DNA of 64,000 bases from Spartobacteria bacterium (GTDB taxonomy: Bacteria; Verrucomicrobiota; Verrucomicrobiia; Chthoniobacterales; UBA10450). The notes beneath the pieces are model-generated. The model saw only the letters and a list, made by a program, of their open reading frames with translations. It did no database searches and was not told where the DNA came from. The number at the start of each line of letters is the position of its first letter. The stretch's first letter is position 1. This document shows positions 1 through 64,000 of the stretch, piece by piece. The stretch covers positions 186,001 to 250,000 of the forward strand of contig PMSN01000025.1 of the NCBI GenBank assembly GCA_003167555.1, given 5' to 3'. The position numbers were made by a program, and so were the translations under genes.

Positions 1-6
1 CGCCGC

Positions 7-393
7 GTGCGCCGGGACCAACCATCCCCCGCTTTCAGCGATTTCGGCTGGGCCGCTCTCCTGTTTTTGACCTACCTCACGTTGCTGGCTTGGGACATCG
101 GAGCCGGCGCGGCCAGCGGAGCAGGGGATGAGTTAACCGCACTGCGCAACATCGCGCGCGTCTGCGCCTGGTGGACTTTGGGAGCTGGCGCGCTGGTTAT
201 TGTCGTTCGCTACTTGCGCTACGAGCATCGCTGGTTCCTGCTTAGCGGGGCGGCGTTGTTGCAGGTAACGCTGCATGGCCTTGTCGGTCTTACTTATCTG
301 CTGGCCGGCGTGATCTCGGTAGTCCTGGCCGCGGTCTGGATTGTCGTGGCTCATTTCGTCGGTTCGCGGACCGATCGGAGAAGCGAGACGTGA
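7..393 (+). CDS. small four-helix membrane protein, function unknown
   Basis: A 128-residue protein made almost wholly of hydrophobic segments: about four membrane helices near residues 12-31, 48-68, 77-98 and 100-118, with short charged loops. I recognise no family. Its stop overlaps the GTG start of the nine-heme cytochrome by 4 nt, so it is translated with the respiratory operon and may be a membrane subunit or assembly factor of it. It has no paired histidines of a di-heme cytochrome b. The start is a GTG six bases from the window edge, so the real gene may begin upstream. Confidence 0.6.
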   Translation: MRRDQPSPAFSDFGWAALLFLTYLTLLAWDIGAGAASGAGDELTALRNIARVCAWWTLGAGALVIVVRYLRYEHRWFLLSGAALLQVTLHGLVGLTYLLAGVISVVLAAVWIVVAHFVGSRTDRRSET

Positions 394-1937
394 GAACGCT
401 CCTCATCATCATTGGTGGGCTTATGTTTTCCAGCGCCGCTTTTGCGGTGGACCAAAACTCTACCAAGCCGAATCCGAAGCTGGCCGAGATGATCGCGGCC
501 AAAGACGAAAGCGGCAAAGCGATCATGGGCCCGGAGGAGCAGACCTACTTCAATGGCCTGAACGACAATCTAAGGGAACTGCTCAATCAAGCCGTGCAAA
601 AAGAGACCATCACGCGTCCGGAGCATTTGGCCGCGCTGCTCTCGCTGCAATTGCGGCCGCAAAAGATGGAGCTGGTCCTGCAAAACAACTGTCTTCTTTG
701 CCACAGCGACTCGGCCAACCATTCGGCCGACACCCTTTTCACTCTCACCCCGGCTCCAGGCGCCACGCCATCGCACATGAACCTCAAGGAGGTTGTCGAA
801 GATGTTCATTTTCGTCGCGGCGTTTCGTGTGCCGGTTGTCATGGCGGCGACCCCACCGCCGATCTCGGTCATGCGCACGTGAAAGAATGGCCGGAGAAAG
901 ATCGCGACAAGAATCGCGAGTGGATCGTTCAATTCTGCGCGCGTTGCCACTCCGATCCAACCTTCATGCATCAGTTCAATCCCGCGCTGCCGACCGATCA
1001 GTTGGCGAAGTTCAAGGAGAGTCCGCATGGCCGGACCCTGCTGGAGAAACATGACAGCCGCGCGGCGCAATGTGTAAGCTGCCACGGCGTTCACGGCATT
1101 CGCCCGGCGAAGGACCCGCAATCAAAAGTCTATGCCCGGACTGTGCCGGAAACGTGCGGGGCCTGCCATGCCGATTCCAAAGTCATGGCCGGCTTCACGC
1201 GCGCGGATGGCTCACCTTTGCCGACCACCCAGCTCGCGGAGTATCGCTTGAGCGTTCACGGTCAAGCGCTGCTGGGACGGGGCGATCTGGGCGCGCCCGC
1301 GTGTAACACTTGCCACGGCAACCACGCCGCCACGCCGCCTGGTATCGCAGGAGTGAGCCGAAGTTGCAGCCTTTGCCATTCGGCCAATGCCAGTCTGTTC
1401 GATGGCAGCAAACACAAACAGGCCTTCGATCGCAATAATTGGTCCGAATGCGCCAAGTGCCATGGCAACCATACCATCGCCAAAACAAACGATTCGATGT
1501 TGGCGTCAGGAAAGGGCTCGTTGTGCGGTGATTGCCATCGCGAGTTCGCCAAGGACAATCCCAATTGCATCGCCACCGCGGATTACTTTCGCCAAACGAT
1601 CACGCGCATCGACGAGGCGCGGAACAATTTTAGCGCAATCTCCGAGAAACTCGCGGCCAAAGGTCTGGATGTGGAGCCGATCAGCAACCAGTTAACCGAA
1701 CTCACTGATGGCCTGAAGAAATCGCGCACGCACATCCATTCATTCAGCCGGGATAATTTTCAACAAGTGGCGTTGCCGGCGGAACAAGCCGTCCAGAACA
1801 CGGACGCCCTGGTGAAGAAAGCGCGGGAAGAATACAATTCCCGGCAGGTCGGTTTGGCCGCGAGCATCGGACTAATCGGACTCCTGATGCTGACGATTTA
1901 CTTAAAGCTGCGGCGGTTGGAGAAGCCAGGCGAGTGA
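390..1937 (+). CDS. nonaheme c-type cytochrome, C-terminally membrane anchored
   Basis: A 515-residue exported multiheme cytochrome. It has a Sec signal peptide (residues 1-19, cleavage near AFA/VD). Nine CXXCH motifs run from residue 101 to about 383: CLLCH, CAGCH, CARCH, CVSCH, CGACH, CNTCH, CSLCH, CAKCH and CGDCH. A helical stretch without hemes follows, then one membrane helix near residues 482-505 ending in a basic tail, so the heme domain faces the periplasm. The GTG start overlaps the previous gene, and its stop overlaps the tiny gene before the ba3 oxidase. That position suggests it carries electrons between a quinol-linked donor and the oxidase. It is not an obvious NrfA or octaheme reductase, because there is no CXXCK catalytic heme. 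The electron-wire role is inference; the heme count is direct. Confidence 0.85.
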   Translation: MRTLLIIIGGLMFSSAAFAVDQNSTKPNPKLAEMIAAKDESGKAIMGPEEQTYFNGLNDNLRELLNQAVQKETITRPEHLAALLSLQLRPQKMELVLQNNCLLCHSDSANHSADTLFTLTPAPGATPSHMNLKEVVEDVHFRRGVSCAGCHGGDPTADLGHAHVKEWPEKDRDKNREWIVQFCARCHSDPTFMHQFNPALPTDQLAKFKESPHGRTLLEKHDSRAAQCVSCHGVHGIRPAKDPQSKVYARTVPETCGACHADSKVMAGFTRADGSPLPTTQLAEYRLSVHGQALLGRGDLGAPACNTCHGNHAATPPGIAGVSRSCSLCHSANASLFDGSKHKQAFDRNNWSECAKCHGNHTIAKTNDSMLASGKGSLCGDCHREFAKDNPNCIATADYFRQTITRIDEARNNFSAISEKLAAKGLDVEPISNQLTELTDGLKKSRTHIHSFSRDNFQQVALPAEQAVQNTDALVKKAREEYNSRQVGLAASIGLIGLLMLTIYLKLRRLEKPGE

Positions 1938-2062
1938 CGGAACCTAACGAGACAGAAGAAAAATTCTTTCCGAGAGGCGCGATTTTCTTCTTTGCGCTTC
2001 TACTGGTGTTCTATGCCTTGCTTTGGCTGGTGATCTACTGGCTCATGATCGCGCGGAGCTGA
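1934..2062 (+). CDS. single-helix small subunit of ba3-type oxidase (CoxIIa-like)
   Basis: A 42-residue open frame: an acidic N-terminus (TEPNETEEK), then one membrane helix rich in Phe, Leu and Trp (FFFALLLVFYALLWLVIYW) and a short Arg-containing end. Its GTG overlaps the stop of the nonaheme gene (GTGA) and it ends 2 nt before the subunit II start, so it is tightly packed in the operon. In Thermus-type ba3 oxidases a one-helix subunit IIa is encoded immediately before subunit II. Size, topology and position match that; sequence similarity was not tested. Confidence 0.65.
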   Translation: MTEPNETEEKFFPRGAIFFFALLLVFYALLWLVIYWLMIARS

Positions 2063-2064
2063 GC

Positions 2065-2838
2065 ATGATCGGCGCTACCCACCTCGAACGGCGCATCATT
2101 ATTATCTCGGTGGCGTTCGCGATGACGCTGTTCGGCTTGGCGGCGCTGGCCATTAATCTTTTTCACGTCGGGCTGCCTACTTGTCTGACGGACATCAAGC
2201 CTTTCCAGAAAGGCGAGATCATCACTCATTCTCCGACTCACTACGAGCTGCATTACGTGGCGCGCATGTGGAAATTCGAGCCGGAAGACGTGATGGTGCC
2301 CGCCGGATCGACCGTCGATATTTACCTGAGCACGCCGGACGTTACGCACGGACTGATCTTGTTAGGCACCGACCTGAACCTCATGGCCGTCCCGGGCGTG
2401 GTGAACTACGCGCGGGTCAAGTTCGACCATCCGCGCGTTTACCAACTGCTGTGCCATGAATTCTGCGGAACGGGTCACGAACGCATGGCTGCTAATCTGC
2501 GCGTGGTCGACATGGCAACATTCAACGCGAAACACTCCGCGCCGGTTCCATCGCAGCCTAACGACCCAGTTTATCGGCTGATGGAGGCGAAAGATTGCAT
2601 GACCTGTCATTCGATCGACGGCAGCGAGAGCATCGGTCCGACTTTGAAAGGAATCTCCGGGCGCACGACAAAGCTGACCAATGGATCGGTTGTTACAGCC
2701 GACGACGTTTACCTGCGTGAATCAATCGTTAAGCCCGAGGCGAAAATTGTGGACGGCTTTGACGATGTCATGCCCAAGCCGGAGCTCACCGAGGAAGAGG
2801 TCAACGCCATCATCGAATACCTCAAGACGCTGAAATAG
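2065..2838 (+). CDS. cbaB: ba3-type cytochrome c oxidase subunit II with fused cytochrome c
   Basis: A 257-residue subunit II. One N-terminal membrane helix (about residues 10-30) is followed by a cupredoxin domain. The CuA ligands are visible: a His in VTHG, then the CHEFCGTGHERM cluster near residues 130-141. A second domain carries CMTCH (178-182), a monoheme cytochrome c fused to the C-terminus as in caa3-like enzymes. It receives electrons from periplasmic cytochromes c and passes them via CuA to subunit I. I chose the ATG at 2065 rather than an upstream alternative because it follows the stop of the small subunit by 2 nt and starts just before the membrane helix. Subunit I starts 2 nt after its stop. 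Confidence 0.92.
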   Translation: MIGATHLERRIIIISVAFAMTLFGLAALAINLFHVGLPTCLTDIKPFQKGEIITHSPTHYELHYVARMWKFEPEDVMVPAGSTVDIYLSTPDVTHGLILLGTDLNLMAVPGVVNYARVKFDHPRVYQLLCHEFCGTGHERMAANLRVVDMATFNAKHSAPVPSQPNDPVYRLMEAKDCMTCHSIDGSESIGPTLKGISGRTTKLTNGSVVTADDVYLRESIVKPEAKIVDGFDDVMPKPELTEEEVNAIIEYLKTLK

Positions 2839-2840
2839 CG

Positions 2841-4547
2841 ATGGAACTACCTAAGGAACGCAGGATCGAGATCGAGCCGGGACTCAAGCGAATGATCCTG
2901 ATCGAGATCATCTTCCCGATGGTCCTCTTGATTCTCGGGATCTACCACGGGCTGATGCAGGTGCTTTATCGCTCCGGCATGATTCACGCCCGGCAGGTTT
3001 TCGGACTCGAATACTACCAGGGGCTGACGGTGCACGGCGTCGTCAATGCCATTGTCTTCACGACGTTTTTTGCTGTCGCGTTCGGCTACGCGGTGATCCG
3101 TTTCTACCTCGGTCGCGCCTTGAACATGAAAGTTGCATGGCTCTCTTTCGCCCTCATGGTAATCGGAACGCTGCTCGCAGCCGCGGCCATTCTTTCCGGC
3201 AAGGCGAGTGTCCTCTACACGTTCTATCCACCGCTGCGCGCGCATCCGGCGTTCTACGTCGGGTTGACCCTCGTAGTCGTGGGCTCGTGGATCGCGTTCT
3301 TCAACTGGTTTCCGCCCTACTTCGCCTGGAAGCGTGAACACCCGGGCGAGAAAGTGCCGCTCGCTGTCGTCGGCACCTTTGCCGCCTTCATCGTCTGGCT
3401 GATCGCCACCATTCCGGTCGCAATCGAAATCATCTTTCTGCTTATCCCGTGGTCGATGGGCTGGGTCCCTACCGTGAATGTCCCTCTGGCGCGGATGCTC
3501 TTTTGGTTCTTCGGACACCCGCTCGTCTATTTCTGGCTGCTCCCGACCTACGTCATGTATTACACGATGTTACCAAAGCTCTCCGGCGGGAAACTCTTCT
3601 CCGATTTCGCCGGACGGCTGACCTTTCTCTGGCTCGTCCTTTACTCGGCGCCGGTGGGTATTCATCATCAATTCACCGAACCGGGAATCAGCAGCACGTG
3701 GAAGTTCGTTCATGCCTTCTTCACCATGCTGGTGGCGATCCCGAGTTTCGCGACCGCCTTTACTCTCGCCGCGTCGATGGAACATGGCGCGCGCGCGAAT
3801 GGCGGCCGCGGGCTGTTGGGGTGGTGGAGAAAGCTTCCCTACTTCGACAAGGACCGCTGGCTCTTCGCCTATTTCTTCTGCGGTCTGGTGATCTTCATCT
3901 TTGGCGGAGTCACCGGGATCATCAACGCCTCGTATAACCTTAACAACGTCGTGCACAACACCTCCTGGTTGCCAGCACACTTTCATCAAACCGTCGCCGG
4001 GCCGATTTTCCTCTCCTACATCGGGATGAGTTTGTTCCTGCTCGTGAAACTCACCGGGAAAGAAATCAAGCTTCCCAGATGGAACGTGTGGGTGCCCTAC
4101 ATCTGGACGCTTGGCATCATGATCTTTTCCACCGGCCTGTTCATCGGCGGCGCTGGCGGCGAACCACGCCGCACCAACATGGGACTCACCTACACCGATC
4201 CGCAGTCGCCGCTTTACCACGCTGACTGGCAATACGCGAGAGTCCTCGGCAGCTTGGGCGGAACGATCATGACTATCGCCGGCTTGATGTTCTTCATTGT
4301 TTTCTTTGTCACGCTTTTTGGCAGAGCTACGAAGGAGGGCGCACTCGAGTTAATTACGTCTGAGACCTATCACGACGAAAACGTTCCGGCGGTGCAAAGC
4401 TTCACCCCGTGGCTCGCGGGAGCGGCGCTCTTGCTTGTCATTGCCTACGCTCCGCCGATCGCCCAAACGCTGCGGAGCAATTTTCCCGGCGCACCTCCCT
4501 TCGCGCCGGACAATCCGGTGCCGATTACCTCGCCTCCGAGACCATGA
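2841..4547 (+). CDS. cbaA: ba3-type (B-family) cytochrome c oxidase subunit I
   Basis: A 568-residue polytopic heme-copper oxidase subunit that reduces O2 to water and pumps protons. Diagnostic residues are the CuB His and cross-linked Tyr in GHPLVYFWLLP (about 226-230), the CuB pair in GIHHQF (about 275-276) and the high-spin heme ligand region AHFHQTVAG (about 380). Roughly 13 hydrophobic helices are visible. Length and the HPLVYFWL signature fit the B family (Thermus ba3) rather than A-type aa3 or cbb3. ba3 enzymes usually have high oxygen affinity, which suits a low-oxygen life. Its stop overlaps the Sco start (ATGA). Confidence 0.93.
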   Translation: MELPKERRIEIEPGLKRMILIEIIFPMVLLILGIYHGLMQVLYRSGMIHARQVFGLEYYQGLTVHGVVNAIVFTTFFAVAFGYAVIRFYLGRALNMKVAWLSFALMVIGTLLAAAAILSGKASVLYTFYPPLRAHPAFYVGLTLVVVGSWIAFFNWFPPYFAWKREHPGEKVPLAVVGTFAAFIVWLIATIPVAIEIIFLLIPWSMGWVPTVNVPLARMLFWFFGHPLVYFWLLPTYVMYYTMLPKLSGGKLFSDFAGRLTFLWLVLYSAPVGIHHQFTEPGISSTWKFVHAFFTMLVAIPSFATAFTLAASMEHGARANGGRGLLGWWRKLPYFDKDRWLFAYFFCGLVIFIFGGVTGIINASYNLNNVVHNTSWLPAHFHQTVAGPIFLSYIGMSLFLLVKLTGKEIKLPRWNVWVPYIWTLGIMIFSTGLFIGGAGGEPRRTNMGLTYTDPQSPLYHADWQYARVLGSLGGTIMTIAGLMFFIVFFVTLFGRATKEGALELITSETYHDENVPAVQSFTPWLAGAALLLVIAYAPPIAQTLRSNFPGAPPFAPDNPVPITSPPRP

Positions 4548-5248
4548 CGCGATCATTCCCGCTTTTCCTCGTCCTCGCGCTCGCGGCAAATGTGCTCGGC
4601 GCAGTGGTCGATCTGGCGCCGCAACGCGGACGCGGCGTTACTTCGATCAACTGGATCGATGAGAACGGGCGCGCGCGCGAACTGTCGCAGTTCGCCGGTT
4701 ATCCCGTCATTCTGCTGCCGATCTACACGCGTTGTCGCGGCGCGTGCGTCCAGAATGTCGCTCAGCTCAAGAAAGCGCTCGCCGATTCTTCCGCCGATCC
4801 GCGGCAATTTCGTGTCCTCCTTTTCTCGTTCGACGCCACGGATCATCCAGCTACTTTGGCGAAGTATCGCGAGCGCGAAAATATTCCGCTCGGCTGGTCG
4901 ATCGGAACCGCCTCCCAACCGAACATCGATGCCCTCCTCGAGGCGATTGGTTTCCAAGTAGGCAAAGCGGGGACGGAATTCATCCATCCCAATATGGTGA
5001 TGTTTCTCGATTCGAAACTAAGCGTCGCTAGGTGGATTTACGGGACCGACTATTCCAGCCGCGATGTCGATCTCGCCTTGAAAGTCGCCTCCGGCGAGAG
5101 CGACTGGATCGGCCAACACTCCCAGTGGCTTTACGCGCTCTTACTCTTCGCTGGTTCCGTTCTTTGCGTCGCGCTTTGTCATTCCCTGGCGCAACTAAAG
5201 ACCCGGCGCTCCGGCCATCGTTCCGCCGCTTCTCGCGCCTTGGCTTGA
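4544..5248 (+). CDS. sco: SCO1/SenC-type copper chaperone
   Basis: A 234-residue membrane-bound thioredoxin-fold protein that delivers copper to the CuA site of the oxidase. It has an N-terminal signal/anchor (residues 1-19), the copper motif CRGAC (C64, C68) in IYTRCRGAC, and a conserved His in FIHPN (about 148). A second hydrophobic helix lies near residues 191-213, with a basic cytoplasmic tail. The ATG at 4544 overlaps the subunit I stop, so translation is coupled. This is the last gene of the plus-strand operon; it faces the minus-strand cytochrome operon across 165 bp in which I see no gene. Confidence 0.88.
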   Translation: MTRSFPLFLVLALAANVLGAVVDLAPQRGRGVTSINWIDENGRARELSQFAGYPVILLPIYTRCRGACVQNVAQLKKALADSSADPRQFRVLLFSFDATDHPATLAKYRERENIPLGWSIGTASQPNIDALLEAIGFQVGKAGTEFIHPNMVMFLDSKLSVARWIYGTDYSSRDVDLALKVASGESDWIGQHSQWLYALLLFAGSVLCVALCHSLAQLKTRRSGHRSAASRALA

Positions 5249-5413
5249 GACTGGCGCCGCCCATCTGTCCATAAGTCGACGGAGCCGTCCACCAAGCCCA
5301 TAGGTTCCGAAAAAACGCGCGGATCTCTTGCCAATCCGACCGACCAGCGCAAAATCCGGGCACTAAACGCGAGGTATTGCCAGGAGCGGCTTTTCTAGTT
5401 TAAAATCCGAAAC

Positions 5414-5722
5414 TCATTTCCCCGACTTAAGGAACGCAAGGATTTGTTTGTGCTCTTCGGGGGTGAGATTCGCGCGGACGCGCATGTGCATCATGGCAAC
5501 CTCCCATTGCGCGTCGTTGTACGTTGAAGGTGAGCGGGTGTTGTGACAGCGTTGGCAGTTCTGCGCCCAAAGCTGCGCGCCGCCTTGTCCGGAAGCAGTT
5601 GAAGCGGAATTTCCAGCAGTCGAACAACCAATTACTAACCATGTAAGCGCTGCCAAAAAGACGACGATCGCGGTTCCTGGAAAGCCGACCCAGCGCCAAA
5701 TAATTTGAGTGAGTTTTTTCAT
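5414..5722 (-). CDS. monoheme cytochrome c lipoprotein
   Basis: A 102-residue exported protein. One hydrophobic helix is followed by a lipobox-like LVIGC (C33), then a Ser/Ala-rich linker and one CQRCH heme site (56-60). The C-terminal helix (EEHKQILAFLKSG) is typical of small class I cytochromes. Lipidation would tether the heme domain to a membrane. It is the last gene of the operon, 3 nt behind the porin, so the heme may sit next to the outer-membrane barrel. A conventional electron shuttle is equally possible. I did not identify the methionine ligand with confidence; MMHM is a candidate. Confidence 0.75.
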   Translation of the reverse strand: MKKLTQIIWRWVGFPGTAIVVFLAALTWLVIGCSTAGNSASTASGQGGAQLWAQNCQRCHNTRSPSTYNDAQWEVAMMHMRVRANLTPEEHKQILAFLKSGK

Positions 5723-5725
5723 AGT

Positions 5726-7093
5726 TTAGAAGCCGACTGCAACTTGCAGCATAAAAGCATCTTGGTCTCGGGCGCCGGCGTTCTTATTGTCGAGTTCATA
5801 AGCTGCTTTGATTACGGCGCTCGAAGTAAGCCAGTAATCCAAGCCAAACGACCAGCGTTGCTCATCAAAGCCGACGGGAGTGTGGAGTTGATTGAGCCGA
5901 TCATAACGCACCACCGGCTCAAAATTCTTGATGATGTTGCCGAACCCTGTGGGCCGATAGGCTAATTGCACATAACCGCCATTGCGGTTGTTGTTAAACT
6001 CGAAGGGACCGAAGCCTTGCCCGCCATCGGGATCGTAAATAAAATGCCCGACATGCGACCAAACCCATTGCGCGCGAAAATTGATCAGGCCCTTAAGCAG
6101 TGTCGAATCACGCACGTAATTAAAATCGACGGATTGCAGGATTGCCTCCACCGCTTGGTCGCGCGGGCCGACCTTTGATCGTAGAATACCGTACCCGACT
6201 TCCAATTCCGGAATCGGAATAAACCCGACGTGTCCGCCGACGGCGATGTGCCCGCCAGCGTTAGCAAGGTTGCCAAAGTCGAGCATGCCTAAAGTGCTAA
6301 AATCGCCCGGAGTCGTGATTAGATCAGGCGCGTTTGCTACAAAGGCCGCGTACTCAAGTTTGGTCGGGCCGATCGGAATAACACCGCGCAACTGTGCGCC
6401 CAGTTCCGACTCAGGCAGCAAACCGTCGTAAACGGCCAATGGTTTGTCGGGAAATTTGTTCACCCAGTTCATGTGTTGCCGTTCGACAAAATAATTCATC
6501 GGATTCAGGAAGCGGCCGACACCGATTGTCATGTAGTCGTTCAAGAGGTAGGAGGCTTGCGCTACCTCCAAATTGGTCGTGGTGTTTCCGTCCTCGAATT
6601 GGAACTCCAATTCCCCTTCGAAGAGAAGCCGATCGTTCACCTTCCAAAGAAAAATAGCGTTGAAGGCGGCGTCGAAGAACGGATCCTCGCCACTTCGCGC
6701 CGTGAAGCCGGCCGTGCCGTAACCAGCGAGGAGAAATTTCGTCGTTCCAGGAACTACGCCCTTGATCTCCGACTTGAGCGAATCCACCTCTTCGTGAAGT
6801 GCATCAAGATCCGATTGGGAGGTTGCCTCGGTCACGACTTGCTTCCCTTCCGGCGATTTCGTTGTCGTCGAGGGCCCTTCGGCGGGAGCGGGCACGGTGC
6901 CATTCGCTATTTGCCGCACTGTTGTTTTCAGCCCTTCCAGTTCTTGCTTCATGGCTTCGTGTTCCGCTTTTAGTTTGTCGTACTCGGCACGGGATACGTA
7001 ATCTTCGCCGGGCGGGGGCTTGTTCTCTTGGGCATAAATGCCCGCGCTACCCAGGAGAAGTACTGTGAGCAAAACGGGGAAGAGAGTTCTCAT
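5726..7093 (-). CDS. outer-membrane porin with N-terminal coiled coil
   Basis: A 455-residue protein with a signal peptide (cleavage near IYAQE), then a heptad-rich coiled coil (about residues 30-65: EYDKLKAEHEAMKQELEGLK) and a second helical stretch (SDLDALHEEVDSLKSEIKG). The remainder is amphipathic beta-strand sequence ending in an aromatic C-terminus (FMLQVAVGF), the usual outer-membrane sorting signal. This resembles OprO/OprP-like porins with a coiled-coil periplasmic part. It sits inside the cytochrome operon (19 nt after the cytochrome upstream, 3 nt before the heme lipoprotein). Barrel plus periplasmic cytochromes is reminiscent of porin-cytochrome conduits, but no multiheme partner is encoded in this operon, so a plain anion or substrate porin cannot be excluded. 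Confidence 0.75.
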   Translation of the reverse strand: MRTLFPVLLTVLLLGSAGIYAQENKPPPGEDYVSRAEYDKLKAEHEAMKQELEGLKTTVRQIANGTVPAPAEGPSTTTKSPEGKQVVTEATSQSDLDALHEEVDSLKSEIKGVVPGTTKFLLAGYGTAGFTARSGEDPFFDAAFNAIFLWKVNDRLLFEGELEFQFEDGNTTTNLEVAQASYLLNDYMTIGVGRFLNPMNYFVERQHMNWVNKFPDKPLAVYDGLLPESELGAQLRGVIPIGPTKLEYAAFVANAPDLITTPGDFSTLGMLDFGNLANAGGHIAVGGHVGFIPIPELEVGYGILRSKVGPRDQAVEAILQSVDFNYVRDSTLLKGLINFRAQWVWSHVGHFIYDPDGGQGFGPFEFNNNRNGGYVQLAYRPTGFGNIIKNFEPVVRYDRLNQLHTPVGFDEQRWSFGLDYWLTSSAVIKAAYELDNKNAGARDQDAFMLQVAVGF

Positions 7094-7112
7094 TAGTTAA
7101 AGCTCCAGGTGG

Positions 7113-7502
7113 TTACTTGCTGAGTGTCTGTATGTAGTTCACGACATCCCATCGTTGTTGTTCGGTCAACTTTTGGCCAAGAGACGGCATAGGTTTTCGG
7201 CCTTCGGTCACTTTCCAGAAAAGAGCGCCGGGACTTTGGCCCTGCAGTTTGGTGAGATTGCCCGGATTTTTCTCCAAGTCCTTCGCCTGCGGTCCGTCGC
7301 CTTTTCCCGACGCGCCGTGGCATGTTACACACTCGGCGGTATAAACCGTCTTACCGCGGCCAATCGAAGCCGCGTCAGCGGCGATTGGGTTCTTCTTGGC
7401 CGCCGCGCGAGCAGGAGCTGTCCAGGCGTCGTCAGTTGTTGCAACTGCGCTATAAATGAGAGCGAATAAGCATAGCAGCGGGAGTATTTTGATAGGTTTC
7501 AT
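7113..7502 (-). CDS. periplasmic monoheme cytochrome c (class I), copy 2
   Basis: A 129-residue cytochrome with a signal peptide (1-21), a WTAPARAAAKKNP linker and a heme site CVTCH at 58-62. The sixth ligand is probably Met in GRKPMPS. It is a close paralog of the gene just upstream: both carry WTAPARAAAKKNP, both have the heme cysteine at residue 58, and both share GDGP, the PGNL region and GALFWKV. They therefore arose by tandem duplication. ATGA overlap with the upstream copy couples translation. Likely electron acceptor of the NrfD/Fe-S complex. Confidence 0.85.
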   Translation of the reverse strand: MKPIKILPLLCLFALIYSAVATTDDAWTAPARAAAKKNPIAADAASIGRGKTVYTAECVTCHGASGKGDGPQAKDLEKNPGNLTKLQGQSPGALFWKVTEGRKPMPSLGQKLTEQQRWDVVNYIQTLSK

Positions 7503-7936
7503 GGTTTACTTTCTCTTTTGGGTTGGTATAAGGCGGCAGGTTTCGGCGCGAGAGTGCGGACGTAATTAATGACCGGCCAGCGCTCCTCGTCGCTCATAAT
7601 GCGTTTAAATGTCGGCATTGGCCTGTGTCCCTCGTTCACTTTCCAGAACAGCGCGCCGTCGCTTTGCTCCCACAGTTCGGGACTGGAAAGATTGCCGGGG
7701 CGCTTTTCCAAATGCGCTGCCACTGGGCCGTCGCCCCTGCCTTCGGCGCCGTGGCAGGCAAGACACTGCCGCTCGTAAATTTTCTTACCCAACGCAATCG
7801 AAGTGTCGTTCACCGTAACGGGATTCTTTTTGGCCGCCGCACGGGCTGGTGCCGTCCATTTTTCGCGGCTGCTTTGCCCAAAGCTAAGAGCGCAGGCGAT
7901 GCCTATTGCAGTCAAGCTAATTATGAGTCTCTTCAT
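7499..7936 (-). CDS. periplasmic monoheme cytochrome c (class I), copy 1
   Basis: A 145-residue cytochrome c with a signal peptide (MKRLIISLTAIGIACALSFG), the shared linker, the heme site CLACH at 58-62 and a presumed Met ligand in HRPMPTF. I use the ATG at 7936 because it gives a clean signal peptide; a longer upstream start would add residues inside the NrfD gene. It overlaps the end of the NrfD gene by 20 nt and its own stop overlaps the next cytochrome, so the three are one translational unit. Together with copy 2 it provides two periplasmic one-electron carriers, comparable to the monoheme subunits of alternative complex III (comparison, not proof). Confidence 0.85.
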   Translation of the reverse strand: MKRLIISLTAIGIACALSFGQSSREKWTAPARAAAKKNPVTVNDTSIALGKKIYERQCLACHGAEGRGDGPVAAHLEKRPGNLSSPELWEQSDGALFWKVNEGHRPMPTFKRIMSDEERWPVINYVRTLAPKPAALYQPKRESKP

Positions 7937-9986
7937 GTATTGTTGCTTTCCGAATCTTAACGAGCTGAATGACGACAAAGAGATAGACGCTCCAGACGAT
8001 GGTTAGCATGGTGCCAATGGTGATAAGCAGCGCCAGCGGCGCATGAGGCGACCAGAGCGCGCGCGGAAACGGCTCTTCCTTAGGTAACACTTTGCTCGCG
8101 CCGTCGAACGTTTGCGTGGCTGTAGCTGCCGATTCCGGCGGCGATTTGATTTGAACGAGGATTTGAATTTTTCCTTCCGGACCACCCGGGATGTCGGCGG
8201 GGAAAGGCACCGCCACTGTGCCATCGGCTAGCGTGTCATCCTCTCCAAGTGTGAGGTTGCCAAACGTGCGTTCAACTTGCAGCACGACGTGCGAGCCTTC
8301 GATGGGTTTACCATCACGCGTGACCGTCGCGATAATGACTTTCTTGCCTTCCTCGATGCCGGTAGCAATGGTGATTTGAGGTCGAGAATCTTGGCCTTGC
8401 ACGTCCCCAGCCGAGACACGGTTTGCAGCGAGGAAAAGAACGCAAAATAGAATCACCATGCCCGTGGCCAAACTGCGGCTTCTTCGTCCGATGGCCGAGC
8501 GACCCGGCGGCGGTGTCCCGTCAATCTCTATCCCGATCTTCTCAGCGCCCACTGTCTCGACGCCCTCGATTGTTTCCCAAATCGAAACAATCGGGAAAAT
8601 TTTGGCGAAGAGAGTGAAGAGCAACAGGAAAACAGCGAATGCCCCGGCGGTGATCGTCCACTCGACCAAGGTTGGATTGTAATGGGGCGTCATGCCTGCG
8701 GCCTCTGTTGGGATATACGGGGTCAGCAAGGTTGGCACGATGATGAGGTAGCGTTTGAGCCACATTCCGATGTTGATCAGAATACTCGCAATCAGGAGGC
8801 GGCTGAGAGAGAGTTTGGTTGGGAACACAATGGGAATCATCAGCAGGACTGCTGGCAGCAAGAAGCAACCGCCCACTATCCCCCACCATGTGATGCCGTA
8901 GGGGCCTTGCCCCATGAGAACGTGGAGCAGGCGACGGTCAACTGCTTCACCACCATACCAAGCGGTAAGGTATTCGGACAAGGTGAAGTAAAGGTAGATT
9001 ACAGTCAGTGCCATGAGCAGCGCGCCAAGGGCGCGGAATTGGCGCATGGTGATGAGATTTTCCAAGTGATATGCTCTGCGGAAAACTGCCATCGCCACGA
9101 TGAGGGCAGCGGTCCCGGAGTAAATGGCGCCGACGACGAAGTAAGGGCCGAAAATCGTGCTGTGCCAGCCCGGGCGCAATGTCATCCCGAAAATCCAGGA
9201 GACGACCGTGTGCACCGACACGGCCACGGGAATAATAATTACCGACATGGCGTGCATGGCGCGTTCCAGCAGATGCTTTTGTTCCGGCGTGCCGCGATAG
9301 CCGAGCGAAGCCGTGCGATAAAACCGCTGGAGCAATGATGGCTTTTGTCCCACCGAGGTCCTTTTTGCCAGGATCGCTAGGTCAGGAATCATCGCGACGT
9401 ACAAGAAGGTAAAGCTGCCGGCGAGGTAAGTGCAGATGGAGCACACATCCCAAAGCAGGGGGGAATTAAGCCGGCCATGAACGATGACATTGAGAATGCG
9501 ATCAATTCGCCCCATGTCGATCAAGACCATGGGCGCGCCGACCATCAGGGCGAATACGGTGATTGCTTCGGCCACGCGTGTAACCGAGCGGCGCCACTCC
9601 GCGTTGGTGACCCGTAGGATCGCAGAGATCAACGTGCCGGCGTGGCTGATGCCGATGAAAAAAACGAAGTTGGTAATATAAACGCCCCACGAGACGTACT
9701 CGCGCATGGCGGTCACTTCGAGTCCATTGGCCAGTTGATAGCAGTATGCCACCACAGCGGCTGCGATGACGATCAGCAACGAGCCGATCCAAATTTTCCC
9801 GGCGCGGCCCGGCGCGCCCATGGTTTGTTCCAGCTGAGCGGTGATTCTTTGCGCTAAACTTTCCTGACCAGTTTCGCCGCCGCTCCCGACATCGCGCCGA
9901 TCGATGGCTGCAACTTGTTCCACGCTTCCCCATGCGGTTTCGCGCCCGGCCGTTTCCGCTTGAGTCGAAGTGTTAGGCACGTCCAT
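7917..9986 (-). CDS. NrfD/PsrC-family membrane subunit with C-terminal periplasmic Ig-like domain
   Basis: A 689-residue membrane protein. After a hydrophilic N-terminus (about 1-60) there are about ten helices of the NrfD/polysulfide-reductase type, the quinone-interacting subunit of ACIII, Nrf and Psr complexes. Around residues 535-640 is a soluble, strand-rich segment (GKKVIIATVTRDGKPIEG...) resembling an Ig-like or carboxypeptidase-regulatory domain. It is flanked by helices near 500-520 and 650-675. NrfD proteins are normally about 320-480 residues, so the extra module is a fusion. It begins 15 nt after the Fe-S gene ends, as expected for the Fe-S plus NrfD pair. The complex would exchange electrons between the quinone pool and the two cytochromes encoded next; direction is unknown. 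Confidence 0.85.
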   Translation of the reverse strand: MDVPNTSTQAETAGRETAWGSVEQVAAIDRRDVGSGGETGQESLAQRITAQLEQTMGAPGRAGKIWIGSLLIVIAAAVVAYCYQLANGLEVTAMREYVSWGVYITNFVFFIGISHAGTLISAILRVTNAEWRRSVTRVAEAITVFALMVGAPMVLIDMGRIDRILNVIVHGRLNSPLLWDVCSICTYLAGSFTFLYVAMIPDLAILAKRTSVGQKPSLLQRFYRTASLGYRGTPEQKHLLERAMHAMSVIIIPVAVSVHTVVSWIFGMTLRPGWHSTIFGPYFVVGAIYSGTAALIVAMAVFRRAYHLENLITMRQFRALGALLMALTVIYLYFTLSEYLTAWYGGEAVDRRLLHVLMGQGPYGITWWGIVGGCFLLPAVLLMIPIVFPTKLSLSRLLIASILINIGMWLKRYLIIVPTLLTPYIPTEAAGMTPHYNPTLVEWTITAGAFAVFLLLFTLFAKIFPIVSIWETIEGVETVGAEKIGIEIDGTPPPGRSAIGRRSRSLATGMVILFCVLFLAANRVSAGDVQGQDSRPQITIATGIEEGKKVIIATVTRDGKPIEGSHVVLQVERTFGNLTLGEDDTLADGTVAVPFPADIPGGPEGKIQILVQIKSPPESAATATQTFDGASKVLPKEEPFPRALWSPHAPLALLITIGTMLTIVWSVYLFVVIQLVKIRKATIHEETHN

Positions 9987-10001
9987 CGCTCTTACAATCG
10001 G

Positions 10002-10958
10002 TCAGCTTTGTGCTGATTCGCCCGGCGCTGGATACATTCGGTTCTTCGGCGCTAGGTAAAAAAGGCGCGGTTCGGTCCCCAGCTCCTCCATGAAACGGTA
10101 GCCGGCGCGATCTCTCAGCAGCTTGCTCAGCCGCTCGGTCTCGCCTTTGGAATTGGTCACAGCATCTTCGAGTTGATCGCCGAAATAAATCGCGCCCATC
10201 GGACAATTACCGGCGCAGTGCGGCAGATGTCCCATCTCCAGCATCTCCGGACAGTAATCGCATTTCTCTACAGTGCCGATTCTTCGCGGAGATCCTGTCT
10301 CGGGCGAATAGGCCATCTTGAGAGCTTCCGGCGAATTTGTCGGCGGGCCCCAATTAAAATAGCGGGTCGAGTAGGGGCAGGCCGCCATGCAGAAGCGACA
10401 GCCGATGCAACGTTCGTTGTCGATCAAGACGATACCGTCCTGTCGCTTAAACGTTGCATCGACCGGACAAACTTTTGTGCAAGGCGGATTGTCACAATGA
10501 AAACAGGGCTTGGGAAGGAAATACGGCGTCGTGTCTTTGCCGTCCTGCATGTTGAAAACTCGGATCCATTCGCGGTCGACCGGCGTGTCATGCGCTTTCT
10601 GACAGGCCCTGGTGCAAGCCTTACATCCGTCGCATTTGGCCAAGTCGATCACCATGACCCAGTTGCGGCCGGGCATGCCGATACGCACTTGTGGATCGCT
10701 CCGCGGACGACCGGGATGGACGTGCGTCATTGAATCGCTCTCCACTTGGATCAGCTTCCCCTCCACCGTCATCGCCGCGACGGTCTTGCCAGACGACATG
10801 GGTTTTGTGGGAGCGGCGCTTGCCTTCTCAACGACCGCGATTCCTGCGACGGCGGCGCCGGCTGCCATGGTCACGCTTCGCATGAAGTTGCGGCGCGACA
10901 GGCCGCCGCAGCTTTGGAATTCTCCTTTGTCCGCCGCCGCCTGGTTGTCGCCGTTCAT
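10002..10958 (-). CDS. Tat-exported four-cluster Fe-S electron transfer subunit (NrfC/PsrB/DmsB type)
   Basis: A 318-residue protein with a twin-arginine signal (SRRNFM, R22-R23, then an Ala-rich hydrophobic stretch). Four cysteine groups hold [4Fe-4S] clusters: CDGCKACTRAC, CFHCDNPPC with CPVDA, CIGCRFCMAACP, and CDYCPEM with HCAGNCP. This is the canonical partner of NrfD proteins, passing electrons along a chain of clusters outside the membrane. The catalytic molybdopterin subunit normally found with it is absent from the operon. I choose the ATG at 10958 because it places the conserved TTGCG-N16-TTG element 44 nt upstream, as in five other genes here; longer starts (11012, 11051) would run into that element. 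Confidence 0.88.
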   Translation of the reverse strand: MNGDNQAAADKGEFQSCGGLSRRNFMRSVTMAAGAAVAGIAVVEKASAAPTKPMSSGKTVAAMTVEGKLIQVESDSMTHVHPGRPRSDPQVRIGMPGRNWVMVIDLAKCDGCKACTRACQKAHDTPVDREWIRVFNMQDGKDTTPYFLPKPCFHCDNPPCTKVCPVDATFKRQDGIVLIDNERCIGCRFCMAACPYSTRYFNWGPPTNSPEALKMAYSPETGSPRRIGTVEKCDYCPEMLEMGHLPHCAGNCPMGAIYFGDQLEDAVTNSKGETERLSKLLRDRAGYRFMEELGTEPRLFYLAPKNRMYPAPGESAQS

Positions 10959-11001
10959 GGCAGTCAGGTTAGCATCGGCGTGAAACAGGCCTAACCGGTT
11001 C

Positions 11002-11028
11002 TTGCGAAACATTCCTCGTTTCTTGTTC
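11002..11028 (-). promoter_or_regulatory. TTGCG-N16-TTG direct-repeat site, Fe-S/NrfD operon
   Basis: On the plus strand TTGCG starts at 11002 and the second TTG at 11023, a 21-bp repeat. The inner GAAAC-7 nt-GTTTC part is also an inverted repeat. It lies 44 nt upstream of the Fe-S start codon. Five more sites with the same geometry precede nifJ, the LOG gene and three universal stress genes. The next 10-12 bases towards the gene (GGTTAGGCCT) also match those at the site at 23427. Confidence 0.65.
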
Positions 11029-11029
11029 G

Positions 11030-11242
11030 AATGTCTTTCAGCGGACCTCATCGAGTCGCAGATTCGTTTGGGCGCTGGGCGTAGCGCTGAATGTCGAAGT
11101 GCCGCCGACGATCATGGTTAACGTCACCGTCCGGTCCAAGAATCCTGTCGGCCCCGAGGATTTGATTCTGCACCTCATCGAAAAAATTTCGGCGCAAGGC
11201 GCGAACTTCAAAATCCTTGAGTTCCTCAAATCGGGAACTTAG
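11030..11242 (+). pseudogene. possible remnant of an aconitase/LeuC-family gene
   Basis: A stop-free plus-strand frame without a convincing start reads WALGVALNVEVPPTIMV, then GPEDLILHLIEKISAQG and NFKILEF before a TAG. The pattern (a VP-P-T segment, then G-x-E/K-D-hhL-hhI and a closing EF) resembles the mid-part of 3-isopropylmalate dehydratase/aconitase large subunits. Catalytic cysteines and both flanks are missing, so this can only be a fragment. It overlaps the regulatory side of the Fe-S operon. The match is by eye and weak. Confidence 0.3.
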
Positions 11243-11325
11243 GCAGGCCCGATCAGATAGGTTCTGAACGGACGCCAGCGCTTTTACACGACCCGTTCCC
11301 ACTGATCATCGCAAAATTTGCTCCG

Positions 11326-12344
11326 TTACCGCGAGAGCGGCGCAGTGGTTCTGCCCGGCCTCGGATAAGTGGAGAGCGCACGCATGTACTGCGCGCGTTC
11401 GAAGGCGCTCGCGTCCGGGCAATGTTCCTGGCTCATGCTGCCTTTGAGTTGCTCGACTGATTCGTATTCGTGCTCCTCCATCCATTGCAGCATTTCACGT
11501 TCGATCACCCGGATGTGATCGATGCCGCGCCGCAACAAGACCGAGCACAACATCGTGACGTCCGCGCCCGCCATCAGCATTTTCAACGCGTCGGTGGCGC
11601 GATGAATCCCACTCGTGGCAGCGAGGTTCGCGCCGATCCGTCCATGCAGAAGGGCGATCCACCGCATCGGCAGTCGCATCGCCATCGGCGTGCTCAGAAG
11701 AATGTTGGGTGAAATCTCCAGCGTCTCCAGTTCGATGTCCGGCTGGTAGAAACGATTGAAAAGCACCAGCGCGTTCGCGCCCGCCCGGTCCAGGCTCCGT
11801 GCGAAGCGCGCCAGATTCGTGAAGTAGGGCGAGAGTTTCACGGCCACCGGAATTTTTAATTGCGCTTTCAACGACGCCAGGATCGTGAGGTAGCTCTCCT
11901 CAATGTCCTCTCCGGCGAGGTCGGGATCGGTTGGAACAGAGTAGATATTCACTTCGAGCGCATCCGCGCCCGCTTGCTCGATCGCGCGAGCATATTTTGT
12001 CCAGCCGCCGAACGTCGCGCCGTTCAGGCTGCCAATGATCGGAATGTCCACGGCCGCTTTCGCTTTGGCGATGTGTTCGACATACGCTTCGGGACCGACC
12101 TGGAACGCCGGCGGTTCAGGAAAAAAGCTGACCGCCTCCGCAGAGACTTCTGTGTTCTGCTCGAGATAGAAGTGCAGCTCGTGATGATCGCGGCGCAACT
12201 GCTCTTCGAACAGGGAGTGAAAAACAATCGCCGACGCGCCCGCATCCTCCATCCGTTTGATATTGTCGATGTTTTCCGAAAGCGGCGACGCCGAAGGGAC
12301 AAGCGGCGTCCGTAGTTTAAAGCCGAGATAGTTGGTGGATAGCT

Positions 12345-12348
<4 letters not shown>
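11326..12348 (-). CDS. dihydroorotate dehydrogenase-like flavoprotein
   Basis: A 340-residue TIM-barrel FMN protein of the class 1 DHOD/PreA type: an N-terminal LGFKLRTPLVPSASPLS, IIGSLNG, DALEVNIYS, VAVKLSPYF and a phosphate-binding C-terminal part (TSGIHRATDALKMLMAGAD). It starts within the nifJ stop (4-nt overlap). Proteins of this family are commonly encoded beside pyruvate:ferredoxin oxidoreductase, where their substrate is not settled. The gene pairing suggests a redox role linked to PFOR rather than pyrimidine synthesis; true PyrD activity cannot be excluded from sequence alone. Confidence 0.85.
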
Positions 12349-16010
<3,662 letters not shown>

Positions 16011-16054
16011 AATGACCAACGTAGCGGTCTCCGTGCGGCACCGATGTACCCCGG

Positions 16055-16081
16055 TTGCGTTTTGCTGTGCAGTTATTGCGC
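16055..16081 (-). promoter_or_regulatory. TTGCG-N16-TTG direct-repeat site, nifJ operon
   Basis: TTGCG at 16055 and TTGCGC at 16076 on the plus strand, again exactly 21 bp apart, with CTGTGC between them about one helical turn in. It is 45 nt from the GTG start of nifJ. This copy lacks the inner GAAAC/GTTTC inversion, which suggests that the TTGCG direct repeats are the conserved core. Confidence 0.6.
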
Positions 16082-16233
16082 GCTTTGACCGCCGGGCGAA
16101 AAAAAAGACTCCGTCGCGAACCGACTTTCTTTGTCTTGGAGCGGAAGCCTCGGCAAGATCCGACCAGCAAAAACCAATGGAAGGTGAATGGGCGCCGCGG
16201 AAGGGCGCTATTGTTGTTTAACAAGAAACCACC

Positions 16234-16563
16234 ATGAAAACAATTCATCCAGTCGAACTCGAAGCGATGCGCGAAGCCAGCCAGCCGGTTGAGATTCTCG
16301 ACATCCGGCCGCGCCCCGAATTCGACAAGCGCCACATCGAAGGCGCGCATTCACTTCCCTCCGCGGAAGTTTCGCCCGAGACCCTTCTCTGCACCCGCGA
16401 GCTGTTGCCGACCGAGCCGCTCTATCTCGTCTCCGAGAGCGGCGCCCTCGCGCAGCTCCAAGCCTGCGATCTCGAGCGGCAAGGCCTGAATAACGTGGTC
16501 GTCGTCGCCGGCGGCATGCACGCCTGGCAGCACGACGGCCTGCCTCTCGATCGGACACGCTGA
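16234..16563 (+). CDS. rhodanese-like domain protein lacking the catalytic cysteine
   Basis: A 109-residue single rhodanese domain: VEILDIRPRPEFDKRHIEGA at the start (the D-hR-x-x-x-EF-x-x-GHI-x-GA signature) and GGMHAWQHDGLPL at the end. The active loop, normally C-x-x-G-x-x-S, reads SESGALA, so the sulfur-accepting cysteine is replaced by Ser. It is therefore unlikely to transfer sulfane sulfur and may serve as a binding or regulatory domain. It is transcribed divergently from nifJ across about 220 bp. The start ATG follows an AAGAAACCACC stretch with only a weak ribosome site. Confidence 0.8.
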   Translation: MKTIHPVELEAMREASQPVEILDIRPRPEFDKRHIEGAHSLPSAEVSPETLLCTRELLPTEPLYLVSESGALAQLQACDLERQGLNNVVVVAGGMHAWQHDGLPLDRTR

Positions 16564-16584
16564 GCTTCGCGGAGTCTTTGAGGT

Positions 16585-16602
16585 CGCAAATTGCGATTTG
16601 CG
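16585..16602. terminator. small hairpin between convergent genes
   Basis: A 7-bp inverted repeat (CGCAAAT/ATTTGCG) with a 4-nt loop in the 69 bp between the convergent rhodanese and acyl-CoA synthetase genes. No T-run follows, so it is only a weak candidate for a bidirectional terminator. Confidence 0.25.
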
Positions 16603-16632
16603 CGTAAATGCGGGGACCGTCAACGCTCCGCG

Positions 16633-19338
16633 TTACAGTTGGATTGTCGCGCGCCAGTCGTTGTTTGAATCGCGTTCCAGAATGAATCCGACTTCTTCGC
16701 TCACGCGTTTCATCCGGAAGTTATCGCCGAGGATGTGGCCGACAATTTGGCGCACCTTCTCTTTGCGGCCGACTTCAACGAGTAACTTCAAAAGCTCGGT
16801 CCCGAGTCCTTTGCCCTGCCAGGGATCTCCGACCAGGATCGCGAACTCAGCTTCGTCGCGACTGTGCTCCTTGATCAGACGCCCCACGGCGAGGAGCCGG
16901 GGTGGTTCGCCACGTTTCTTTTGCTCCACCACGAAGGCCATCTCGCGGTCGTAATCGACGAAGCAGGTGCGGCGCAGGCGTGCGTGCATGGTGCGTTGCT
17001 TGAGGCTGAACGCGCTGAAATAGCGCAACTGCACGCTGCGCTCGGAAAGCGTTTTGTGGAAGTAGATCATCAAGGGCTCGTCCTCGGGGCGGATCGGACG
17101 AATGGTTACCAGCAGGTTGTCGATCTTCCATTTTCGGATGTACTCGGCCGGATAGGGCCGGATCACTGAACGCGGCAAATCTTTTTCGTCAGCGCGCGGA
17201 TCGTGCAGGAGCATGCGCGCATCGAGAGCAATGATCTGGTCGGTGGAAACGAGCAACGGATTGATATCGATCTCCTTGATCCGCGGTTGCTCGACGAGGA
17301 GCTGGCTGAAGCGCACCAGCAATTCCTCGAGCGCCGCCAGGTCGATCGCGCGTCGTCCGCGGAATCCTTTCAGCGCCGTGTAAATCTGGGTTCGTTCCAT
17401 CAAGCGCCGTGCCAGGGTGCGATTGAGCGGGGGAAGTCCAAGCGCGCGGTCCTTGAAGACCTCGACAAAAATTCCGCCCGCGCCGAAAAGAAGCACGGGC
17501 CCGAACTGCGCGTCGATGCTGCTGCCCAGGATCAATTCGTAGCCGTGCAGCGCGATCATCGGCTGGACCGTGACGCCCAGAAACGCACCGGCGTGGGCGC
17601 GCGCCGATTTTTCGATCTCCCGATACGCGGTGCGGACCGCGCCCCTTCCGCGCAGGTTCAGCTTCACGCCGTTCACGTCGCTTTTGTGCATGATGGTTTC
17701 CGAATGAATCTTGAGGACGACGGCGCCGTCGATTTTTCCGGCGAGTGCGACCGCTTCCTTTTCGCTTTTCGCAACGCGCGTCTTCACCACGGGAATTCCA
17801 TAAGCCGCGAGGAATTCTTTCGCCTCCACTTCGGTCAGCAACGTGCGCCCGCGCGCGCTCGCACCGGCGATGATTTTCCCGGCGGCGCTCCGGTTGATGT
17901 TCCCGGCTTCACTCAAGGCGGGCGTCTCGTAGAGCAGATCGAGGTTCCGCGAGAAGCGCCACATGGCGCAGAACGCGCGCGCGGCCGCGTCGGGATATTC
18001 GAAGGTGGGGATGTTCGCGCCATCCAGAATGGCGGCGCCGGGCGCCACGCCCGCGCCGCCCATCCAGCTCGCCAGGAATGGTTTCGTTTTCAGATCGCCG
18101 AACGCGCGCAATCTTTCCGCGGTGGCGCTCGCATCGGTCACGGCCTGCGGCGCCAGGATCGTGAGCAGGCCGTCGTTGTTCTTGTCGCGCGCGACAATTT
18201 CGATCGCCTGCGCGTAACGTTTCGCATCCGCGTCGCCGAGAATGTCGACCGGATTGCCGCGGCTCCAGGGCGCGGGCAGGAGTTTGTTCAAGGCTGCGAA
18301 ACTTTCCGGCGATAATTCGGCCAGCGTGCCGCCGCACTCGATGAGCGCATCGGTGGCGAGGACGCCGGGCCCGCCGCCATTGGTGACGATGGCGAGCCGC
18401 GGACCGGACGGCCGCGGTTGTTTGCCGAGGAGCTGGGCGAGATCGAACAGCTCGGCGATTGTCTCCACGCGCAACACGCCCACGCGCCGGAAGGCGGCGT
18501 CGAGCACGTCATCACTCCCGGTCAGCGCGCCGGTGTGCGAAGCGGCGGCTTTGGCCGCGGCCTCGGTGTGACCGACTTTGATGACAATGATCGGCTTCGC
18601 CAAGGCGACTTCGCGCGCGGCGGAAAGAAACGAGCGGGCGTCGCCGATCGATTCCATATAAAGCAAAATGCTGTGCGTGCGCGGATCGTCCCCGAGGTGG
18701 TAGATCAAATCGCCCCAGTCCACGTCGAGCATCGAGCCGACGGAAACAAACGCGCTGAATCCAACATGGTTCGACAAGCTCCAATCGAGGATGGCGGTGC
18801 AGAGCGCGCCGCTTTGACTGATGAATCCGATGCTGCCGGGGAACGCGAGCGACCGGGCGAAGGTCGCGTTGAGTCCGATGCGCGGTAGCATCAAGCCAAC
18901 GCAATTCGGTCCGATGATCCGCATCTGTCCGCGGCGGGCGAGAATCTGTTTCTCCAATTCCGCTCCGGCCGGCCCGACCTCCTTGAATCCCGCCGAGATG
19001 ATGACCGCGCCTTTGACTCCGGCGGCGGCGCATTCTCCGACGATTGCCGGCACGGTGACCGCCGGGGTGGCGATGACGGCAAGATCGATCTCTCCTGCGA
19101 CGTCGCTGATTCTCGGGAACGCTTTTCGCCCGAGAACGCTGCTCCGACTCGAATTGACCCAGACGACGCGACCTTCAAACGCCTGGAGATTCTCGGCCAG
19201 GGCTCGACCGACGCTTCCCGGCGTTTCGCTGGCGCCGATCACGGCGATCGTGCGCGGCGCAAACATGGTCATGAGGTTTGAGCGCCGCGGCTGCCGCATT
19301 GGGCCGGGGATTTTCTTGTCCACTTTCGCCGTCTTCAT
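16633..19338 (-). CDS. ADP-forming acyl-CoA synthetase fused to GNAT acetyltransferase (Pat/AcuA-like)
   Basis: A 901-residue protein. The N-terminal CoA-binding Rossmann domain ([20 protein letters not shown]) is followed by succinyl-CoA-ligase-like domains ([32 protein letters not shown]), an ATP-grasp domain (about 490-700) and a C-terminal GNAT domain ([17 protein letters not shown]). Two roles are known for this architecture: ADP-forming acetyl-CoA to acetate conversion with ATP yield, and lysine acetylation that silences acetyl-CoA synthetase. The phospho-relay His is not assigned with certainty. I use ATG at 19338, which has AGGA 4 nt upstream; a longer start would overlap the LOG gene. 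Cotranscribed with LOG and downstream of a shared regulatory site. Confidence 0.85.
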
Positions 19339-19423
19339 GATTCCTGCGTGGTCAGTTCGATCATGGACCGGCGACGAATGAGTTGACGAGATCGCAGCGG
19401 GCAATTCTTTCGCCGGGGAATTT

Positions 19424-20293
19424 CTAGCCGTTCTTCTGCAAGGCTTGCTCTCCAAGCCACGGCAAGTGGCGGCGAATCCGGGTCGCGAGCCTCAGACCGA
19501 AGGGTTCGATGGCTTTGCTCCGAATGTGCGCGATCGCGTCTTCCACTGAATCGGTCGCGTAGACCAGGCTCACGTCGGTTTGATTGATCATTCCGAACTC
19601 CGCCATCTTGTTGATGAAATCGATCAGTTCCTTCCAATAGGCGGTTCCCATGATGACAATGGGGAAGTTCTTGATCTTTCCGGTTTGAATCAACGTGAGC
19701 GCCTCGAACAACTCATCCAGGGTGCCGGCGCCGCCGGGCATGACGACGAAGGCGTAGGAATACTTAATGAGCAGCGTTTTGCGGACGAAAAAGTAATGCA
19801 TGGTCACGCTACGATCGAGGTAGGCATTTGTCGTCTGCTCAACGGGAAGCTCGATGCCGCAACCAATCGAGCGGCCCCCGACTTCTTTCGCCCCGCGATT
19901 GGCCCCTTCCATAATGCCCGGCCCTCCGCCGGTCATCACCGTGAAGCCGAGCCGGGCGATCGCCGCTCCCATTTGCCGCGCCAGCGCATAGTAGGGACTT
20001 TCTTCTTTCACGCGGGCGGAACCAAAGACCGTGACACAAGGGCCGACAAAATGAAGCACGCGAAATCCGCGGAGAAAATCCCGGACGACGCGCAGGACCG
20101 TGACGAATTCATCAAGACGCGAATGCGGACCTTCGAGAAAGATTTCATCGGCGCGCTCTGGCGGCGTAACCAGCGCCGATTCCGCCGGGGCGCGGGTTCC
20201 AAGAGTTGAAGTGTTCCGCCCGGCCCGAGTCGATAAGTCGAAAGAGATTTTTGGTCTCCGTCTGAGCAAAGACGAGAGAGTTACTTTTTTCAT
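19424..20293 (-). CDS. LOG/TIGR00730-family nucleoside-monophosphate phosphoribohydrolase
   Basis: A 289-residue Rossmann-like protein. The family signatures are [16 protein letters not shown] and [12 protein letters not shown], which form the nucleotide site and hold the catalytic Arg/Glu pair. LOG proteins cleave ribose-5-phosphate from (cytokinin) riboside monophosphates, and bacterial members often act on AMP-like purine nucleotides. It has about 80 extra N-terminal residues. It is first in a two-gene unit with the acyl-CoA synthetase (about 85 nt gap) and carries the shared direct-repeat element 44 nt before its ATG. Confidence 0.87.
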
Positions 20294-20336
20294 GCTTCAA
20301 AGATGTCTATTCCGCTGCAGAATGACTCCGCCGGCC

Positions 20337-20363
20337 TTGCGAAAGGCAGGCTATTTTTTGCGA
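20337..20363 (-). promoter_or_regulatory. TTGCG-N16-TTG direct-repeat site, LOG operon
   Basis: TTGCGAAA at 20337 and TTGCGA at 20358 on the plus strand, 21 bp apart, 44 nt from the LOG start codon. It lies in the 84-bp gap between the end of the lactate dehydrogenase gene and LOG, so LOG-acyl-CoA synthetase is probably its own transcription unit. Confidence 0.65.
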
Positions 20364-20377
20364 CTGACGCCAGGCGA

Positions 20378-21370
20378 TCATGAACTGGCAATCTGATTGG
20401 CAAGCGACTGGCCGCTTTCGAAACTGGTGATGTTGCCGATGGTCGTCGCCGCAATATTTTCGACGGCTTCCCGAGTGAAAAACGCCTGATGGCCCGTGAC
20501 GATCACATTTGGAAATGTGAGGAGCCGACTAAAGACGTCATCACTGATAATCAAGCCCGAACGGTCCTCGAAGAAGATGTGTTCTTCCTCCTCGTAAACA
20601 TCGAGGCCGAGGTAGCTGACCCGCCCGCTCTTCAGCGCATCGATCACCGCGACGGTATTGAGGAGCGCGCCGCGGCTCGTGTTGATGAGCATCACGCCGT
20701 CGCGCATCTTTCGCAGCGCGCTCGCATCGATCATGTATTTGTTCTCCGGCGTAAGTGGACAATGCAACGTGATGATGTCGGATTGGGCGAGCAGTTCATC
20801 CAGGCTCAGATAGCGCGCGCCTAACGACCGACAGGTCTCATTTGGAAACGGATCAAAAGCCAGGATTCGACAGCCGAACCCAGCCAGGATTTGGCCGACG
20901 ACCATTCCTATTTTTCCAGTGCCGATGATGCCCGCGGTTTTGCCGTGCAAATCGAAACCGAGCAGACCTTCGAGCGAAAAGTTGCCTTCGCGCACGCGAT
21001 TGTAAGCGCGATGCAATTTGCGATTCAGCGCCAGCATCAAACCAACGGTGTGCTCCGCCACGGCGTGAGGCGAATAGCCGGGGACGCGCACGATGGTGAG
21101 GGTGTGCTGCGCGGCGGCTTTTAGATCGACGTTGTTGTAGCCGGCGCAGCGCAACGCGATGAGTCGCGTCCCTCCATCCGCGAGACGCTCGAGCACCGTT
21201 GCATCAAGATGGTCGTTCACGAAGATGCAGACGGCTCCGAATCCCGCCGCGAGCGTGGCCGTTTCCAGATTCAACTGGGGTTCGAAGAAATGCAGTTCGT
21301 GCCGGGAGGCGTTCGCCGCGTCGAGAAACTCGCGGTCGTAATTCTTTGCGCTGAAAACGGCGACTTTCAT
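20378..21370 (-). CDS. ldhA: D-lactate dehydrogenase / D-2-hydroxyacid dehydrogenase
   Basis: A 330-residue NAD-dependent D-2-hydroxyacid dehydrogenase. It has [16 protein letters not shown] (GxGxxG plus acceptor strand ending in D), the signature region [27 protein letters not shown] with the active-site Arg, Glu in DVYEEEEH, and the catalytic His in [11 protein letters not shown]. The GH-x-A-FFT ending and the DVYEEE segment fit fermentative D-lactate dehydrogenases (LdhA). It would re-oxidise NADH by reducing pyruvate. I use ATG at 21370; it starts 4 nt after the PfkB stop, so the two genes are cotranscribed. Confidence 0.87.
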
Positions 21371-21374
21371 TGCT

Positions 21375-22301
21375 TCACCCGATCTGTTGAAACAGTCGCT
21401 CCGCATCTTCACGACGGCAAAGCCCAGTGCCCGGCATCATCACCGCCGCCGTCCCCGCGGCGATGCCGAAACGAACTGCGTCACGTAACGAATAATCGCG
21501 TGCCAGCCCCAGCACGATGCCGGCGACCATGCTGTCGCCCGCGCCCACTTTGCTGCGCACCGGCACCGTCGGTGAACGCAGACGTTCGCAACCGGCCGGC
21601 GATGCGACGAGCGCGCCAGCCGCGCCTAACGAGACGACAACGACTTCCACTCCGCCATTCGCGACAATTCCCGCAGCAGCCTTCTCCTGTTCGTTCTCTC
21701 CTTCCAGATCGCCGCCGACAAGAGTGCGCAATTCGCGCAGGCTCGGTTTGATCAGGAACACTCCGGCGTGCACTGCCGCCGAGAGCGCAGGGCCCGAAGT
21801 GTCGAGAATAAAACGGCTGCCGCGCTCGCGCACAATGCGCGCGAGCTGAGCATAGAAGTCGTTAGGCACGCCCGGCGGGAGGCTTCCGCTGGCCACGACC
21901 AGTTCAGGCATCACCTCCATTTTGCCAATCCGTTCCAGCGCCCCGCGCCATTCTTTTTCCGTGAGGGTCGGCCCGGGCATCACGAAGCGATACTGCTGCC
22001 CGTTCGCGGTCTCGAGGATGGTGACGCTCTCCCGCGTCCATCCTCCGATGGCGACCGCTTCCTGCTCGACCCGCGCTTCATCGAGCAAGGCGCGAAGGAC
22101 GATTCCGGTCGGGCCGCCGCAAAAATGCAAGGCGCGCGCGTGGCCGCCGAGCTTATGGATCGCGCGCGCCACATTCAGGCCTCCGCCGCCCGGTTCGTTG
22201 CAGGCGGGGCCGCAACGCAGCTTGTGTTCGGGAAAAACATTCTCGACCGAGGAACTCATGTCGATGGTGGGATTGAGTGTGAGCGTGAGGATTTGTTTCA
22301 C
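21375..22301 (-). CDS. pfkB: PfkB-family hexose-phosphate kinase (6-phosphofructokinase 2 / 1-phosphofructokinase)
   Basis: A 308-residue ribokinase-fold kinase. It has an N-terminal [10 protein letters not shown], the substrate loop [27 protein letters not shown] and the catalytic signature [10 protein letters not shown] (Asp as base). The NPTID start and GGGGLNVAR are typical of the PfkB/FruK/LacC branch. Between a Usp gene and a lactate dehydrogenase gene, a glycolytic role (fructose-6-phosphate phosphorylation) is most likely; 1-phosphofructokinase or tagatose kinase are alternatives. It follows the Usp gene by 54 nt with no site of its own. PfkB next to a Usp is also seen in the mycobacterial DosR regulon. 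Confidence 0.87.
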
Positions 22302-22355
22302 GGTGAGGACGCCTGGTGGCGCGCAAAAGCTCAGATGGTCATTTTCGTTCTTCTT

Positions 22356-23384
22356 TCAGACCGGGATATGGCGGCAATGACTTGGCACGACGAGGACGGG
22401 ACAATGCGCCAGCCGCACGAGTTGCTCCGCCGTGCTGCCAATAAGGACGTGCCTAAGCCCCGTGTATCCGTGAGTCGACGTAATCACCATGTCGATGTCC
22501 GGGTGTTCGGTTCGTTCGATAAGCTTTTCTATCGGCGTGCCGACCGCGACTTCGGTCTCGGCTGAGATTCCGACGAGCGGAAGGAAGTTCACCATCTCGT
22601 CCAATTTATCCGCTGCGGACAGGCGGGCCGTTTCGACGAGCTCTGGCCAGTCAGGCGGAATAAAAGTTGGGTCCGATGCCGTATGGTTAAGCGGAGAGGT
22701 GACGTTCATGAGCACAAGATCCGCGCCGACTCGTGTGGCGAAAAACGATGCGTATCTCGCGCCTTCTCTCGCGCATTCCGAGAAATCGACCGGCACCAGG
22801 ATTTTTTCGAGGACGATTCCTTGGGCCGCGGTCTTGATCGGTCCTCGCGTTGCCTCGCGCACGACGAGGACCGGACAATGCGCGTGACGAATGACCTTTT
22901 CGGCCGTGCTGCCGAGCATGAGATGTTTCAGTCCGGTGCGGCCGTGCGTGGCGATCACCACGAGATCGGCGTTTAGTTTGTCCGCCACCGCGCAAATTTC
23001 CGGAGAAGGCCGGCCGCTGCGGAAGTGGCAATGCTGCGGGCGCACGTCGACGGAAAACCTGCGCTGCATTTCGTTTTTCAAACGTCCGGCGATTTCCCGA
23101 TCTGAGAAAAGCTCGATCGCGGGATCCGAGAAAAGCTCCGGCGTGTTGACCAGGGACTGAAACCGCGGCTTGCCCTCGTAGACGTAAACGAGATGAAGGG
23201 AGGCGCCAAAGCGCCTGGCCAATGCCAGCGCGAAATCAACAGCCTGGAAGGATTGTCGCGAGAAATCGACCGGTACGAGAATGGTTTGGATCTCCAGCGA
23301 ATCGCCGCAGAAAAACTTCGTCGGTGAATTGGATGGCCGATCCAACCCAGGCGGTAGGCCCAGAGCAGCGATGTTGGCTTTCAT
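22356..23384 (-). CDS. tandem-domain universal stress protein A
   Basis: A 342-residue protein with two UspA domains. Each opens with hhhPVDFS (TILVPVDFSRQS and KILVPVDFSECA) and ends with an ATP-binding loop: STHGRTGL-like ATHGRTGLKHLMLGSTAE and STHGYTGLRHVLIGSTAE (G-2x-G-9x-G-S/T type). ATP-binding Usps act in persistence and energy stress. It has a 30-residue N-terminal extension. It is the first gene of a Usp-pfkB-ldhA unit, with the shared element 43 nt upstream. Confidence 0.9.
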   Translation of the reverse strand: MKANIAALGLPPGLDRPSNSPTKFFCGDSLEIQTILVPVDFSRQSFQAVDFALALARRFGASLHLVYVYEGKPRFQSLVNTPELFSDPAIELFSDREIAGRLKNEMQRRFSVDVRPQHCHFRSGRPSPEICAVADKLNADLVVIATHGRTGLKHLMLGSTAEKVIRHAHCPVLVVREATRGPIKTAAQGIVLEKILVPVDFSECAREGARYASFFATRVGADLVLMNVTSPLNHTASDPTFIPPDWPELVETARLSAADKLDEMVNFLPLVGISAETEVAVGTPIEKLIERTEHPDIDMVITSTHGYTGLRHVLIGSTAEQLVRLAHCPVLVVPSHCRHIPV

Positions 23385-23426
23385 GCCAGTAAACTATTCC
23401 CGGTCTGAAAGAGGCCTAACCGGCGC

Positions 23427-23453
23427 TTGTGAAATAGTTACCGTTTCTTGTCC
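23427..23453 (-). promoter_or_regulatory. TTGTG-N16-TTG direct-repeat site, Usp-pfkB-ldh operon
   Basis: TTGTGAAA at 23427 and TTG at 23448 on the plus strand, 21 bp apart and 43 nt before the Usp ATG. The neighbouring CCGGTTAGGCCT-like bases (minus strand) match those beside the site of the Fe-S/NrfD operon, so these two promoters are especially alike. Confidence 0.6.
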
Positions 23454-23485
23454 GGCGCGCTGCGGCGGCAATGCCGTGCTGGGGG

Positions 23486-23605
23486 TTAGGATGATTTCCG
23501 TGCTCTCGCCGTTGCTTGGTAAAATGCGCGTTTCGCTATCTCCGCGGCGACGACATAGAGAAGAACGATCGTCGCAACGATCACATAAAGTTTTGAGACT
23601 TGGTG
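23486..23605 (-). pseudogene. possible C-terminal remnant of a P-type cation ATPase
   Basis: Downstream of the second Usp gene the minus strand reads LYVIVATIVLLYVVAAEIAKRAFYQ and a short basic tail before TAA: one membrane helix followed by an E-x-x-KR-x-F-Y end. This is how many Mg/Ca-type P-ATPases terminate. Nothing of the rest of an ATPase is present and no start codon serves it, so I read it as a deletion remnant. Alternatively it is a small one-helix protein whose start I cannot identify. Confidence 0.3.
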
Positions 23606-23615
23606 GTCGCGAAGA

Positions 23616-24716
23616 TCAGGCCGAATGCGATTCGCGAAACTTGTTTGTCCGGCGTCGCTCCGGCAAAACGTGCCGGAGGACTTTTCGGTTCCTTTTCGTG
23701 AGGAGATCGCTCGGAATGAGTGACCGTTTTGCAAAGATTCCGCGTGGTCGCCTCGCTTTGGCGCCGCGCGAGAGCGATTGCTTCCTTGTTTCCGGATGCG
23801 AAGGCGCAACCAGAACCGGGCAATGCGCATGGCGCACGACGAGTTCCGCGGTGCTGCCGAGCAACACATGACTCAATCCGGTCCGGCCGTGTGTGCTTGT
23901 GATGATGAGATCCACGCGCTCCTTCTTCGCGAAGGTGCAAATCTCGTCCACCGCCTGACCGAGCAAAATGGCGGTCTCGAAGTTCCGGCCGCCGAGTTTT
24001 GCGAGCCGAACAAACTCCTGCATTTGTCGCTCCGCCTCGTTGCGCGCCATCTCTCGATATTTAGGGAGGTCGTACATGGCGTAACCATCGGCGATGAAGG
24101 AAGGGCCGAGATCGACCACGTGAAGGAGGACAATCTTGGCGGCGAATTTGTCCGCCCATTGCATCGCGTAGCGCAGTCCTTCCAGCGAGCAGCCGGAAAA
24201 ATCCACCGGCACAAGAAGTTTGTCGAGGCCGTGCGCTGGCTTTGTGTCGTGCACACTCTTCCCAAATTGTCGCGCGACGAAAACCGGACAAGGCGAATGC
24301 TGCACCACGCGCTCCGCCGTGCTGCCGAGAAATAGGTGTTTGAGACCCGTGCGGCCATGCGTGGAGGTGACGATCAAATCAGCTCCGATCTCGCGGGCGA
24401 GCTGGCAAACCTCGTCGAATGCCGGTGTTCCCTTTATAAGGTGACACCTCTGGGAAGGTATCCCGTGGTGGTGCCCTAGCGCGTCCAGCCTGCGCCCGAG
24501 CGCGCTCACCTCTTCTTCGGGCAACGTGATCACTGGCATGGCCGGTGGCATTCCCGGCGCCATGAACCCCACCGGATAGGAAACTTCACAGGCGTGGACG
24601 AGGTGAAGGGCCGCGTCGCAGCGCCGGGCGATATCTTTTGCGACTTCGATGGCATCGATCGACATCTTCGAGAAATCGATGGGCACGAGAATTTTTTTGA
24701 TGCTGAGCTCTTTCAT
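23616..24716 (-). CDS. tandem-domain universal stress protein B
   Basis: A 366-residue protein with two UspA domains: KKILVPIDFSKMS with STHGRTGLKHLFLGSTAE, then KLLVPVDFSGCS with STHGRTGLSHVLLGSTAE. Both keep the G-2x-G-9x-G ATP loop. The first domain has a long Pro/Met-rich loop (GFMAPGMPPAMPV). About 60 residues of Arg/Lys-rich tail follow the second domain and look unconstrained; they may be a read-through extension after loss of an earlier stop. It has its own copy of the shared site at 45 nt. Confidence 0.88.
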   Translation of the reverse strand: MKELSIKKILVPIDFSKMSIDAIEVAKDIARRCDAALHLVHACEVSYPVGFMAPGMPPAMPVITLPEEEVSALGRRLDALGHHHGIPSQRCHLIKGTPAFDEVCQLAREIGADLIVTSTHGRTGLKHLFLGSTAERVVQHSPCPVFVARQFGKSVHDTKPAHGLDKLLVPVDFSGCSLEGLRYAMQWADKFAAKIVLLHVVDLGPSFIADGYAMYDLPKYREMARNEAERQMQEFVRLAKLGGRNFETAILLGQAVDEICTFAKKERVDLIITSTHGRTGLSHVLLGSTAELVVRHAHCPVLVAPSHPETRKQSLSRGAKARRPRGIFAKRSLIPSDLLTKRNRKVLRHVLPERRRTNKFRESHSA

Positions 24717-24760
24717 ACTTGCAGCTTCGTCCAGAAAGGCGGTTGGAGGCTCGCCGCCGT

Positions 24761-24787
24761 TTGCTAAAAACCGCGCGTTTTTTGCGC
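24761..24787 (-). promoter_or_regulatory. TTGCT-N16-TTG direct-repeat site, second Usp gene
   Basis: TTGCTAAAAA at 24761 and TTGCGC at 24782 on the plus strand, 21 bp apart, 45 nt from the Usp start codon. Further upstream (24819-24930, minus strand) is a stop-free stretch encoding VTAALGYVFGYIGALAW but no start codon; I do not call a gene there. Confidence 0.62.
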
Positions 24788-24942
24788 AGCGAAAAACTCT
24801 GCGCCCGTCGCCTTCGAGCTAGGCTCGGTGCATTTTGTTCCAGGCAAGCGCGCCGATGTAACCGAAGACGTAGCCCAGCGCCGCGGTTACAACGATGTCG
24901 CGGCTACCCCGCTCGCTCCATTCGCCGTGGCGAACCTCTGCC

Positions 24943-25818
24943 TCAGGCCGCTTTGTTCTTGCGCGGCGGGCGCGAGTGCAGTTGGGCGCGGAATTCGGTG
25001 GGGGACTGGCCGAAGACGCGCTTGAACATGCGATTGAATTGCGTGAGCGATTGGAACCCGACGTCGTAGGCGATCTCGCTGATGCGGCGGCTCGGATTCA
25101 AGAGCAGGGTCTTGGCGTTCTCCAATCGGACCCGGGCGACGTAGTCGGTAAACTTGAGGCCGGTGGTTTTCTTGAAGACTTTACAGAAGTGAAACACGCT
25201 CGCGCCGGAGGCTTGCGCGACGGCCGCCAGCGACAGCGGCTCCATTTTATGTTGCTCGATGTATTCGCGCGCTTTGCGCACCAGCGGCGGCTCGGCGTTC
25301 TGTTGCTCGAGCACGATCTGATTGATGAGGGCCGAAAGTTGCTCGGCAAAAAATGTGAGCAGCCGCACGGTCGCGCTGTATTTGTCTTTCGGGATGATCG
25401 GCGTGGTCTCCCATGCTTTGCGGATGCCGCCGGTAAACGGCACGCCGAATTCCTTCAGCTTGGCGGCGGCGCGGGTCTTGTCGGATTGAATCGCGGAGCG
25501 GCGCAAAACCTGGCCGATCCGGAGAAAGCCGATTGTTTCCTGCCCGAGTCGCACGGGCACCGCCGTCTCGGTCAAACCGAATGGGCAGGTCTCGGTGCGT
25601 GCTGTGAGGCCGGTGTGCTGGATAATATCCGCATGCGATTGCAAACAAACCGCCAGCGTGGCCGGCCGCTTCGCCAGCAACGCGCAGAAGGGATTCTCGT
25701 TGGTCTTGTCGTGGTGCTCGAGCTGCCAGAATTCGAGCGGGCGCAAGGTCAGCGGCAACCCGGTCGCCTTGGTGAAGACATTCTCGTAGTCGCGAAACAA
25801 GCGCGAGCGGAGCAACAT
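24943..25818 (-). CDS. AraC-family transcription regulator with PocR sensory domain
   Basis: A regulator of about 291 residues. The N-terminal half is a PocR-type ligand domain (DYENVFTKATGLPLTL, then NPFCALLAKR, ETCPFGLTETAVPV and IGFLRIGQVL). It is followed by two AraC helix-turn-helix motifs (LSLAAVAQASGASVFHFCKVFKK and ISEIAYDVGFQSLTQFNRMFKR), with the family signature ending in FGQSPTEFRAQL. The start is uncertain: ATG at 25818 lies just before the PocR domain, and an upstream CTG or an extension into the preceding gene is possible. It is the third gene of Usp-cNMP-AraC. AraC proteins bind direct repeats about 21 bp apart, the spacing of the six shared sites, so it is the leading candidate regulator (inference). 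Confidence 0.85.
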   Translation of the reverse strand: MLLRSRLFRDYENVFTKATGLPLTLRPLEFWQLEHHDKTNENPFCALLAKRPATLAVCLQSHADIIQHTGLTARTETCPFGLTETAVPVRLGQETIGFLRIGQVLRRSAIQSDKTRAAAKLKEFGVPFTGGIRKAWETTPIIPKDKYSATVRLLTFFAEQLSALINQIVLEQQNAEPPLVRKAREYIEQHKMEPLSLAAVAQASGASVFHFCKVFKKTTGLKFTDYVARVRLENAKTLLLNPSRRISEIAYDVGFQSLTQFNRMFKRVFGQSPTEFRAQLHSRPPRKNKAA

Positions 25819-25945
25819 TTCGACGAGTTGCTTGTTCGCGGTGGTCGCGGAATTCGTTTCGGAGTTGCTCAGACACGAACGTTCTCGCGCGGCGCGTTGC
25901 GTGTCAACGCGCTTCCGGCCAAGGCCGCCGCGCGCTTTCCGTGAG

Positions 25946-26512
25946 TCACCGCATTTCCGTTCGACTGCAACAAGGAGCCTCGATATCCAATTCCTGGTCC
26001 ATGAAGGGCGATTCGAGAACAACGGGCTGCAAGGCGGTTTCCTGCGAGTCAACTGCCAGCATCTTGGTGCGCGCGGCTTGCAGGCGTTTGATCATGACCG
26101 CACTCATGCGTTTGAACAGTTCGTAGCCGAGCGCGTGATCGCGCTCGCAGTATTCGCGCAAGATTGTGCCGTAGAAAAAAATCGCCGTCGTGGGCTCGAC
26201 CGCGCGGGCGGTGAAATGCCACACGTAAGGCGGAAACATCCAGGACCAGCCGAGCAGATCGCCCGCGCCGATCGTATCGATCACCACCGGATCGCCCAGC
26301 GCGCCGCTCGACTCCAGGATCAGCTTGCCGGTTTCAATCAAGTAGAAGCGGTTTGCGATTTCGCCTTCGCGGAAGATCACCTGTCCTTTCTTGAACTGCA
26401 CGACCATGGCGCAGTCGGAGAGCAGCGCCAATTGCTTGTGATTCATTCCCGCGAGAAACGGGTGCAATGCCACCCGCGTGGCCATTGGTTCGATTTCAGT
26501 GTGAGCGTTCAT
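25946..26512 (-). CDS. cyclic-nucleotide-binding domain protein without DNA-binding domain
   Basis: A 188-residue protein with one cNMP-binding beta-roll: HPFLAGMNHKQLALLSDCA, the KKGQVIFREGE turn, FYLIETGKLIL and GAGDLLGWSW. A long C-helix follows (ERDHALGYELFKRMSAVMIKRLQAARTKML). In Crp/Fnr proteins a winged helix follows; here the chain ends about 30 residues later, so it cannot bind DNA that way and may regulate a partner. It has no N-terminal Fnr cysteine cluster. A role modulating the co-encoded AraC protein or an acetyltransferase, as cAMP does in mycobacterial Pat, is speculation. It starts 28 nt after the single-domain Usp. Confidence 0.82.
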   Translation of the reverse strand: MNAHTEIEPMATRVALHPFLAGMNHKQLALLSDCAMVVQFKKGQVIFREGEIANRFYLIETGKLILESSGALGDPVVIDTIGAGDLLGWSWMFPPYVWHFTARAVEPTTAIFFYGTILREYCERDHALGYELFKRMSAVMIKRLQAARTKMLAVDSQETALQPVVLESPFMDQELDIEAPCCSRTEMR

Positions 26513-26540
26513 TGATTTTTCCTCTGGTTCTTGTGCTGCG

Positions 26541-27059
26541 TTAACAAAATTCGTGTTCCTTTTCGCGCACGACCAGGACCGGGCAGGGCGCCGCGCGCAC
26601 GACCCGTTCGGCGGTGCTGCCGATGCAGAAATGTTTCCAGCCGGTGTAGCCGTGCGTGGCGATGATGATCAGGTCGGCGTCACCTTCTTTCGCCGCATCG
26701 ACAATCTCGTGCGAAGGAACGCCCGTGCGCATCTTCCAGCGCGGGCGTTCGGGATTTCCGTTAGTGCTCGAGGCAATGAGCGCCCGCAGATTCTTTTTGG
26801 GCTCGGAGAAGTCGGTCTCGGGAAAGGAGGGCATCTCGGGAAAGGCGGGGATGGCGGCGAACCTGGTCGAGGGCGCAGGATCCACGACGTAAAGCAGGGT
26901 GACTTCCGCCCCGAACTCTTCCGCAAAGCGAAGCGCGTAGCGGAATGCATTTTTTGACGCCGGCGAAAAATCGACCGGCACCAAAATCTTTTTAAGCCGC
27001 CATGTGGGATGCGCGGCCGCGTCGCGGACTCTGTGACTCTCAAAAGTCTTTGCTGTCAT
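26541..27059 (-). CDS. single-domain universal stress protein
   Basis: A 172-residue Usp: KKILVPVDFSPASKNAFRYAL, VTLLYVVDPAPSTRF and the ATP loop ATHGYTGWKHFCIGSTAERVV followed by PCPVLVVRE. I use ATG at 27059 (GGAG just upstream) rather than a TTG at 27131, because the longer version would run over the shared regulatory site. First gene of the Usp-cNMP-AraC unit. Confidence 0.87.
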   Translation of the reverse strand: MTAKTFESHRVRDAAAHPTWRLKKILVPVDFSPASKNAFRYALRFAEEFGAEVTLLYVVDPAPSTRFAAIPAFPEMPSFPETDFSEPKKNLRALIASSTNGNPERPRWKMRTGVPSHEIVDAAKEGDADLIIIATHGYTGWKHFCIGSTAERVVRAAPCPVLVVREKEHEFC

Positions 27060-27102
27060 GCTCCGACTATGAGGCGATTGCGCGCGCCGGGCTCGTCCGC
27101 CT

Positions 27103-27129
27103 TTGCGAAACGTTGTGCGTTTTTTGTGC
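27103..27129 (-). promoter_or_regulatory. TTGCG-N16-TTG direct-repeat site, Usp-cNMP-AraC operon
   Basis: TTGCGAAACG at 27103, TTGTGC at 27113 and TTGTGC at 27124 on the plus strand. This copy shows three TTGYG units with 10-11 bp steps, suggesting that the site is read on one face of the helix. It lies 44 nt from the Usp ATG. The candidate regulator gene is in this same transcription unit, so autoregulation is implied. Confidence 0.65.
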
Positions 27130-27208
27130 AACGCCGACCGCGCTGTTCAGCTATTACGAACGGCCCGCAGGGCCGTGGCTGCAGCGTGCGCGCCTTTGAG
27201 TTCAAAAT

Positions 27209-27241
27209 GGGAAGCGCAGGGTGTGAAAACCCTGCGCTCCC
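27209..27241 (-). terminator. strong hairpin terminator after the small CWRC gene
   Basis: A 13-bp stem (GCGCAGGGT/ACCCTGCGC extended by GGGA/TTCCC with one bulged base) and 6-nt loop, 20 nt past the stop of the small CWRC gene on the minus strand and followed by a short TTTT. It would isolate the CWRC mini-gene from the Usp operon. Confidence 0.55.
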
Positions 27242-27260
27242 ATGTAATGATCCGACTGGA

Positions 27261-27455
27261 TTACATGTAATTCAGCGCACCGCAGCGCCAGCACGTAAAC
27301 CAACTCCAGTTGCCGTGCACGTAATTGCCGGCCCCATCGTTCCAGCACGTGTAAAGCAACCGATGGCGGCGGCCGCCCACTTCAGCACCGTCCGCATCTT
27401 TCTCTGTGCCGGCTCCACCTTCTTTGTCCGGCTTCTTGCCTGTTTCGTCAGCCAT
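27261..27455 (-). CDS. small cysteine-motif protein, CWRC family, copy 1
   Basis: A 64-residue protein of unknown function. Residues 1-30 are charged, Gly/Lys/Asp-rich and surely disordered. Residues 33-64 form a compact conserved end: LLYTC, then NDGAGNYV, W-x-W, and FTCWRCG followed by a Tyr near the C-terminus. Three cysteines (C-x17-C-x2-C) could hold a metal, but no fourth ligand is certain. An AAAGGAAATAAGAG leader gives a plausible ribosome site, and its own hairpin terminator follows. A paralog lies at 47780. I recognise no named family. Confidence 0.75.
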   Translation of the reverse strand: MADETGKKPDKEGGAGTEKDADGAEVGGRRHRLLYTCWNDGAGNYVHGNWSWFTCWRCGALNYM

Positions 27456-27694
27456 AACTCTTATTTCCTTTCTGCAGTTTTTGTTTGTTGACTGGCCGCC
27501 GCATCACTCGATGTGGCAGCGATTTTTTTCCCTGGACGGATCACCCGTCCTCCCAACCATGCGCTTTAGACGCGCGGTCTTGGTCTGTTTGCGATTCAGC
27601 CAAATTTGCGAGCGACTTGAAACCACATTCGGGGCGTTCGAGATTTGATAACGACTGCTTGTCGGACGGAAAATGTGGTTTGTAGTGAAGAAAG

Positions 27695-30268
27695 GTGATC
27701 GCCCAATACTTTCGGATTTTTGTTTGGCACGTTCTCCGGCATTTGCAGCGTCATCCGTTGCTCGCGCTCTTGAATATTCTGAGCGTCGCGCTCGGTGTGG
27801 CAGTTTACCTCGCGACCCAGATCGCTAATCACAGCGCGAATCGCGCGTTCGCCGCGACGGTCGATCTCGTCGCGGGCAAAGCGGAGCTGCAAATCTCAGC
27901 GCCCGCCGGGCATCTTTCCGAGACGGTTTTTCCGGCCGTCGCCGCTACGAAGGGAATTTCCGCGGCGACCCCGCTTGTGCGCGGTCTGGTGACGCTCCCG
28001 GATTTCCCAGGCGAATATCTCGAGATCCTCGGGATCGATGTCTTCACGAACGCGCCGTTCCGCACTTTCGATTTGGCGAACTTCGAGGCGAGCGGATTGG
28101 ATATCGAGCGCTGGCTGGGGGGCCCCGGTTCGATCGCGGTCTCGCAGGAATTTCTGCGCCTGCACAACTTGAAGCCTGGAGACAAAATTCGCGCGCGCGT
28201 CAATGTCGTCGATCACGAACTGGAGGTGGGATTCGTCCTGCGGAGTGAAGAGACGCTCGATCCGCATTTCGCCGCGATGGATATCGGATGGGCGCAGGAA
28301 TTGTTCGGACGCCGGGGAGAGTTGAGCGCCATTGAATTGCGCCTCATCGATCCGCGCGGCCGTGAGAACGCAATCGCAGAGCTGCGAAAAATTCTCCCGC
28401 CCGATGTCAGCGTGGCCGCTCCGGCACAGCGGACCGAAGAAGTCGACAAGATGCTCGGCAGTTTCGAGCTGAACATGACCGCGATGAGTCTCGTCTCGCT
28501 GCTCGTGGGAATGTTTCTCATTTACAACACCGTTTCGGCGTCGGTCATCCGCCGTCATCGCGAGATCGGGATTCTGCGTTCGTTAGGCGTGACGCGGAAT
28601 GAAGTGCGCGCGCTTTTCCTGGGCGAAGCCGCCGTGCTCGGTTCGATCGGCGCCAGTCTCGGATTGGTTGGCGGCGTGCTTCTCGCGCGGGTCCTCGTCG
28701 GCACAGTCGCGGAAACGATCTCGTCTCTTTATGTCCTCGTGAATGTGAAGCAGGCGTTCCTGGAACCGTGGACGTTCGCGGCTGCGTGGGGGATCGGCCT
28801 GGCTTCGGTCATCGCGTCCGCCTGGTTTCCGGCCGAGGCGGCCGCGAGCATGGAACCGGCGCGCGCGTTGGAGGGGGGCACCGGTCTGGAAAGGTCGCTC
28901 GATTTGTCACCGGCGTGGTGGGTGAGCGGATTGCTGTCCATCGTTCTCGCGGGTGTTCTATCTTTTCTCGCGCTCGCTGTTGGTCCGGCCTGGCTAGGGT
29001 TCGGCGCGGCGTTTTTTGTTTTGGCCGGGTTTTCTTTTTTGGTCCCGGGATTGACGTCTTATTTCAGCGCGGGCGCGGGAGCATCGTTCCGAGCGATCCG
29101 GCGGTTGAGGCGGAAGGCGAATGTCGAAGCGGAACTGGGCGCCGCGAATCTGTCCCGGGCGTTGCTGCGAAACTCGATCACGATCGCCGCCCTGGCGGTG
29201 GCGGTCGCGATGACAGTGGGCGTAAGCGTGATGGTGTTTTCGTTTCGCAAAACGGTCGAGGCGTGGATCAACGAAACGCTGGTCGCCGATCTCTTTGTCG
29301 CGCCCGCCTCGAACGAAGTCGTCGGTCCGGACTCGTTCATGCCGGCGGAAGCGGTGCAATTTCTCGCCAACCATCCGGCGGTCGAGACCATCGATACGTT
29401 TCGCGAAATGGATCTGCCCCTGGGCGACGAGGCGGTGACCGTAGCAGTGGTGCGAGGAAGCGAGCGGCGGCACTTTCAATTGGTGCGCGGCGACGCGAGC
29501 GCCATCATGCGTCGATTTCGAGAAGAGCCGTGCGTTCTGGCATCCGAAAGTTTTGCGCGGCGCCATCGCTTGCGAGATGGCGAATCGATCAAGTTGACTA
29601 CGCCCGAGGGCGCGCGGGAATTTCCGATCGCCGGGATTTTTTATGACTACACGCGCGATCAGGGCATCGTCTACATGAGCGCGCGGACTTTCACCGAATT
29701 CTGGCACGACGACCGCGTGAACAGCGTGGCCGTTTACCTGAAGAAAAACGGATCGGCCGAACAATTGAGCGCGGCTTTTCGCGCGGCCTTCGGTCGAAAC
29801 GGCGAGTTCGTCATCTACTCGAACCAATCGCTGCGCACCCGCGTTTTCGAAATCTTCGATCAAACTTTCGCGGTGACCTACGTCCTGCTCGCGATTGCGG
29901 TCGTCGTCGCGATCACGGGAATTTTTCTGTCGCTCACGATCCTGATCACCGAGCGCTCTCGCGAGCTGGCGGTCTTCCGTGCCGTCGGCGGAAGCGCCGC
30001 GCAAATCCGCAAGCTCTTGCTTTGGGAAACGGGAATGATCGGCACGCTGGCGGCGGTGATCGGTCTGGTGTCAGGTCTCTGCCTGGCCTTGGTGCTAACC
30101 GGCGTGATTAATCGCGCGTTTTTTGGTTGGACGGTCCGGCTGGCTTTCCCGTGGCGCTCGCTCGCTTTAACGCCAATTTGGATTCTGGCGGCGGCGTTGA
30201 TTGCCGGCTTGCTGCCCGCGTGGCGAGCAGGAAAGCTCGTGCTCGCGCAAAGTTTGCGAAACGAATGA
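27695..30268 (+). CDS. FtsX-like ABC transporter permease (AttF/G, LolCE/MacB superfamily)
   Basis: An 857-residue double-unit permease. It has a membrane helix at the N-terminus (LLALLNILSVALGVAVYLA), a large periplasmic domain, helices near 265-385, a central pair near 410-450, a second N-terminal-like helix (IAALAVAVAMTVGVSVM), a second periplasmic domain, and three closing helices (from about 730) with the FtsX cytoplasmic motif RSRELAVFRAVGGS. Such fused permeases work with a cytoplasmic ATPase, usually encoded next door; here no ATPase gene flanks it. The start is GTG at 27695 after AAGAAAG. The coupled AttH-like gene downstream suggests export or lipid handling. Confidence 0.88.
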   Translation: MIAQYFRIFVWHVLRHLQRHPLLALLNILSVALGVAVYLATQIANHSANRAFAATVDLVAGKAELQISAPAGHLSETVFPAVAATKGISAATPLVRGLVTLPDFPGEYLEILGIDVFTNAPFRTFDLANFEASGLDIERWLGGPGSIAVSQEFLRLHNLKPGDKIRARVNVVDHELEVGFVLRSEETLDPHFAAMDIGWAQELFGRRGELSAIELRLIDPRGRENAIAELRKILPPDVSVAAPAQRTEEVDKMLGSFELNMTAMSLVSLLVGMFLIYNTVSASVIRRHREIGILRSLGVTRNEVRALFLGEAAVLGSIGASLGLVGGVLLARVLVGTVAETISSLYVLVNVKQAFLEPWTFAAAWGIGLASVIASAWFPAEAAASMEPARALEGGTGLERSLDLSPAWWVSGLLSIVLAGVLSFLALAVGPAWLGFGAAFFVLAGFSFLVPGLTSYFSAGAGASFRAIRRLRRKANVEAELGAANLSRALLRNSITIAALAVAVAMTVGVSVMVFSFRKTVEAWINETLVADLFVAPASNEVVGPDSFMPAEAVQFLANHPAVETIDTFREMDLPLGDEAVTVAVVRGSERRHFQLVRGDASAIMRRFREEPCVLASESFARRHRLRDGESIKLTTPEGAREFPIAGIFYDYTRDQGIVYMSARTFTEFWHDDRVNSVAVYLKKNGSAEQLSAAFRAAFGRNGEFVIYSNQSLRTRVFEIFDQTFAVTYVLLAIAVVVAITGIFLSLTILITERSRELAVFRAVGGSAAQIRKLLLWETGMIGTLAAVIGLVSGLCLALVLTGVINRAFFGWTVRLAFPWRSLALTPIWILAAALIAGLLPAWRAGKLVLAQSLRNE

Positions 30269-31350
30269 AACGCCTCTGCTTTTTCCTGCTCCTTCTCGCA
30301 TCAGTCGGGTGGGCCGCGGAATGGAAGATCGCCGAGCCGGGCTGGCGCTATGAGTTTCCACGCGATCATCACGCGCATGCCGAGTTCAAAACGGAGTGGT
30401 GGTATTTCACGGGAAATGTTTTCGACGCAGAAGGCCGCCAGTTCGGCTACGAGTTGGCTTTTTTTCGGCACGGGATCCGGCCACCGGCCGCGCGCGATCC
30501 CAACTCATCGCGTTTCATCGTCGATGATTTAAAGTTCGCGCACTTTGCCCTGACCGATGTCTCCAGGAAAGATTTTCGCTTCGAACAAAAGACGAGCCGG
30601 GGCGCATTTGGCGAAGCTGGTTTCGACGATGGCAAACGCCTGGCCTGGATCAACGACTGGACGCTCACGTTGAATACGGATGACTCGTTCGACATCGCGG
30701 CTGCGGGTGCGCCGGGCGCGATCCATTTTCATTTACGTCCAGCGAAAGCGCCGGTCGTGCACGGGGAAAACGGGATCAGTCTCAAGGCAGCGGGGAAGGG
30801 GCACGCGTCGCATTATTATTCGATCCCGAGATTGGAGACGACGGGCGAGGTTGTGGTCGATGGAACCGTGCACGCGGTGCGCGGCGCGAGCTGGTTCGAT
30901 CACGAGTGGGCCACGAGCCAGCTCGGGCCGGAGCAGATCGGTTGGAATTGGCTCAGCGTTCAATTCGGAGACGGCAGCGAATTGATGCTGTATCAGATGC
31001 GTCTGAAAAATGGCGGCACCGATCCAGTCTCGAGCGGCACGTTCGTCGCCGCCGATGGCGCCACAAAATTTCTACGGAGCAGCGCAATCGTGATGACGCC
31101 GGAGCGACGCTGGAAAAGCAAAGCGACCGGGGCCGAGTATCCCATCGAGTGGCGCGTCGAAATTCCCGAGCAACAGATTTCCTTCACGGTTAAACCCGTG
31201 CTCGACGACCAGGAACTTGCGCTGAATCAGCTCACGTACTGGGAAGGGGCGATCGAAGTGGCGGGCAAGCTCGCTGGAAATCCGCTGAAGGGACGCGGCT
31301 ATTTGGAATTGACGGGCTACGCCTCCGGCGCACAGTCGCTCGGCAGATAA
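30265..31350 (+). CDS. AttH/CrtC-type lipocalin-like secreted protein
   Basis: A 361-residue protein with a signal peptide (MKRLCFFLLLLASVGWAAEW) followed by the AttH/CrtC double lipocalin-like fold: HHAHAEFKTEWWYFTGN, FGYELAFFRHG, HYYSIPRLETTGEV, SWFDHEWATSQL and GWNWLSVQF. The TEWWYFTG and FDHEWA motifs are diagnostic. CrtC members hydrate carotenoids, whereas AttH members accompany an ABC exporter (AttEFGH). The 4-nt overlap (ATGA) with the FtsX permease supports the AttH reading. No carotenoid genes are nearby. Confidence 0.85.
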   Translation: MKRLCFFLLLLASVGWAAEWKIAEPGWRYEFPRDHHAHAEFKTEWWYFTGNVFDAEGRQFGYELAFFRHGIRPPAARDPNSSRFIVDDLKFAHFALTDVSRKDFRFEQKTSRGAFGEAGFDDGKRLAWINDWTLTLNTDDSFDIAAAGAPGAIHFHLRPAKAPVVHGENGISLKAAGKGHASHYYSIPRLETTGEVVVDGTVHAVRGASWFDHEWATSQLGPEQIGWNWLSVQFGDGSELMLYQMRLKNGGTDPVSSGTFVAADGATKFLRSSAIVMTPERRWKSKATGAEYPIEWRVEIPEQQISFTVKPVLDDQELALNQLTYWEGAIEVAGKLAGNPLKGRGYLELTGYASGAQSLGR

Positions 31351-31373
31351 CACTCCCGCGAAACCAGCACGCG

Positions 31374-32963
31374 ATGTTCTCACTTCCACCAGGCGCGGCG
31401 CGACGAGCGGTTGTGATCTTTGCCCTCACGCTTCTGCTCGTGGCGGCGGTTTATCGCAAAACGCCCATCAATTTCCTCCGGGCGGAGAGCGGCTGGTATT
31501 TGATGCAATCGCATTCGAGCGAAGAAATTCAGGAGCGTTTCCAACGCGATTTCTTCGCGCACAGTTACGGTGGGCACTACACGCCCCTCGCGTTTTTGGC
31601 GGAATTTGAAACCGCGAAGTTTGTCGGCACGTTCGAATCGTTCTGGAAGTGGCGGCAGATTCTGGCGCTCGCTCTGGTCGGCGCGGCGCTCTGCGGCGCC
31701 GTCTACGCGATCGGCGGCGTGTTTCAACTTTCGCGGTGGAGTAGATGGGCGATGGGCGCAGCGCTCACGGCGGGCGCGGTTTTCCGGCCCGAGATAATGG
31801 AATTCATCAGCTGGCCCTTCATGATCCTGCAGTTGATTTGGATCGGCTTTTTCATTCTCGCGATGTATTCGGCGGTGAGAGTCGCGTCCGCGCCGGAGCA
31901 AACGCGATGGCCGTGGATCGCTGCCGCGATGGCGTGCGTATCGATCCAGGTGTCCGGATTGGGCCTGGTCACCGTCGTCGCGGTGGCCGCTGTTCTTTTG
32001 GGAATTCTCCTCGTGGCGGTGCGTTGTCCTTCCGCGATCTACCGTCCGCACCGAAAGCGCATCGCGACCGCCCTGGCCGCCATGATCGGCGTCGCTGCGT
32101 TGCACGCCTGGGCGATGCTCCATTTGTTGCCGGCGCATCCGTCGTTCTCGGCGCCCTCCCGAACGCTCGCCAAACTCTTCCTCGGCTTCGCGGCCAATCT
32201 CACCGCGGCCGCCGGCCGGACGTTTATCGCCACAACGATCGCGGAGCCGGACTGGCGTTCCCTCGCTTACGGCTGGCCCTATGGATTATTGATCATCGCC
32301 TCCGCGCTCGTTCTGCTTTTCTTTCTGCTCGGCAAATCGTTTCGGGAACCAACGCCGCACAATTTGACGCGATTCGCGCTGCACGCGTTTTCCATTTCAG
32401 CATTCCTCGCGCTGATCGGACTTTGTGCTGTCCGGCAGCTTCAGGCGGAGTCGCTCGACGCAGCCGCCATCAACCTCGCGCTTTCCACCACGGTTCCGCG
32501 CTATGTCGTACCGCTGCATTTCATCGTCATCGCGTCGGCGATTGGCGTAGCAGTGCGGCTGATCCAGCGCGCGCCGCGGCTTGGCCCGGTCGCGTTCTGC
32601 GCGCTTGCTCTCGCGGCGCTGGTGGCGCAGCGAGATTTTCGATCGACTACTTTCGTCTACGTGGCGCCACTCGCGCGCATTTCGCATGCAAGCGCCTGGG
32701 GCCTTTTGCTGTCGACCGTCCGCGAATGCCGGGCCGCGCAACTGCCGGTTCCGAATGTGCCGCTCGGCGCGCTGACCCAGGGATTCCTGGATGGGGACGC
32801 GAGATCATTCGAATCTCTCCTGCACCACGATCTGCACCTGAAGCCGGAGGAAAAAATCGAGATCATCCCGTGGGAGCAATATCTGGCCGAGGACCGGGAA
32901 CGTTACCGCGGCGTGCCATCGCTGCGGCTTCTCGAGGAAAAGCTCGGCTTGCGCCGCGATTGA
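31374..32963 (+). CDS. multi-pass membrane protein, function unknown
   Basis: A 529-residue protein with about ten membrane helices (near 12-30, 98-120, 126-146, 155-175, 190-225 and several between 300 and 430). The loop after the first helix (residues about 30-85) has acidic and aromatic residues (FLRAESGWYLMQSH, HYTPLAFLAEFE), as in GT-C fold mannosyl/arabinosyl transferases, but I see no clear D-x-D or D-E catalytic motif. The C-terminal 120 residues are soluble and acidic. It follows the AttH gene by 23 nt and could be cotranscribed. No named family is assigned. Confidence 0.6.
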   Translation: MFSLPPGAARRAVVIFALTLLLVAAVYRKTPINFLRAESGWYLMQSHSSEEIQERFQRDFFAHSYGGHYTPLAFLAEFETAKFVGTFESFWKWRQILALALVGAALCGAVYAIGGVFQLSRWSRWAMGAALTAGAVFRPEIMEFISWPFMILQLIWIGFFILAMYSAVRVASAPEQTRWPWIAAAMACVSIQVSGLGLVTVVAVAAVLLGILLVAVRCPSAIYRPHRKRIATALAAMIGVAALHAWAMLHLLPAHPSFSAPSRTLAKLFLGFAANLTAAAGRTFIATTIAEPDWRSLAYGWPYGLLIIASALVLLFFLLGKSFREPTPHNLTRFALHAFSISAFLALIGLCAVRQLQAESLDAAAINLALSTTVPRYVVPLHFIVIASAIGVAVRLIQRAPRLGPVAFCALALAALVAQRDFRSTTFVYVAPLARISHASAWGLLLSTVRECRAAQLPVPNVPLGALTQGFLDGDARSFESLLHHDLHLKPEEKIEIIPWEQYLAEDRERYRGVPSLRLLEEKLGLRRD

Positions 32964-32968
32964 ACGGC

Positions 32969-33142
32969 CTAAGCCTGAGTGTGCCGGGCAAAATGCACTT
33001 CCACGCCCTTCGGCAGAAGCCGCTTGCGTCCGCGCTGCCGCCGCCGCGCCAGCGTGGCGCGTCCGCCTTTCGTGCTCATCCGTGCGCGAAAACCGTGCTG
33101 ATTCTTTCGAGTGCGCTTCGAGCGCTGTAGAGTGCGTTTCAT
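32969..33142 (-). CDS. rpmH: 50S ribosomal protein L34
   Basis: A 57-residue, extremely basic protein: [19 protein letters not shown] followed by [22 protein letters not shown]. This is the L34 signature (KRTxQPSxxxRxRxHGFRxRM, then GRxVLxxRRxKGRxxL), with a 12-residue C-terminal extension. It is too short for usual length cut-offs. In most bacteria rpmH heads rpmH-rnpA near dnaA; here the bases after its stop belong to an oppositely oriented membrane-protein gene, so rnpA is not next to it. The 200 bp upstream are non-coding, contain short GATC-TTGCTCCTGATC-like repeats and must hold its promoter. Confidence 0.92.
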
Positions 33143-33343
33143 CCCGTTGCCCAGTGAAGAGCGGCTACCTTAGGGAGCCGGGTCGATTTGTCAATCGGCT
33201 CGGCCCTCACCTCCTGCTCCTGATCGTGATCTTGCTCCTGATCCCGGGTGAAAACGATTGGATCAAGATTAGGATCAAGAGCAGGAGAGGAATCCACATC
33301 CTGCATTGCCAGCATTCCATCTTTGTGGAATAACGAGGCGCCC

Positions 33344-33826
33344 ATGAGCGAAGTCGTCATCGAGCCTGCCATTTTTGAAGACCTCGACGAGCTGTCCAAT
33401 CTGCTCGGCGAGCTTTTCAGCGAAGAAAAAGATTTTCGCCCGAACAAGCAGAAGCAGCTGCAAGGCTTGCGCCTGATTTTCGAGGAGCCGAATCGCGGGC
33501 GCGTTTTCGTGCTGCGCCGCGACCGCACCATCGTCGCCATGATCAATCTGCTTTTCACGATCAGCACGGCGGAGGGCGGGTTCGTCATTCTTCTCGAGGA
33601 CCTGGTCGTGCACGATGCGTTTCGCGGCCACGGCTACGGCTCGCAGTTGCTCGAGCACGCGATCAACTTCGCCAAACAGAAAAAATTCCTTCGCATCACG
33701 CTCCTGACCGACCGGCCAGAGCTGCGTTCGCAGAAATTTTTCCAGCGCCACGGCTTCTGCGAGTCCTCGATGCTGCCGATGCGGTTGCTCATTTCGACGG
33801 AGACTCCCGCCGAAGTGACTTTGTAA
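33344..33826 (+). CDS. GNAT-family N-acetyltransferase
   Basis: A 160-residue acetyltransferase: VIEPAIFEDLDELSNLL at the start, the acetyl-CoA loop VHDAFRGHGYGSQLLEHAI (R-G-x-G-x-G/S), and FFQRHGFCESS near the end. The substrate is unknown. ATG at 33344 follows GAGG at a good distance, and a longer in-frame start upstream is not needed. It is followed by the M50 protease gene after 44 nt. Confidence 0.85.
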   Translation: MSEVVIEPAIFEDLDELSNLLGELFSEEKDFRPNKQKQLQGLRLIFEEPNRGRVFVLRRDRTIVAMINLLFTISTAEGGFVILLEDLVVHDAFRGHGYGSQLLEHAINFAKQKKFLRITLLTDRPELRSQKFFQRHGFCESSMLPMRLLISTETPAEVTL

Positions 33827-33870
33827 AACGGAGCGCGCGCGTTTCCGTTCGGTTGTAGAATGGGGCCGAT

Positions 33871-34596
33871 ATGGGCGGAACCATTCGGCTTTTCAAATTC
33901 AGCGGCGTCCAGGTTTACCTCCACTTTTCCTGGTTCATCATCGCGGCGTATCAACTCACGCAACGTCTGCACAACTACCAGTCGCCGATTTTTGCGGCGT
34001 ACGAATACCTGGCGCTTTTTGGCATTGTCCTTCTGCACGAATTTGGCCATGCGCTCGCCTGCCGGCAAACAGGTGGCTCCGCCGATCGCATTGTCCTGTG
34101 GCCGCTTGGGGGAATTGCGTTTGTTAATCCGCCACGCCGACCTGGTGCTGTGCTCTGGAGCATCGCCGCCGGGCCGTTGGTGAATGTGATGCTACTCCCC
34201 ATTCTTTCCGCCGTCGTTTTCCTCACCGCCGCGCCGGCTGGCATCGAACCATCGGATTTCTCCAAGTTGATGTTGCAGGTCTGGTGGATCAATCTCGTCC
34301 TGCTCATTTTCAATATGCTGCCGGTTTACCCACTCGATGGCGGGCAGATTCTCCGCGCCCTCCTCTGGTTTCCGCTCGGTGAGATTCGCAGTCTGCAAAT
34401 TGCCAGCGTGATCGGTCTGATCGGCGGAGCCCTCCTGGCCGCGTTCGCGGTTTTTTCCTGGTCGTTCTGGCTCGGCCTCATGGCGTTCTTTCTCTTGAGC
34501 CGCGCGATTGCCGGCTGGCAATACGCGAAGACGCTCATTCAGGAACAGGAAGCGATTCGTGCTGCTGCTGCGCCGCCGGCGGTTCCGCCGAATTAA
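33871..34596 (+). CDS. site-2-protease-like M50 zinc metalloprotease
   Basis: A 241-residue intramembrane protease with about six helices. The zinc motif HEFGH (near residue 56-60) lies in a membrane segment and the third ligand in NMLPVYPLDGGQ (Asp near 156), the M50 arrangement. It has no PDZ or CBS domain, so it belongs to the compact SpoIVFB/Rv-type branch. Substrates are unknown; such enzymes often release membrane-bound regulators, and an ECF sigma/anti-sigma operon lies about 3 kb away (association only). Confidence 0.87.
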   Translation: MGGTIRLFKFSGVQVYLHFSWFIIAAYQLTQRLHNYQSPIFAAYEYLALFGIVLLHEFGHALACRQTGGSADRIVLWPLGGIAFVNPPRRPGAVLWSIAAGPLVNVMLLPILSAVVFLTAAPAGIEPSDFSKLMLQVWWINLVLLIFNMLPVYPLDGGQILRALLWFPLGEIRSLQIASVIGLIGGALLAAFAVFSWSFWLGLMAFFLLSRAIAGWQYAKTLIQEQEAIRAAAAPPAVPPN

Positions 34597-34614
34597 TGAC
34601 CCTTCGGCACTTCG

Positions 34615-37254
34615 CTACTCCACGCCATCTACTTGGGAGAGCACGCGTTTCTTGAACTCAGCTCGGAAGCCGATCTCATCGACGGCCTTCGCCACATCCT
34701 TTGCGGACGTGGGGCGCAGATCGGATTTGGCGTAGCTCTCCAATTCAGCGATTCGCGCTGAGTCGGAAAAGAGGGTGAACAAGCTCGGAGCATAACTGTT
34801 CGCACCGAGCGCGTCGGTCTTGGCGAGAAGTTGTTTCATGTGCGCTTTCGCGAATTGCCAGGTGATCTCCGGATGCTCGCTCTCCCGCCCAACTTTTGAG
34901 ACGAGAAACACCGCGCGGCTCGTCGGCACTTCGTCGCTGAGCGAAATCTCCATGGTCCGCGCGGCGAGTTTGGGATCAACGCTGCTCGCGAGCGCGTCGT
35001 AGTAATTTTGCTTTTCCTCGATGCTGGTCGTTTTCAGCCCGAGCTCGTGCAACTTTTTCCAGGTGGCTTCGTCCGCGTAGCGGCCGACGATAGCCAGGAC
35101 CGGCGGACGCAAATCAGGCGCCAGAGACGCAGGATCGGCCAAAAACTTCTGGAAGCGCTCGCGGCATCCGGCCACGACCTCGGTGTCGTTGAGAACGCCG
35201 AGCGCGTTGATCAGGCTCGCGCGCAAAGAAGCGGTTTTCGCCGGCTCACCCTCCTTCGGCTCCCAGCCGACCTGCTCAAAACTCGGCCGCAAAATCGAGC
35301 GCGCATGTTTCTGGAACGGCTCGCGCCGCGGCTCACCCGCGATCAGCCGATTGATGAAATCGAAGACGTGCATGATCTGCTCACGCTCGGCCAGGACATC
35401 TTTCGTGGGCAATTTTTCCACCAGATCGAGATAGAGCGAGAGCGGAGCGCGATCGGCTTGCACGAGTGCCCAAGCATCGGAGAGGAGGTTCACGCGGTCC
35501 GGCACGCTCAGCTTTGGCAATTGCGCCAGGAGCAGTTTCCACGACGCGTCGTCATATTGGACGCGATAATTTCCGGCGCCGTCGACATTGAGCTTGATCG
35601 CGCGGCCGGCCGCGATGGTCGGAAGATCGACCGTCTTCGAAGTCATCAGCAGACTGGCGGAAGCTTCGCCCACGACCGAGTAGGTGAGGGGAATCTTCCA
35701 CTCCAGCGCCGGCGGTTTGGCGAAATGAACCGTGAAGCGTTCCTGCGTCAGCGTAATTTTTCCGCTCGCGTCGCGTGCCACTTTCACGATCGGGAACCCC
35801 GGCTGCTGCGTCCACGCCGCCGCGATCTCCACGACCGGTTTGCCAGACGCTTCCGAAAGCGCGTTCCAAAGATCGGTTGTAGTGGAATTCGAAAGTTTGT
35901 GCGCCGCCATGTATTTGCGAATGCCATCGCGGAAAACATCTTCGCCCAGAAAACTCTCGAGCATTCGGATGAACGACATGCCTTTGCGATAAGTGATATC
36001 GTCGAAGGCGCTGCTCGCCTCCGCCTCGTTCGCGATCGTTTGCTGGATCGGATGCGTCGTCGAACGCGCGTCGCCTTCCATGGCGGTTTCCTTGCCGATG
36101 CCGTAACGCCGGGTCGGATCGCGCGGAACGGTTTTGCTCAGCCAGACTTCCCAGTCCGGATTGAATTTCGCGGTGCACTTGGTTCCCATCCAGGACGCGA
36201 AACCTTCATTGAGCCAGAGGTTGTCCCACCAGGCCATCGTGACGAGATCACCAAACCACATGTGGGCCGTCTCGTGCGCGATCACTTCGTAAATGTTCTG
36301 TTTCGTTTCCGCCGACGAATTCTGCGAGTCGAAGAGGAGCCGCGATTCGTAGTAAGTGATCCCGCCCCAGTTCTCCATCGCGCCGCCGAAACCGCCGGGC
36401 ACCGCGATGTGATCGAGTTTCGGCAACGGGAAGGGAACGCCGAAGTAATCATTGTAGTAATTCAGGATCTGCTGCGAACTCTCGAGTGCGTACTGGCCCA
36501 TCTGCGCTTTGCCCTTGGTCGCGATCACGCCGTGACGCACCTCTCCGTTTTTCGTGTCGATCGCATCGAGCTCGCCCGCGCAAAAGACATTGAGATAACT
36601 CGCCATCGGCGGCGTGGCGGCGAAGCGCACTTCTTTGCCCCCCGCGATTTTCGTTTCTTTCTCCACCGGCATGTTCGAGACCGCGGTGAAATTTTCGGGT
36701 ACCACTGCAGTGAGTTGGAAACGCGCGCGGAAACTCGGCTCGTCCCAGCAGGGAAACATCCGCCGCGCATCCGTCGCTTCGAACTGAGTGCCGAGCATGA
36801 TTTTCTTCGCGCCCGTGCCCTGTTCCTGGTAGGGCGCGTAGTAGAGTCCCTGTCCCTGCTGATTGATCTTGCCGGTGAAATTCAGCTCGAGGCTGTGCGA
36901 GCCGGCTGCGAGATCGGCCGCGAGCGCGAGAGTCAGTATCTCCTCTTTCGGATCGAGCTTGATGGCCGAGGCTGGAAGCGCTTTCCCATCGAGCGACGCG
37001 CTCGTGATCTGGAGCTCGAGGGCGTTCAGGACCAGACGCCGAACCGACTCGCGCACGTTCAACTTCACGGTCTCCGTTCCGGCGAAAGTGCGCTTGGCAA
37101 TGTCGGGCGCGAATCGGATTGCGTATTCCTCGGGCACGACCTGCTTCGGCAGTTTTCCCGGCGTGGTGGCGAAGTCGAAGGGTTTCTCGGCGTTCAAAGT
37201 CGTCAGGAAAATGAGTGAGAGAGCGGCGGAGAAAAGAAGACGCGAAGCGAGCAT
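34615..37254 (-). CDS. M1-family zinc aminopeptidase, exported
   Basis: An 879-residue aminopeptidase N-type enzyme with a signal peptide (residues 1-22, LSLIFLTTLNAEK). It has the substrate motif GGAMENWG, the zinc site HETAHMWFGD with a Glu 19 residues on in NEGFASW, and a long C-terminal ERAP1-like helical domain (from about 540). It trims N-terminal residues from peptides in the periplasm. ATG at 37254 is preferred over a TTG at 37269. It is convergent with the M50 gene (18 nt apart). Confidence 0.92.
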   Translation of the reverse strand: MLASRLLFSAALSLIFLTTLNAEKPFDFATTPGKLPKQVVPEEYAIRFAPDIAKRTFAGTETVKLNVRESVRRLVLNALELQITSASLDGKALPASAIKLDPKEEILTLALAADLAAGSHSLELNFTGKINQQGQGLYYAPYQEQGTGAKKIMLGTQFEATDARRMFPCWDEPSFRARFQLTAVVPENFTAVSNMPVEKETKIAGGKEVRFAATPPMASYLNVFCAGELDAIDTKNGEVRHGVIATKGKAQMGQYALESSQQILNYYNDYFGVPFPLPKLDHIAVPGGFGGAMENWGGITYYESRLLFDSQNSSAETKQNIYEVIAHETAHMWFGDLVTMAWWDNLWLNEGFASWMGTKCTAKFNPDWEVWLSKTVPRDPTRRYGIGKETAMEGDARSTTHPIQQTIANEAEASSAFDDITYRKGMSFIRMLESFLGEDVFRDGIRKYMAAHKLSNSTTTDLWNALSEASGKPVVEIAAAWTQQPGFPIVKVARDASGKITLTQERFTVHFAKPPALEWKIPLTYSVVGEASASLLMTSKTVDLPTIAAGRAIKLNVDGAGNYRVQYDDASWKLLLAQLPKLSVPDRVNLLSDAWALVQADRAPLSLYLDLVEKLPTKDVLAEREQIMHVFDFINRLIAGEPRREPFQKHARSILRPSFEQVGWEPKEGEPAKTASLRASLINALGVLNDTEVVAGCRERFQKFLADPASLAPDLRPPVLAIVGRYADEATWKKLHELGLKTTSIEEKQNYYDALASSVDPKLAARTMEISLSDEVPTSRAVFLVSKVGRESEHPEITWQFAKAHMKQLLAKTDALGANSYAPSLFTLFSDSARIAELESYAKSDLRPTSAKDVAKAVDEIGFRAEFKKRVLSQVDGVE

Positions 37255-37336
37255 TCGTCCACTAAACAACGCGGCGAAAGGTTTGCAAAGGTAGGGGCGA
37301 TTGACCTCAATCGCCCGGGCGGTGCGCGTCTACGAC

Positions 37337-37783
37337 CTACTGCACCACCAGCAGCAGCAGCAATTGCCCGTCACCCACGAGCGGCCCTTTGATCACCAGC
37401 GGGCTGGCCTTGCTCAATTTCGCTTCCGTTTCGAGCAGCAGATTTTTTTCCTGAAACAACTTCAGGTTCAGAAGATAGCCGGCATCCGTGCCGCCTTTGG
37501 AATCGACGTGGAGCGAAAAATATTTACTCGAGGCCAGCCAATCCTCCGACCCGGTTACAAGCGTCTTGCGGGATTGTCCGATGACTCTGAACTGGTTGTA
37601 GCCGAACAACTCCTTGAGCGTCCCTTCGAAACGATTCAACTCCGGCGGAATCGCCTCGGGCTGCGCGACGTTATTCGCGATGACGAGCCCGCTCCAAACC
37701 ACCTGTGAGGCCCGCGCCGGCAGCGCGCTTCCCATGATGAGCGCGAAGCTCAAGCCAAGCAGCAAACGGGAGCGCCTTTGCAT
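37337..37783 (-). CDS. secreted protein of the sigma-factor operon, unknown function
   Basis: A 148-residue protein with a Sec signal peptide (cleaved after ALPARA). The mature part is predicted mostly beta-strand with no cysteines and a hydrophobic end (GQLLLLLVV). It starts 7 nt after the anti-sigma gene ends, so it is the third product of a sigma/anti-sigma/secreted-protein operon. Such third genes are often targets or modulators of the pathway. I recognise no domain. Confidence 0.65.
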   Translation of the reverse strand: MQRRSRLLLGLSFALIMGSALPARASQVVWSGLVIANNVAQPEAIPPELNRFEGTLKELFGYNQFRVIGQSRKTLVTGSEDWLASSKYFSLHVDSKGGTDAGYLLNLKLFQEKNLLLETEAKLSKASPLVIKGPLVGDGQLLLLLVVQ

Positions 37784-37790
37784 GAGGAAA

Positions 37791-38312
37791 TTATTTCGTT
37801 GCGTATTCCGATGGCAGCGATTGCAGGCCGTCGACCCAGAGAACCGTCACGCGGTCCTTCTTCGATTCGAACATCGAGATTGTCGCGTTCGGGCTCACCA
37901 CCGGATCCACCCTTGCGGTCAGGATTTGCGAAAGATACTGCGACTGCTCGGCCGGTCCTCTCTCGCGCATCACGAAAAATGTGCAGACACAAAAGATCGC
38001 GAGCGAAGTGGCGCCTACCCAGACCAATCGCCCGATCGGCCACCAGGCCCGCGGCGAATCCGCTTTGCCTTCGGCCACACCGGCGCGCGCATCGCGCTCG
38101 ATTCGCTCCCGCAATTGATGATGGAAAAATTCCTCGTTGCCCATCGCGCGGCCCTGGAGTTGTTCCTTCAAAAACGCTCCGAGCTTGTGCGCATCGCGCT
38201 TCTCCGCTGCCGCGGCCGCCTTGTCCGGAAGAGAAGCTTCAAACTCGGCGAGTTCGTCCCCTGTCAGCTCGTCGTCGAGCCACGCGGTCCACTTTTCTTC
38301 AAACGTTTTCAT
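37791..38312 (-). CDS. membrane-bound anti-sigma factor
   Basis: A 173-residue protein. An acidic, helical N-terminus (FEEKWTAWLDDELTGDELAEFEASL) is typical of zinc-less anti-sigma domains. One membrane helix (about 92-112) and a periplasmic C-terminal domain follow. Its start overlaps the sigma factor gene by 14 nt, the standard arrangement for an ECF sigma and its anti-sigma. No HxxxCxxC motif is present. Confidence 0.75.
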   Translation of the reverse strand: MKTFEEKWTAWLDDELTGDELAEFEASLPDKAAAAAEKRDAHKLGAFLKEQLQGRAMGNEEFFHHQLRERIERDARAGVAEGKADSPRAWWPIGRLVWVGATSLAIFCVCTFFVMRERGPAEQSQYLSQILTARVDPVVSPNATISMFESKKDRVTVLWVDGLQSLPSEYATK

Positions 38313-38910
38313 AGAGATCCCTCAATAGGTTCTGCAGCTTTTTCCGCGCGTAGAAAAGCCTCGACATCACCGTGCCGATGGAACACCCGAGCGCCTCGGC
38401 AATCTCGTGATATTGCATGTCCTCGGTTTCCTTCATCAAAATCACCGCGCGATGCTCGGGCGAAAGCTGTTTGATCGCTTCGTCGATCCGCGCCCGAATC
38501 TCGCGGCGCTCCATCCGCTGATGCGGCAACGGGTCCGCCTTCGGCACCGTGCGCGAGGCCGGATCGATGTCCTTCAATTGGATCGCGTCATCGAACTCCG
38601 CCCCGGAGCCTTTCACCTGCTTCTTGCGCAGCCAATCGATGGTCACGTTCGTCACGATCCGGTACATCCAGGTGTAAAACGACGATTGGCCGCGGAAACG
38701 CGCGATCGATTTCCACGCCTTCAGGAAACTATCCTGGGCGAGATCCCAGGCGTCCTGCTCATTATGTACCATGTTATAGATCATACCGAAAACTCGTGTG
38801 CGGTAACGGCCGACCAACTGATCGAATGCTTCAGAATCGCCCGCCTGGCATTGTTTTACCAAGTCGAGTTCCGAGACATCGGGCTGAGCCGGAGTCGCTT
38901 CCGTATGCAT
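38299..38910 (-). CDS. ECF-type RNA polymerase sigma factor (RpoE-like)
   Basis: A 203-residue sigma-70 family protein with region 2 (VFGMIYNMVHNEQDAWDLAQDSFLKAW and FYTWMYRIVTNVTIDWLRK) and region 4 (LSPEHRAVILMKETEDMQYHEIA, ALGCSIGTVMSRLFYARKKL). The linker between them is about 35 residues. There is no region 1 or 3, so it is extracytoplasmic-function class. Encoded with its anti-sigma; probably autoregulated, though I could not find a repeated promoter element in this window. Confidence 0.9.
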   Translation of the reverse strand: MHTEATPAQPDVSELDLVKQCQAGDSEAFDQLVGRYRTRVFGMIYNMVHNEQDAWDLAQDSFLKAWKSIARFRGQSSFYTWMYRIVTNVTIDWLRKKQVKGSGAEFDDAIQLKDIDPASRTVPKADPLPHQRMERREIRARIDEAIKQLSPEHRAVILMKETEDMQYHEIAEALGCSIGTVMSRLFYARKKLQNLLRDLYENV

Positions 38911-38948
38911 AATTGGACGGAGCCGCGGCTAATTCATTCAACCCGGCG

Positions 38949-39611
38949 CTAGAGACTGCCGTAGCGCCGGAGCCATTCCCCGCGGTATTTGCCCATGAGG
39001 GTAATAATGCCGTCGCGGACCTCGAAGAGACGCTGATTGAGGACCGCATGTTGCTGCGGCGTGATGAGCTGTTCGGCCAGCAATTGCGCGCCGGCTTCCA
39101 TCGAGACCGTGATCGCTTTCAAGGCGCGCTTGAGATACGCGATCGTCATTCCGATTTCGTCCACGTCGTCATCGCTCAAGGCCGCGGCGAGTTTGGCGCT
39201 AGCCAGGGCGGAATGCGTGGCCAGCTTCACCGCCGCCGGTTCGTTCTGGAGCGCCGCGTACTCGTCGAAAAGCTGGTCGATCCACACAGTCAATGCGAAA
39301 GCCGCGCGATAAAGGAAATGATCTTCAAAGCCGTCGGCGGCTCCTGCGTCATTTTGCGCGCTTGCGACCTCTTCCTCGGCTGTGCTCGATTCGTCGGCCA
39401 GGAGCGCGTCCACTTCATCGCTCCAATCATCGCCCTTCAGCAACTGCGTCCAACCCATCTCTTGCGCGATGATCTGGTCGCGTTGTGGATGGTCGAGGTA
39501 CTTCTCGAGCAGCTCCATATATTTCTCCGTCTTGTAATCCTGCTGCTGGAGAAAACGCTCCCATTCGTACTCGTCCCAAATTCGATCGGGCTCAGGCTCG
39601 TAGCTGGGCAT
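38949..39611 (-). CDS. acidic helical protein, unknown function
   Basis: A 220-residue, strongly acidic, mostly helical cytoplasmic protein: many Asp/Glu, repeated Trp and Tyr in the first 40 residues (DRIWDEYEWERFLQQQDY) and an Ala-rich central helix. No signal peptide, no membrane segment, no known motif. It precedes the sigma factor gene on the same strand by 38 nt, so it may be cotranscribed. Confidence 0.6.
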   Translation of the reverse strand: MPSYEPEPDRIWDEYEWERFLQQQDYKTEKYMELLEKYLDHPQRDQIIAQEMGWTQLLKGDDWSDEVDALLADESSTAEEEVASAQNDAGAADGFEDHFLYRAAFALTVWIDQLFDEYAALQNEPAAVKLATHSALASAKLAAALSDDDVDEIGMTIAYLKRALKAITVSMEAGAQLLAEQLITPQQHAVLNQRLFEVRDGIITLMGKYRGEWLRRYGSL

Positions 39612-39736
39612 GATTTTTATCTAGGCCAGCTTCCGGCAGCGCGCAAAAAAAAGTTCGGCTTCCGGGTCTCGTCGCAGCTCGTCGCGCCCGCACGAGGACA
39701 TTGACGCATTCCGGTGGGCTTCTATGATTCACGGGG

Positions 39737-39841
39737 ATGGCCCAAGCCCCCAAATACTCAGCGCTAATTGACACGCGCGTCATCTATTGTGGTCTTGTCA
39801 TGTTGAGCGAAGTCGAAACATCTCTCACTATTCTCTTGTGA
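39737..39841 (+). pseudogene. 34-codon duplicate of the methyltransferase 5' end (leader-like ORF)
   Basis: Starts MAQAPKYSALIDTRVIYCG, almost the same peptide as the N-terminus of the methyltransferase that follows (TAATRKSSALIDTRVIYCG). Over 41 aligned bases (39752-39792 against 39856-39896) there are five differences, four of them synonymous. After VIYCG the frame runs into a REP-like sequence (VERSRN type in another frame) and stops at TGA, which overlaps the GTG of the real gene. It is either the stump of a lost tandem paralog or a translated leader coupled to the methyltransferase. Confidence 0.55.
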
Positions 39842-41334
39842 CCGCTGCAACCCGTAAATCCTCAGCGCTAATCGATACGCGCGTCATTTATTGCGGCGAT
39901 AATCTCGATCAGCTGCGCAAGCTGCCGGAGGGATGCGTCGACCTGATTTACATCGATCCGCCGTTCAACTCGAATCGGAACTACGAAGTCTTTTGGGGCG
40001 AAACGAAGGAGAAACGATCGTTCGCGGATCGCCACGAATCGACCAAAGCTTACATCGAGTACATGCGCCCGCGCTGCGCCGAGCTGCATCGCGTGCTCAA
40101 GAAAACCGGCAGCTTCTATTATCATTGCGACTGGCACGCCAGCCATTACGTCAAAGTCATGCTCGATCAGATTTTCGGAGAGAATCAGTTCCAGGCTGAA
40201 CTTGTTTGGAAGAGAACTTCCGCCCACGGTGACACGCGCGGCTATGGCCACATAACCGATTCCATTTTCTTCTATTCAGTTAGTGCAGACTTCGCGTGGA
40301 ATCGACAGATCCGACCTTATGAGAAGGATTATGTCGAGAAGTTCTACCGGAGCATCGACTCTGCGAGCGGCAAGCGCTTCATGTTGGATAACCTCACAGG
40401 TGCTGGCACGCGCAAAGGCGAGACCGGCCAAGTATGGCGCGGCGTCGACGTAACGAAGAAAGGCCGTCATTGGATCAGACCGCCAAGCGAACTCGACAAA
40501 TGGGATCTCGCTGGCCTCATTTATTGGCCACCAAAGGGAGGAACTCCACGATTCAAGCGCTTCTTGAACGAGGAAGGCGGGCTTCCGTTGGACAATATTT
40601 GGACGGATATTCCTGCGATCGGCGCTCACTCACTTGAGCGCCTTGGTTACCCGACGCAAAAACCACTCGCGTTATTGGAGCGAGTCATCAAAGCAAGTAG
40701 CGACGAAAACGACATCGTTCTAGACGCCTTCTGCGGTTGTGGAACCGCGCTAGTAGCAGCGCAAAAACTGAAGCGGCAATGGATCGGCATCGACATCTCG
40801 CCGACTGCCTGTCGCGTCATGGCGCAACGACTTAAGAAGGATTGCGGGCTGAAGGAAGACGAGAAGCTGCAACAAATCGGACGCGGCTTCGTCGTGCGCG
40901 ACCTGCCGAAAACGGAAGCAGAGCTGCGGAAATATCCGCCGTTCGAATTTGAGAATTGGGCTGTCGTCGCCTTGGGCGGAACCAAGAACGCACGGCAAAC
41001 GGGAGATATGGGAATCGACGGCCGCATCTATCCTGTCAGTGCGATGCCCGAGCGGCGCGGCGCGCGCACCGGCGAAATGGATTTCATGGACGAATGGTAT
41101 CCCATCCAAGTGAAGCAAACCGCCAAGGTAGGCCGCCCCGATATCGACGCCTTTGAAGCCGTCATGATGCGCGAAGAACGAATGCTCGGTTATTTCGTCG
41201 GCTTCGAGTTTACTAGCGACGCACTGTTCGAGATCGACCGCTTTCGCCGCAAAGAAGGCCGCGAAATCAAGCCACTCACCGTGCGCGAGATTTTGGATGA
41301 GGAAATCCGCGTGATAGACAACGCAACGGGTTGA
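39838..41334 (+). CDS. beta-class DNA methyltransferase fused to Mrr-like nuclease
   Basis: A 498-residue protein. The N-terminal amino-methyltransferase has catalytic motif IV DPPFNSN (D40) before the AdoMet motif I DAFCGCGTALVAA (D296), the beta-class N6-adenine/N4-cytosine order, with the target-recognition part between them. The C-terminal 120 residues resemble an Mrr-type PD-(D/E)XK nuclease: WAVVALGG, GDMGIDG (about 390) and YPIQVKQ (Q424-x-K), then VGFEFTSDA. Both activities in one chain could form a stand-alone restriction-modification enzyme. Start: GTG at 39838, since residues before it come from a REP-like repeat. Its codon use is less GC-rich than that of flanking genes, suggesting transfer. 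Confidence 0.82.
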   Translation: MTAATRKSSALIDTRVIYCGDNLDQLRKLPEGCVDLIYIDPPFNSNRNYEVFWGETKEKRSFADRHESTKAYIEYMRPRCAELHRVLKKTGSFYYHCDWHASHYVKVMLDQIFGENQFQAELVWKRTSAHGDTRGYGHITDSIFFYSVSADFAWNRQIRPYEKDYVEKFYRSIDSASGKRFMLDNLTGAGTRKGETGQVWRGVDVTKKGRHWIRPPSELDKWDLAGLIYWPPKGGTPRFKRFLNEEGGLPLDNIWTDIPAIGAHSLERLGYPTQKPLALLERVIKASSDENDIVLDAFCGCGTALVAAQKLKRQWIGIDISPTACRVMAQRLKKDCGLKEDEKLQQIGRGFVVRDLPKTEAELRKYPPFEFENWAVVALGGTKNARQTGDMGIDGRIYPVSAMPERRGARTGEMDFMDEWYPIQVKQTAKVGRPDIDAFEAVMMREERMLGYFVGFEFTSDALFEIDRFRRKEGREIKPLTVREILDEEIRVIDNATG

Positions 41335-41348
41335 CTGCAACTGCGGGC

Positions 41349-42923
41349 ATGCCAATCCGACGTGAAGTCTTGTCCGACCATAGAAGGGAAGGTAAGAAGT
41401 TCTATCCCCCAGGCGCTCGAGCCTTTTGGAAAGAGGTTCATTATATCGAGCGAATTATCCCGGAGATCGCTTGGATTTCATATTTTCTCAGCAGCCTCGG
41501 CACTGACGCGGGAATGGCGTGTGCCCTGTCGTACATCGAAGTATGTCATCGTAGTAGACACCCTGAGAATCTGGAGCTGACGCTCTGCTCAAACTACCGA
41601 CAGCTACGGGAGGTCGACTGGGATTGGATCCGGAAGCGCCTTAAATCGAAAGATATTTTTCTTCAGTGTTTAGACGCGCTTACTCCTTTCATACGGTGTT
41701 TCCCGACGGCGAATACGATGCTCGGGCTCGTGGAAGATCTAGGTCCAAACGGACCGAGTGAAACGGACATCAAGACAACGCGACAAATCGTGACAGATCT
41801 CTTTGATCGCCGCAGCAAAATGGCCTCGATAGTTCAATCCGCGGTGTTCAAAGCAGGTCTTTCGCTGGGGACGCATCATGTGCCTCAGGATTATCCATTC
41901 AGCGACTTCAAGGTGTTAGTTGAAGATTTCGACTCGGACGTTGGAAGGTCAACTGCGGCCCATGTGCGTATGCATTTGAACGCGGTGTATGGCCACTGGG
42001 AAACTAGAATGGGCGACAGTTGGGCACGCTATTTCTGGAATCGTGGCCGCGATTTTGCGCGTTTCGACGCTGATAATCACCGCGACTTGCCAGTCGAGAA
42101 GCGAACGTTGCATCCGGCAATGCAACTGGGGTTGGATTTTGAACAGTATGCCTGGACGGTCGTCGATCACATATGGGAGCGGTTACCGGTCGATATTTAC
42201 GAGAGTGAAGTTTTCGAGGTCATTGGAGCACTCTTGGCGCGACAGTGCAATTTGGCAGTCAAGCTCTTCAAGAACATTGAACTTTGGGACTATCATGCAG
42301 GCCCACTCATCCTGCGACCGATGACGGATTGCTTTATCACAGCCGCATGGATTCTGAAGGACCCATTGGATAGAGCGCGAAAGTTCATCTCTTATGGATT
42401 AGGCCAGGAGAAGCTCGCAATAGAGCGTTTGAAACTTGCGGTAGAGCAGACGCAAGGTAATGAGCGCGAGGAGCTGCAGGAGGGCATAACAGCTCGTGAA
42501 AGTTGGGTAAACGGTCAACACTACACGTTTCTTCAGATTGTAGACGTAGGAAGCTGGTCAGGTATTTCGACACGTAAAATGGCAGAAGAGGCCGACTGCT
42601 CGGGTTTGTACGATTTCGCATACACCGGCTGGAGCCACGCGGCGCATGGCATGTGGAATCACATTGGCAAATATGACGTATGGCCCAGTCTTGAGCCGCT
42701 TCATAAGCACATACTCCAGCCCGCAAATATTGAACACGGATTCCATATCGACGTAATCGACAACGCGACTAAGTATTTCGATGAACTATGCGTGCTTTTG
42801 GTGAAACATTTTGAACTCCAGATGACAATCCCGCAACCCAGTGAGTGGTTAACGTCGCGGCTTGAGCAATTTTACGCGGAAATGGATCAACGCGAAGCCA
42901 CGCAGGCAGACCAAGCTACCTAG
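41349..42923 (+). CDS. large helical protein paired with the methyltransferase (DUF5677-like?)
   Basis: A 524-residue soluble protein, mostly helical, with several Trp/His-rich segments (VYGHWETRMGDSWARYFW, GWSHAAHGMWNHIG). The stretch LILRPMTDCFITAAWILKDP followed by RKFISYGLGQEKLAIERL recalls DUF5677-type proteins, which have an R-x-x-x-E/D-x-hhhh-hhh segment and a Y-G-x-x-x-x-K helix; this is a visual impression only. The ATG at 41349 is 14 nt after the methyltransferase stop, so the two genes form one operon and probably one system. Base composition is clearly lower in GC than the chromosome around it. Confidence 0.65.
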   Translation: MPIRREVLSDHRREGKKFYPPGARAFWKEVHYIERIIPEIAWISYFLSSLGTDAGMACALSYIEVCHRSRHPENLELTLCSNYRQLREVDWDWIRKRLKSKDIFLQCLDALTPFIRCFPTANTMLGLVEDLGPNGPSETDIKTTRQIVTDLFDRRSKMASIVQSAVFKAGLSLGTHHVPQDYPFSDFKVLVEDFDSDVGRSTAAHVRMHLNAVYGHWETRMGDSWARYFWNRGRDFARFDADNHRDLPVEKRTLHPAMQLGLDFEQYAWTVVDHIWERLPVDIYESEVFEVIGALLARQCNLAVKLFKNIELWDYHAGPLILRPMTDCFITAAWILKDPLDRARKFISYGLGQEKLAIERLKLAVEQTQGNEREELQEGITARESWVNGQHYTFLQIVDVGSWSGISTRKMAEEADCSGLYDFAYTGWSHAAHGMWNHIGKYDVWPSLEPLHKHILQPANIEHGFHIDVIDNATKYFDELCVLLVKHFELQMTIPQPSEWLTSRLEQFYAEMDQREATQADQAT

Positions 42924-43263
42924 AAAAGATCAGACAGCCTTCTTCGAGCGCTTCTTCCATCTCACGCCCGATCGTCTGGCCATGATAAAAATGCGCATGA
43001 TGCAGCAGCAATTTCAAGAGCGGCTGAATCTCTGACTGGAACTTCTCATGTTCAGCAGCCCAGGTTTCGAAAGGCGACCAATCCTGAGGCATCGCTCTCC
43101 TGTCCAGTTCCATTGCCACATCCAAATCACTATCGGGGCGTGGCTCTCCACCAATCCGGCTACCGAATAGCCAAACACGCAAGATGTCTGGATTGCTTTT
43201 GCTATAGTTGATCAGAGAATTTGCTGCTTCGCGGAGCGCTGTATCTAGATTGTTCGGGTTCAA
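42916..43263 (-). CDS. minimal nucleotidyltransferase (MNT), orphan antitoxin-like
   Basis: A 115-residue protein with the GS-x10-D-x-D motif of MNT-type nucleotidyltransferases: GSRIGGEPRPDSDLDVAMEL. In MNT-HEPN modules the MNT AMPylates and silences a HEPN RNase encoded next to it. No HEPN gene with an RX4-6H motif is adjacent here: the downstream neighbour is convergent (8-nt overlap of gene ends) and the upstream neighbour is divergent. It is therefore an orphan or has a distant partner. Confidence 0.8.
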   Translation of the reverse strand: MNPNNLDTALREAANSLINYSKSNPDILRVWLFGSRIGGEPRPDSDLDVAMELDRRAMPQDWSPFETWAAEHEKFQSEIQPLLKLLLHHAHFYHGQTIGREMEEALEEGCLIFSR

Positions 43264-43404
43264 TAGACGACGGAGGGTTCAAAGATTGATTGGCGCTCCA
43301 GTGTTCAGGATCTTCCTTGTATCAATTGGGCACGTATGCCACGAATCGTTTTCTTTGCCGGACCGATTTAAATTATTGAACGAGAATAACCGACCGTCTC
43401 GCTT

Positions 43405-44334
43405 TTGCACGCCTCGACCCGTTTTGCTCCTTTGAAAGACTTGAAGAGAAAAAAAACTCCGGTTGGCTACTGGCCATCACACACGCGGTTTGCGGACATG
43501 ATCGACTTTTCCGTGCATGGGGGTTCGCATCCGTCTTTCAAGACGAACCGAACTCCAGATCATGTTGCTGAACTCTGTATGCTCATGCATGGGGATACTG
43601 ATCATTTCTTATGGCGCAAGAAGTCGCCGAGCGAGGGCATCGCCATGAGAAAGATCGTGGACGCACTGGCGGAAAGAGTGCGAACAAAGAAGGAGCTTGC
43701 AGCTGGGGAAATGCTCTACGCAATTGCCACTTATTCAGCTTTTGAGGTCCTGGATCTTTATTTGAGGAACCGAGAATTGTTCAATAAAATTGCTCCCGGG
43801 CGAACGCTTCTGCCATCCGTGTTTTCTATTCACCCGAATACCGTGAAAGTAAACGCGACAATGCAGCGCGATGCACGGCTTGGAACCAACACCCTCGAAT
43901 CGAGATTTATCGGCTCAAAATCGTGGTTCACGAGTGATACGTCGGCAAATGTTTATGCTAGGGCGATAATTACGGGGGTTGGACTAAATCAAAATTTGCA
44001 GCCAATCGACCAGCAGCAGAAAAGCTGGGAACAATTCGACAGAGACAATGGTGTGAGAACGCAAGTGCTACCATTTCCCCGCTACGTTAAGGGAATCGAT
44101 CAAATTCCCGTACCGATCTCGCCGGAAAGCGTGCTGGCGTATTGGCGGAAGGGAAAGGAAATGATTCTCGAAGAAATGCCCAAGTTCCATCTCCGCCCTG
44201 AATGGCAATCTCATTGCAAACGTTCCTACAAGAACGGAGCGAAATCCGGCGCAATTCAACATGCGATCTTCAAAGACATTCTGATAGCGCTCAGGACAAT
44301 TGCTGGCGCGAATCGCAGCGTGAGGAAAAGGTAG
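43405..44334 (+). CDS. hypothetical protein of the accessory region
   Basis: A protein of up to 309 residues without signal peptide, membrane helix or motif I recognise. It has a His/Phe-rich N-terminal part (MIDFSVHGGSHPSF, MHGDTDHFLWRKK), a helical middle (KELAAGEMLYAIATYSAFEVLDLYL) and a basic C-terminus. The start is uncertain: TTG at 43405 or ATG at 43498. The AT-richer composition fits the surrounding acquired DNA. Function unknown; location next to modification and toxin genes hints at defence but proves nothing. Confidence 0.55.
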   Translation: MHASTRFAPLKDLKRKKTPVGYWPSHTRFADMIDFSVHGGSHPSFKTNRTPDHVAELCMLMHGDTDHFLWRKKSPSEGIAMRKIVDALAERVRTKKELAAGEMLYAIATYSAFEVLDLYLRNRELFNKIAPGRTLLPSVFSIHPNTVKVNATMQRDARLGTNTLESRFIGSKSWFTSDTSANVYARAIITGVGLNQNLQPIDQQQKSWEQFDRDNGVRTQVLPFPRYVKGIDQIPVPISPESVLAYWRKGKEMILEEMPKFHLRPEWQSHCKRSYKNGAKSGAIQHAIFKDILIALRTIAGANRSVRKR

Positions 44335-44438
44335 TCGGGCACTTGCGCAGCTCGGTCGAATAGGGAGAACAATGGGCGAACTTTCCCCACAAGCGCCATT
44401 TTACGGATCTTGCGGTCCGCGGTAGGTGCGAGGCGAGA

Positions 44439-44732
44439 ATGTCAGCACTCAAGTTCGAAGTAACGACTGGAGAATCAGCGAGCGAAGACTTAGCGAACCT
44501 CCCGACAAATCGTTTCGACACGATTACGCGCCGCATCAATGCCCTGAAGAACGGCATTCCCGGCAGCGTCAAGCGGCTGTCGAACTTCGGCTATGACTGC
44601 CGTTTGCGGGTAGGCGACTACCGGATTCTATTTGACGTGCGGGGCACTCAAATTACGATTCGTCGCGTCCTGCACCGCCGCCATGCCTACGCTTCACCAC
44701 CGGGTAAGAAAAAAAGAAAAGGCGAACACTAA
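44439..44732 (+). CDS. RelE/ParE-family toxin
   Basis: A 97-residue toxin-like protein: an initial KFEVTTGESASEDLANLP helix, then GIPGSVKRLSNFGYDCRLRVGDYRILFDV and ITIRRVLHRRHAY. The L-R-V-G-D-Y-R-I-h-F/Y core and closing R-V-x-H-R-x-x-A-Y are diagnostic of RelE/ParE mRNA interferases. The catalytic His/Arg near the end are present. The toxin gene comes first and overlaps the presumed antitoxin gene. Confidence 0.83.
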   Translation: MSALKFEVTTGESASEDLANLPTNRFDTITRRINALKNGIPGSVKRLSNFGYDCRLRVGDYRILFDVRGTQITIRRVLHRRHAYASPPGKKKRKGEH

Positions 44733-44955
44733 GACCGCCGCCGTCAAGAAAGCCGCGACGTTGGCGCTCCGTAAAGCGCCCGCGAAGAAAAAGGCGTGCC
44801 GATATGGCAGTGCAAGCCTTGCAAGCAGTTTGTGCGTTATTCGGGAAGACGCCTTGGACGCCCGTATGATCCGCGAGGCCCGCGAGGCGGATAAGGGCAA
44901 GGCGCGTTACACCGTGAACGAACTGCGTGCGCAACGCGGTCTGGCAGCAATCTAA
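44683..44955 (+). CDS. probable antitoxin of the RelE-type toxin
   Basis: A 90-residue, strongly basic N-terminus (Lys/Ala-rich: VRKKEKANTKTAAVKKAA) leading to an acidic helical end, VIREDALDARMIREARE then YTVNELRAQRGLAAI. The latter resembles the C-terminal toxin-wrapping helices of RelB/Phd-like antitoxins. It overlaps the last 50 nt of the toxin gene in another frame. Middle residues (CRYGSASLASSLC) fit the family poorly and may reflect a compensated frameshift. Confidence 0.55.
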   Translation: MPTLHHRVRKKEKANTKTAAVKKAATLALRKAPAKKKACRYGSASLASSLCVIREDALDARMIREAREADKGKARYTVNELRAQRGLAAI

Positions 44956-45015
44956 GTCCTGAGGGCCGGGATCATGAAGGCACCGGCGCGGAATCCTCAA
45001 ATTCAGCGCTGGTTC

Positions 45016-45349
45016 CGGGAATGAGCGAAGAATCCCGGGATTCATACGATGCATCCGGGGATTCCGCGCGTCCCGCCGGGACTGCGCGCGGTCTGTCTGG
45101 GTTTCGCGGCGTCCCGCCGGGGATGGACGGCGTGAATCGCGGGATGCGCGCGGTCGTTCCGGGGCAGACGCCGTCCAGCTCGGGCGGCACGGGATGCAGC
45201 CGCGGCTGGACGCGCCGCAGCCCGGGCTGGATGCGGCGCAGCCAATGGTCGAGGACCTGAATCCTGAGGTGGAGGTGGTGAATCCTGCGCCGGAGGGCTT
45301 GCCGCCGAAGCTGGAAATGAAGCGGCTCGGGCGGGAGTGGATGCTGCCG
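45016..45349 (+). repeat. degenerate 21-bp tandem repeat, decayed heptapeptide-repeat gene
   Basis: About 16 consecutive 21-nt units, two of them 20 nt long. Most begin GGGG/CGGG or GAGG/GGGC and end with CCG, CCC or CCT. Read through in frame, with a frame change at the 20-nt units and another near 45170, they give heptapeptides such as GIHTMHP, GIPRVPP, GMDGVNR, GMRAVVP, GLDAAQP, MVEDLNP and EVEVVNP: consensus G-(I/L/M)-x-x-(V/A)-x-P. No single frame covers all units with a start, so this looks like a repeat protein gene that has lost its frame. Confidence 0.65.
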
Positions 45350-45393
45350 TGGGAACTTGGACTATCGCGCAAGCGGAGTGGCATCCTGTCAAA

Positions 45394-45486
45394 GGTGGAA
45401 CGCGCGGTCCCCCGCGCGTTGGCGATGGTTTGCGGCTTGCGCCGCCATCTTCTTTGACATCGAGCGGCGGAGCGCTCGATCCACCT
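45394..45486. repeat. composite REP-like inverted element, copy A
   Basis: GGTGGA-ACGCGCGG at one end and GGAGCGCTCGATCCACC at the other frame about 90 bp with TTTGCGGCTTGCGCCGCCAT in the middle. The same arrangement, with variation, occurs at 62252-62341. Copies in two unrelated intergenic regions indicate a dispersed palindromic family. Confidence 0.6.
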
Positions 45487-45652
45487 CAGTTTCTTTCGCT
45501 ACGCGCCAAAGATTTTTCTTTCCAAAGGCGGCCGGCTCCTGGTATTTCTCCACTAACAAACAACGCAGGTCCCCCTGCACCCCCGCGTTCCGTCCCCTCG
45601 GAGCTGTTTCTTCGTTGGGCCGTCGCGCGTAACCCTAGAAAGAACATACCCA

Positions 45653-46273
45653 ATGGCAGACTTCATTCCTCCGGGCGACGATGCCCGCAAAACCATGCTC
45701 ACTGCCCTCAAGGCAAAGATAGCCCTCCGCGGCCCAGCCGTGGGACTGACACCGGCGGACATTACCGCCATTCAAGCGAAGTGCGATGCGATCATCGGTC
45801 GCATCGATGACAAGGCGGCGAAGAAACTGGCCTGGCAAGCGAGCGTGGCCGCCGCCGACACCGGCAACGCGGCCGACCTCGCCGATCTGCGCGCCAGCAT
45901 TGCCGCGATCAAAACCAACAGCGGTTACACCCCCGAGATCGGCGCCGACCTTGGCGTGATCGGATCAGCCGGCAGCTTCGACCCGAATACCTACAAGGCG
46001 GAGTTGATCAGCGTCGAGCAAACCGGGCCAAACCTGGTGACGGTCAAGTTCGGCAAAGCGAAGGGGAACATCAATGGAGTACACGTCTATTCACGGATGC
46101 AGGGCGCGAGCGAATGGAAATTCCTCGCGCGCGACACCGTGCCGCCCTACGTGGACACGACGCCTCTCGCGCAAGCGGGTAAGCCGGAGATCCGCGAGTA
46201 CCGTATCCGGGCCGTAATCAACGACGAAGAGATTGGTGATTACAGCGATGCCGCGCAAGTAACGGTGAGCTAG
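45653..46273 (+). CDS. hypothetical protein with C-terminal fibronectin-III-like domain
   Basis: A 206-residue soluble protein. The N-terminal half is helical (LTPADITAIQAKCDAIIGRIDDKA, then NAADLADLRASIAAIKTNSGY). The C-terminal half (about 115-206) is beta-rich: VTVKFGKAKGNINGVHVYSR, WKFLARDTVPPYVDTTP and YRIRAVINDEEIGDYSDAAQVTVS, the last being a typical FnIII G-strand end. No signal peptide. Its role is unknown. It follows the decayed repeat region and a REP element, so it probably has its own promoter near 45600. Confidence 0.65.
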   Translation: MADFIPPGDDARKTMLTALKAKIALRGPAVGLTPADITAIQAKCDAIIGRIDDKAAKKLAWQASVAAADTGNAADLADLRASIAAIKTNSGYTPEIGADLGVIGSAGSFDPNTYKAELISVEQTGPNLVTVKFGKAKGNINGVHVYSRMQGASEWKFLARDTVPPYVDTTPLAQAGKPEIREYRIRAVINDEEIGDYSDAAQVTVS

Positions 46274-46490
46274 GCCATCTAAATTTCCGTCACATGGTGA
46301 GCCGTGAGAGCCGATGGGAAAAAGTGTTATCGTTTTGAAACACGGGCGGTAACCCTCCTTTCATTAACCGCTGCGGCGCGCAGCGGCATCCACGGAACGC
46401 GCCCCTCTCCCCGGAAATGGACGAAAAAATGTTCGCCTTTGAGCACCAAACATCATCTAATTCTCCCTAGGTAGGAAAGACCGTCTTCGT

Positions 46491-47210
46491 ATGGCCGAAT
46501 CCAACGAGAAGAAAACCGACATCTCTGAAGTTGGTCCGACCGACCCTACGCGGGTAAGAACGTTCGCGCGATTCTTCAAGAACTACATGAGTATTTCGGC
46601 GGTTGTCACTGCCGCCCTCCCGATTCCCGTCACGTCATTAAAGCTTATCCCTACCTACACAGCCCAAACCTCGATTCTATCGACCTACACGAGTTTGTTT
46701 TGCTTTCTTACTTTGGGATTTCTCTTTTACAGTCGGCACCAACTCGGACGCTTGATGTTTCCCGAGTTTCTTAACAGATCTGTCAGTGCTAAGATTAGCT
46801 CGAAAGGAGATGCCATCCGTTATCTTGCGCTAGCGGTGGTACATTACGTCCATCGTTTTCAGCAATCGCTGGTCGCGTTCTTGCCAGCTATCTTCATCCT
46901 TTTGTCGCTATTGTGCGTCTTTTATTACCACTCGATTTTGGACGGTTCGCTCCGCTCGATCACTAGCATGGGGGGTGGCCCTAAATCAAGTATCTTGCTG
47001 AGCGAAGTGGAACTTTACCGGATTCCGAACGAAATCGCTCTGATGTTTTGGTATCTTGGTATCTTCGTTTTCGCAGAGGCAGCATTTGTGACGATGGCGA
47101 TGAAGGAATACATTCAAGACTTAGTAAAGTTATCAGAAATCGAAATTATCGGAAGGGGAAGGCCGGTAGAGACGGGGAGTAAACCTGCCGGATCCAAGTC
47201 AGGCCCGTAA
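46491..47210 (+). CDS. multi-pass membrane protein, unknown function
   Basis: A 239-residue protein with a hydrophilic N-terminus and about four membrane helices (near 36-55, 62-80, 122-145 and 180-202), then a 35-residue polar tail. No motif is recognised. The AT-richer base use and isolation between a hypothetical gene and a broken gene mark it as accessory. Its end overlaps the end of the convergent adenosine deaminase remnant by 12 nt. The 217 bp before it hold no gene that I can see. Confidence 0.55.
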
Positions 47211-47769
47211 CCGAGAATGGTTCGCTCGCCATGCCGCCTTCTCCTCGGCCGAGAGAAAGGCGGTCCCGAGCGCGTTACGTTGTGCGTGCTGAATTTGTTC
47301 TCGTGACAGGCCAGCAACGGGCGTTGCTACCTCAAACTCATGAGGCAGATCGATGGCGCTGACGCCCGGGTCGTCGGTGTTGATGGAGGCGAGGAGGCCG
47401 TGCGCGAGCATTTCCTGCAAGGGATGGCTGACGAGATCAGGCACGGTGCTGGTCTGGACATTGCTCGTTAGGTTCGCCTCGATCGCTATGCGATTTTCCG
47501 CGAGGAAATCGGCCAGGGCGGGGTCTTCCATCGCGCGGGTGCCGTGACCGATTCGCTCGGCGTCGAGAAGACGCACCGCATCCCATACGCTCTCGGGTCC
47601 CTCCCGCTTCGCCGGCGTGCACGGTAATGCGCCAGCCAGCGTCGCGGCCGCGGGCGAAGTGTTCGGTGAAAAGACGCCTGGGAAACTGAGATTGGCGATT
47701 CCCCCACGGCTTCAGCTGTCTGCCTTTGTCGTCGTTCTTTAGGTTGCTGAGCAGCGTTTGGTCAGCCAT
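47199..47769 (-). pseudogene. truncated, frameshifted adenosine deaminase
   Basis: Two overlapping minus-strand frames together match the C-terminal 55% of adenosine deaminase: [24 protein letters not shown] in one frame, then [42 protein letters not shown] and [10 protein letters not shown] in the other. The frame changes by one base in the G-run just after HAGEAGG (about 47600). The N-terminal half with the H-x-H zinc ligands is gone; the first residues (MADQTLLSNLKNDDKGRQ) are unrelated. The HAGE and NTDDP active-site motifs survive, so decay is recent. Confidence 0.8.
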
Positions 47770-47779
47770 AACTACCTAA

Positions 47780-47986
47780 TCAAATGTAAGTAAGATCGCC
47801 ACACCGCCAGCACGTGAACCACGTCCAACTCGGGTCGACGTAGTTCCCGGCGCCGTCATTGAAGCAGGTGTACAGCAGCATCCGCTTACTTCTACCAGCT
47901 ACTTCATCGGCCGCGTTCTCGTCTTTTTCTTTGCCGACACCGCCGTTTCCATCTTTCGGTTCTCTTTCCTTTTTGTCTTCAGCCAT
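47780..47986 (-). CDS. small cysteine-motif protein, CWRC family, copy 2
   Basis: A 68-residue paralog of the protein at 27261. The first 35 residues are charged and low-complexity (MAEDKKEREPKDGNGG). The end repeats the same pattern: LLYTC, NDGAGNYV, W-x-W and FTCWRCG, with a Tyr two residues from the C-terminus. The peptides agree at most positions from RxxLLYTC onward while the DNA differs at many third positions, evidence of selection on the protein. I use ATG at 47986; it gives the same MA(D/E) start as copy 1. It ends 10 nt before the deaminase remnant. Confidence 0.72.
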   Translation of the reverse strand: MAEDKKEREPKDGNGGVGKEKDENAADEVAGRSKRMLLYTCFNDGAGNYVDPSWTWFTCWRCGDLTYI

Positions 47987-48151
47987 ATTGGTTAATACGG
48001 TGGACGATAGCTCCATTTGCAATGAAAATAAGCTGTTCGTGCGAGTACATTTTTAGTTGCTCGCAACCTTTTCGCAGGATATTCAATCACGGCGAGGGTT
48101 AGCATTTCTAACGCAGGGATGTTTCTGAACCATTTCAGCTAGAATTACCTT

Positions 48152-49468
48152 ATGTTACCACTGAGAGAAAGGCGGGCGCGGGGGAAGATGTTGCGCGACA
48201 AAGTAGGACGCGACGCCCATGCGAACTGGGCTCCGAAGAAGGGCAGAAATGATCCGGTCGCGACAATTCTTGTGTCGAGCAGCGACCGCCTGAAAACCTT
48301 GGTGCCGATCAAGATGGGAAGAATGGCGGCAAGCCCTTTCGCCTTCTTTCGTGGCGCCGCGCCGCTCATGGCAGCGGATCTGTCCAAGTTGCCGGTCACG
48401 GGTTTGCATGTGCAAATTTGCGGCGACGCTCACGTGCGCAACCTCGGAGCCTATGCGGCGCCAGAGGGCCACCTGGTTTTCGACATCAACGACTTTGATG
48501 AGACGATCCCCGGACCCTGGGAATGGGATTTGAAACGGCTGGCAACCAGTATCGTTCTTGCGGGGCGCGAGGCCGGAGAAAACAAAAATGGGTGTCGCGA
48601 TAGTGTTGAGGAAATGGTGCTTAATTATCGCACTTCGATGAATCGTTTTGCGTCGATGAGCGTGTGCGAGCTGGCCAAGGTGGAAATTCGTCGTGGTGCT
48701 AAAGGCACACCCGTGCATGCCGTGTTGCAGAAGGCGAGTCGGGTAACGCCAGTCGACACGCTGAACAAACTGGCCGTCCTTGGGAGGCGTACCGGTCATC
48801 GCTTTCACGATCGCCCGCCGGTGTTGCGACATGTTGATACCAGGACCCGGCGTGAGGTGATAAAATCGCTGCTCGCTTATCGCAAGACCATCTCCGTAAG
48901 CCACCAATGGGTCTTGCAAGCGTACGAGCCCGTGGACGTTGCATTTAAGATCGTGGGCACAGGCAGCGTCGGGACGCGCGATTATGTCGTTCTACTTTTC
49001 GGCAACGGGGTCGAGGACCCGCTCATTCTCCAGGTTAAAGAAGAAGTGCCGTCTTGCTATGCACCGCACCTCTCTCGCAGAACGCCTGTCAAACACGAAG
49101 GACGGCGAGTGGCGGAGGCCCAAAAGAAAATACAAACGGTCACGGATCCGTTGCTGGGATATACCACGATCGACGGTCGGCACTTTCTGGTGCGGCAGCT
49201 CGCAGATCACAAGGCGTCCATCAATCCCCCAGATCTCAAAGGAACGGCCTTACACGAATATGCGGTCGTTTGCGGTGAACTCTTGGCAAAAGGCCATGCG
49301 CGAACGGGCGATGCTGCTGCTACTGCGGGCTATTGCGGGAATTCCTTTCGGCTCGACACCGCCCTGGCCAAATTTGCGAAGCTCTACGCTGATCAAACTG
49401 AAAGCGATTATGAGCAATTCAAGAAAGCGATCACAAAAGGGAGAGTTCGCGCCGTGCTGGGAAAATGA
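48152..49468 (+). CDS. DUF2252 family protein (kinase-like fold)
   Basis: A 438-residue member of DUF2252: an SPFAFFRGAAPLMAADL segment, ICGDAHVRNLGAYAAPEG, FDINDFDETIPGPWEWDLKRLATS, and later YVVLLFGNG, LQVKEEVPS and AVVCGELLAKGHARTGD. The GDAH-x-x-N and D-x-N-D-F-D motifs resemble the catalytic and metal-binding loops of aminoglycoside-phosphotransferase-like kinases, but the substrate of the family is not known. Full length. A single gene with its own upstream region (about 130 bp). Confidence 0.88.
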   Translation: MLPLRERRARGKMLRDKVGRDAHANWAPKKGRNDPVATILVSSSDRLKTLVPIKMGRMAASPFAFFRGAAPLMAADLSKLPVTGLHVQICGDAHVRNLGAYAAPEGHLVFDINDFDETIPGPWEWDLKRLATSIVLAGREAGENKNGCRDSVEEMVLNYRTSMNRFASMSVCELAKVEIRRGAKGTPVHAVLQKASRVTPVDTLNKLAVLGRRTGHRFHDRPPVLRHVDTRTRREVIKSLLAYRKTISVSHQWVLQAYEPVDVAFKIVGTGSVGTRDYVVLLFGNGVEDPLILQVKEEVPSCYAPHLSRRTPVKHEGRRVAEAQKKIQTVTDPLLGYTTIDGRHFLVRQLADHKASINPPDLKGTALHEYAVVCGELLAKGHARTGDAAATAGYCGNSFRLDTALAKFAKLYADQTESDYEQFKKAITKGRVRAVLGK

Positions 49469-49605
49469 AAGGCGACGAGCGGTCGGTCTCTTCTGATCTG
49501 GCAAGCGCCTCAGAGAGCCCTAACGTTCAGGACGGGAGGAAAGAAGAAAACGGATGACCCGACGACGCTCCGGGAGAAGGGCCACTAATCGTCTCGATGC
49601 AAATG

Positions 49606-49636
49606 ACAAAAGGGGAACGGACCCCCTAGGCTCCAC
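49606..49636 (+). repeat. 31-bp direct repeat, left copy
   Basis: Identical over 31 bases to 54325-54355 and in the same orientation. It contains AGGGGAACGGACCCCCT, a small hairpin, and CCTAGG. The two copies bracket the 4.2-kb beta-helix gene with its promoter. Similarity ends sharply on both sides. Confidence 0.75.
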
Positions 49637-49721
49637 GGAATCTCCGCTCGTAGGAAATGCGCGCCCGCGCAATTTATTGCGTGGTCAGGCCGCGCGCGGT
49701 TCCAAGAATCGTTGCTTGCGC

Positions 49722-52700
49722 TTACTTCAGGTTATAGATCTCGACCAGTCCTATTCCGGTTGTTCCATTCTTTCCGGCCAGGATCGCCGTGAACGCGCCC
49801 GGTGGCAGTGTCGTGAAGATGCCGGACTCGAGATTATTCTGCGGCGCGAGTCCGTTGGCCGTGAGTTGGGCCGCGGAGACAGGGTCGTCCTGCCAGTTGT
49901 CGTTCGAGATTAGCAGGGCGCCGTTGGCGTCGTGCAGCTCCAAAGTTGGATCGGCCAAAACGTTGCTGAGTCCGTATTGCGAGAGCGACGGTCCAAGGCC
50001 GCGCACGGCGATCCGGGTCGGGTTGTTGTTACCACCCAGCATGAAACCGCCAATCATAACGTTGTTCCCCGTCTGGACAAAGCCGCGCGTGCTGATGTTA
50101 GCCAGTTGTGAGTTGACCGCCTGGCCGTTGTCATAAACTTCCACCAGGCCTATGCCGGTGGTCTGGTTTTTCCCGGTCAGAATGGCGGTGTAATTTCCTG
50201 GTGGCAACGTCGCCACGATGACCGATTCGCGATCGTCCGTGGGCTGGAATGGTGTGCCTTCGATCAGGGCGCGCTGGTCGTCCTTCCAGTTATCGTTGCG
50301 GAAGATCAAAGCGCCGTTTGCGCCGCGCAGCTCGAGGACCGGATCAAGCAACACTTGGTCGGCCGGGATACCCGACGATGCCGTGAGCGATGGCCCGATG
50401 CCGCGCAGCACAACAGGCTTGTTAGCGTTCCCGGTGATGATGAAACCGCCGATCATGACCTTGTCGCCCACGTCCACTCGCAGGCGAGTGGAGATGTTCA
50501 ACGCCTGGGCGGGTGTAGGTGTAGGAGTTGGAGTTGGAGTTGGAGTAGCGGTGGGTGTGGCGGTGGGTGTAGCTGTGGGAGTCGCCGTCGGAGTAGCAGT
50601 AGGTGTGGGCGTGGGCGTGGGCGTGCCGTTGGTTTCGACGATGGTCGCGGTCGTGGTCTGCGGTGTGCCCACCGGTGCGCCCGACACCGCGGTGAGCGTC
50701 GCGGTAAAGGTCTCGTTCCCGTCAGACAGATTGTCATTCAGGATGGTGATGACCACCGGCTTACTCGTGTCGCCAGGATTGAAGGTGATGTCGCCGGAAG
50801 ACGCCGTGTAATCCTTGCCGGCTTTAGCCGAGCCGTCGCTGGTCGCGTAGTGCACTACCGCGGTGGCAGAGGTGTTGCCAGTGCGCGTGATGGTCAAGGT
50901 CACCGTGCCGGCGTTCTCGTTCACGCTGTAGGTGGCGGAGCTCCATTGCACCGTTGGGGGCTGATCGACAAAGACCGATTCGTTCGGTGCGCCGCAAGCT
51001 CCGGCAGCGCCAGCGTTATTGGCGTCGCCGCTGTAGGTAGCGATCCAGTTATAGGTGCCGAAGGTAGTCGGCATGAAGTTAGTAGAGGTATAGCTGCTGT
51101 TACCGCTAACTGCCACCGTCGAGGTAAAGATTGGTGTGCCGCTGCAACTGCCGTTGTTCGGTCCAAACAGGGTGAAGGTAATCGTGCCAGTAGGAGTGAA
51201 GCCATTGCCGAGCGTCGCCGTATCGGAGATGGTGCCCCCCACATTAATCCCCGGCGACGCTTGGGTGCTGATCGTGGCACTTGCCTTGTTGACCGTGACC
51301 GATTCGTTCGCGTCGGTGCACGCGCCCGCCACGCCATTGTTACTGGCATCGCCACTGTAGGTGGCGATCCAGCGATAGGTGCCGGCTGCGGTGGGCGCGA
51401 AGTTGCCGGAGCCATAAGTCCCGTTTCCGGCGTTTACCGGCACCGTGGCGCTAAAGACCGCCGCGCCGCCGCAGCTGGCATCGTTAGGTCCATAGAGCTT
51501 GAAGGTGATCGTGCCGGTGGGACTCGCTCCACCGGCGAGGTTGGCACTGTCGGAGACCGTGCCGCCGATAGTAATTGCCGCCGAAGCTTGCGTGCTGATG
51601 GTGGGACTGAGCTTGCTGACGGACTGGCCACCGGGAAGTGAGCCGCCGCTGCCGGCGAAGTTAGTATCGCCGCTGTAAGTCGCGGTAACACTATGCGGAC
51701 TGCCCGCCACCGTGATCGAGGAGGTGCTTGCCTGCGCGGTGCCGGCGCCAGTCAGGGCAACCGCTCCGCCAAGGTTGGTTCCATCAACGGCAAACTGGAC
51801 GGTCCCGGTAGGATTTCCCGCGCCGGGTGACGAGACGGCGACCGTCGCGGTAAAAGTAACGTTTTGTCCGGGCGTAGATGGGTTAGCTGATGAACTAACA
51901 CTGGTCGTGGTGCCGGCCTTGTTCACGGTCTGACCGCCGGCCAGCGATCCGTTGTTGCCAAGGAAGTTGCCGTCACCGCTGTAAGTGGCGACGATGCTGT
52001 GAGGACTGCCGGTAACTGTTATCGAAGCAGTGCTTGCCTGCGCCGTGCTCGGGCTGCCGCTCAAGGTAACCGGCCCACCAAGGTTCGAGCCGTCGACCGT
52101 AAACTGCACTGTCCCGGTCGGCGTCCCCGCGCCAGGCGAGTTTGCCGTAACCGTCGCGGTAAAGGTAACGGTTTGTCCAAAACTAGACGGATTGACCGAT
52201 GACGTCACGCCTACGGTCGTCGGTGCTTTAGCGATGGTAAAGGTCTGCGTAACATCAGGAGCGGGATTGTAGTTGGAGTCACCACCTTGCGAAGCGGTGA
52301 TCGCGCATGAGCCGGCGCCGGTAAGGTGCACGAGGCTGCCGCTCACGGTACATTGTCCGCTGGCAGTAAAGCTCACCGACAAGCCGGACGAAGCAGTCGC
52401 GCTCACCGTGAAGTCAGGATCGCCAAACGTCTTGTTGGCTAGCGCGCCGAAGGTAATCTGCTGATCGCCCTTGGGCGCACAGGCGGCTACGCTGGTCAGG
52501 AAGTTTGAGAAATCAACATTAGTGCTGACCTTGTCGCCGCTGCCGGGGCCCACGGGGCCGGGGCCGTTGGCAGCGCCCCACCAATTTTGTTGCGCATTGA
52601 CCGTCGCCGGCCCGTCATTCTGCACGCCAAACCCGTTGCCGACGATGTTGTTGTTATGAGCGACAAGGCCAACCGTAGCGGCGCTACTGAGGTAAACGCC

Positions 52701-53879
52701 AGTGGTATTCATTTGGAAAATATTGCAGGTGAAAGTTGGGACGACCGGAGCTTCGTTAAAGACGCCACGAATAAAATCCGTGACCTTGTTATGATCGAAA
52801 CTAATGTTGGGCGACTGGCTGGATGCGTTCGTTACGTAGAGACCCTCAACTTCGGTGTAGCCAGCCGCACTGAGCGCCGCGCGGTTACCCGTCAGAGTGT
52901 TTCCCGACACAGTCGCGAAGTCGGTTCCGCGGATCGAATCCATCCGAATGCCCTGATAGGCAGTCGGCGCAGGAGCAACTTGCGACGGGAGGACGCTCTG
53001 CACATAGGAGTTGACTATGTTATTCGAAATCGTGAAGCCCGGAGGATCATAGGCCTGGTGAAGGTTTTGACGAATGCCGAAGCGAAACGATGTGACGCTA
53101 TTGTCGCCGATGACTGAAGGCGGATGGGTTGAGGGGGTGCCGGCGCCGGTGTAGTTCTCCATGACAATGCCCACGCGAACTCGTGTCACCACGTTAGTCA
53201 GCACGCTCACCCAGGCGCCATTGTCGATTCTGATGCCCTGACCAAAGGTGCCGAGGCAGTTGTCCACTTTATTGTTGGCAATCTGGCTGACAGCATCCTT
53301 TGGAGCGCCCACATTACCGGCATCAATCCACACAGCGACCTCGCCGATGTTCTTGACGATGTTATTGATGATGACGGCATCGGGATTGGCCGAGTTTCCG
53401 GTCCCGTAAATGCCAAACTCCGCATCCACATCCACGCCGTTGTAGCTCACGCCCGAAGTCAGACTTGGATTATTCCCGTCAACGGTAAAGCCATTGAAGG
53501 TTATACCGTCAGCCGCCAGCGTCACGATCTGCGGCCCACCGAAGCCAGCGTCCACCGGACCGCTACCGCTGGACACAGGAACAATCACAGCTTCCGCGAC
53601 TCGCGTTCCCATATTCGGATTGATGCCGGCATTGGGCCCGAGCAGTGTTAGTGCTCTGTCGATGTTGATTTCTTCTACATAGGTGCCCTTGTACACGATA
53701 ATCGTGTCGCCTGCAGAGGATGCATTAATCGCGGCTTGAATGGTCGTGTCGCATGGAGTGTTTCCGCCGCAGGCTCCTGCGCCATCTACGTAACGAGTCG
53801 CGCCCTGAACGGACACTGTGAAGATCGTGCTCCCCAGCGCCATCGCCACCACAGCCAAATAAGAAAAGACTCTCTGCAT
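49722..53879 (-). CDS. giant secreted beta-helix / Ig-repeat protein with Verrucomicrobia-type tail
   Basis: A 1385-residue secreted protein. ATG at 53879 follows a strong GGAGGTGA ribosome site and encodes a Sec signal (residues 1-27). Order: a right-handed beta-helix (about 28-470; TTIQAAINASSAGDTIIVYKG at its start), a MBG-like Ig domain (FGALANKTFGDPDFTV), two Big_3-like repeats (VNPSSFGQTVTFTATV), two SPTGTITFKLYGP-type Ig repeats, a Calx-beta domain (VNENAGTVTLTITRTG), a Thr-Pro spacer (TPTPTATPTATP) and two copies of the about 125-residue tail domain (LNISTR, VMIGGF, RGIGPSL, NDNWKDD, TAILTGKN). Probably surface exposed or released, for adhesion or polymer binding. It faces the DUF2252 gene across 253 bp that contain the left 31-bp repeat. 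Confidence 0.88.
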   Translation of the reverse strand: MQRVFSYLAVVAMALGSTIFTVSVQGATRYVDGAGACGGNTPCDTTIQAAINASSAGDTIIVYKGTYVEEINIDRALTLLGPNAGINPNMGTRVAEAVIVPVSSGSGPVDAGFGGPQIVTLAADGITFNGFTVDGNNPSLTSGVSYNGVDVDAEFGIYGTGNSANPDAVIINNIVKNIGEVAVWIDAGNVGAPKDAVSQIANNKVDNCLGTFGQGIRIDNGAWVSVLTNVVTRVRVGIVMENYTGAGTPSTHPPSVIGDNSVTSFRFGIRQNLHQAYDPPGFTISNNIVNSYVQSVLPSQVAPAPTAYQGIRMDSIRGTDFATVSGNTLTGNRAALSAAGYTEVEGLYVTNASSQSPNISFDHNKVTDFIRGVFNEAPVVPTFTCNIFQMNTTGVYLSSAATVGLVAHNNNIVGNGFGVQNDGPATVNAQQNWWGAANGPGPVGPGSGDKVSTNVDFSNFLTSVAACAPKGDQQITFGALANKTFGDPDFTVSATASSGLSVSFTASGQCTVSGSLVHLTGAGSCAITASQGGDSNYNPAPDVTQTFTIAKAPTTVGVTSSVNPSSFGQTVTFTATVTANSPGAGTPTGTVQFTVDGSNLGGPVTLSGSPSTAQASTASITVTGSPHSIVATYSGDGNFLGNNGSLAGGQTVNKAGTTTSVSSSANPSTPGQNVTFTATVAVSSPGAGNPTGTVQFAVDGTNLGGAVALTGAGTAQASTSSITVAGSPHSVTATYSGDTNFAGSGGSLPGGQSVSKLSPTISTQASAAITIGGTVSDSANLAGGASPTGTITFKLYGPNDASCGGAAVFSATVPVNAGNGTYGSGNFAPTAAGTYRWIATYSGDASNNGVAGACTDANESVTVNKASATISTQASPGINVGGTISDTATLGNGFTPTGTITFTLFGPNNGSCSGTPIFTSTVAVSGNSSYTSTNFMPTTFGTYNWIATYSGDANNAGAAGACGAPNESVFVDQPPTVQWSSATYSVNENAGTVTLTITRTGNTSATAVVHYATSDGSAKAGKDYTASSGDITFNPGDTSKPVVITILNDNLSDGNETFTATLTAVSGAPVGTPQTTTATIVETNGTPTPTPTPTATPTATPTATPTATPTATPTPTPTPTPTPAQALNISTRLRVDVGDKVMIGGFIITGNANKPVVLRGIGPSLTASSGIPADQVLLDPVLELRGANGALIFRNDNWKDDQRALIEGTPFQPTDDRESVIVATLPPGNYTAILTGKNQTTGIGLVEVYDNGQAVNSQLANISTRGFVQTGNNVMIGGFMLGGNNNPTRIAVRGLGPSLSQYGLSNVLADPTLELHDANGALLISNDNWQDDPVSAAQLTANGLAPQNNLESGIFTTLPPGAFTAILAGKNGTTGIGLVEIYNLK

Positions 53880-54506
53880 AACGTCACCTCCAGATTTTCT
53901 GCCGGATAATTGAGAAAAACCGACTCGACTCACTCATTGCCTGCGCGGGATTGGCGTTCATGGGTAAGGCTGATGATCGCATCGCCTTCGGTCCGACAGT
54001 ACAATGAACCAGGGGAATCGGTTTGGTTTGCACGGTAATCGCCCTCATTTTTAGACGGGACGCGGAAACGTGTCGAGATTTATTTGGTAACGACACATGT
54101 TTGTAACCTGCGTGGTTTTCCGCCACAAAATTGCGCTCGTATGCCGTCGAGCTACGACCAGGCCTGGCGTCTACGCGTATTTACTGCATGGCCGATACCG
54201 GCTAAAAACGCCCACACTCCCTGTCTCCCAGCAGCGGCATCACAAAAAGGTCCCGGAGGGGTGTTCGACCCAGGAGAACTCAACTCTTCTTGAGCCGATT
54301 TTTGCGCCAAATCAGCCGCAAACAACAAAAGGGGAACGGACCCCCTAGGCTCCACCAATTTCGCGACGCGAAATTCATGCAGTGAAGAGAGGGATGAGAA
54401 CGCTGCGCAAGATTCGCCCACGGAATGACAAGAAAAGAAGAGCGGCGGGACGGCACTGCTCATTAGGGTTCGGGCAAGCGCAAATTAGCGGAGAAGGAGT
54501 TTCACC
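53880..54506. other. 627-bp intergenic region
   Basis: Between the divergent beta-helix gene and the small exported protein gene. It must contain both promoters and includes the right 31-bp direct repeat. Short open frames here have no coding character. I see no tRNA, riboswitch or further repeat. Confidence 0.6.
54325..54355 (+). repeat. 31-bp direct repeat, right copy
   Basis: Perfect copy of 49606-49636. It lies in non-coding DNA, on the far side of the beta-helix gene promoter. See the paired entry for its internal hairpin. Confidence 0.75.
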
Positions 54507-54845
54507 ATGAAAAAATTACTAGCTTTCATCTTGGGTGTCGCAGTGCTGGCAACGCTTGGCGGCCTCGTCACTGCAAAGGCGGCCAGCTCCGTCAAGTCGT
54601 CAAAGAGCAATACGTCAGACCGCGCGGCGGTCGACAAAATTACCGGGAAGGTTTTGCAGGTCGACCAGAAGGCAAGGACATTTACTCTTAAGGCGAAGGG
54701 CAAGGAGTACAAGTTCCTCTTCCCGAAGGGCGGAGCGCAGCCCAAAGTCGGCGTGGTTCTCGAGGTGACTTACACGGGCGCGCTCGGTGGAACAGAACCG
54801 GCGCAGTCGATCAATCTCAATTCCTCGAGATCGAACATCTATTGA
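54507..54845 (+). CDS. small exported beta-strand protein, unknown function
   Basis: A 112-residue protein with a clear signal peptide (MKKLLAFILGVAVLATLGG, cleavage after AKA) and a Ser/Lys linker. An OB- or SH3-like beta part follows: KITGKVLQVDQKARTFTLKAKGKEYKFLFPKG. A GAGAAGGAG ribosome site sits upstream. It resembles small periplasmic DUF-type OB-fold proteins. It precedes the delta-60 repeat gene by about 300 bp on the same strand. Confidence 0.68.
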   Translation: MKKLLAFILGVAVLATLGGLVTAKAASSVKSSKSNTSDRAAVDKITGKVLQVDQKARTFTLKAKGKEYKFLFPKGGAQPKVGVVLEVTYTGALGGTEPAQSINLNSSRSNIY

Positions 54846-54895
54846 GGAGCAGAGCCTAACCAACACTGCTCAGCACGGGCTGGGCGATAAGTAAT

Positions 54896-55171
54896 ATGTT
54901 CGTGAAAAGGGTCACGCTGATCCTGGTCGCGTTCGCAGTCTTCGCGAACGTCGATCTTTCTGTTGACAAGCTCATTGCGTCGCCCCGGCTAGGAGATTCG
55001 GCGCAGGCTACGATTACTTCTATCAGCCCATCGCAGGGGCCGATTGCCGGCGGCACTGAGGTTACGCTTACCGGATCCGGCTTCGGCGGAACGACGCTGA
55101 CACTGGAGCTTGGCAGCGGCCTTGGGGAATTCGCTTTTTCCGTCTCCGTTTTTTCCCGCATTGCTTGGTGA
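54896..55171 (+). CDS. short exported protein with truncated IPT/TIG domain
   Basis: A 91-residue protein with a signal-like N-terminus (VTLILVAFAVFANVDL) followed by the opening half of an IPT/TIG Ig domain: ITSISPSQGPIAGGTEVTLTGSGFGG. The domain normally continues for about 40 more residues; here the chain departs into LGSGLGEFAFSVSVFSRIAW and stops. The stop lies 12 nt before the delta-60 gene, which then begins with its own signal peptide. Most likely a broken start of a larger TIG protein. Confidence 0.5.
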   Translation: MFVKRVTLILVAFAVFANVDLSVDKLIASPRLGDSAQATITSISPSQGPIAGGTEVTLTGSGFGGTTLTLELGSGLGEFAFSVSVFSRIAW

Positions 55172-55183
55172 AGGGGCAAAACC

Positions 55184-58100
55184 ATGAAAACAAATCAGCG
55201 ATTCAGTACGTGGTTGGCGCTACCCATATTCTTGATCGCAATCGTGTGCTCAGGGCACGTTCAGGCCGCAAACGGAGATTTGGACCCGTCATTCAACGCG
55301 AGCGTTTTCGACAAAGGCACGGTGACGACCATGGCGCGTCAGACGGATGGAAAGGTTGTTGTGGCCGGCACCTTCTCGGCCATCAACGGTGTGATCCGCC
55401 AAAACGTCGCCCGCTTGAATGCCGACGGGACGCTTGACACGACTTTCGATCCCGGCTCGCAGATCGTCGGTGAAGTCGACGGGGTTGCCGTGCAATCCGA
55501 TGGGAAGGTCCTGCTTGGAGGCTATGGCCTCCTCTTTACGGGCTTCGGTCAATCCAGGTATCGACAGCTTCTTCGGCTGAATGCTAATGGGTCAATCGAC
55601 CCGACCTTCTACGCGCCGACGGGAGTCGACGCGAACAGTAATGTTGACGTCATCAAGGTCCTACCAAATGGCCAACTATTAATCGGGGGCAGCTTCACTC
55701 AATACGACGGCACTGATGTTAGGCGCCTGGCACGACTAAATGCAGATGGTTCGCTCGATACTTCCTTCAACCTGAACGCCGGCGTTGACGGCTTGCTGAC
55801 CAGCGGCAATAGCGTGTACGCGATTGCTTTCCAATCGGACGGTAAGATCTTGATTGGCGGTGTCTTCAATAGTGTTAACTCAGCCAGGAGCCCCAACTTT
55901 GCCCGGTTGAATGCCGATGCCTCGGTCGATAACACTTTCTTTGTCGGCGACGGACCGAACGGACAAACGACGAACCTGGTTGCGAGTATCGCGATACAAA
56001 ATGATGGGAAAATTGTGATCGGCGGTTTGTTTCTTAATTACGACACGACGAAGCGGAACGGTTTCGCCCGAGTCAACGCGGACGGCTCGCTCGACACGGC
56101 ATTCAACAACGGAATCGGTATCGCCGGGAACCCTACAGTCTTTGCCGTCACGATCCAGACAGACAATAAGATTTTAATCGCTGGAGATATCTTTGGTTAC
56201 AACAACGTCGTGCGCGGACGCGTCGCGCGCATCAACAGCGACGGTTCGTTGGATACGACTTTCGATCCGGGCCAGGGCTTTAACGGCACCGTGGTCGGAT
56301 TGATCCTCCAACCGGATGGAAAATTAGTTCTGGGAGGCGCGTTTACTCGCTACCAAAACACAACCGCTCGCACCGGGCTGGCGCGGCTTAACTCAGACAG
56401 TTCCCTTGACCCATCGTTTACTGCCTCTGCTTTTAATCGCGCGACGATCCGCCAGATCGCCGTGCAATCGGATGGCAAGATACTCATCGGAGGCGATTTC
56501 GTTTCTGTTAATGGTTCGCCCATTTTTAATCTGACGCGGTTGAATTCGGACGGCACGCTTGACAATTTGTTCGCCACGACCGAAGCCGACAGCACGGTTA
56601 ACGACATCGTCTTGCAAGCCGATGGAAAGATACTCGTCTGCGGAAAGTTCGCTCGAAGGCTGGTCCGCCTCAACACTGATGGCTCGCGTGACACGACGTT
56701 CTCAAACCAGTTGGCTGGAGGGCAATTCAAGGCAATTGCTCTTCAGCCGGACGGCACGCTGATTGTTGCGAGCGGGGTCTCCGGCATCGCGAAGTTGGAC
56801 GCTAACGGCGCGCAATCGGACGCTGCGTTCAACCTGAACGTCGGCTTTGGCGCGGACGACATCGTTTACGCAGTCACCTTGCAGTCTGACGGAAAGATTC
56901 TGATCGGCGGCGATTTTTCAAGCTTCAACAATACGTCGGAACCAGGAATCGCGCGGTTGAACGCGAACGGATCGCTCGACAGTTCTTTCAATATCGGCGC
57001 CGGCTTCGTTGGCGCCGGCGGTGTTCGCTCTCTGGCGTTGCAGCCCGATGGAAAGGTAATCGCCGGCGGCCACTTCGAGAGTTTCAACGGCACGTCGCGC
57101 AACAAAGTGGCCCGCCTGAATGTTAATGGCTCGCTCGACACTGGGTTCGATCCAGGCACCGGCGCAACCAACTTTGGAAGCAACTTTGTCGAGAAGGTCC
57201 TGTTGCAGCCAAGTGGAAAGATTCTCATCGGCGGTGACATCAAGAACTACAATGGGACCGCGTGCAACGGCCTGGTTCGGGTGAACACGAATGGATCGCT
57301 CGACGCCGGCTTTAACGCGGCGGCGGGATCTTCAGTGGCAGAGACGGTAGCAGCTTTGGCCATGCAGGCCGATGGCAAGTTGCTTGTAGGCGGAGGATTC
57401 CTAACCTTCAACGCGACGAATGCTGGCAGTCTCGTCCGACTGCTCGCCGATGGTGCTCCGACGCCGACATCGCAGCTCCTTAACATTTCCACGCGGATGC
57501 GCGTTCTTACGGGTGAACAGGTGCTCATCGCTGGATTCATCATCACCGGGACTGATCCCAAAAAAGTAATTATTCGCGGGATGGGTCCTTCGCTCAGTGG
57601 TGTTGGCGTTACTTTGTCTGACCCCACTCTGGAACTACATCAAGGCAGCACGACGCTAGCCACTAACGACAATTGGAAGATCAACGATCAGACCGGCCAA
57701 TCGCAGGAAACTGACATCCGCGCCACGACAATTCCGCCGTCAAACGACTTGGAATCGGCAATCTTAGTGACTCTTAGTCCGGGGGCATACACCGCAATTC
57801 TTGCGGGTAAGAATGGAGGAACGGGGGTGGGACTAGTGGAAGTTTACGATCTGGCGCAAGGCGCCAACTCCAAGCTGGCGAACATCAGCACGCGTGGATT
57901 TGTGGACACGGGCGATAACGTCATGATCGGTGGGTTGATTGTTGGGGGCGGGAGTGGCGGCGGCACGGCCAAGGTAATTGTGCGCGCCCTTGGGCCATCG
58001 GTTCCCGTAGCAGGCGCATTAGCCGATCCAACCTTGGAACTGCACAACGCAAATGGAACTATGATTGTGACCAACGACAACTGGAAGATCAACGATCAGA

Positions 58101-58267
58101 CCGGCCAGTCACAGGAAGCTGACATCCGCGCCACGACAATTCCACCACCCAACGATTTGGAATCGGCCATTGTTGCCACGCTCCCGCCCGATAACTACAC
58201 CGCCATTGTGCGCGGCAAGAACAACACGACCGGCATCGGTCTGGTCGAAGCTTACAACCTGCAATAA
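55184..58267 (+). CDS. secreted delta-60 repeat protein with the same tail domain
   Basis: A 1027-residue protein with a signal peptide (to VQAAN). Fourteen delta-60 repeats follow, each with a Q-x-DGK-h-h-h-GG-x-F turn and ARLNADGSLDTSF element, covering residues about 30-755. These form beta-propeller blades, and fourteen would suit two seven-bladed propellers. The last 270 residues hold two copies of the tail domain seen in the beta-helix protein (LNISTRMRV, VLIAGFIITG, RGMGPSL, NDNWKIND, TAILAGKN). The two tail copies share an almost identical DNWKINDQTGQSQE segment, a sign of recent internal duplication. Surface or secreted role; ligand unknown. Confidence 0.9.
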   Translation: MKTNQRFSTWLALPIFLIAIVCSGHVQAANGDLDPSFNASVFDKGTVTTMARQTDGKVVVAGTFSAINGVIRQNVARLNADGTLDTTFDPGSQIVGEVDGVAVQSDGKVLLGGYGLLFTGFGQSRYRQLLRLNANGSIDPTFYAPTGVDANSNVDVIKVLPNGQLLIGGSFTQYDGTDVRRLARLNADGSLDTSFNLNAGVDGLLTSGNSVYAIAFQSDGKILIGGVFNSVNSARSPNFARLNADASVDNTFFVGDGPNGQTTNLVASIAIQNDGKIVIGGLFLNYDTTKRNGFARVNADGSLDTAFNNGIGIAGNPTVFAVTIQTDNKILIAGDIFGYNNVVRGRVARINSDGSLDTTFDPGQGFNGTVVGLILQPDGKLVLGGAFTRYQNTTARTGLARLNSDSSLDPSFTASAFNRATIRQIAVQSDGKILIGGDFVSVNGSPIFNLTRLNSDGTLDNLFATTEADSTVNDIVLQADGKILVCGKFARRLVRLNTDGSRDTTFSNQLAGGQFKAIALQPDGTLIVASGVSGIAKLDANGAQSDAAFNLNVGFGADDIVYAVTLQSDGKILIGGDFSSFNNTSEPGIARLNANGSLDSSFNIGAGFVGAGGVRSLALQPDGKVIAGGHFESFNGTSRNKVARLNVNGSLDTGFDPGTGATNFGSNFVEKVLLQPSGKILIGGDIKNYNGTACNGLVRVNTNGSLDAGFNAAAGSSVAETVAALAMQADGKLLVGGGFLTFNATNAGSLVRLLADGAPTPTSQLLNISTRMRVLTGEQVLIAGFIITGTDPKKVIIRGMGPSLSGVGVTLSDPTLELHQGSTTLATNDNWKINDQTGQSQETDIRATTIPPSNDLESAILVTLSPGAYTAILAGKNGGTGVGLVEVYDLAQGANSKLANISTRGFVDTGDNVMIGGLIVGGGSGGGTAKVIVRALGPSVPVAGALADPTLELHNANGTMIVTNDNWKINDQTGQSQEADIRATTIPPPNDLESAIVATLPPDNYTAIVRGKNNTTGIGLVEAYNLQ

Positions 58268-58275
58268 GAAGCGCG

Positions 58276-59397
58276 TCAGGTAACTAACGTCACGGCGCTG
58301 TCTTCGCTGCGTTTGGTCTGGAGGCGAAGCTGCCCGCAGGCGGCGTCGATGTCATGGCCTTTTTCGCGGCGCAAGGTTGCCACGGTGCCATGTTCGCGCA
58401 GGATCGAGAGGAAGCGTTCCTGCCGCTCACGGGATGGGCGCGACCACTCCAGGCCTTCGACGGTGTTGTAAGGAATCAGGTTCACCTTGGCGCCCAGCCG
58501 CCGTGCGTGACCGGCGAGCAGGTGGGCCTGTTCTTCGGCGTCGTTCACTCCGGCGATCAAGATGTATTCGAAGTAGATGCGTTGCTTCTTCCGGCTCGCG
58601 TAGTAATCGCAGGCGGCGAGCAAGGTCGTTAGGTTATACTTGCGGTTTACCGGCATGATCTTGTTTCGCACTTCGTCGGTGGCGCCGTGAAGTGAGATCG
58701 CGAGCCGGCTTTGGAGGGGCTCGTCGGCGAGCTTTCTGATTTGCGGGGCCAGGCCGCTGGTCGAAACGGTGATGTGGCGTGCGCCGATCTCGAGGCCCCA
58801 AGGCGCGTTGATGATCCGGATGGCACGAACGACGTTGGCGAAATTCGCCAGCGGTTCGCCCATGCCCATGAAGACGACGTTGTCGATCCTTTCGCCGCTC
58901 GCTTTTTCCACGGCGATGAGTTGTTGCACGATCTCGCTCGCGTCGAGGTTACGCGAAAATCCGTCGAGGCCGCTTGCGCAAAATTTGCAGCCGTAAGCGC
59001 AGCCGACCTGGGTGGAGACGCAGATCGTGCGGCGATCCGAGGTCGAACCGTAAAGGGAAGGCGAGGCGGGGATGAGGACGGACTCGATCAAGTTTCCGTC
59101 GCCGAGACGAAAGAGGAATTTCCGGGTGGTGTCTTCCGAGCCGAGCACGCGGACCGTTTCGAGATTGCCGAAACTAAACTCATCGGCGAGCCGGCTGCGG
59201 AGATCTTGCGGCAGATCGGTCATCTCTTCGAAAGAGTTCACTCGTTTCTCGTAGAGCCAATCGGCAATCTGTTTTGCGCGATAAGGACGCTGGTTCTGCG
59301 TGGCGAGATGCGCGGCGATCTCTTCGAGAAGAAGGGATTGGATCGAGGGTTTGCCGGCCTGTTGCACGGGGGAGGTTACGTCACGGCGACGCTTCAT
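58276..59397 (-). CDS. rlmN: 23S rRNA (adenine2503-C2)-methyltransferase
   Basis: A 373-residue radical SAM enzyme that methylates A2503 of 23S rRNA and A37 of some tRNAs. It has an N-terminal RlmN domain (RPYRAKQIADWLYEKRV), the cluster motif CAYGCKFCASG (C-x3-C-x2-C), the methyl-bearing Cys in the C-terminal part (AACGQLR), VFMGMGEPLAN and SLHGATDEVRNKIMP. Normal length. It is convergent with the delta-60 gene (8 nt between stops). A REP-like hairpin lies just upstream of its start. Confidence 0.95.
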   Translation of the reverse strand: MKRRRDVTSPVQQAGKPSIQSLLLEEIAAHLATQNQRPYRAKQIADWLYEKRVNSFEEMTDLPQDLRSRLADEFSFGNLETVRVLGSEDTTRKFLFRLGDGNLIESVLIPASPSLYGSTSDRRTICVSTQVGCAYGCKFCASGLDGFSRNLDASEIVQQLIAVEKASGERIDNVVFMGMGEPLANFANVVRAIRIINAPWGLEIGARHITVSTSGLAPQIRKLADEPLQSRLAISLHGATDEVRNKIMPVNRKYNLTTLLAACDYYASRKKQRIYFEYILIAGVNDAEEQAHLLAGHARRLGAKVNLIPYNTVEGLEWSRPSRERQERFLSILREHGTVATLRREKGHDIDAACGQLRLQTKRSEDSAVTLVT

Positions 59398-59416
59398 TCA
59401 AAGCAGCGCACAAAAA

Positions 59417-59502
59417 TTGGTAGGGACGCCGCGCTGCGGCGTCCGCGACAACAGCCGCAGCGTTGATAGCAGCGGACGGCGCAGCGCGCCGTCCCTACCA
59501 AG
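59417..59502. repeat. REP-like palindromic element, copy 1
   Basis: TTGGTAGGGACG at one end and CGTCCCTACCAA at the other, each arm carrying a hairpin: GGACGCCGC-GCT-GCGGCGTCC on the left and GGACGGCGC-AGC-GCGCCGTCC on the right. It fills the divergent gap between rlmN and the Mpv17-like gene. A related copy is at 63407-63482. Confidence 0.75.
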
Positions 59503-59546
59503 AGAATTCGACTTGCTCGCGTAAGGCCGCGCGGCAGCTTGCGCGG

Positions 59547-60293
59547 ATGTCGATCGCAGCGCGCAAAACAAATCGCACGTCCCTCGCGATTGGCTGGGAA
59601 GCAGCCAAGGCGAATGCCGTTCCCGCCTTCATCCTGCAAGGCGCGATGCTGGCGATCCTGATTTCGTATTACCTGAGCCCGGCGTGCGCGGACTTCCTCA
59701 ATCGTCTGGCACATTTTAAGGAAGAGCACGGCCTTGTCTTTGTCGTTATCGCCGCGGCTCTCGCCGGAGCGGTGGTGCCCGAGCTCTTTGTGATCGTCTT
59801 TTTCCAACGCGGCCGCCCGCGCGCGCAAAATCTTCGCAACCTCGCCTTCACCATTCCGACGTGGGCCGTCGACGGAATCCTGGTCGATCTGATGTATCGG
59901 ATGAACGCCGTTTGGTTCGGCGACGTGGTGACCGTTCCGGTGGTGACGGCGAAAATTCTCGTCGATCAGCTCGGTTACAATCCCTTTTTCGCTGCGCCGG
60001 CCGAAGTGCTCGTCTATGAATGGAAGAACGAAGGCTTCTCGTGGAGATCGGTCCGTCGCGCGCTGACCGGGGAACATTACAAGGACAAGATCGTCCCGAC
60101 GTTGCTCGCCACCTGGGCGGTGTGGGCTCCGTTGATGGCGATTATTTATTCACTGCCGTATCCGCTGCAGTTTCCGCTCTTCAGCATCGCGCTCACTTTC
60201 TGGGTGCTGCTCCTGACTTACATGACGAATCGTTTTGCCGGAAAAATCGAGGCGGACGCGCCGATCGCGCTTTCGGTCACGCCGGATTTGTAG
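59547..60293 (+). CDS. membrane protein resembling the Mpv17/PMP22 family
   Basis: A 248-residue protein with about five hydrophobic segments. The order TAKILVDQLGYNPFFAAP (v-l-v-DQ-x-x-x-P), a G-x-S segment, then EHYKDKIVPTLLATWAVWAP and YPLQFPLFSIALTFWVLLLTYMTN follows the Mpv17 pattern: DQ-x-x-x-x-P, W-x-x-WP, h-P-x-x-hQ, W-x-x-hLS. In eukaryotes these are peroxisomal or mitochondrial channel-like proteins; bacterial members are little studied. I use ATG at 59547 because the upstream codons lie in the REP element. Confidence 0.6.
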   Translation: MSIAARKTNRTSLAIGWEAAKANAVPAFILQGAMLAILISYYLSPACADFLNRLAHFKEEHGLVFVVIAAALAGAVVPELFVIVFFQRGRPRAQNLRNLAFTIPTWAVDGILVDLMYRMNAVWFGDVVTVPVVTAKILVDQLGYNPFFAAPAEVLVYEWKNEGFSWRSVRRALTGEHYKDKIVPTLLATWAVWAPLMAIIYSLPYPLQFPLFSIALTFWVLLLTYMTNRFAGKIEADAPIALSVTPDL

Positions 60294-60341
60294 CGCTTGG
60301 GTGGACGAAAGCGCGGAAGCTGTCATTGTGTGCGCCGAAGG

Positions 60342-60839
60342 ATGAAATCGCACGAAATTTTCCAGCGGATGCCGCCTCCGCTGGCCGCGCAAATTTTCAC
60401 TTTCGTCCAGATGGAACAGAAGCCGGTCTATAAGGCAGCGATCCAGGGCCTGGCGAATCAGCGGAATCTGCGGAGCGTATTCATCGAGCGGAAACCGCCC
60501 GTCGAGCGCCATCCCTGGATGCAAGCGGCGCTCGGGCGCGGTGTGAGCGATGCGCTCGCGAGCCATGTTTTGCACGCATGGCTGGTCGGCGCGCACAAGG
60601 AAATGCTCTGCGATTTTCTCGACGCGCTCGAAATCAAGCACGAGGAAGATGGGACGGTGGAGGAGATCCCGCCGGCGCCCCCGAAGGAAAAGATCGCCGC
60701 CGCAACGTCGCAGCTTTTGGCGAAGTATCCGGCGCAGGAGGTGGCTGTGTATCTCCACGCGTTCCGCGATATGGACGCTGCGGTGCAGTGGCCCGCGCTC
60801 GATAAGATTCTGGCGGAAGAGCCACGGCTGAAGTTGTAG
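60342..60839 (+). CDS. hypothetical helical protein
   Basis: A 165-residue soluble, mainly helical protein, starting MKSHEIFQRMPPPLAAQIF and ending in VYLHAFRDMDAAVQWPALDKIL. ATG at 60342 has GAAGG just upstream. No motif, signal or membrane helix. It is followed by a large inverted repeat and a convergent HAD gene. Function unknown. Confidence 0.6.
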   Translation: MKSHEIFQRMPPPLAAQIFTFVQMEQKPVYKAAIQGLANQRNLRSVFIERKPPVERHPWMQAALGRGVSDALASHVLHAWLVGAHKEMLCDFLDALEIKHEEDGTVEEIPPAPPKEKIAAATSQLLAKYPAQEVAVYLHAFRDMDAAVQWPALDKILAEEPRLKL

Positions 60840-60870
60840 CCGCTACACAGCGCCGGAGGCGCGAAGGAGT

Positions 60871-61039
60871 ACAGCCCGGAGTGAAGCGCAGCGAAACTCC
60901 GGGAACCACCACCAAGAAACAATCCAACCCCGCAAAGGGGTGGCGGAATCTCCCCAGCGCGATGTTCCCGTCGCCCCTCGTCAGGGGCTTTTTGTTCGGT
61001 CACCAGACCCGGAGTTCCGCTGCGCTCCACTCCGGGCTT
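60871..61039. repeat. long intergenic inverted repeat
   Basis: ACAGCCCGGAGTGAAGCGCA at 60871 is complemented by CGCTGCGCTCCACTCCGGGC near 61020, giving a stem of roughly 30 bp with a loop of about 100 bp. It lies between convergent genes and may end transcription from both sides, or be another dispersed repeat. Confidence 0.6.
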
Positions 61040-61077
61040 TAGTTCCGGCGCACCCTCCGGGTGCTTGCAATCCGCGG

Positions 61078-61857
61078 CTACGATTCTGCGAAATGGCAGA
61101 GCGCTTCGTGGACGCCGGCGCCGCATTCTTTCGACGCGACAAATCCGCCGGCTGATTTCACGGCCTCCTTCACCTCCGGGATCGCATTTGCCGGGCAGGC
61201 GGGCATCGCGGCGAATCGGCCATCCAACATCGAGACGTCGTTGTGGTGATCGCCCGCGGCGAAAATTTCTTGGCGGGAAATTTCCAGCAAACGCGATAAC
61301 TCCGCGAGAGCCGCGCCCTTGTGGTAATCGGCGTGACAGAAGCGCAGGTAAACGGTGTTCCGCTGGTAATGAAACTTCGGCTGCTTCGCTCGAGCGCAGT
61401 CGATGAATTTCGTGACGCGGTCCAATTCTTCTTCGCTCTCGGCGATCAATCCTTCCAGACCGGCGCTGTGATAGAGCAGACGCGCCTTGGTCTTCTGGTT
61501 CACAAAATCGACCACTTCCGCGAGGACCGATTCGGCCGAGTGAAAAAGCTCGGCGTGCTTCCGCGCGACCCGCTCGTTCCAGTCGCCGAACGGTTCCCAT
61601 TTTCCGCCGTTGGACGAGGGGCGAAAGACGTCGCGCTCGCTCGTGAGAATGAAATCGGGATGAACCGGGAATTCGAAATCGGTCAGGCCCGATTCGAGCA
61701 AATCGACGGAACGGCCGGTGTTGATCGCCCAGATGACGCCGCTTTCCTGCAGCCGCTTGATGCACTCCATGCAGCCGCGATCGAGGACGGGATCGTTGCC
61801 GTGCGCGACAAGGGTGCCGTCGAAGTCAGTGCTGAGAAGGCGGATCTTGGAGGACAT
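61078..61857 (-). CDS. HAD-superfamily phosphatase (Cof/sucrose-phosphatase type)
   Basis: A 259-residue HAD hydrolase: motif I STDFDGTLV (nucleophile and acid Asp), motif II INTGRSVDLL, a C2-type cap in the middle (about 85-180), a Lys in HKGAAL and motif IV AAGDHHNDVSMLD. The C2 cap and GD-x-x-ND pattern place it with Cof-type sugar phosphatases and sucrose/mannosyl-3-phosphoglycerate phosphatases. The substrate is not evident. Confidence 0.87.
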   Translation of the reverse strand: MSSKIRLLSTDFDGTLVAHGNDPVLDRGCMECIKRLQESGVIWAINTGRSVDLLESGLTDFEFPVHPDFILTSERDVFRPSSNGGKWEPFGDWNERVARKHAELFHSAESVLAEVVDFVNQKTKARLLYHSAGLEGLIAESEEELDRVTKFIDCARAKQPKFHYQRNTVYLRFCHADYHKGAALAELSRLLEISRQEIFAAGDHHNDVSMLDGRFAAMPACPANAIPEVKEAVKSAGGFVASKECGAGVHEALCHFAES

Positions 61858-61948
61858 CGGGAGGGTAACTTAGGGTTTGATTTAGCAACCGCAATCCGCA
61901 ACGGTCTTGTAGGCAGTAGAAGAGGAAGAGGAAGCGCAAGAGAGCAAA

Positions 61949-62233
61949 ATGAAATCGGCTTACGAACTGGCAATGGAACGGCTGGAGAAAAAGGCGCCGT
62001 CCGTGGCGCTCACCGACGGGCAAAAGCAGCAGATCGCGGAGATCGATTCGACGTTCAAGGCGCGCATTGCGGAAAAGGAACTCTTCTTGAAGGATCAGCT
62101 CGCGAAAGCGCAGACGGCGGGAAATTCCGAGGAGGCCGAGTCGCTCCAGAAGCAATTGACAATCGACATTCGCCGGTTGCACGAAGATTGCGAGAGCAAG
62201 AAGGAAAAGCTGCGCGCGTCGTTTACGAAGTGA
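61949..62233 (+). CDS. small coiled-coil protein
   Basis: A 94-residue, almost fully helical protein (AYELAMERLEKKAPSVALTD, then QQIAEIDSTFKARIAEKELF and a C-terminal KKEKLRASFTK). AAGAGAG sits before the ATG. No signal peptide. It is transcribed divergently from the HAD gene. Function unknown; the regular heptads suggest dimerisation. Confidence 0.65.
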   Translation: MKSAYELAMERLEKKAPSVALTDGQKQQIAEIDSTFKARIAEKELFLKDQLAKAQTAGNSEEAESLQKQLTIDIRRLHEDCESKKEKLRASFTK

Positions 62234-62251
62234 CGCAAAGTCGCGGGGAGT

Positions 62252-62341
62252 GGTGGATCGTGCGCTCCGCGCGCGATGTTTTATTTTCTGCGGCTTCGCC
62301 GCACCATTAATGGCATCGAGCGACGGAGCGCTCGATCCACC
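62252..62341. repeat. composite REP-like inverted element, copy B
   Basis: GGTGGATCGTGCGCTCCGCG at one end and GGAGCGCTCGATCCACC at the other, with TGCGGCTTCGCCGCA in the middle. It is the counterpart of 45394-45486. It lies between the coiled-coil gene and the end of the desaturase gene. Confidence 0.65.
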
Positions 62342-62344
62342 GAA

Positions 62345-63280
62345 TCATGTCACGGACTGCGCGGAAGGCGCGGCCGTTTGTTTACGCTTTGGCAGGTTCG
62401 GATCGAGAAAGCCGAGCATATGCGCGTGCTCGATGACGCGGACGCCTTCCTGTTTCTGCAACTCGGCAATCTGGCGATGGAACCTCTCCATCGTGGTCCA
62501 GTGCACCTTCGGACGGAAATGATGTTCCGCGTGGTAGCCATTGTAGAAGAAGAGCCAATTATAGATCTTCCCGTAGCTGCTCACGCCCCAGGCTATCGGC
62601 TTGTCCGGGTCCGCGCCGTAATGGCGGTAAAAACCATTCAAATAACTGAAGCAGTGGCCGAGATAGAAAAACGGCAGGAAATAGAAAAGCATGTAACGCC
62701 AGTTAAACAGGAACATCACGAACAAGGTGGTAGCGAATGCGGCCAGTTCGATGTTGCCCCAAAAGAGATCGCCGTTGCCGCGCTTGCGCAGTTCCCGACG
62801 GATCGCACCGACATCGTCCCGGAAAAAGCTGAGGAACACGTAACTCCATGGATTCTCCGCTTCGCCGTGGTGGCCATGTTTATAGATCGAAATCCAGTCA
62901 ACGGTCTCGCCAGTTTCGTCAGGCCGATCGGCGTTGCCTTTATGGTGCTGCATGTGGACGGCGTCGTAGTAGGTCTGCGAAAAGCAACAGGCAACGGATT
63001 GCATGATCCCGAAAAGGCGATTGAGAAGGGGCAAGCGAAAGAACGCGTTGTGAATGAAGTTGTGTCCGATGCCGTTGATGTTCGCGTTGACCATCAGCGC
63101 GTAGATGAAGCCGAGGATCAGCATCACCCACAAAGGCGTGCGCGGATAAAGGAAGAAAAGCGCAAAAAAGTAGGTGAGATGGAACAGGCTCGCCAGTGCC
63201 GGAACAGCGTCCCAACGCGTGTACGCGAAGAGCTTCGAGTCAGTGGTGACTCGTTCGACTCGGATGGGATCGGGTTCCAT
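62345..63280 (-). CDS. membrane fatty acid desaturase
   Basis: A 311-residue integral membrane di-iron desaturase/hydroxylase with the three His boxes: GHNFIHNAF (H-x3-H), HMQHHKGN (H-x2-HH) and HAEHHFRPK (H-x2-HH). About four membrane helices (LFHLTYFFALFFLYP and others). It introduces a double bond or hydroxyl into an acyl chain using O2. The exact substrate (acyl-lipid, sphingoid or carotenoid) is not decided by sequence. Confidence 0.88.
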   Translation of the reverse strand: MEPDPIRVERVTTDSKLFAYTRWDAVPALASLFHLTYFFALFFLYPRTPLWVMLILGFIYALMVNANINGIGHNFIHNAFFRLPLLNRLFGIMQSVACCFSQTYYDAVHMQHHKGNADRPDETGETVDWISIYKHGHHGEAENPWSYVFLSFFRDDVGAIRRELRKRGNGDLFWGNIELAAFATTLFVMFLFNWRYMLFYFLPFFYLGHCFSYLNGFYRHYGADPDKPIAWGVSSYGKIYNWLFFYNGYHAEHHFRPKVHWTTMERFHRQIAELQKQEGVRVIEHAHMLGFLDPNLPKRKQTAAPSAQSVT

Positions 63281-63406
63281 GGATTTCTAATTTGGATCGG
63301 GGACGGCGTAAATAGATCGCGGAAAACTCGCGGGTTGGCAAGATGTCATCCTGAGGCTGGCGCCGCCGAAGGAGCCAGGGAGCGTAGGCGTTTCTCAGTT
63401 ACTCAG

Positions 63407-63482
63407 TGGTAGGGACGGCGCGCTGCGCCGTCCACTCTTCGTGGCAGCGCCTCGGACGCCGCGGCGCGGCGTCCCTACCAAG
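63407..63482. repeat. REP-like palindromic element, copy 2
   Basis: TGGTAGGGACGGCGC-GCT-GCGCCGTCC, a spacer, then GGACGCCGC-GGC-GCGGCGTCCCTACCA. Compared with copy 1 the left-arm stem changes from GGACGCCGC to GGACGGCGC with the matching change on the opposite strand, so pairing is kept. It lies upstream of the desaturase and prs genes, which are divergent. Confidence 0.75.
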
Positions 63483-63551
63483 ACAGCACCGGACAATCCG
63501 CCATTGCCAATAGAGGCAGCGCGCGCCAAAGTTAGCGCCCCGTCCGAAATT

Positions 63552-64000
63552 ATGTTTGCGCTCCAACCCGAAATGAAGGTCTTCAGCGGCTCCGCCAATC
63601 GCGAGCTGGCCAAGCGTATTTGCGATTACATCGGCGCGCCGCTGGGGCAGGCGACGATCAGCTCATTTCCAGATGGCGAAACCTACGTCAAGATCGAGGA
63701 AAACATTCGCGGGCGTGACGTTTTCATCATTCAGCCGACCTGTCCGCCGACCAACGAGCATCTCATGGAGTTGCTCATCATGGTGGATGCCGCGCGCCGC
63801 GCCAGCGCCGATCGCATCACGGCGGTCATCCCGTTTTTCGGTTACGCGCGGCAGGACCGCAAAGATCAACCGCGCGTTCCCATCACGGCCAAGCTGGTGG
63901 CGAATCTTCTCCATGCCGCCGGGGTAAGCCGGGTGCTCACGATGGACCTGCACGCGCAACAAGTACAGGGCTTCTTCGACATCCCGGTGGACCATCTCTA
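63552..64000 (+). CDS. prs: ribose-phosphate pyrophosphokinase (5' part, cut by window end)
   Basis: The first 149 residues of PRPP synthetase, open to the window edge: [75 protein letters not shown], and [20 protein letters not shown] (the start of the PRPP-synthetase signature). It makes PRPP from ribose-5-phosphate and ATP for nucleotide and His/Trp synthesis. The start is ATG at 63552; an ATG at 63573, right before VFSGSAN, is equally possible. The missing part is beyond the window, not a truncation. Confidence 0.95.

Follow-up and report, generated by a model that had tools for sequence, protein, structure and literature searches.

Gene organization of the locus

The window, a stretch of 64,000 nucleotides, belongs to a Spartobacteria genome of 4.2 Mb in 29 contigs that is 98% complete. 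In it, three genes on the reverse strand follow one another closely: a universal stress protein (Usp) of 172 amino acids (26541..27059; PF00582, E=2e-35), a CRP-fold (cNMP_binding) protein without a helix-turn-helix (HTH), in which PF00027 is the only domain (25946..26512), and a PocR/AraC transcriptional regulator (24943..25911, PF10114 + PF12833). The start codon of the regulator, at about 25900, is uncertain, and no in-frame ATG was seen at the position where its homologs start. Since the intergenic gaps are only about 28 bp and 35-70 bp, the three genes probably form one Usp-cNMP-AraC operon. A sigma-70 scan of positions 24700-27300 gave nothing promoter-like, and a terminator scan of the same interval found terminator-like sites at chance level only.

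The genes that follow, also on the reverse strand, encode two double-Usp proteins (23616..24716 and 22356..23384, both from domain search), a PfkB-family sugar kinase (21375..22301; PF00294), a D-2-hydroxyacid (lactate-type) dehydrogenase (20378..21412; PF02826/PF00389), a LOG-family (Lysine_decarbox) protein (19424..20293; PF03641) and an NDP-forming acyl-CoA synthetase with a GNAT domain at its C-terminus (16633..19455; domain and family profiles). They are succeeded by pyruvate:ferredoxin oxidoreductase (PFOR, 12345..16019; TIGR02176, 1821 bits), a dihydroorotate-dehydrogenase-like protein (11326..12348; PF01180) and a 4Fe-4S protein (10002..10958, domain search), after which comes NrfD (7917-9986).

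The regulator and the CRP-fold protein

The preliminary description of this DNA had recognised a PocR/AraC regulator next to a cNMP protein devoid of a DNA-binding domain, and the domain profiles bear this out. The PocR domain of the regulator scores 61.6 bits against a cut-off of 23.9, its C-terminal double HTH (PF12833, HTH_18/HTH_AraC, E=1.7e-24) places it in the AraC/XylS family, and AraC 2k9s is among its Foldseek matches. Its named relatives are Verrucomicrobia/Spartobacteria MAGs, several of whose names point to soil-depth samples; orthologs share 61-91% identity within the family, and homologs across the class mostly 40-51%. An alignment of 25 proteins shows three invariant cysteines, and the PocR domains in a sample from the phylum have them too; among the rows aligned, the triad thus belongs to PocR in general and is no marker of this particular regulator. 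As a sign of an oxygen-responsive Fe-S regulator, these cysteines would be only a lead.

The AlphaFold2 model of the CRP-fold protein (pLDDT 78) consists of a CRP barrel and a long helix; helix 126-156 and a tail of low confidence close the chain, and the C-terminal HTH of CRP/FNR factors was not found. The Glu and Arg of the phosphate-binding cassette, by which a cyclic-nucleotide receptor is recognised, are both missing in all 17 homologs compared. Indeed, CRP Glu72 is replaced by Trp in 17/17 and CRP Arg82 falls in a gap, and the cassette has given way to the invariant aromatic stretch GWSW-F-P--W-F-A-A. The best PDB match of the sequence profile is 3mdp (Gmet_1532), in which a similar Pro-Tyr stretch is aligned, and Foldseek gives this structure a target-normalised TM-score of 0.86, the highest among the 50 matches listed. 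Gmet_1532 resembles our protein in being a stand-alone cNMP fold with no HTH in the solved chain and a similar cassette region, although the identity in the structural match is 29%.

These observations bear on the idea that a second messenger, cAMP or cGMP, acts on the regulator through the cNMP protein. A true receptor gating the regulator would fit the CRP fold seen both in the sequence and in the model, as well as the linkage of the two genes in 12/18 family and 5/24 class loci. However, the loss of Glu72 and Arg82 makes cyclic-nucleotide input unlikely by the known contacts, and both the aromatic stretch in place of the cassette and the similar Pro-Tyr stretch of 3mdp, the closest solved structure, point away from such a receptor. 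We thus regard this reading as improbable, and of the two-input controller that had been envisaged, the half that finds support is the PocR/AraC regulon, not the second-messenger input.

Two side observations concern the same fold. The cNMP protein (25946-26512) aligns with a section of an NCBIfam model, that of the family 2B encapsulin shell, at a score far short of the cut-off. A second cNMP-domain protein, 42% identical, is encoded elsewhere in the source genome (G000:C6:173967-174380), within another cluster of operator-bearing genes.

A 36-bp operator shared by dispersed genes

In all 12 family loci where a Usp gene lies beside the regulator, the Usp upstream regions have a block of fixed length in common. 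This operator is 36 bp long and reads CAA-N18-CAA-N5-GNNGAGC, with a 21-bp direct repeat. A position weight matrix (PWM) was made from the 12 Usp-upstream sites of other genomes, the window being held out, and above 10 bits it gave 43 matches (12 of them the seed sites) in the window and the 20 regions surrounding PocR/AraC homologs of the family, as against a single match in reversed sequence. When 30 sites from outside the window were aligned, the two CAA words, whose distance is exactly 21 bp, were invariant or nearly so, as were the G and the AG of the third block; the spacing of 21 bp, which had been put down to AraC-type direct half-sites, is therefore real and fixed in these 30 sites. 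A calibrated profile, R1, built from this alignment identifies 25 sites in the source genome at E<0.03, 16 of them at E<=1e-3, and five of the 25 lie in the window.

The preliminary description spoke of six sites in this stretch and gave no list, so that we rebuilt the six with the PWM (27126-, 24784-, 20360-, 54408+, 23450- and 11025-). Operator 1 (27091..27126, reverse strand; 48.3 bits, R1 E=2.1e-7) has its first CAA 67 bp from the Usp ATG; the Usp-cNMP-AraC unit does carry a site, as had been stated, and autoregulation is predicted. Operator 2 (24749..24784, reverse; 34.7 bits, E=6.9e-7) precedes the first double-Usp gene, whose ATG is at +68, and operator 3 (23415..23450, reverse; 14.2 bits, E=0.0014; ATG at +66) the Usp-PfkB-dehydrogenase genes, of which the second double-Usp gene comes first. 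Operators 4 (20325..20360, reverse; 20.6 bits, E=0.017) and 5 (10990..11025, reverse; 11.8 bits, E=0.0083) stand before the LOG-family and CoA ligase genes and before the Fe-S/NrfD respiratory cluster, respectively, with the ATG at +67 in both cases. With R1 E<=0.02 these five are solid, whereas the sixth (54408..54443, forward strand), at 19.1 bits by the PWM yet at a genome-wide R1 E=0.7, is doubtful. PFOR has only a weak candidate operator (16043..16078, reverse) that is sub-threshold in the source genome; a similar element (10.1 bits) precedes PFOR in one relative, at locus L045.

Simpler descriptions of the site were tried and discarded. Generic half-site patterns (GCRCAAA-N-GCAAA with mismatches) matched mostly noise, a short pattern gave four matches where shuffled sequence led us to expect 5.07, hence no enrichment, and a loose regular expression allowing four substitutions was unsuccessful as a site finder. 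Among the patterns tried, only the 36-44 bp profile separated signal from noise. A distinct variant site, CAAGAACTGCAC-GTTTTTC-CAA, was seen at L145:1969, L147:2043 and L149:1830, in three genomes that have no ortholog of the regulator, and no recognised regulon gene follows it.

Position of the operator and predicted promoter geometry

Measured from the first CAA, an ATG-started ORF of at least 100 amino acids begins at +60..85 for 20 of the 25 genome sites, compared with 6.5% of random positions, and at +64..70 for 12 of them, compared with a random expectation of 1.8%. Five of the 25 have no such ORF within +40..110, one of the five being followed by a GTG-started ORF at about the usual distance. 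The scanned loci contain 61 distinct sites above 20 bits with an ATG-ORF of this length within +45..110; in 41 the ATG lies at +64..72, the mode being 67 (n=19).

Anchored on the ATG, these 41 operator-preceded genes have A at -11 in 78% and T at -7 in 73%, while the two letters occur together in 6/63 control ORFs. A Shine-Dalgarno-like (SD) 4-mer precedes one of the 41 genes and 6 of 63 other long ORFs; because it is rare before the latter too, we rejected SD absence as a hallmark of the regulon, and the fixed-position -10 preference is more specific to operator genes. The operator-preceded genes look leaderless. For the Usp gene, the column preference points to CATAGT (27066..27071, reverse strand), six bases ahead of the ATG, as the putative -10 hexamer, and since this hexamer would occupy -12..-7, the transcript may start at the ATG itself. 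If this start is assumed, the half-sites have positions of about -67 and -46, and the GNNGAGC block spans roughly -38..-32. AraC occupies these same positions on its activated promoter, and its family is characterised by 21-bp direct repeats that overlap -35. The half-sites and a block predicted to lie over -35 match the arrangement of a class II AraC activator.

Predicted targets and the nature of the signal

The target set includes Usp proteins, the PfkB/D-2-hydroxyacid dehydrogenase genes, the NDP-forming CoA ligase, a metal P-ATPase and the Fe-S/NrfD complex. Outside the window, operators precede genes for three Usp proteins, a heavy-metal P-ATPase, a CBS protein, two Zn-dependent alcohol dehydrogenases, an enzyme of the PPDK/PEP synthase type, uroporphyrinogen decarboxylase, a GltD-like oxidoreductase and a cupredoxin, and also for a TPP-dependent decarboxylase of the indolepyruvate/pyruvate type that scores below the curated cut-off. 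A transketolase-like gene is weakly linked, given that it starts 411 bp past the nearest site. Some targets, classed as PEP-CTERM-like, adhesin-like or hypothetical, are at odds with fermentation or stress; off this theme outside the window are a DUF6600 protein of 931 aa and ORFs of 1412 and 291 aa, and at C6:166404, C12:159413 and C23:77230 no obvious gene was found. The target set as a whole nonetheless supports the fermentation/stress regulon that had been suspected.

The FNR/ANR and DosR regulons switch Usp genes, PfkB and pyruvate and fermentation enzymes together. The grouping is the same here, but the operator and the regulator family are different, and no CRP/FNR HTH protein was confirmed in the genome. 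HTH_Crp_2 has three matches there, one of them over the cut-off; two, including the latter, fall in ORFs that are MarR-like by eye, and the third is a 390-codon frame. As two of the three look MarR-like, the absence of a CRP/FNR factor is likely, though not proven.

As to what the PocR domain may perceive, PocR has been predicted to sense simple hydrocarbon derivatives, going by the title of Anantharaman and Aravind (2005) as it appears in PMC4207490 and PMC1592074. An alcohol, an aldehyde or a diol, that is a small fermentation product or substrate, could then be the inducer in place of redox state or oxygen, and the alcohol dehydrogenases and the decarboxylase among the targets would agree with a substrate-induced regulon of this kind. 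However, the breadth of the targets, which comprise stress, metal ATPase, haem synthesis and respiratory modules, resembles an oxygen/redox regulon, and three cysteines are conserved in all PocR domains aligned. We consider substrate sensing a serious possibility, albeit somewhat less likely than not. It is more speculative, and in our opinion rather unlikely in all its parts, that in Verrucomicrobiae without CRP/FNR-type regulators a PocR/AraC protein with a cysteine-bound metal or Fe-S cluster replaces FNR as the global low-oxygen activator, with a DNA-blind CRP-fold co-sensor that has an aromatic pocket and with largely leaderless mRNAs made from one rigid promoter.

Linkage and co-occurrence across genomes

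Around the orthologs of at least 61% identity (18 loci in 17 genomes, L032-L049), 12/18 have the cNMP gene no more than about 2 kb from the regulator, and the same number, 12/18, have the Usp gene there. At 24 loci of the class, taken with flanks of 1.5 kb, the regulator is adjoined by cNMP in five, Usp in three and the CoA ligase in three; in 20 class loci with larger flanks, a metal P-ATPase follows the regulator in three and PFOR is nearby in one.

An ortholog (at least 61%) is present in 18 of the 83 family genomes, and R1 finds sites at E<=1e-3 in 21. Sites occur in 15/18 genomes with the ortholog and in 6/65 without it (Fisher p=2.8e-9). Among 385 class genomes, 26 have R1 sites, 19 of which are outside the family, and a PocR/AraC homolog is found in 17 of these 19 compared with 143 of 354 others (p=3.9e-5). 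Both p values are too small, because the genomes are related and the tests ignore phylogeny. The co-occurrence of the two genes, raised in the preliminary description as a point to check, holds: the cNMP gene is present in 28/83 family genomes, comprising 18/18 with the ortholog and 10/65 without. The non-family sites precede CoA ligase, URO-D, HypE-, HemA- and cytochrome-like genes (the last three named from our own reading of the translations) or adjoin the regulator gene, and several have no recognisable gene after them.

A second group of PocR/AraC proteins, about 40% identical, lies near an Hsp20-like gene, named likewise from our reading of its translation (L022, L023, L026, L028-L031 and L153). 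Nine sites in 8 of the 14 loci examined show the same operator skeleton in other letters; with this Hsp20-like neighbour and its own variant operator, we rejected the group as a member of the same regulon. The direction of the association agrees at three levels, the family, the class and the Hsp20-linked paralogs.

There are exceptions. The preliminary description took the occurrence of sites in genomes without the regulator as an argument against the pairing, and this is marginally the case, in 6/21 site-bearing family genomes and 2/19 outside the family. Two of the six, G052 (80% complete) and G074 (71%), have a site before a regulon gene and lack the ortholog, and in the other four (G040, G059, G065 and G066) no recognised regulon gene follows the sites; among the class genomes, G344 and G415 carry a site but lack a PocR/AraC homolog. 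Conversely, G023, G025 and G069 keep the regulator with no site at E<=1e-3. A single weaker site in G022, together with a cNMP gene fragment (L083:5763-5867) before the regulator, suggests decay of the regulon. One could argue from the eight genomes with sites alone, and from the three with the regulator alone, that an unrelated factor reads the operator and has the AraC gene merely as one target among others. The 21-bp direct repeats overlapping -35, an AraC-family signature, and the Hsp20-linked paralogs with the same skeleton in different letters speak against it, and we hold this to be very improbable.

Hardly more probable is that the operators are bound by an HTH-only AraC paralog, an open frame of about 130-200 codons, with PocR/AraC as a mere regulon member or an upstream regulator. 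The second HTH of this paralog is nearly the same as that of PocR/AraC, and it occurs in 19/83 family genomes, 17 of which also carry the ortholog (17/18), so that within the family the two proteins are inseparable. However, at E<=1e-35 the paralog is found in seven genomes of the class sample, all of them in the family, and in 0/19 of the site-bearing non-family genomes, 17 of which do carry a PocR/AraC homolog together with the operator. In the source genome, a copy of the paralog (G000:C12:174277-174594) is divergent from the TPP decarboxylase gene, and a related HTH (C12:133809-134084) lies inside a 710-codon open frame. The comparative evidence argues that PocR/AraC is probably the cognate activator of the operator-bearing genes.

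Proposed mechanism and relation to known systems

Taken together, we judge it probable, and the best explanation overall, that a regulon for fermentation, low oxygen and stress has PocR/AraC as its master activator. The analysis documents the operator with its spacing and position, the set of targets, the linkage of the genes and their co-occurrence; the mechanism that we infer is as follows. A PocR/AraC dimer would bind the two direct half-sites 21 bp apart and, in the manner of class II activators of the AraC type, recruit RNA polymerase, with the GNNGAGC block over -35, and transcripts would probably begin at or beside the ATG. By activating its own operon, the regulator would make the response self-reinforcing. 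The signal would be received by the PocR domain with its three invariant cysteines. The CRP-fold protein appears to have no HTH route to DNA and no longer to possess the canonical contacts for cAMP; its most likely role is to modulate the regulator through protein contact or another ligand.

In the AraC/XylS family, class II activators such as AraC and XylS use two direct half-sites 21 bp apart that end over -35. The present system differs from them in its PocR sensor, its many dispersed targets and a nearly identical operator position. The PocR protein of the pdu/cob system likewise joins a PocR sensor to an AraC DNA-binding domain, but the genes controlled here are dispersed stress and fermentation genes, with no pdu genes seen among the targets, the regulator is paired with a CRP-fold protein, and its score against the NCBIfam PocR equivalog (NF047788) is 85.4 where the cut-off is 500. 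We found no account of the regulon or of the PocR/AraC-cNMP pair in the literature searched, including passages of PMC4207490, PMC11784639 and PMC1592074, which is weak evidence of absence. What we describe looks like an undescribed global regulon formed from known kinds of parts (PocR, AraC and the CRP fold). As predictions, the regulator, the operator and the regulon are well supported by the comparative evidence. Fermentation, stress and electron-transfer genes appear to be switched on together via one DNA-binding protein, and relatives across the class seem to have the same switch in common.

Verrucomicrobia abound in soil, and little of their gene regulation has been mapped. The present work offers for them a concrete predicted global regulon of about two dozen targets, together with its regulator, its 36-bp operator and a promoter geometry, and with traces in other members of the class. 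It would make testable the role of a CRP-fold protein that lacks a DNA-binding domain beside an AraC regulator, and a switch to fermentation that apparently operates without a CRP/FNR-type regulator.

Follow-up and report, generated by a model that had tools for sequence, protein, structure and literature searches.

The window, by which we mean the whole stretch of 64,000 nucleotides that was analysed, comes from a 4.2-Mb Spartobacteria genome (G000) that is 98% complete, and it carries two genes for related small proteins. Copy 1 (27261–27455, minus strand) encodes a small zinc-ribbon protein of 64 amino acids and of the C-x2-D...C-x2-C type (MADETGKKPDKEGGAGTEKDADGAEVGGRRHRLLYTCWNDGAGNYVHGNWSWFTCWRCGALNYM). 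Its charged, Gly-rich N-terminal head, which we propose to be a leader (residues 1–29; 27369–27455, minus strand; AF2 pLDDT low at residues 1–5 and 22–28), is followed by a ribbon core of the form CxxD-x14-CxxC (residues 30–64; 27264–27368, minus strand). Copy 2 (47780–47986, minus strand) encodes 68 amino acids of the same family, again with C-x2-D...C-x2-C. The two products are 60% identical (tblastn, E=2e-20), and the paralog pair reported in an earlier sequence-only reading is present, although its statement that nearly the whole of the C-terminal 32 residues is shared was somewhat overstated (24 of the 32 are identical).

The two copies in the window belong to a set of nine in this genome, all of them open and conserved, with two pairs lying close together (on C24 and C20). 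In all seven further genomes of the genus there are three to eight copies, and copies in such numbers are beyond what chance would give. Over a core of 27 codons, copies 1 and 2 have a pS of 0.97, a saturated value at which essentially all synonymous sites differ, and a pN of 0.14; for copy 1 and its closest paralog the same core gives a pS of 0.49 and a pN of 0.04. Because pS is far above pN in both comparisons, we conclude that the peptide is under purifying selection, as had been proposed from the window.

Relatives of the window proteins form a family of 60–80 residue peptides that has no name in Pfam or NCBIfam. Each begins with a charged, Gly-rich head and continues into a C-x2-C/D...C-x2-C pattern, mostly with 14–19 residues between the knuckles, which is the arrangement expected of a zinc ribbon (two CxxC-type knuckles roughly 10–30 residues apart). 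There are 57 distinct members, of which 31 are Cys4 and 26, including both window copies, read CxxD...CxxC. The three-Cys signature originally described (LLYTC/NDGAGNYV/FTCWRCG) is thus real, but it marks a subgroup of one genus within a wider CxxC...CxxC family. Because the divergent relatives read CxxC...CxxC, the Cys3Asp type of the window is, judged by this pattern, derived from a Cys4 zinc ribbon in which the second Cys, the fourth ligand, has become Asp. On the tree the Cys/Asp label takes two changes and is also compatible with one, with support limited by the short sequences.

Searches of model libraries gave no Pfam or NCBIfam match for the window protein. Cys4 members do match many Pfam and NCBIfam zinc-ribbon models, and every score falls below the curated cut-off. 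The Pfam zinc ribbons (Zn_ribbon_3 PF13248, Zn_ribbon_FGT1_1, HVO_2753_ZBP) and those in the PDB (such as Rpb12 and LysW) resemble the family in their CxxC...CxxC knuckles and in the beta topology predicted for it, whereas length, head and gene context differ. The best PDB match of the family profile is Rpb12 (E=9e-4). AF2 predicts a core of four strands (residues 32–36, 43–47, 52–54 and 61–63) with a pLDDT of about 80–85 and a mostly poorly predicted head, and structure matches from Foldseek and VIA are mostly to zinc-binding folds, although weak (Foldseek E > 0.2, VIA Z < 4). Matches to TMEM55B, RBR ligases and LysW (Z 2.0–2.6 for LysW) were rejected as identities, since they indicate generic zinc folds only. 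From the Cys pattern, the sub-cut-off zinc-ribbon models, the Rpb12 match, the AF2 core and the zinc-fold structure matches, zinc binding by the core is likely, and the tail of the window proteins is probably metal-binding. With many homologs, fold-level zinc-ribbon signals and no library family, the earlier reading stands: these are small proteins of a new family, in which a charged, disordered head precedes a compact tail.

The two window genes differ in their expression signals. Copy 1 does have its own ribosome site, as the sequence-only reading had stated: a Shine-Dalgarno AAAGGA (27466–27471, minus strand) lies 10 nt before the ATG and is conserved in orthologs. Upstream of it is a 5' UTR hairpin (27495–27520, minus strand) that is conserved in the copy-1-type genes of the genus, which also have in common a spacer rich in ACAA and a ribosome site resembling AAAGGA. 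In this hairpin 85% of cells are paired, compared with at most 62% in slid controls; because its covariation score is reached by 18 of 500 shuffles, we regard its support as moderate. No counterpart was found for it in copy-2-type genes or in other genera. Downstream of the stop codon lies a second hairpin (27209–27241, minus strand; -30.7 kcal/mol, z=-5.4, none of 200 shuffles as strong). The strength noted earlier is confirmed, and the hairpin is a probable terminator, but its T-run is short (ATTTTG) and it was not called by the terminator scan. Similar hairpins (GCGGAAGAGCAGGGTTC...CCCTGCGCTTCC) follow other ribbon genes in the genus, and the element may be a dispersed repeat. In Rfam, neither leader nor terminator has a family above threshold; one sub-threshold match, to a CRISPR repeat, falls on the terminator palindrome.

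Copy 2 is preceded by a promoter-like TTGCAA-N17-CGTAT (47995–48022, minus strand) that lies 8 nt before its ATG. Copy-2-type genes in general have TTGCAA-N15/17-CGTAT ending about 8 nt upstream of the ATG, a spacing that suggests leaderless mRNAs, and the copy 2 transcript is probably leaderless. Exact matches to the motif number 8 in the genome, against 3 for the reversed control, with the copy 2 site outside the count of 8 because its spacer is one base longer. Related promoter-like motifs occur upstream of ribbon genes in family f5 and in genus g5. A promoter common to the ribbon genes and to the GAF and ABC genes described below was considered and rejected: TTGCAA-N15/17-CGTMT stands before many ribbons and, except at one f6 locus, not before GAF or ABC genes, so that the linked sigma factor is no more than a candidate regulator of the ribbon genes. 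At locus L160, in family f6, two near-identical promoter-like sites (TTGCAAGAAAC..CGTCTATTCTGTTA), at about 4549 (plus strand) and 6679 (minus strand), flank the GAF-S8 block, and the first of them precedes a small Cys-rich ORF (MSQNTHAYCSQC...LRCADCG).

We surveyed 213 genomes of the order, all of which appear to be metagenome assemblies. Further homologs, for which a profile search had been suggested earlier, are many: they occur in the genus of the window and in a few representatives of families f1 (genus g5), f4 and f5 of the same order. The contigs with ribbon matches appear to come from soil-type metagenomes. No ribbon gene was found in genomes sampled from other orders of the class or in a phylum-level sample; among sampled genomes, the family is restricted to this one order of soil Verrucomicrobiota. 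A phage or plasmid gene was rejected for the collections searched, as viral contigs, phages and plasmids gave no match.

The most constant neighbour of the ribbon genes lies outside the window. In families f1, f4 and f5, genes of one ABC subfamily are followed directly, on the same strand, by one to three ribbon genes at 16 of 17 loci, and at the seventeenth the contig ends 150 bp past the ABC gene. The product is a full exporter (TMD-NBD) without a C39 peptidase. Its gene is present in 16 of the 213 genomes, all 16 of which have the ribbon family, and the only additional ribbon-positive genome (G132) has a weak match to unrelated multi-ribbon proteins. The subfamily, too, was not seen in the genomes sampled from other orders of the class. 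Because the distribution within families is patchy, shared ancestry alone explains this co-occurrence poorly. Every genome of the window's genus has one ABC gene of the subfamily and several ribbons; in G000 it lies at C24:239897-242041, upstream of two ribbons. The linkage and the co-occurrence are direct observations, and they suggest an exporter dedicated to the ribbon peptides, for which, taken jointly with the leader cleavage discussed below, we see the chances as about even. What had been read from the pattern in the window holds, and the context outside it, the ABC exporter and an S8 protease, is more informative than the pattern.

Heads and cores meet at a recurrent motif. In copy 1 it is EVGGR (residues 25–29; 27369–27383, minus strand), a proposed S8 cleavage motif ending at Arg29, and in copy 2 EVAGR (47891–47905, minus strand), likewise a proposed cleavage motif. 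The general form [E/D][V/A]x[G/P]R, defined post hoc from the same sequences, is present at the head end in 48 of the 57 distinct members, with Arg there in 56. It stands 5–9 residues N-terminal of the first Cys, and the rest of the head, which is without a classic hydrophobic leader helix, diverges strongly between families. Among the proteases of class I lanthipeptides, NisP recognises (A/G-5)(A-4)X2(R-1) and the cytosolic ElxP (D/E-5)(L/V-4)X2(Q-1) (PMC10885120); the family motif has an acidic -5, V/A at -4 and Arg at -1, with the same spacing. One locus, L167:2760-8033 (G005:C29), encodes a 1758-aa nSTAND1-WD40-TPR protein with a C-terminal ribbon domain that has no EVxGR motif; no release would be needed there, in keeping with its absence.

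In several genomes a candidate protease is encoded in the same cluster. It is an S8 subtilase, about 270 aa long, in which the Asp/His/Ser motifs of subtilases are present and a prodomain or obvious signal peptide is not; it scores 84.3 bits against the QhpE model, below the cut-off of 165, and its similarity to mycosin is equal. Its gene occurs in 29 genomes and that of a GAF-domain protein in 29, with both in 28, and the two are adjacent wherever both are visible. GAF, S8, ABC and ribbon genes are contiguous in G064, G178 and G087, and G173 has the order ABC-ribbon-ribbon-YkuD-GAF-S8. In the genus of the window the S8 and ABC loci are separate (the S8 locus of G000 is at C3:53119-54530, outside the window), and in G005, with its ABC gene and seven ribbons, neither S8 nor GAF was detected. 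S8-GAF pairs are also present in 13 genomes of the order that lack the ABC gene, so the protease is not dedicated to ribbon peptides; a CxxC...CxxC scan around these ABC-less pairs found no ribbon genes. An ECF-like sigma gene recurs together with GAF and S8 as a module across several families of the order (L160, L150, L153, L166, L172 and others), and this module, too, occurs without ABC or ribbon genes. Beside the GAF-S8 pair of G000 (C3:46000-60000, L147) are CobW-type, SIR2-TIR, nSTAND1-TPR and SLATT-like proteins, a conflict-system-like set. PADLOC anti-phage defence models gave no match for the ribbon, GAF or sigma protein, and the S8 and ABC proteins match generic subtilase and ATPase-type models only.

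The closest parallel we can draw is with QhpC, the gamma subunit of quinohemoprotein amine dehydrogenase, whose 28-residue leader is cut in the cytosol by QhpE before export by the ABC protein QhpF (PMC7876137). There, as here, one cluster encodes a small Cys-containing polypeptide, a cytosolic subtilisin-like leader protease and an efflux ABC protein. The Qhp system also includes the radical-SAM protein QhpD, the flavoprotein QhpG and dehydrogenase subunits, none of which was seen here, and the family differs from QhpC in that its peptides are ribbon-type and multi-copy. With an S8 score under the QhpE cut-off and no radical-SAM gene among the identified neighbours (part of the neighbours were scanned), the ribbon clusters do not class as Qhp systems. 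Class I lanthipeptide clusters likewise combine an S8 protease (NisP/ElxP), a C39-less NisT-type ABC protein and a small precursor, and their leaders have the -5/-4/-1 spacing of the junction motif; they differ in that the core here has a zinc-ribbon pattern and is more conserved than the leader. No LanB or LanC was found among the neighbours identified by Pfam (again for the part scanned), and no peptide-modifying enzyme was seen among the identified neighbours. We rejected a classic RiPP with a hypervariable core, since the core is the conserved part.

The hallmarks of an S8-plus-ABC leader-peptide system, a protease-type junction motif with linked protease and exporter genes, are thus found together. 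We propose that the ribbon genes encode precursors in which the N-terminal 25–45 residues are a leader ending in E-V/A-x-G-R. The cut after the Arg would be made in the cytosol by the subtilisin-like S8 protease, whose gene shares the cluster in some genomes and almost always has that of the GAF-domain protein beside it, and the freed Cys4 or Cys3Asp ribbon peptide of about 33–45 residues would leave the cytoplasm through the dedicated ABC exporter, whose gene immediately precedes one to three peptide genes. One exporter would serve three to nine scattered peptides in the genus of the window, both window copies among them. The exporter linkage, the co-occurrence and the protease-type motif lead us to favour leader removal and export of this QhpC/QhpE/QhpF kind, a proposal that we judge about equally likely to be right or wrong. 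Against it weigh the S8-GAF pairs of genomes without the ABC gene, the case of G005, the lack of modifying enzymes among the identified neighbours, the head without a hydrophobic leader helix, the S8 score below the QhpE cut-off and the post hoc definition of the motif; in addition, a pre-folded zinc ribbon would be an odd ABC substrate, and a ribbon domain is fused to the large, apparently cytosolic STAND protein.

That fusion, at the C-terminus of an nSTAND1-WD40-TPR protein, speaks instead for an intracellular zinc-ribbon adaptor that binds the ABC ATPase domain, the ECF sigma/GAF/S8 module, or STAND or kinase-type signalling proteins, its head serving as a flexible regulatory tail and possibly as an S8 degradation signal. 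As a rule, zinc ribbons are found inside the cell. TPR-S/cyclase, TIR and STAND genes lie close to several copies or to the GAF-S8 pair, and ECF-like sigma genes adjoin GAF-S8 at many loci. The fusion and the signalling-type neighbours keep such a role open, and we consider it possible, if somewhat unlikely, since it would leave unexplained both the LanP-like motif at the head/core junction and the finding that the neighbour seen most consistently, with almost perfect co-occurrence, is a full ABC exporter. In several genomes of the window's genus, S8 has a CobW-type protein beside it (169 bits against the zinc metallochaperone ZigA, cut-off 600), which would fit metal handling, with the ribbons as zinc-binding cargo or buffers, a cluster that exports or redistributes zinc, and a Cys4-to-Cys3Asp change that tunes affinity; clusters from other families showed no CobW, however, and we think this improbable. 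More improbable still is a zinc ribbon that binds RNA or the ribosome and regulates its own expression through the 5' UTR hairpin. The best structural and profile look-alikes do include ribosomal and RNA-polymerase zinc ribbons, and the leader hairpin is conserved in copy-1-type genes, but the matches reflect the fold in general, copy-2-type genes and other genera showed no such hairpin, and the exporter linkage would be left unexplained.

If leader removal and export is the correct reading, a further step would be a new secretion system, in which the GAF-linked S8 protease trims and the ABC protein exports Cys4 and Cys3Asp ribbons, which uncultured soil bacteria would use outside the cell as signals, metallophores or antagonistic peptides; we offer this only tentatively, and regard it as doubtful. 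To our knowledge, trimming and export is not a job known for zinc-ribbon proteins, and we found no relevant literature on this gene set in Verrucomicrobia. The family is new to the libraries searched, and its mechanism would be a variant of S8-plus-ABC peptide export, to which it would add zinc-ribbon cargo. A multi-copy family of small proteins without a library name would also gain a function, and soil Verrucomicrobiota would offer a secreted-peptide system that can be tested. The mixture of Cys4 and Cys3Asp members within one genus provides a natural setting in which to test ligand swapping in zinc ribbons.
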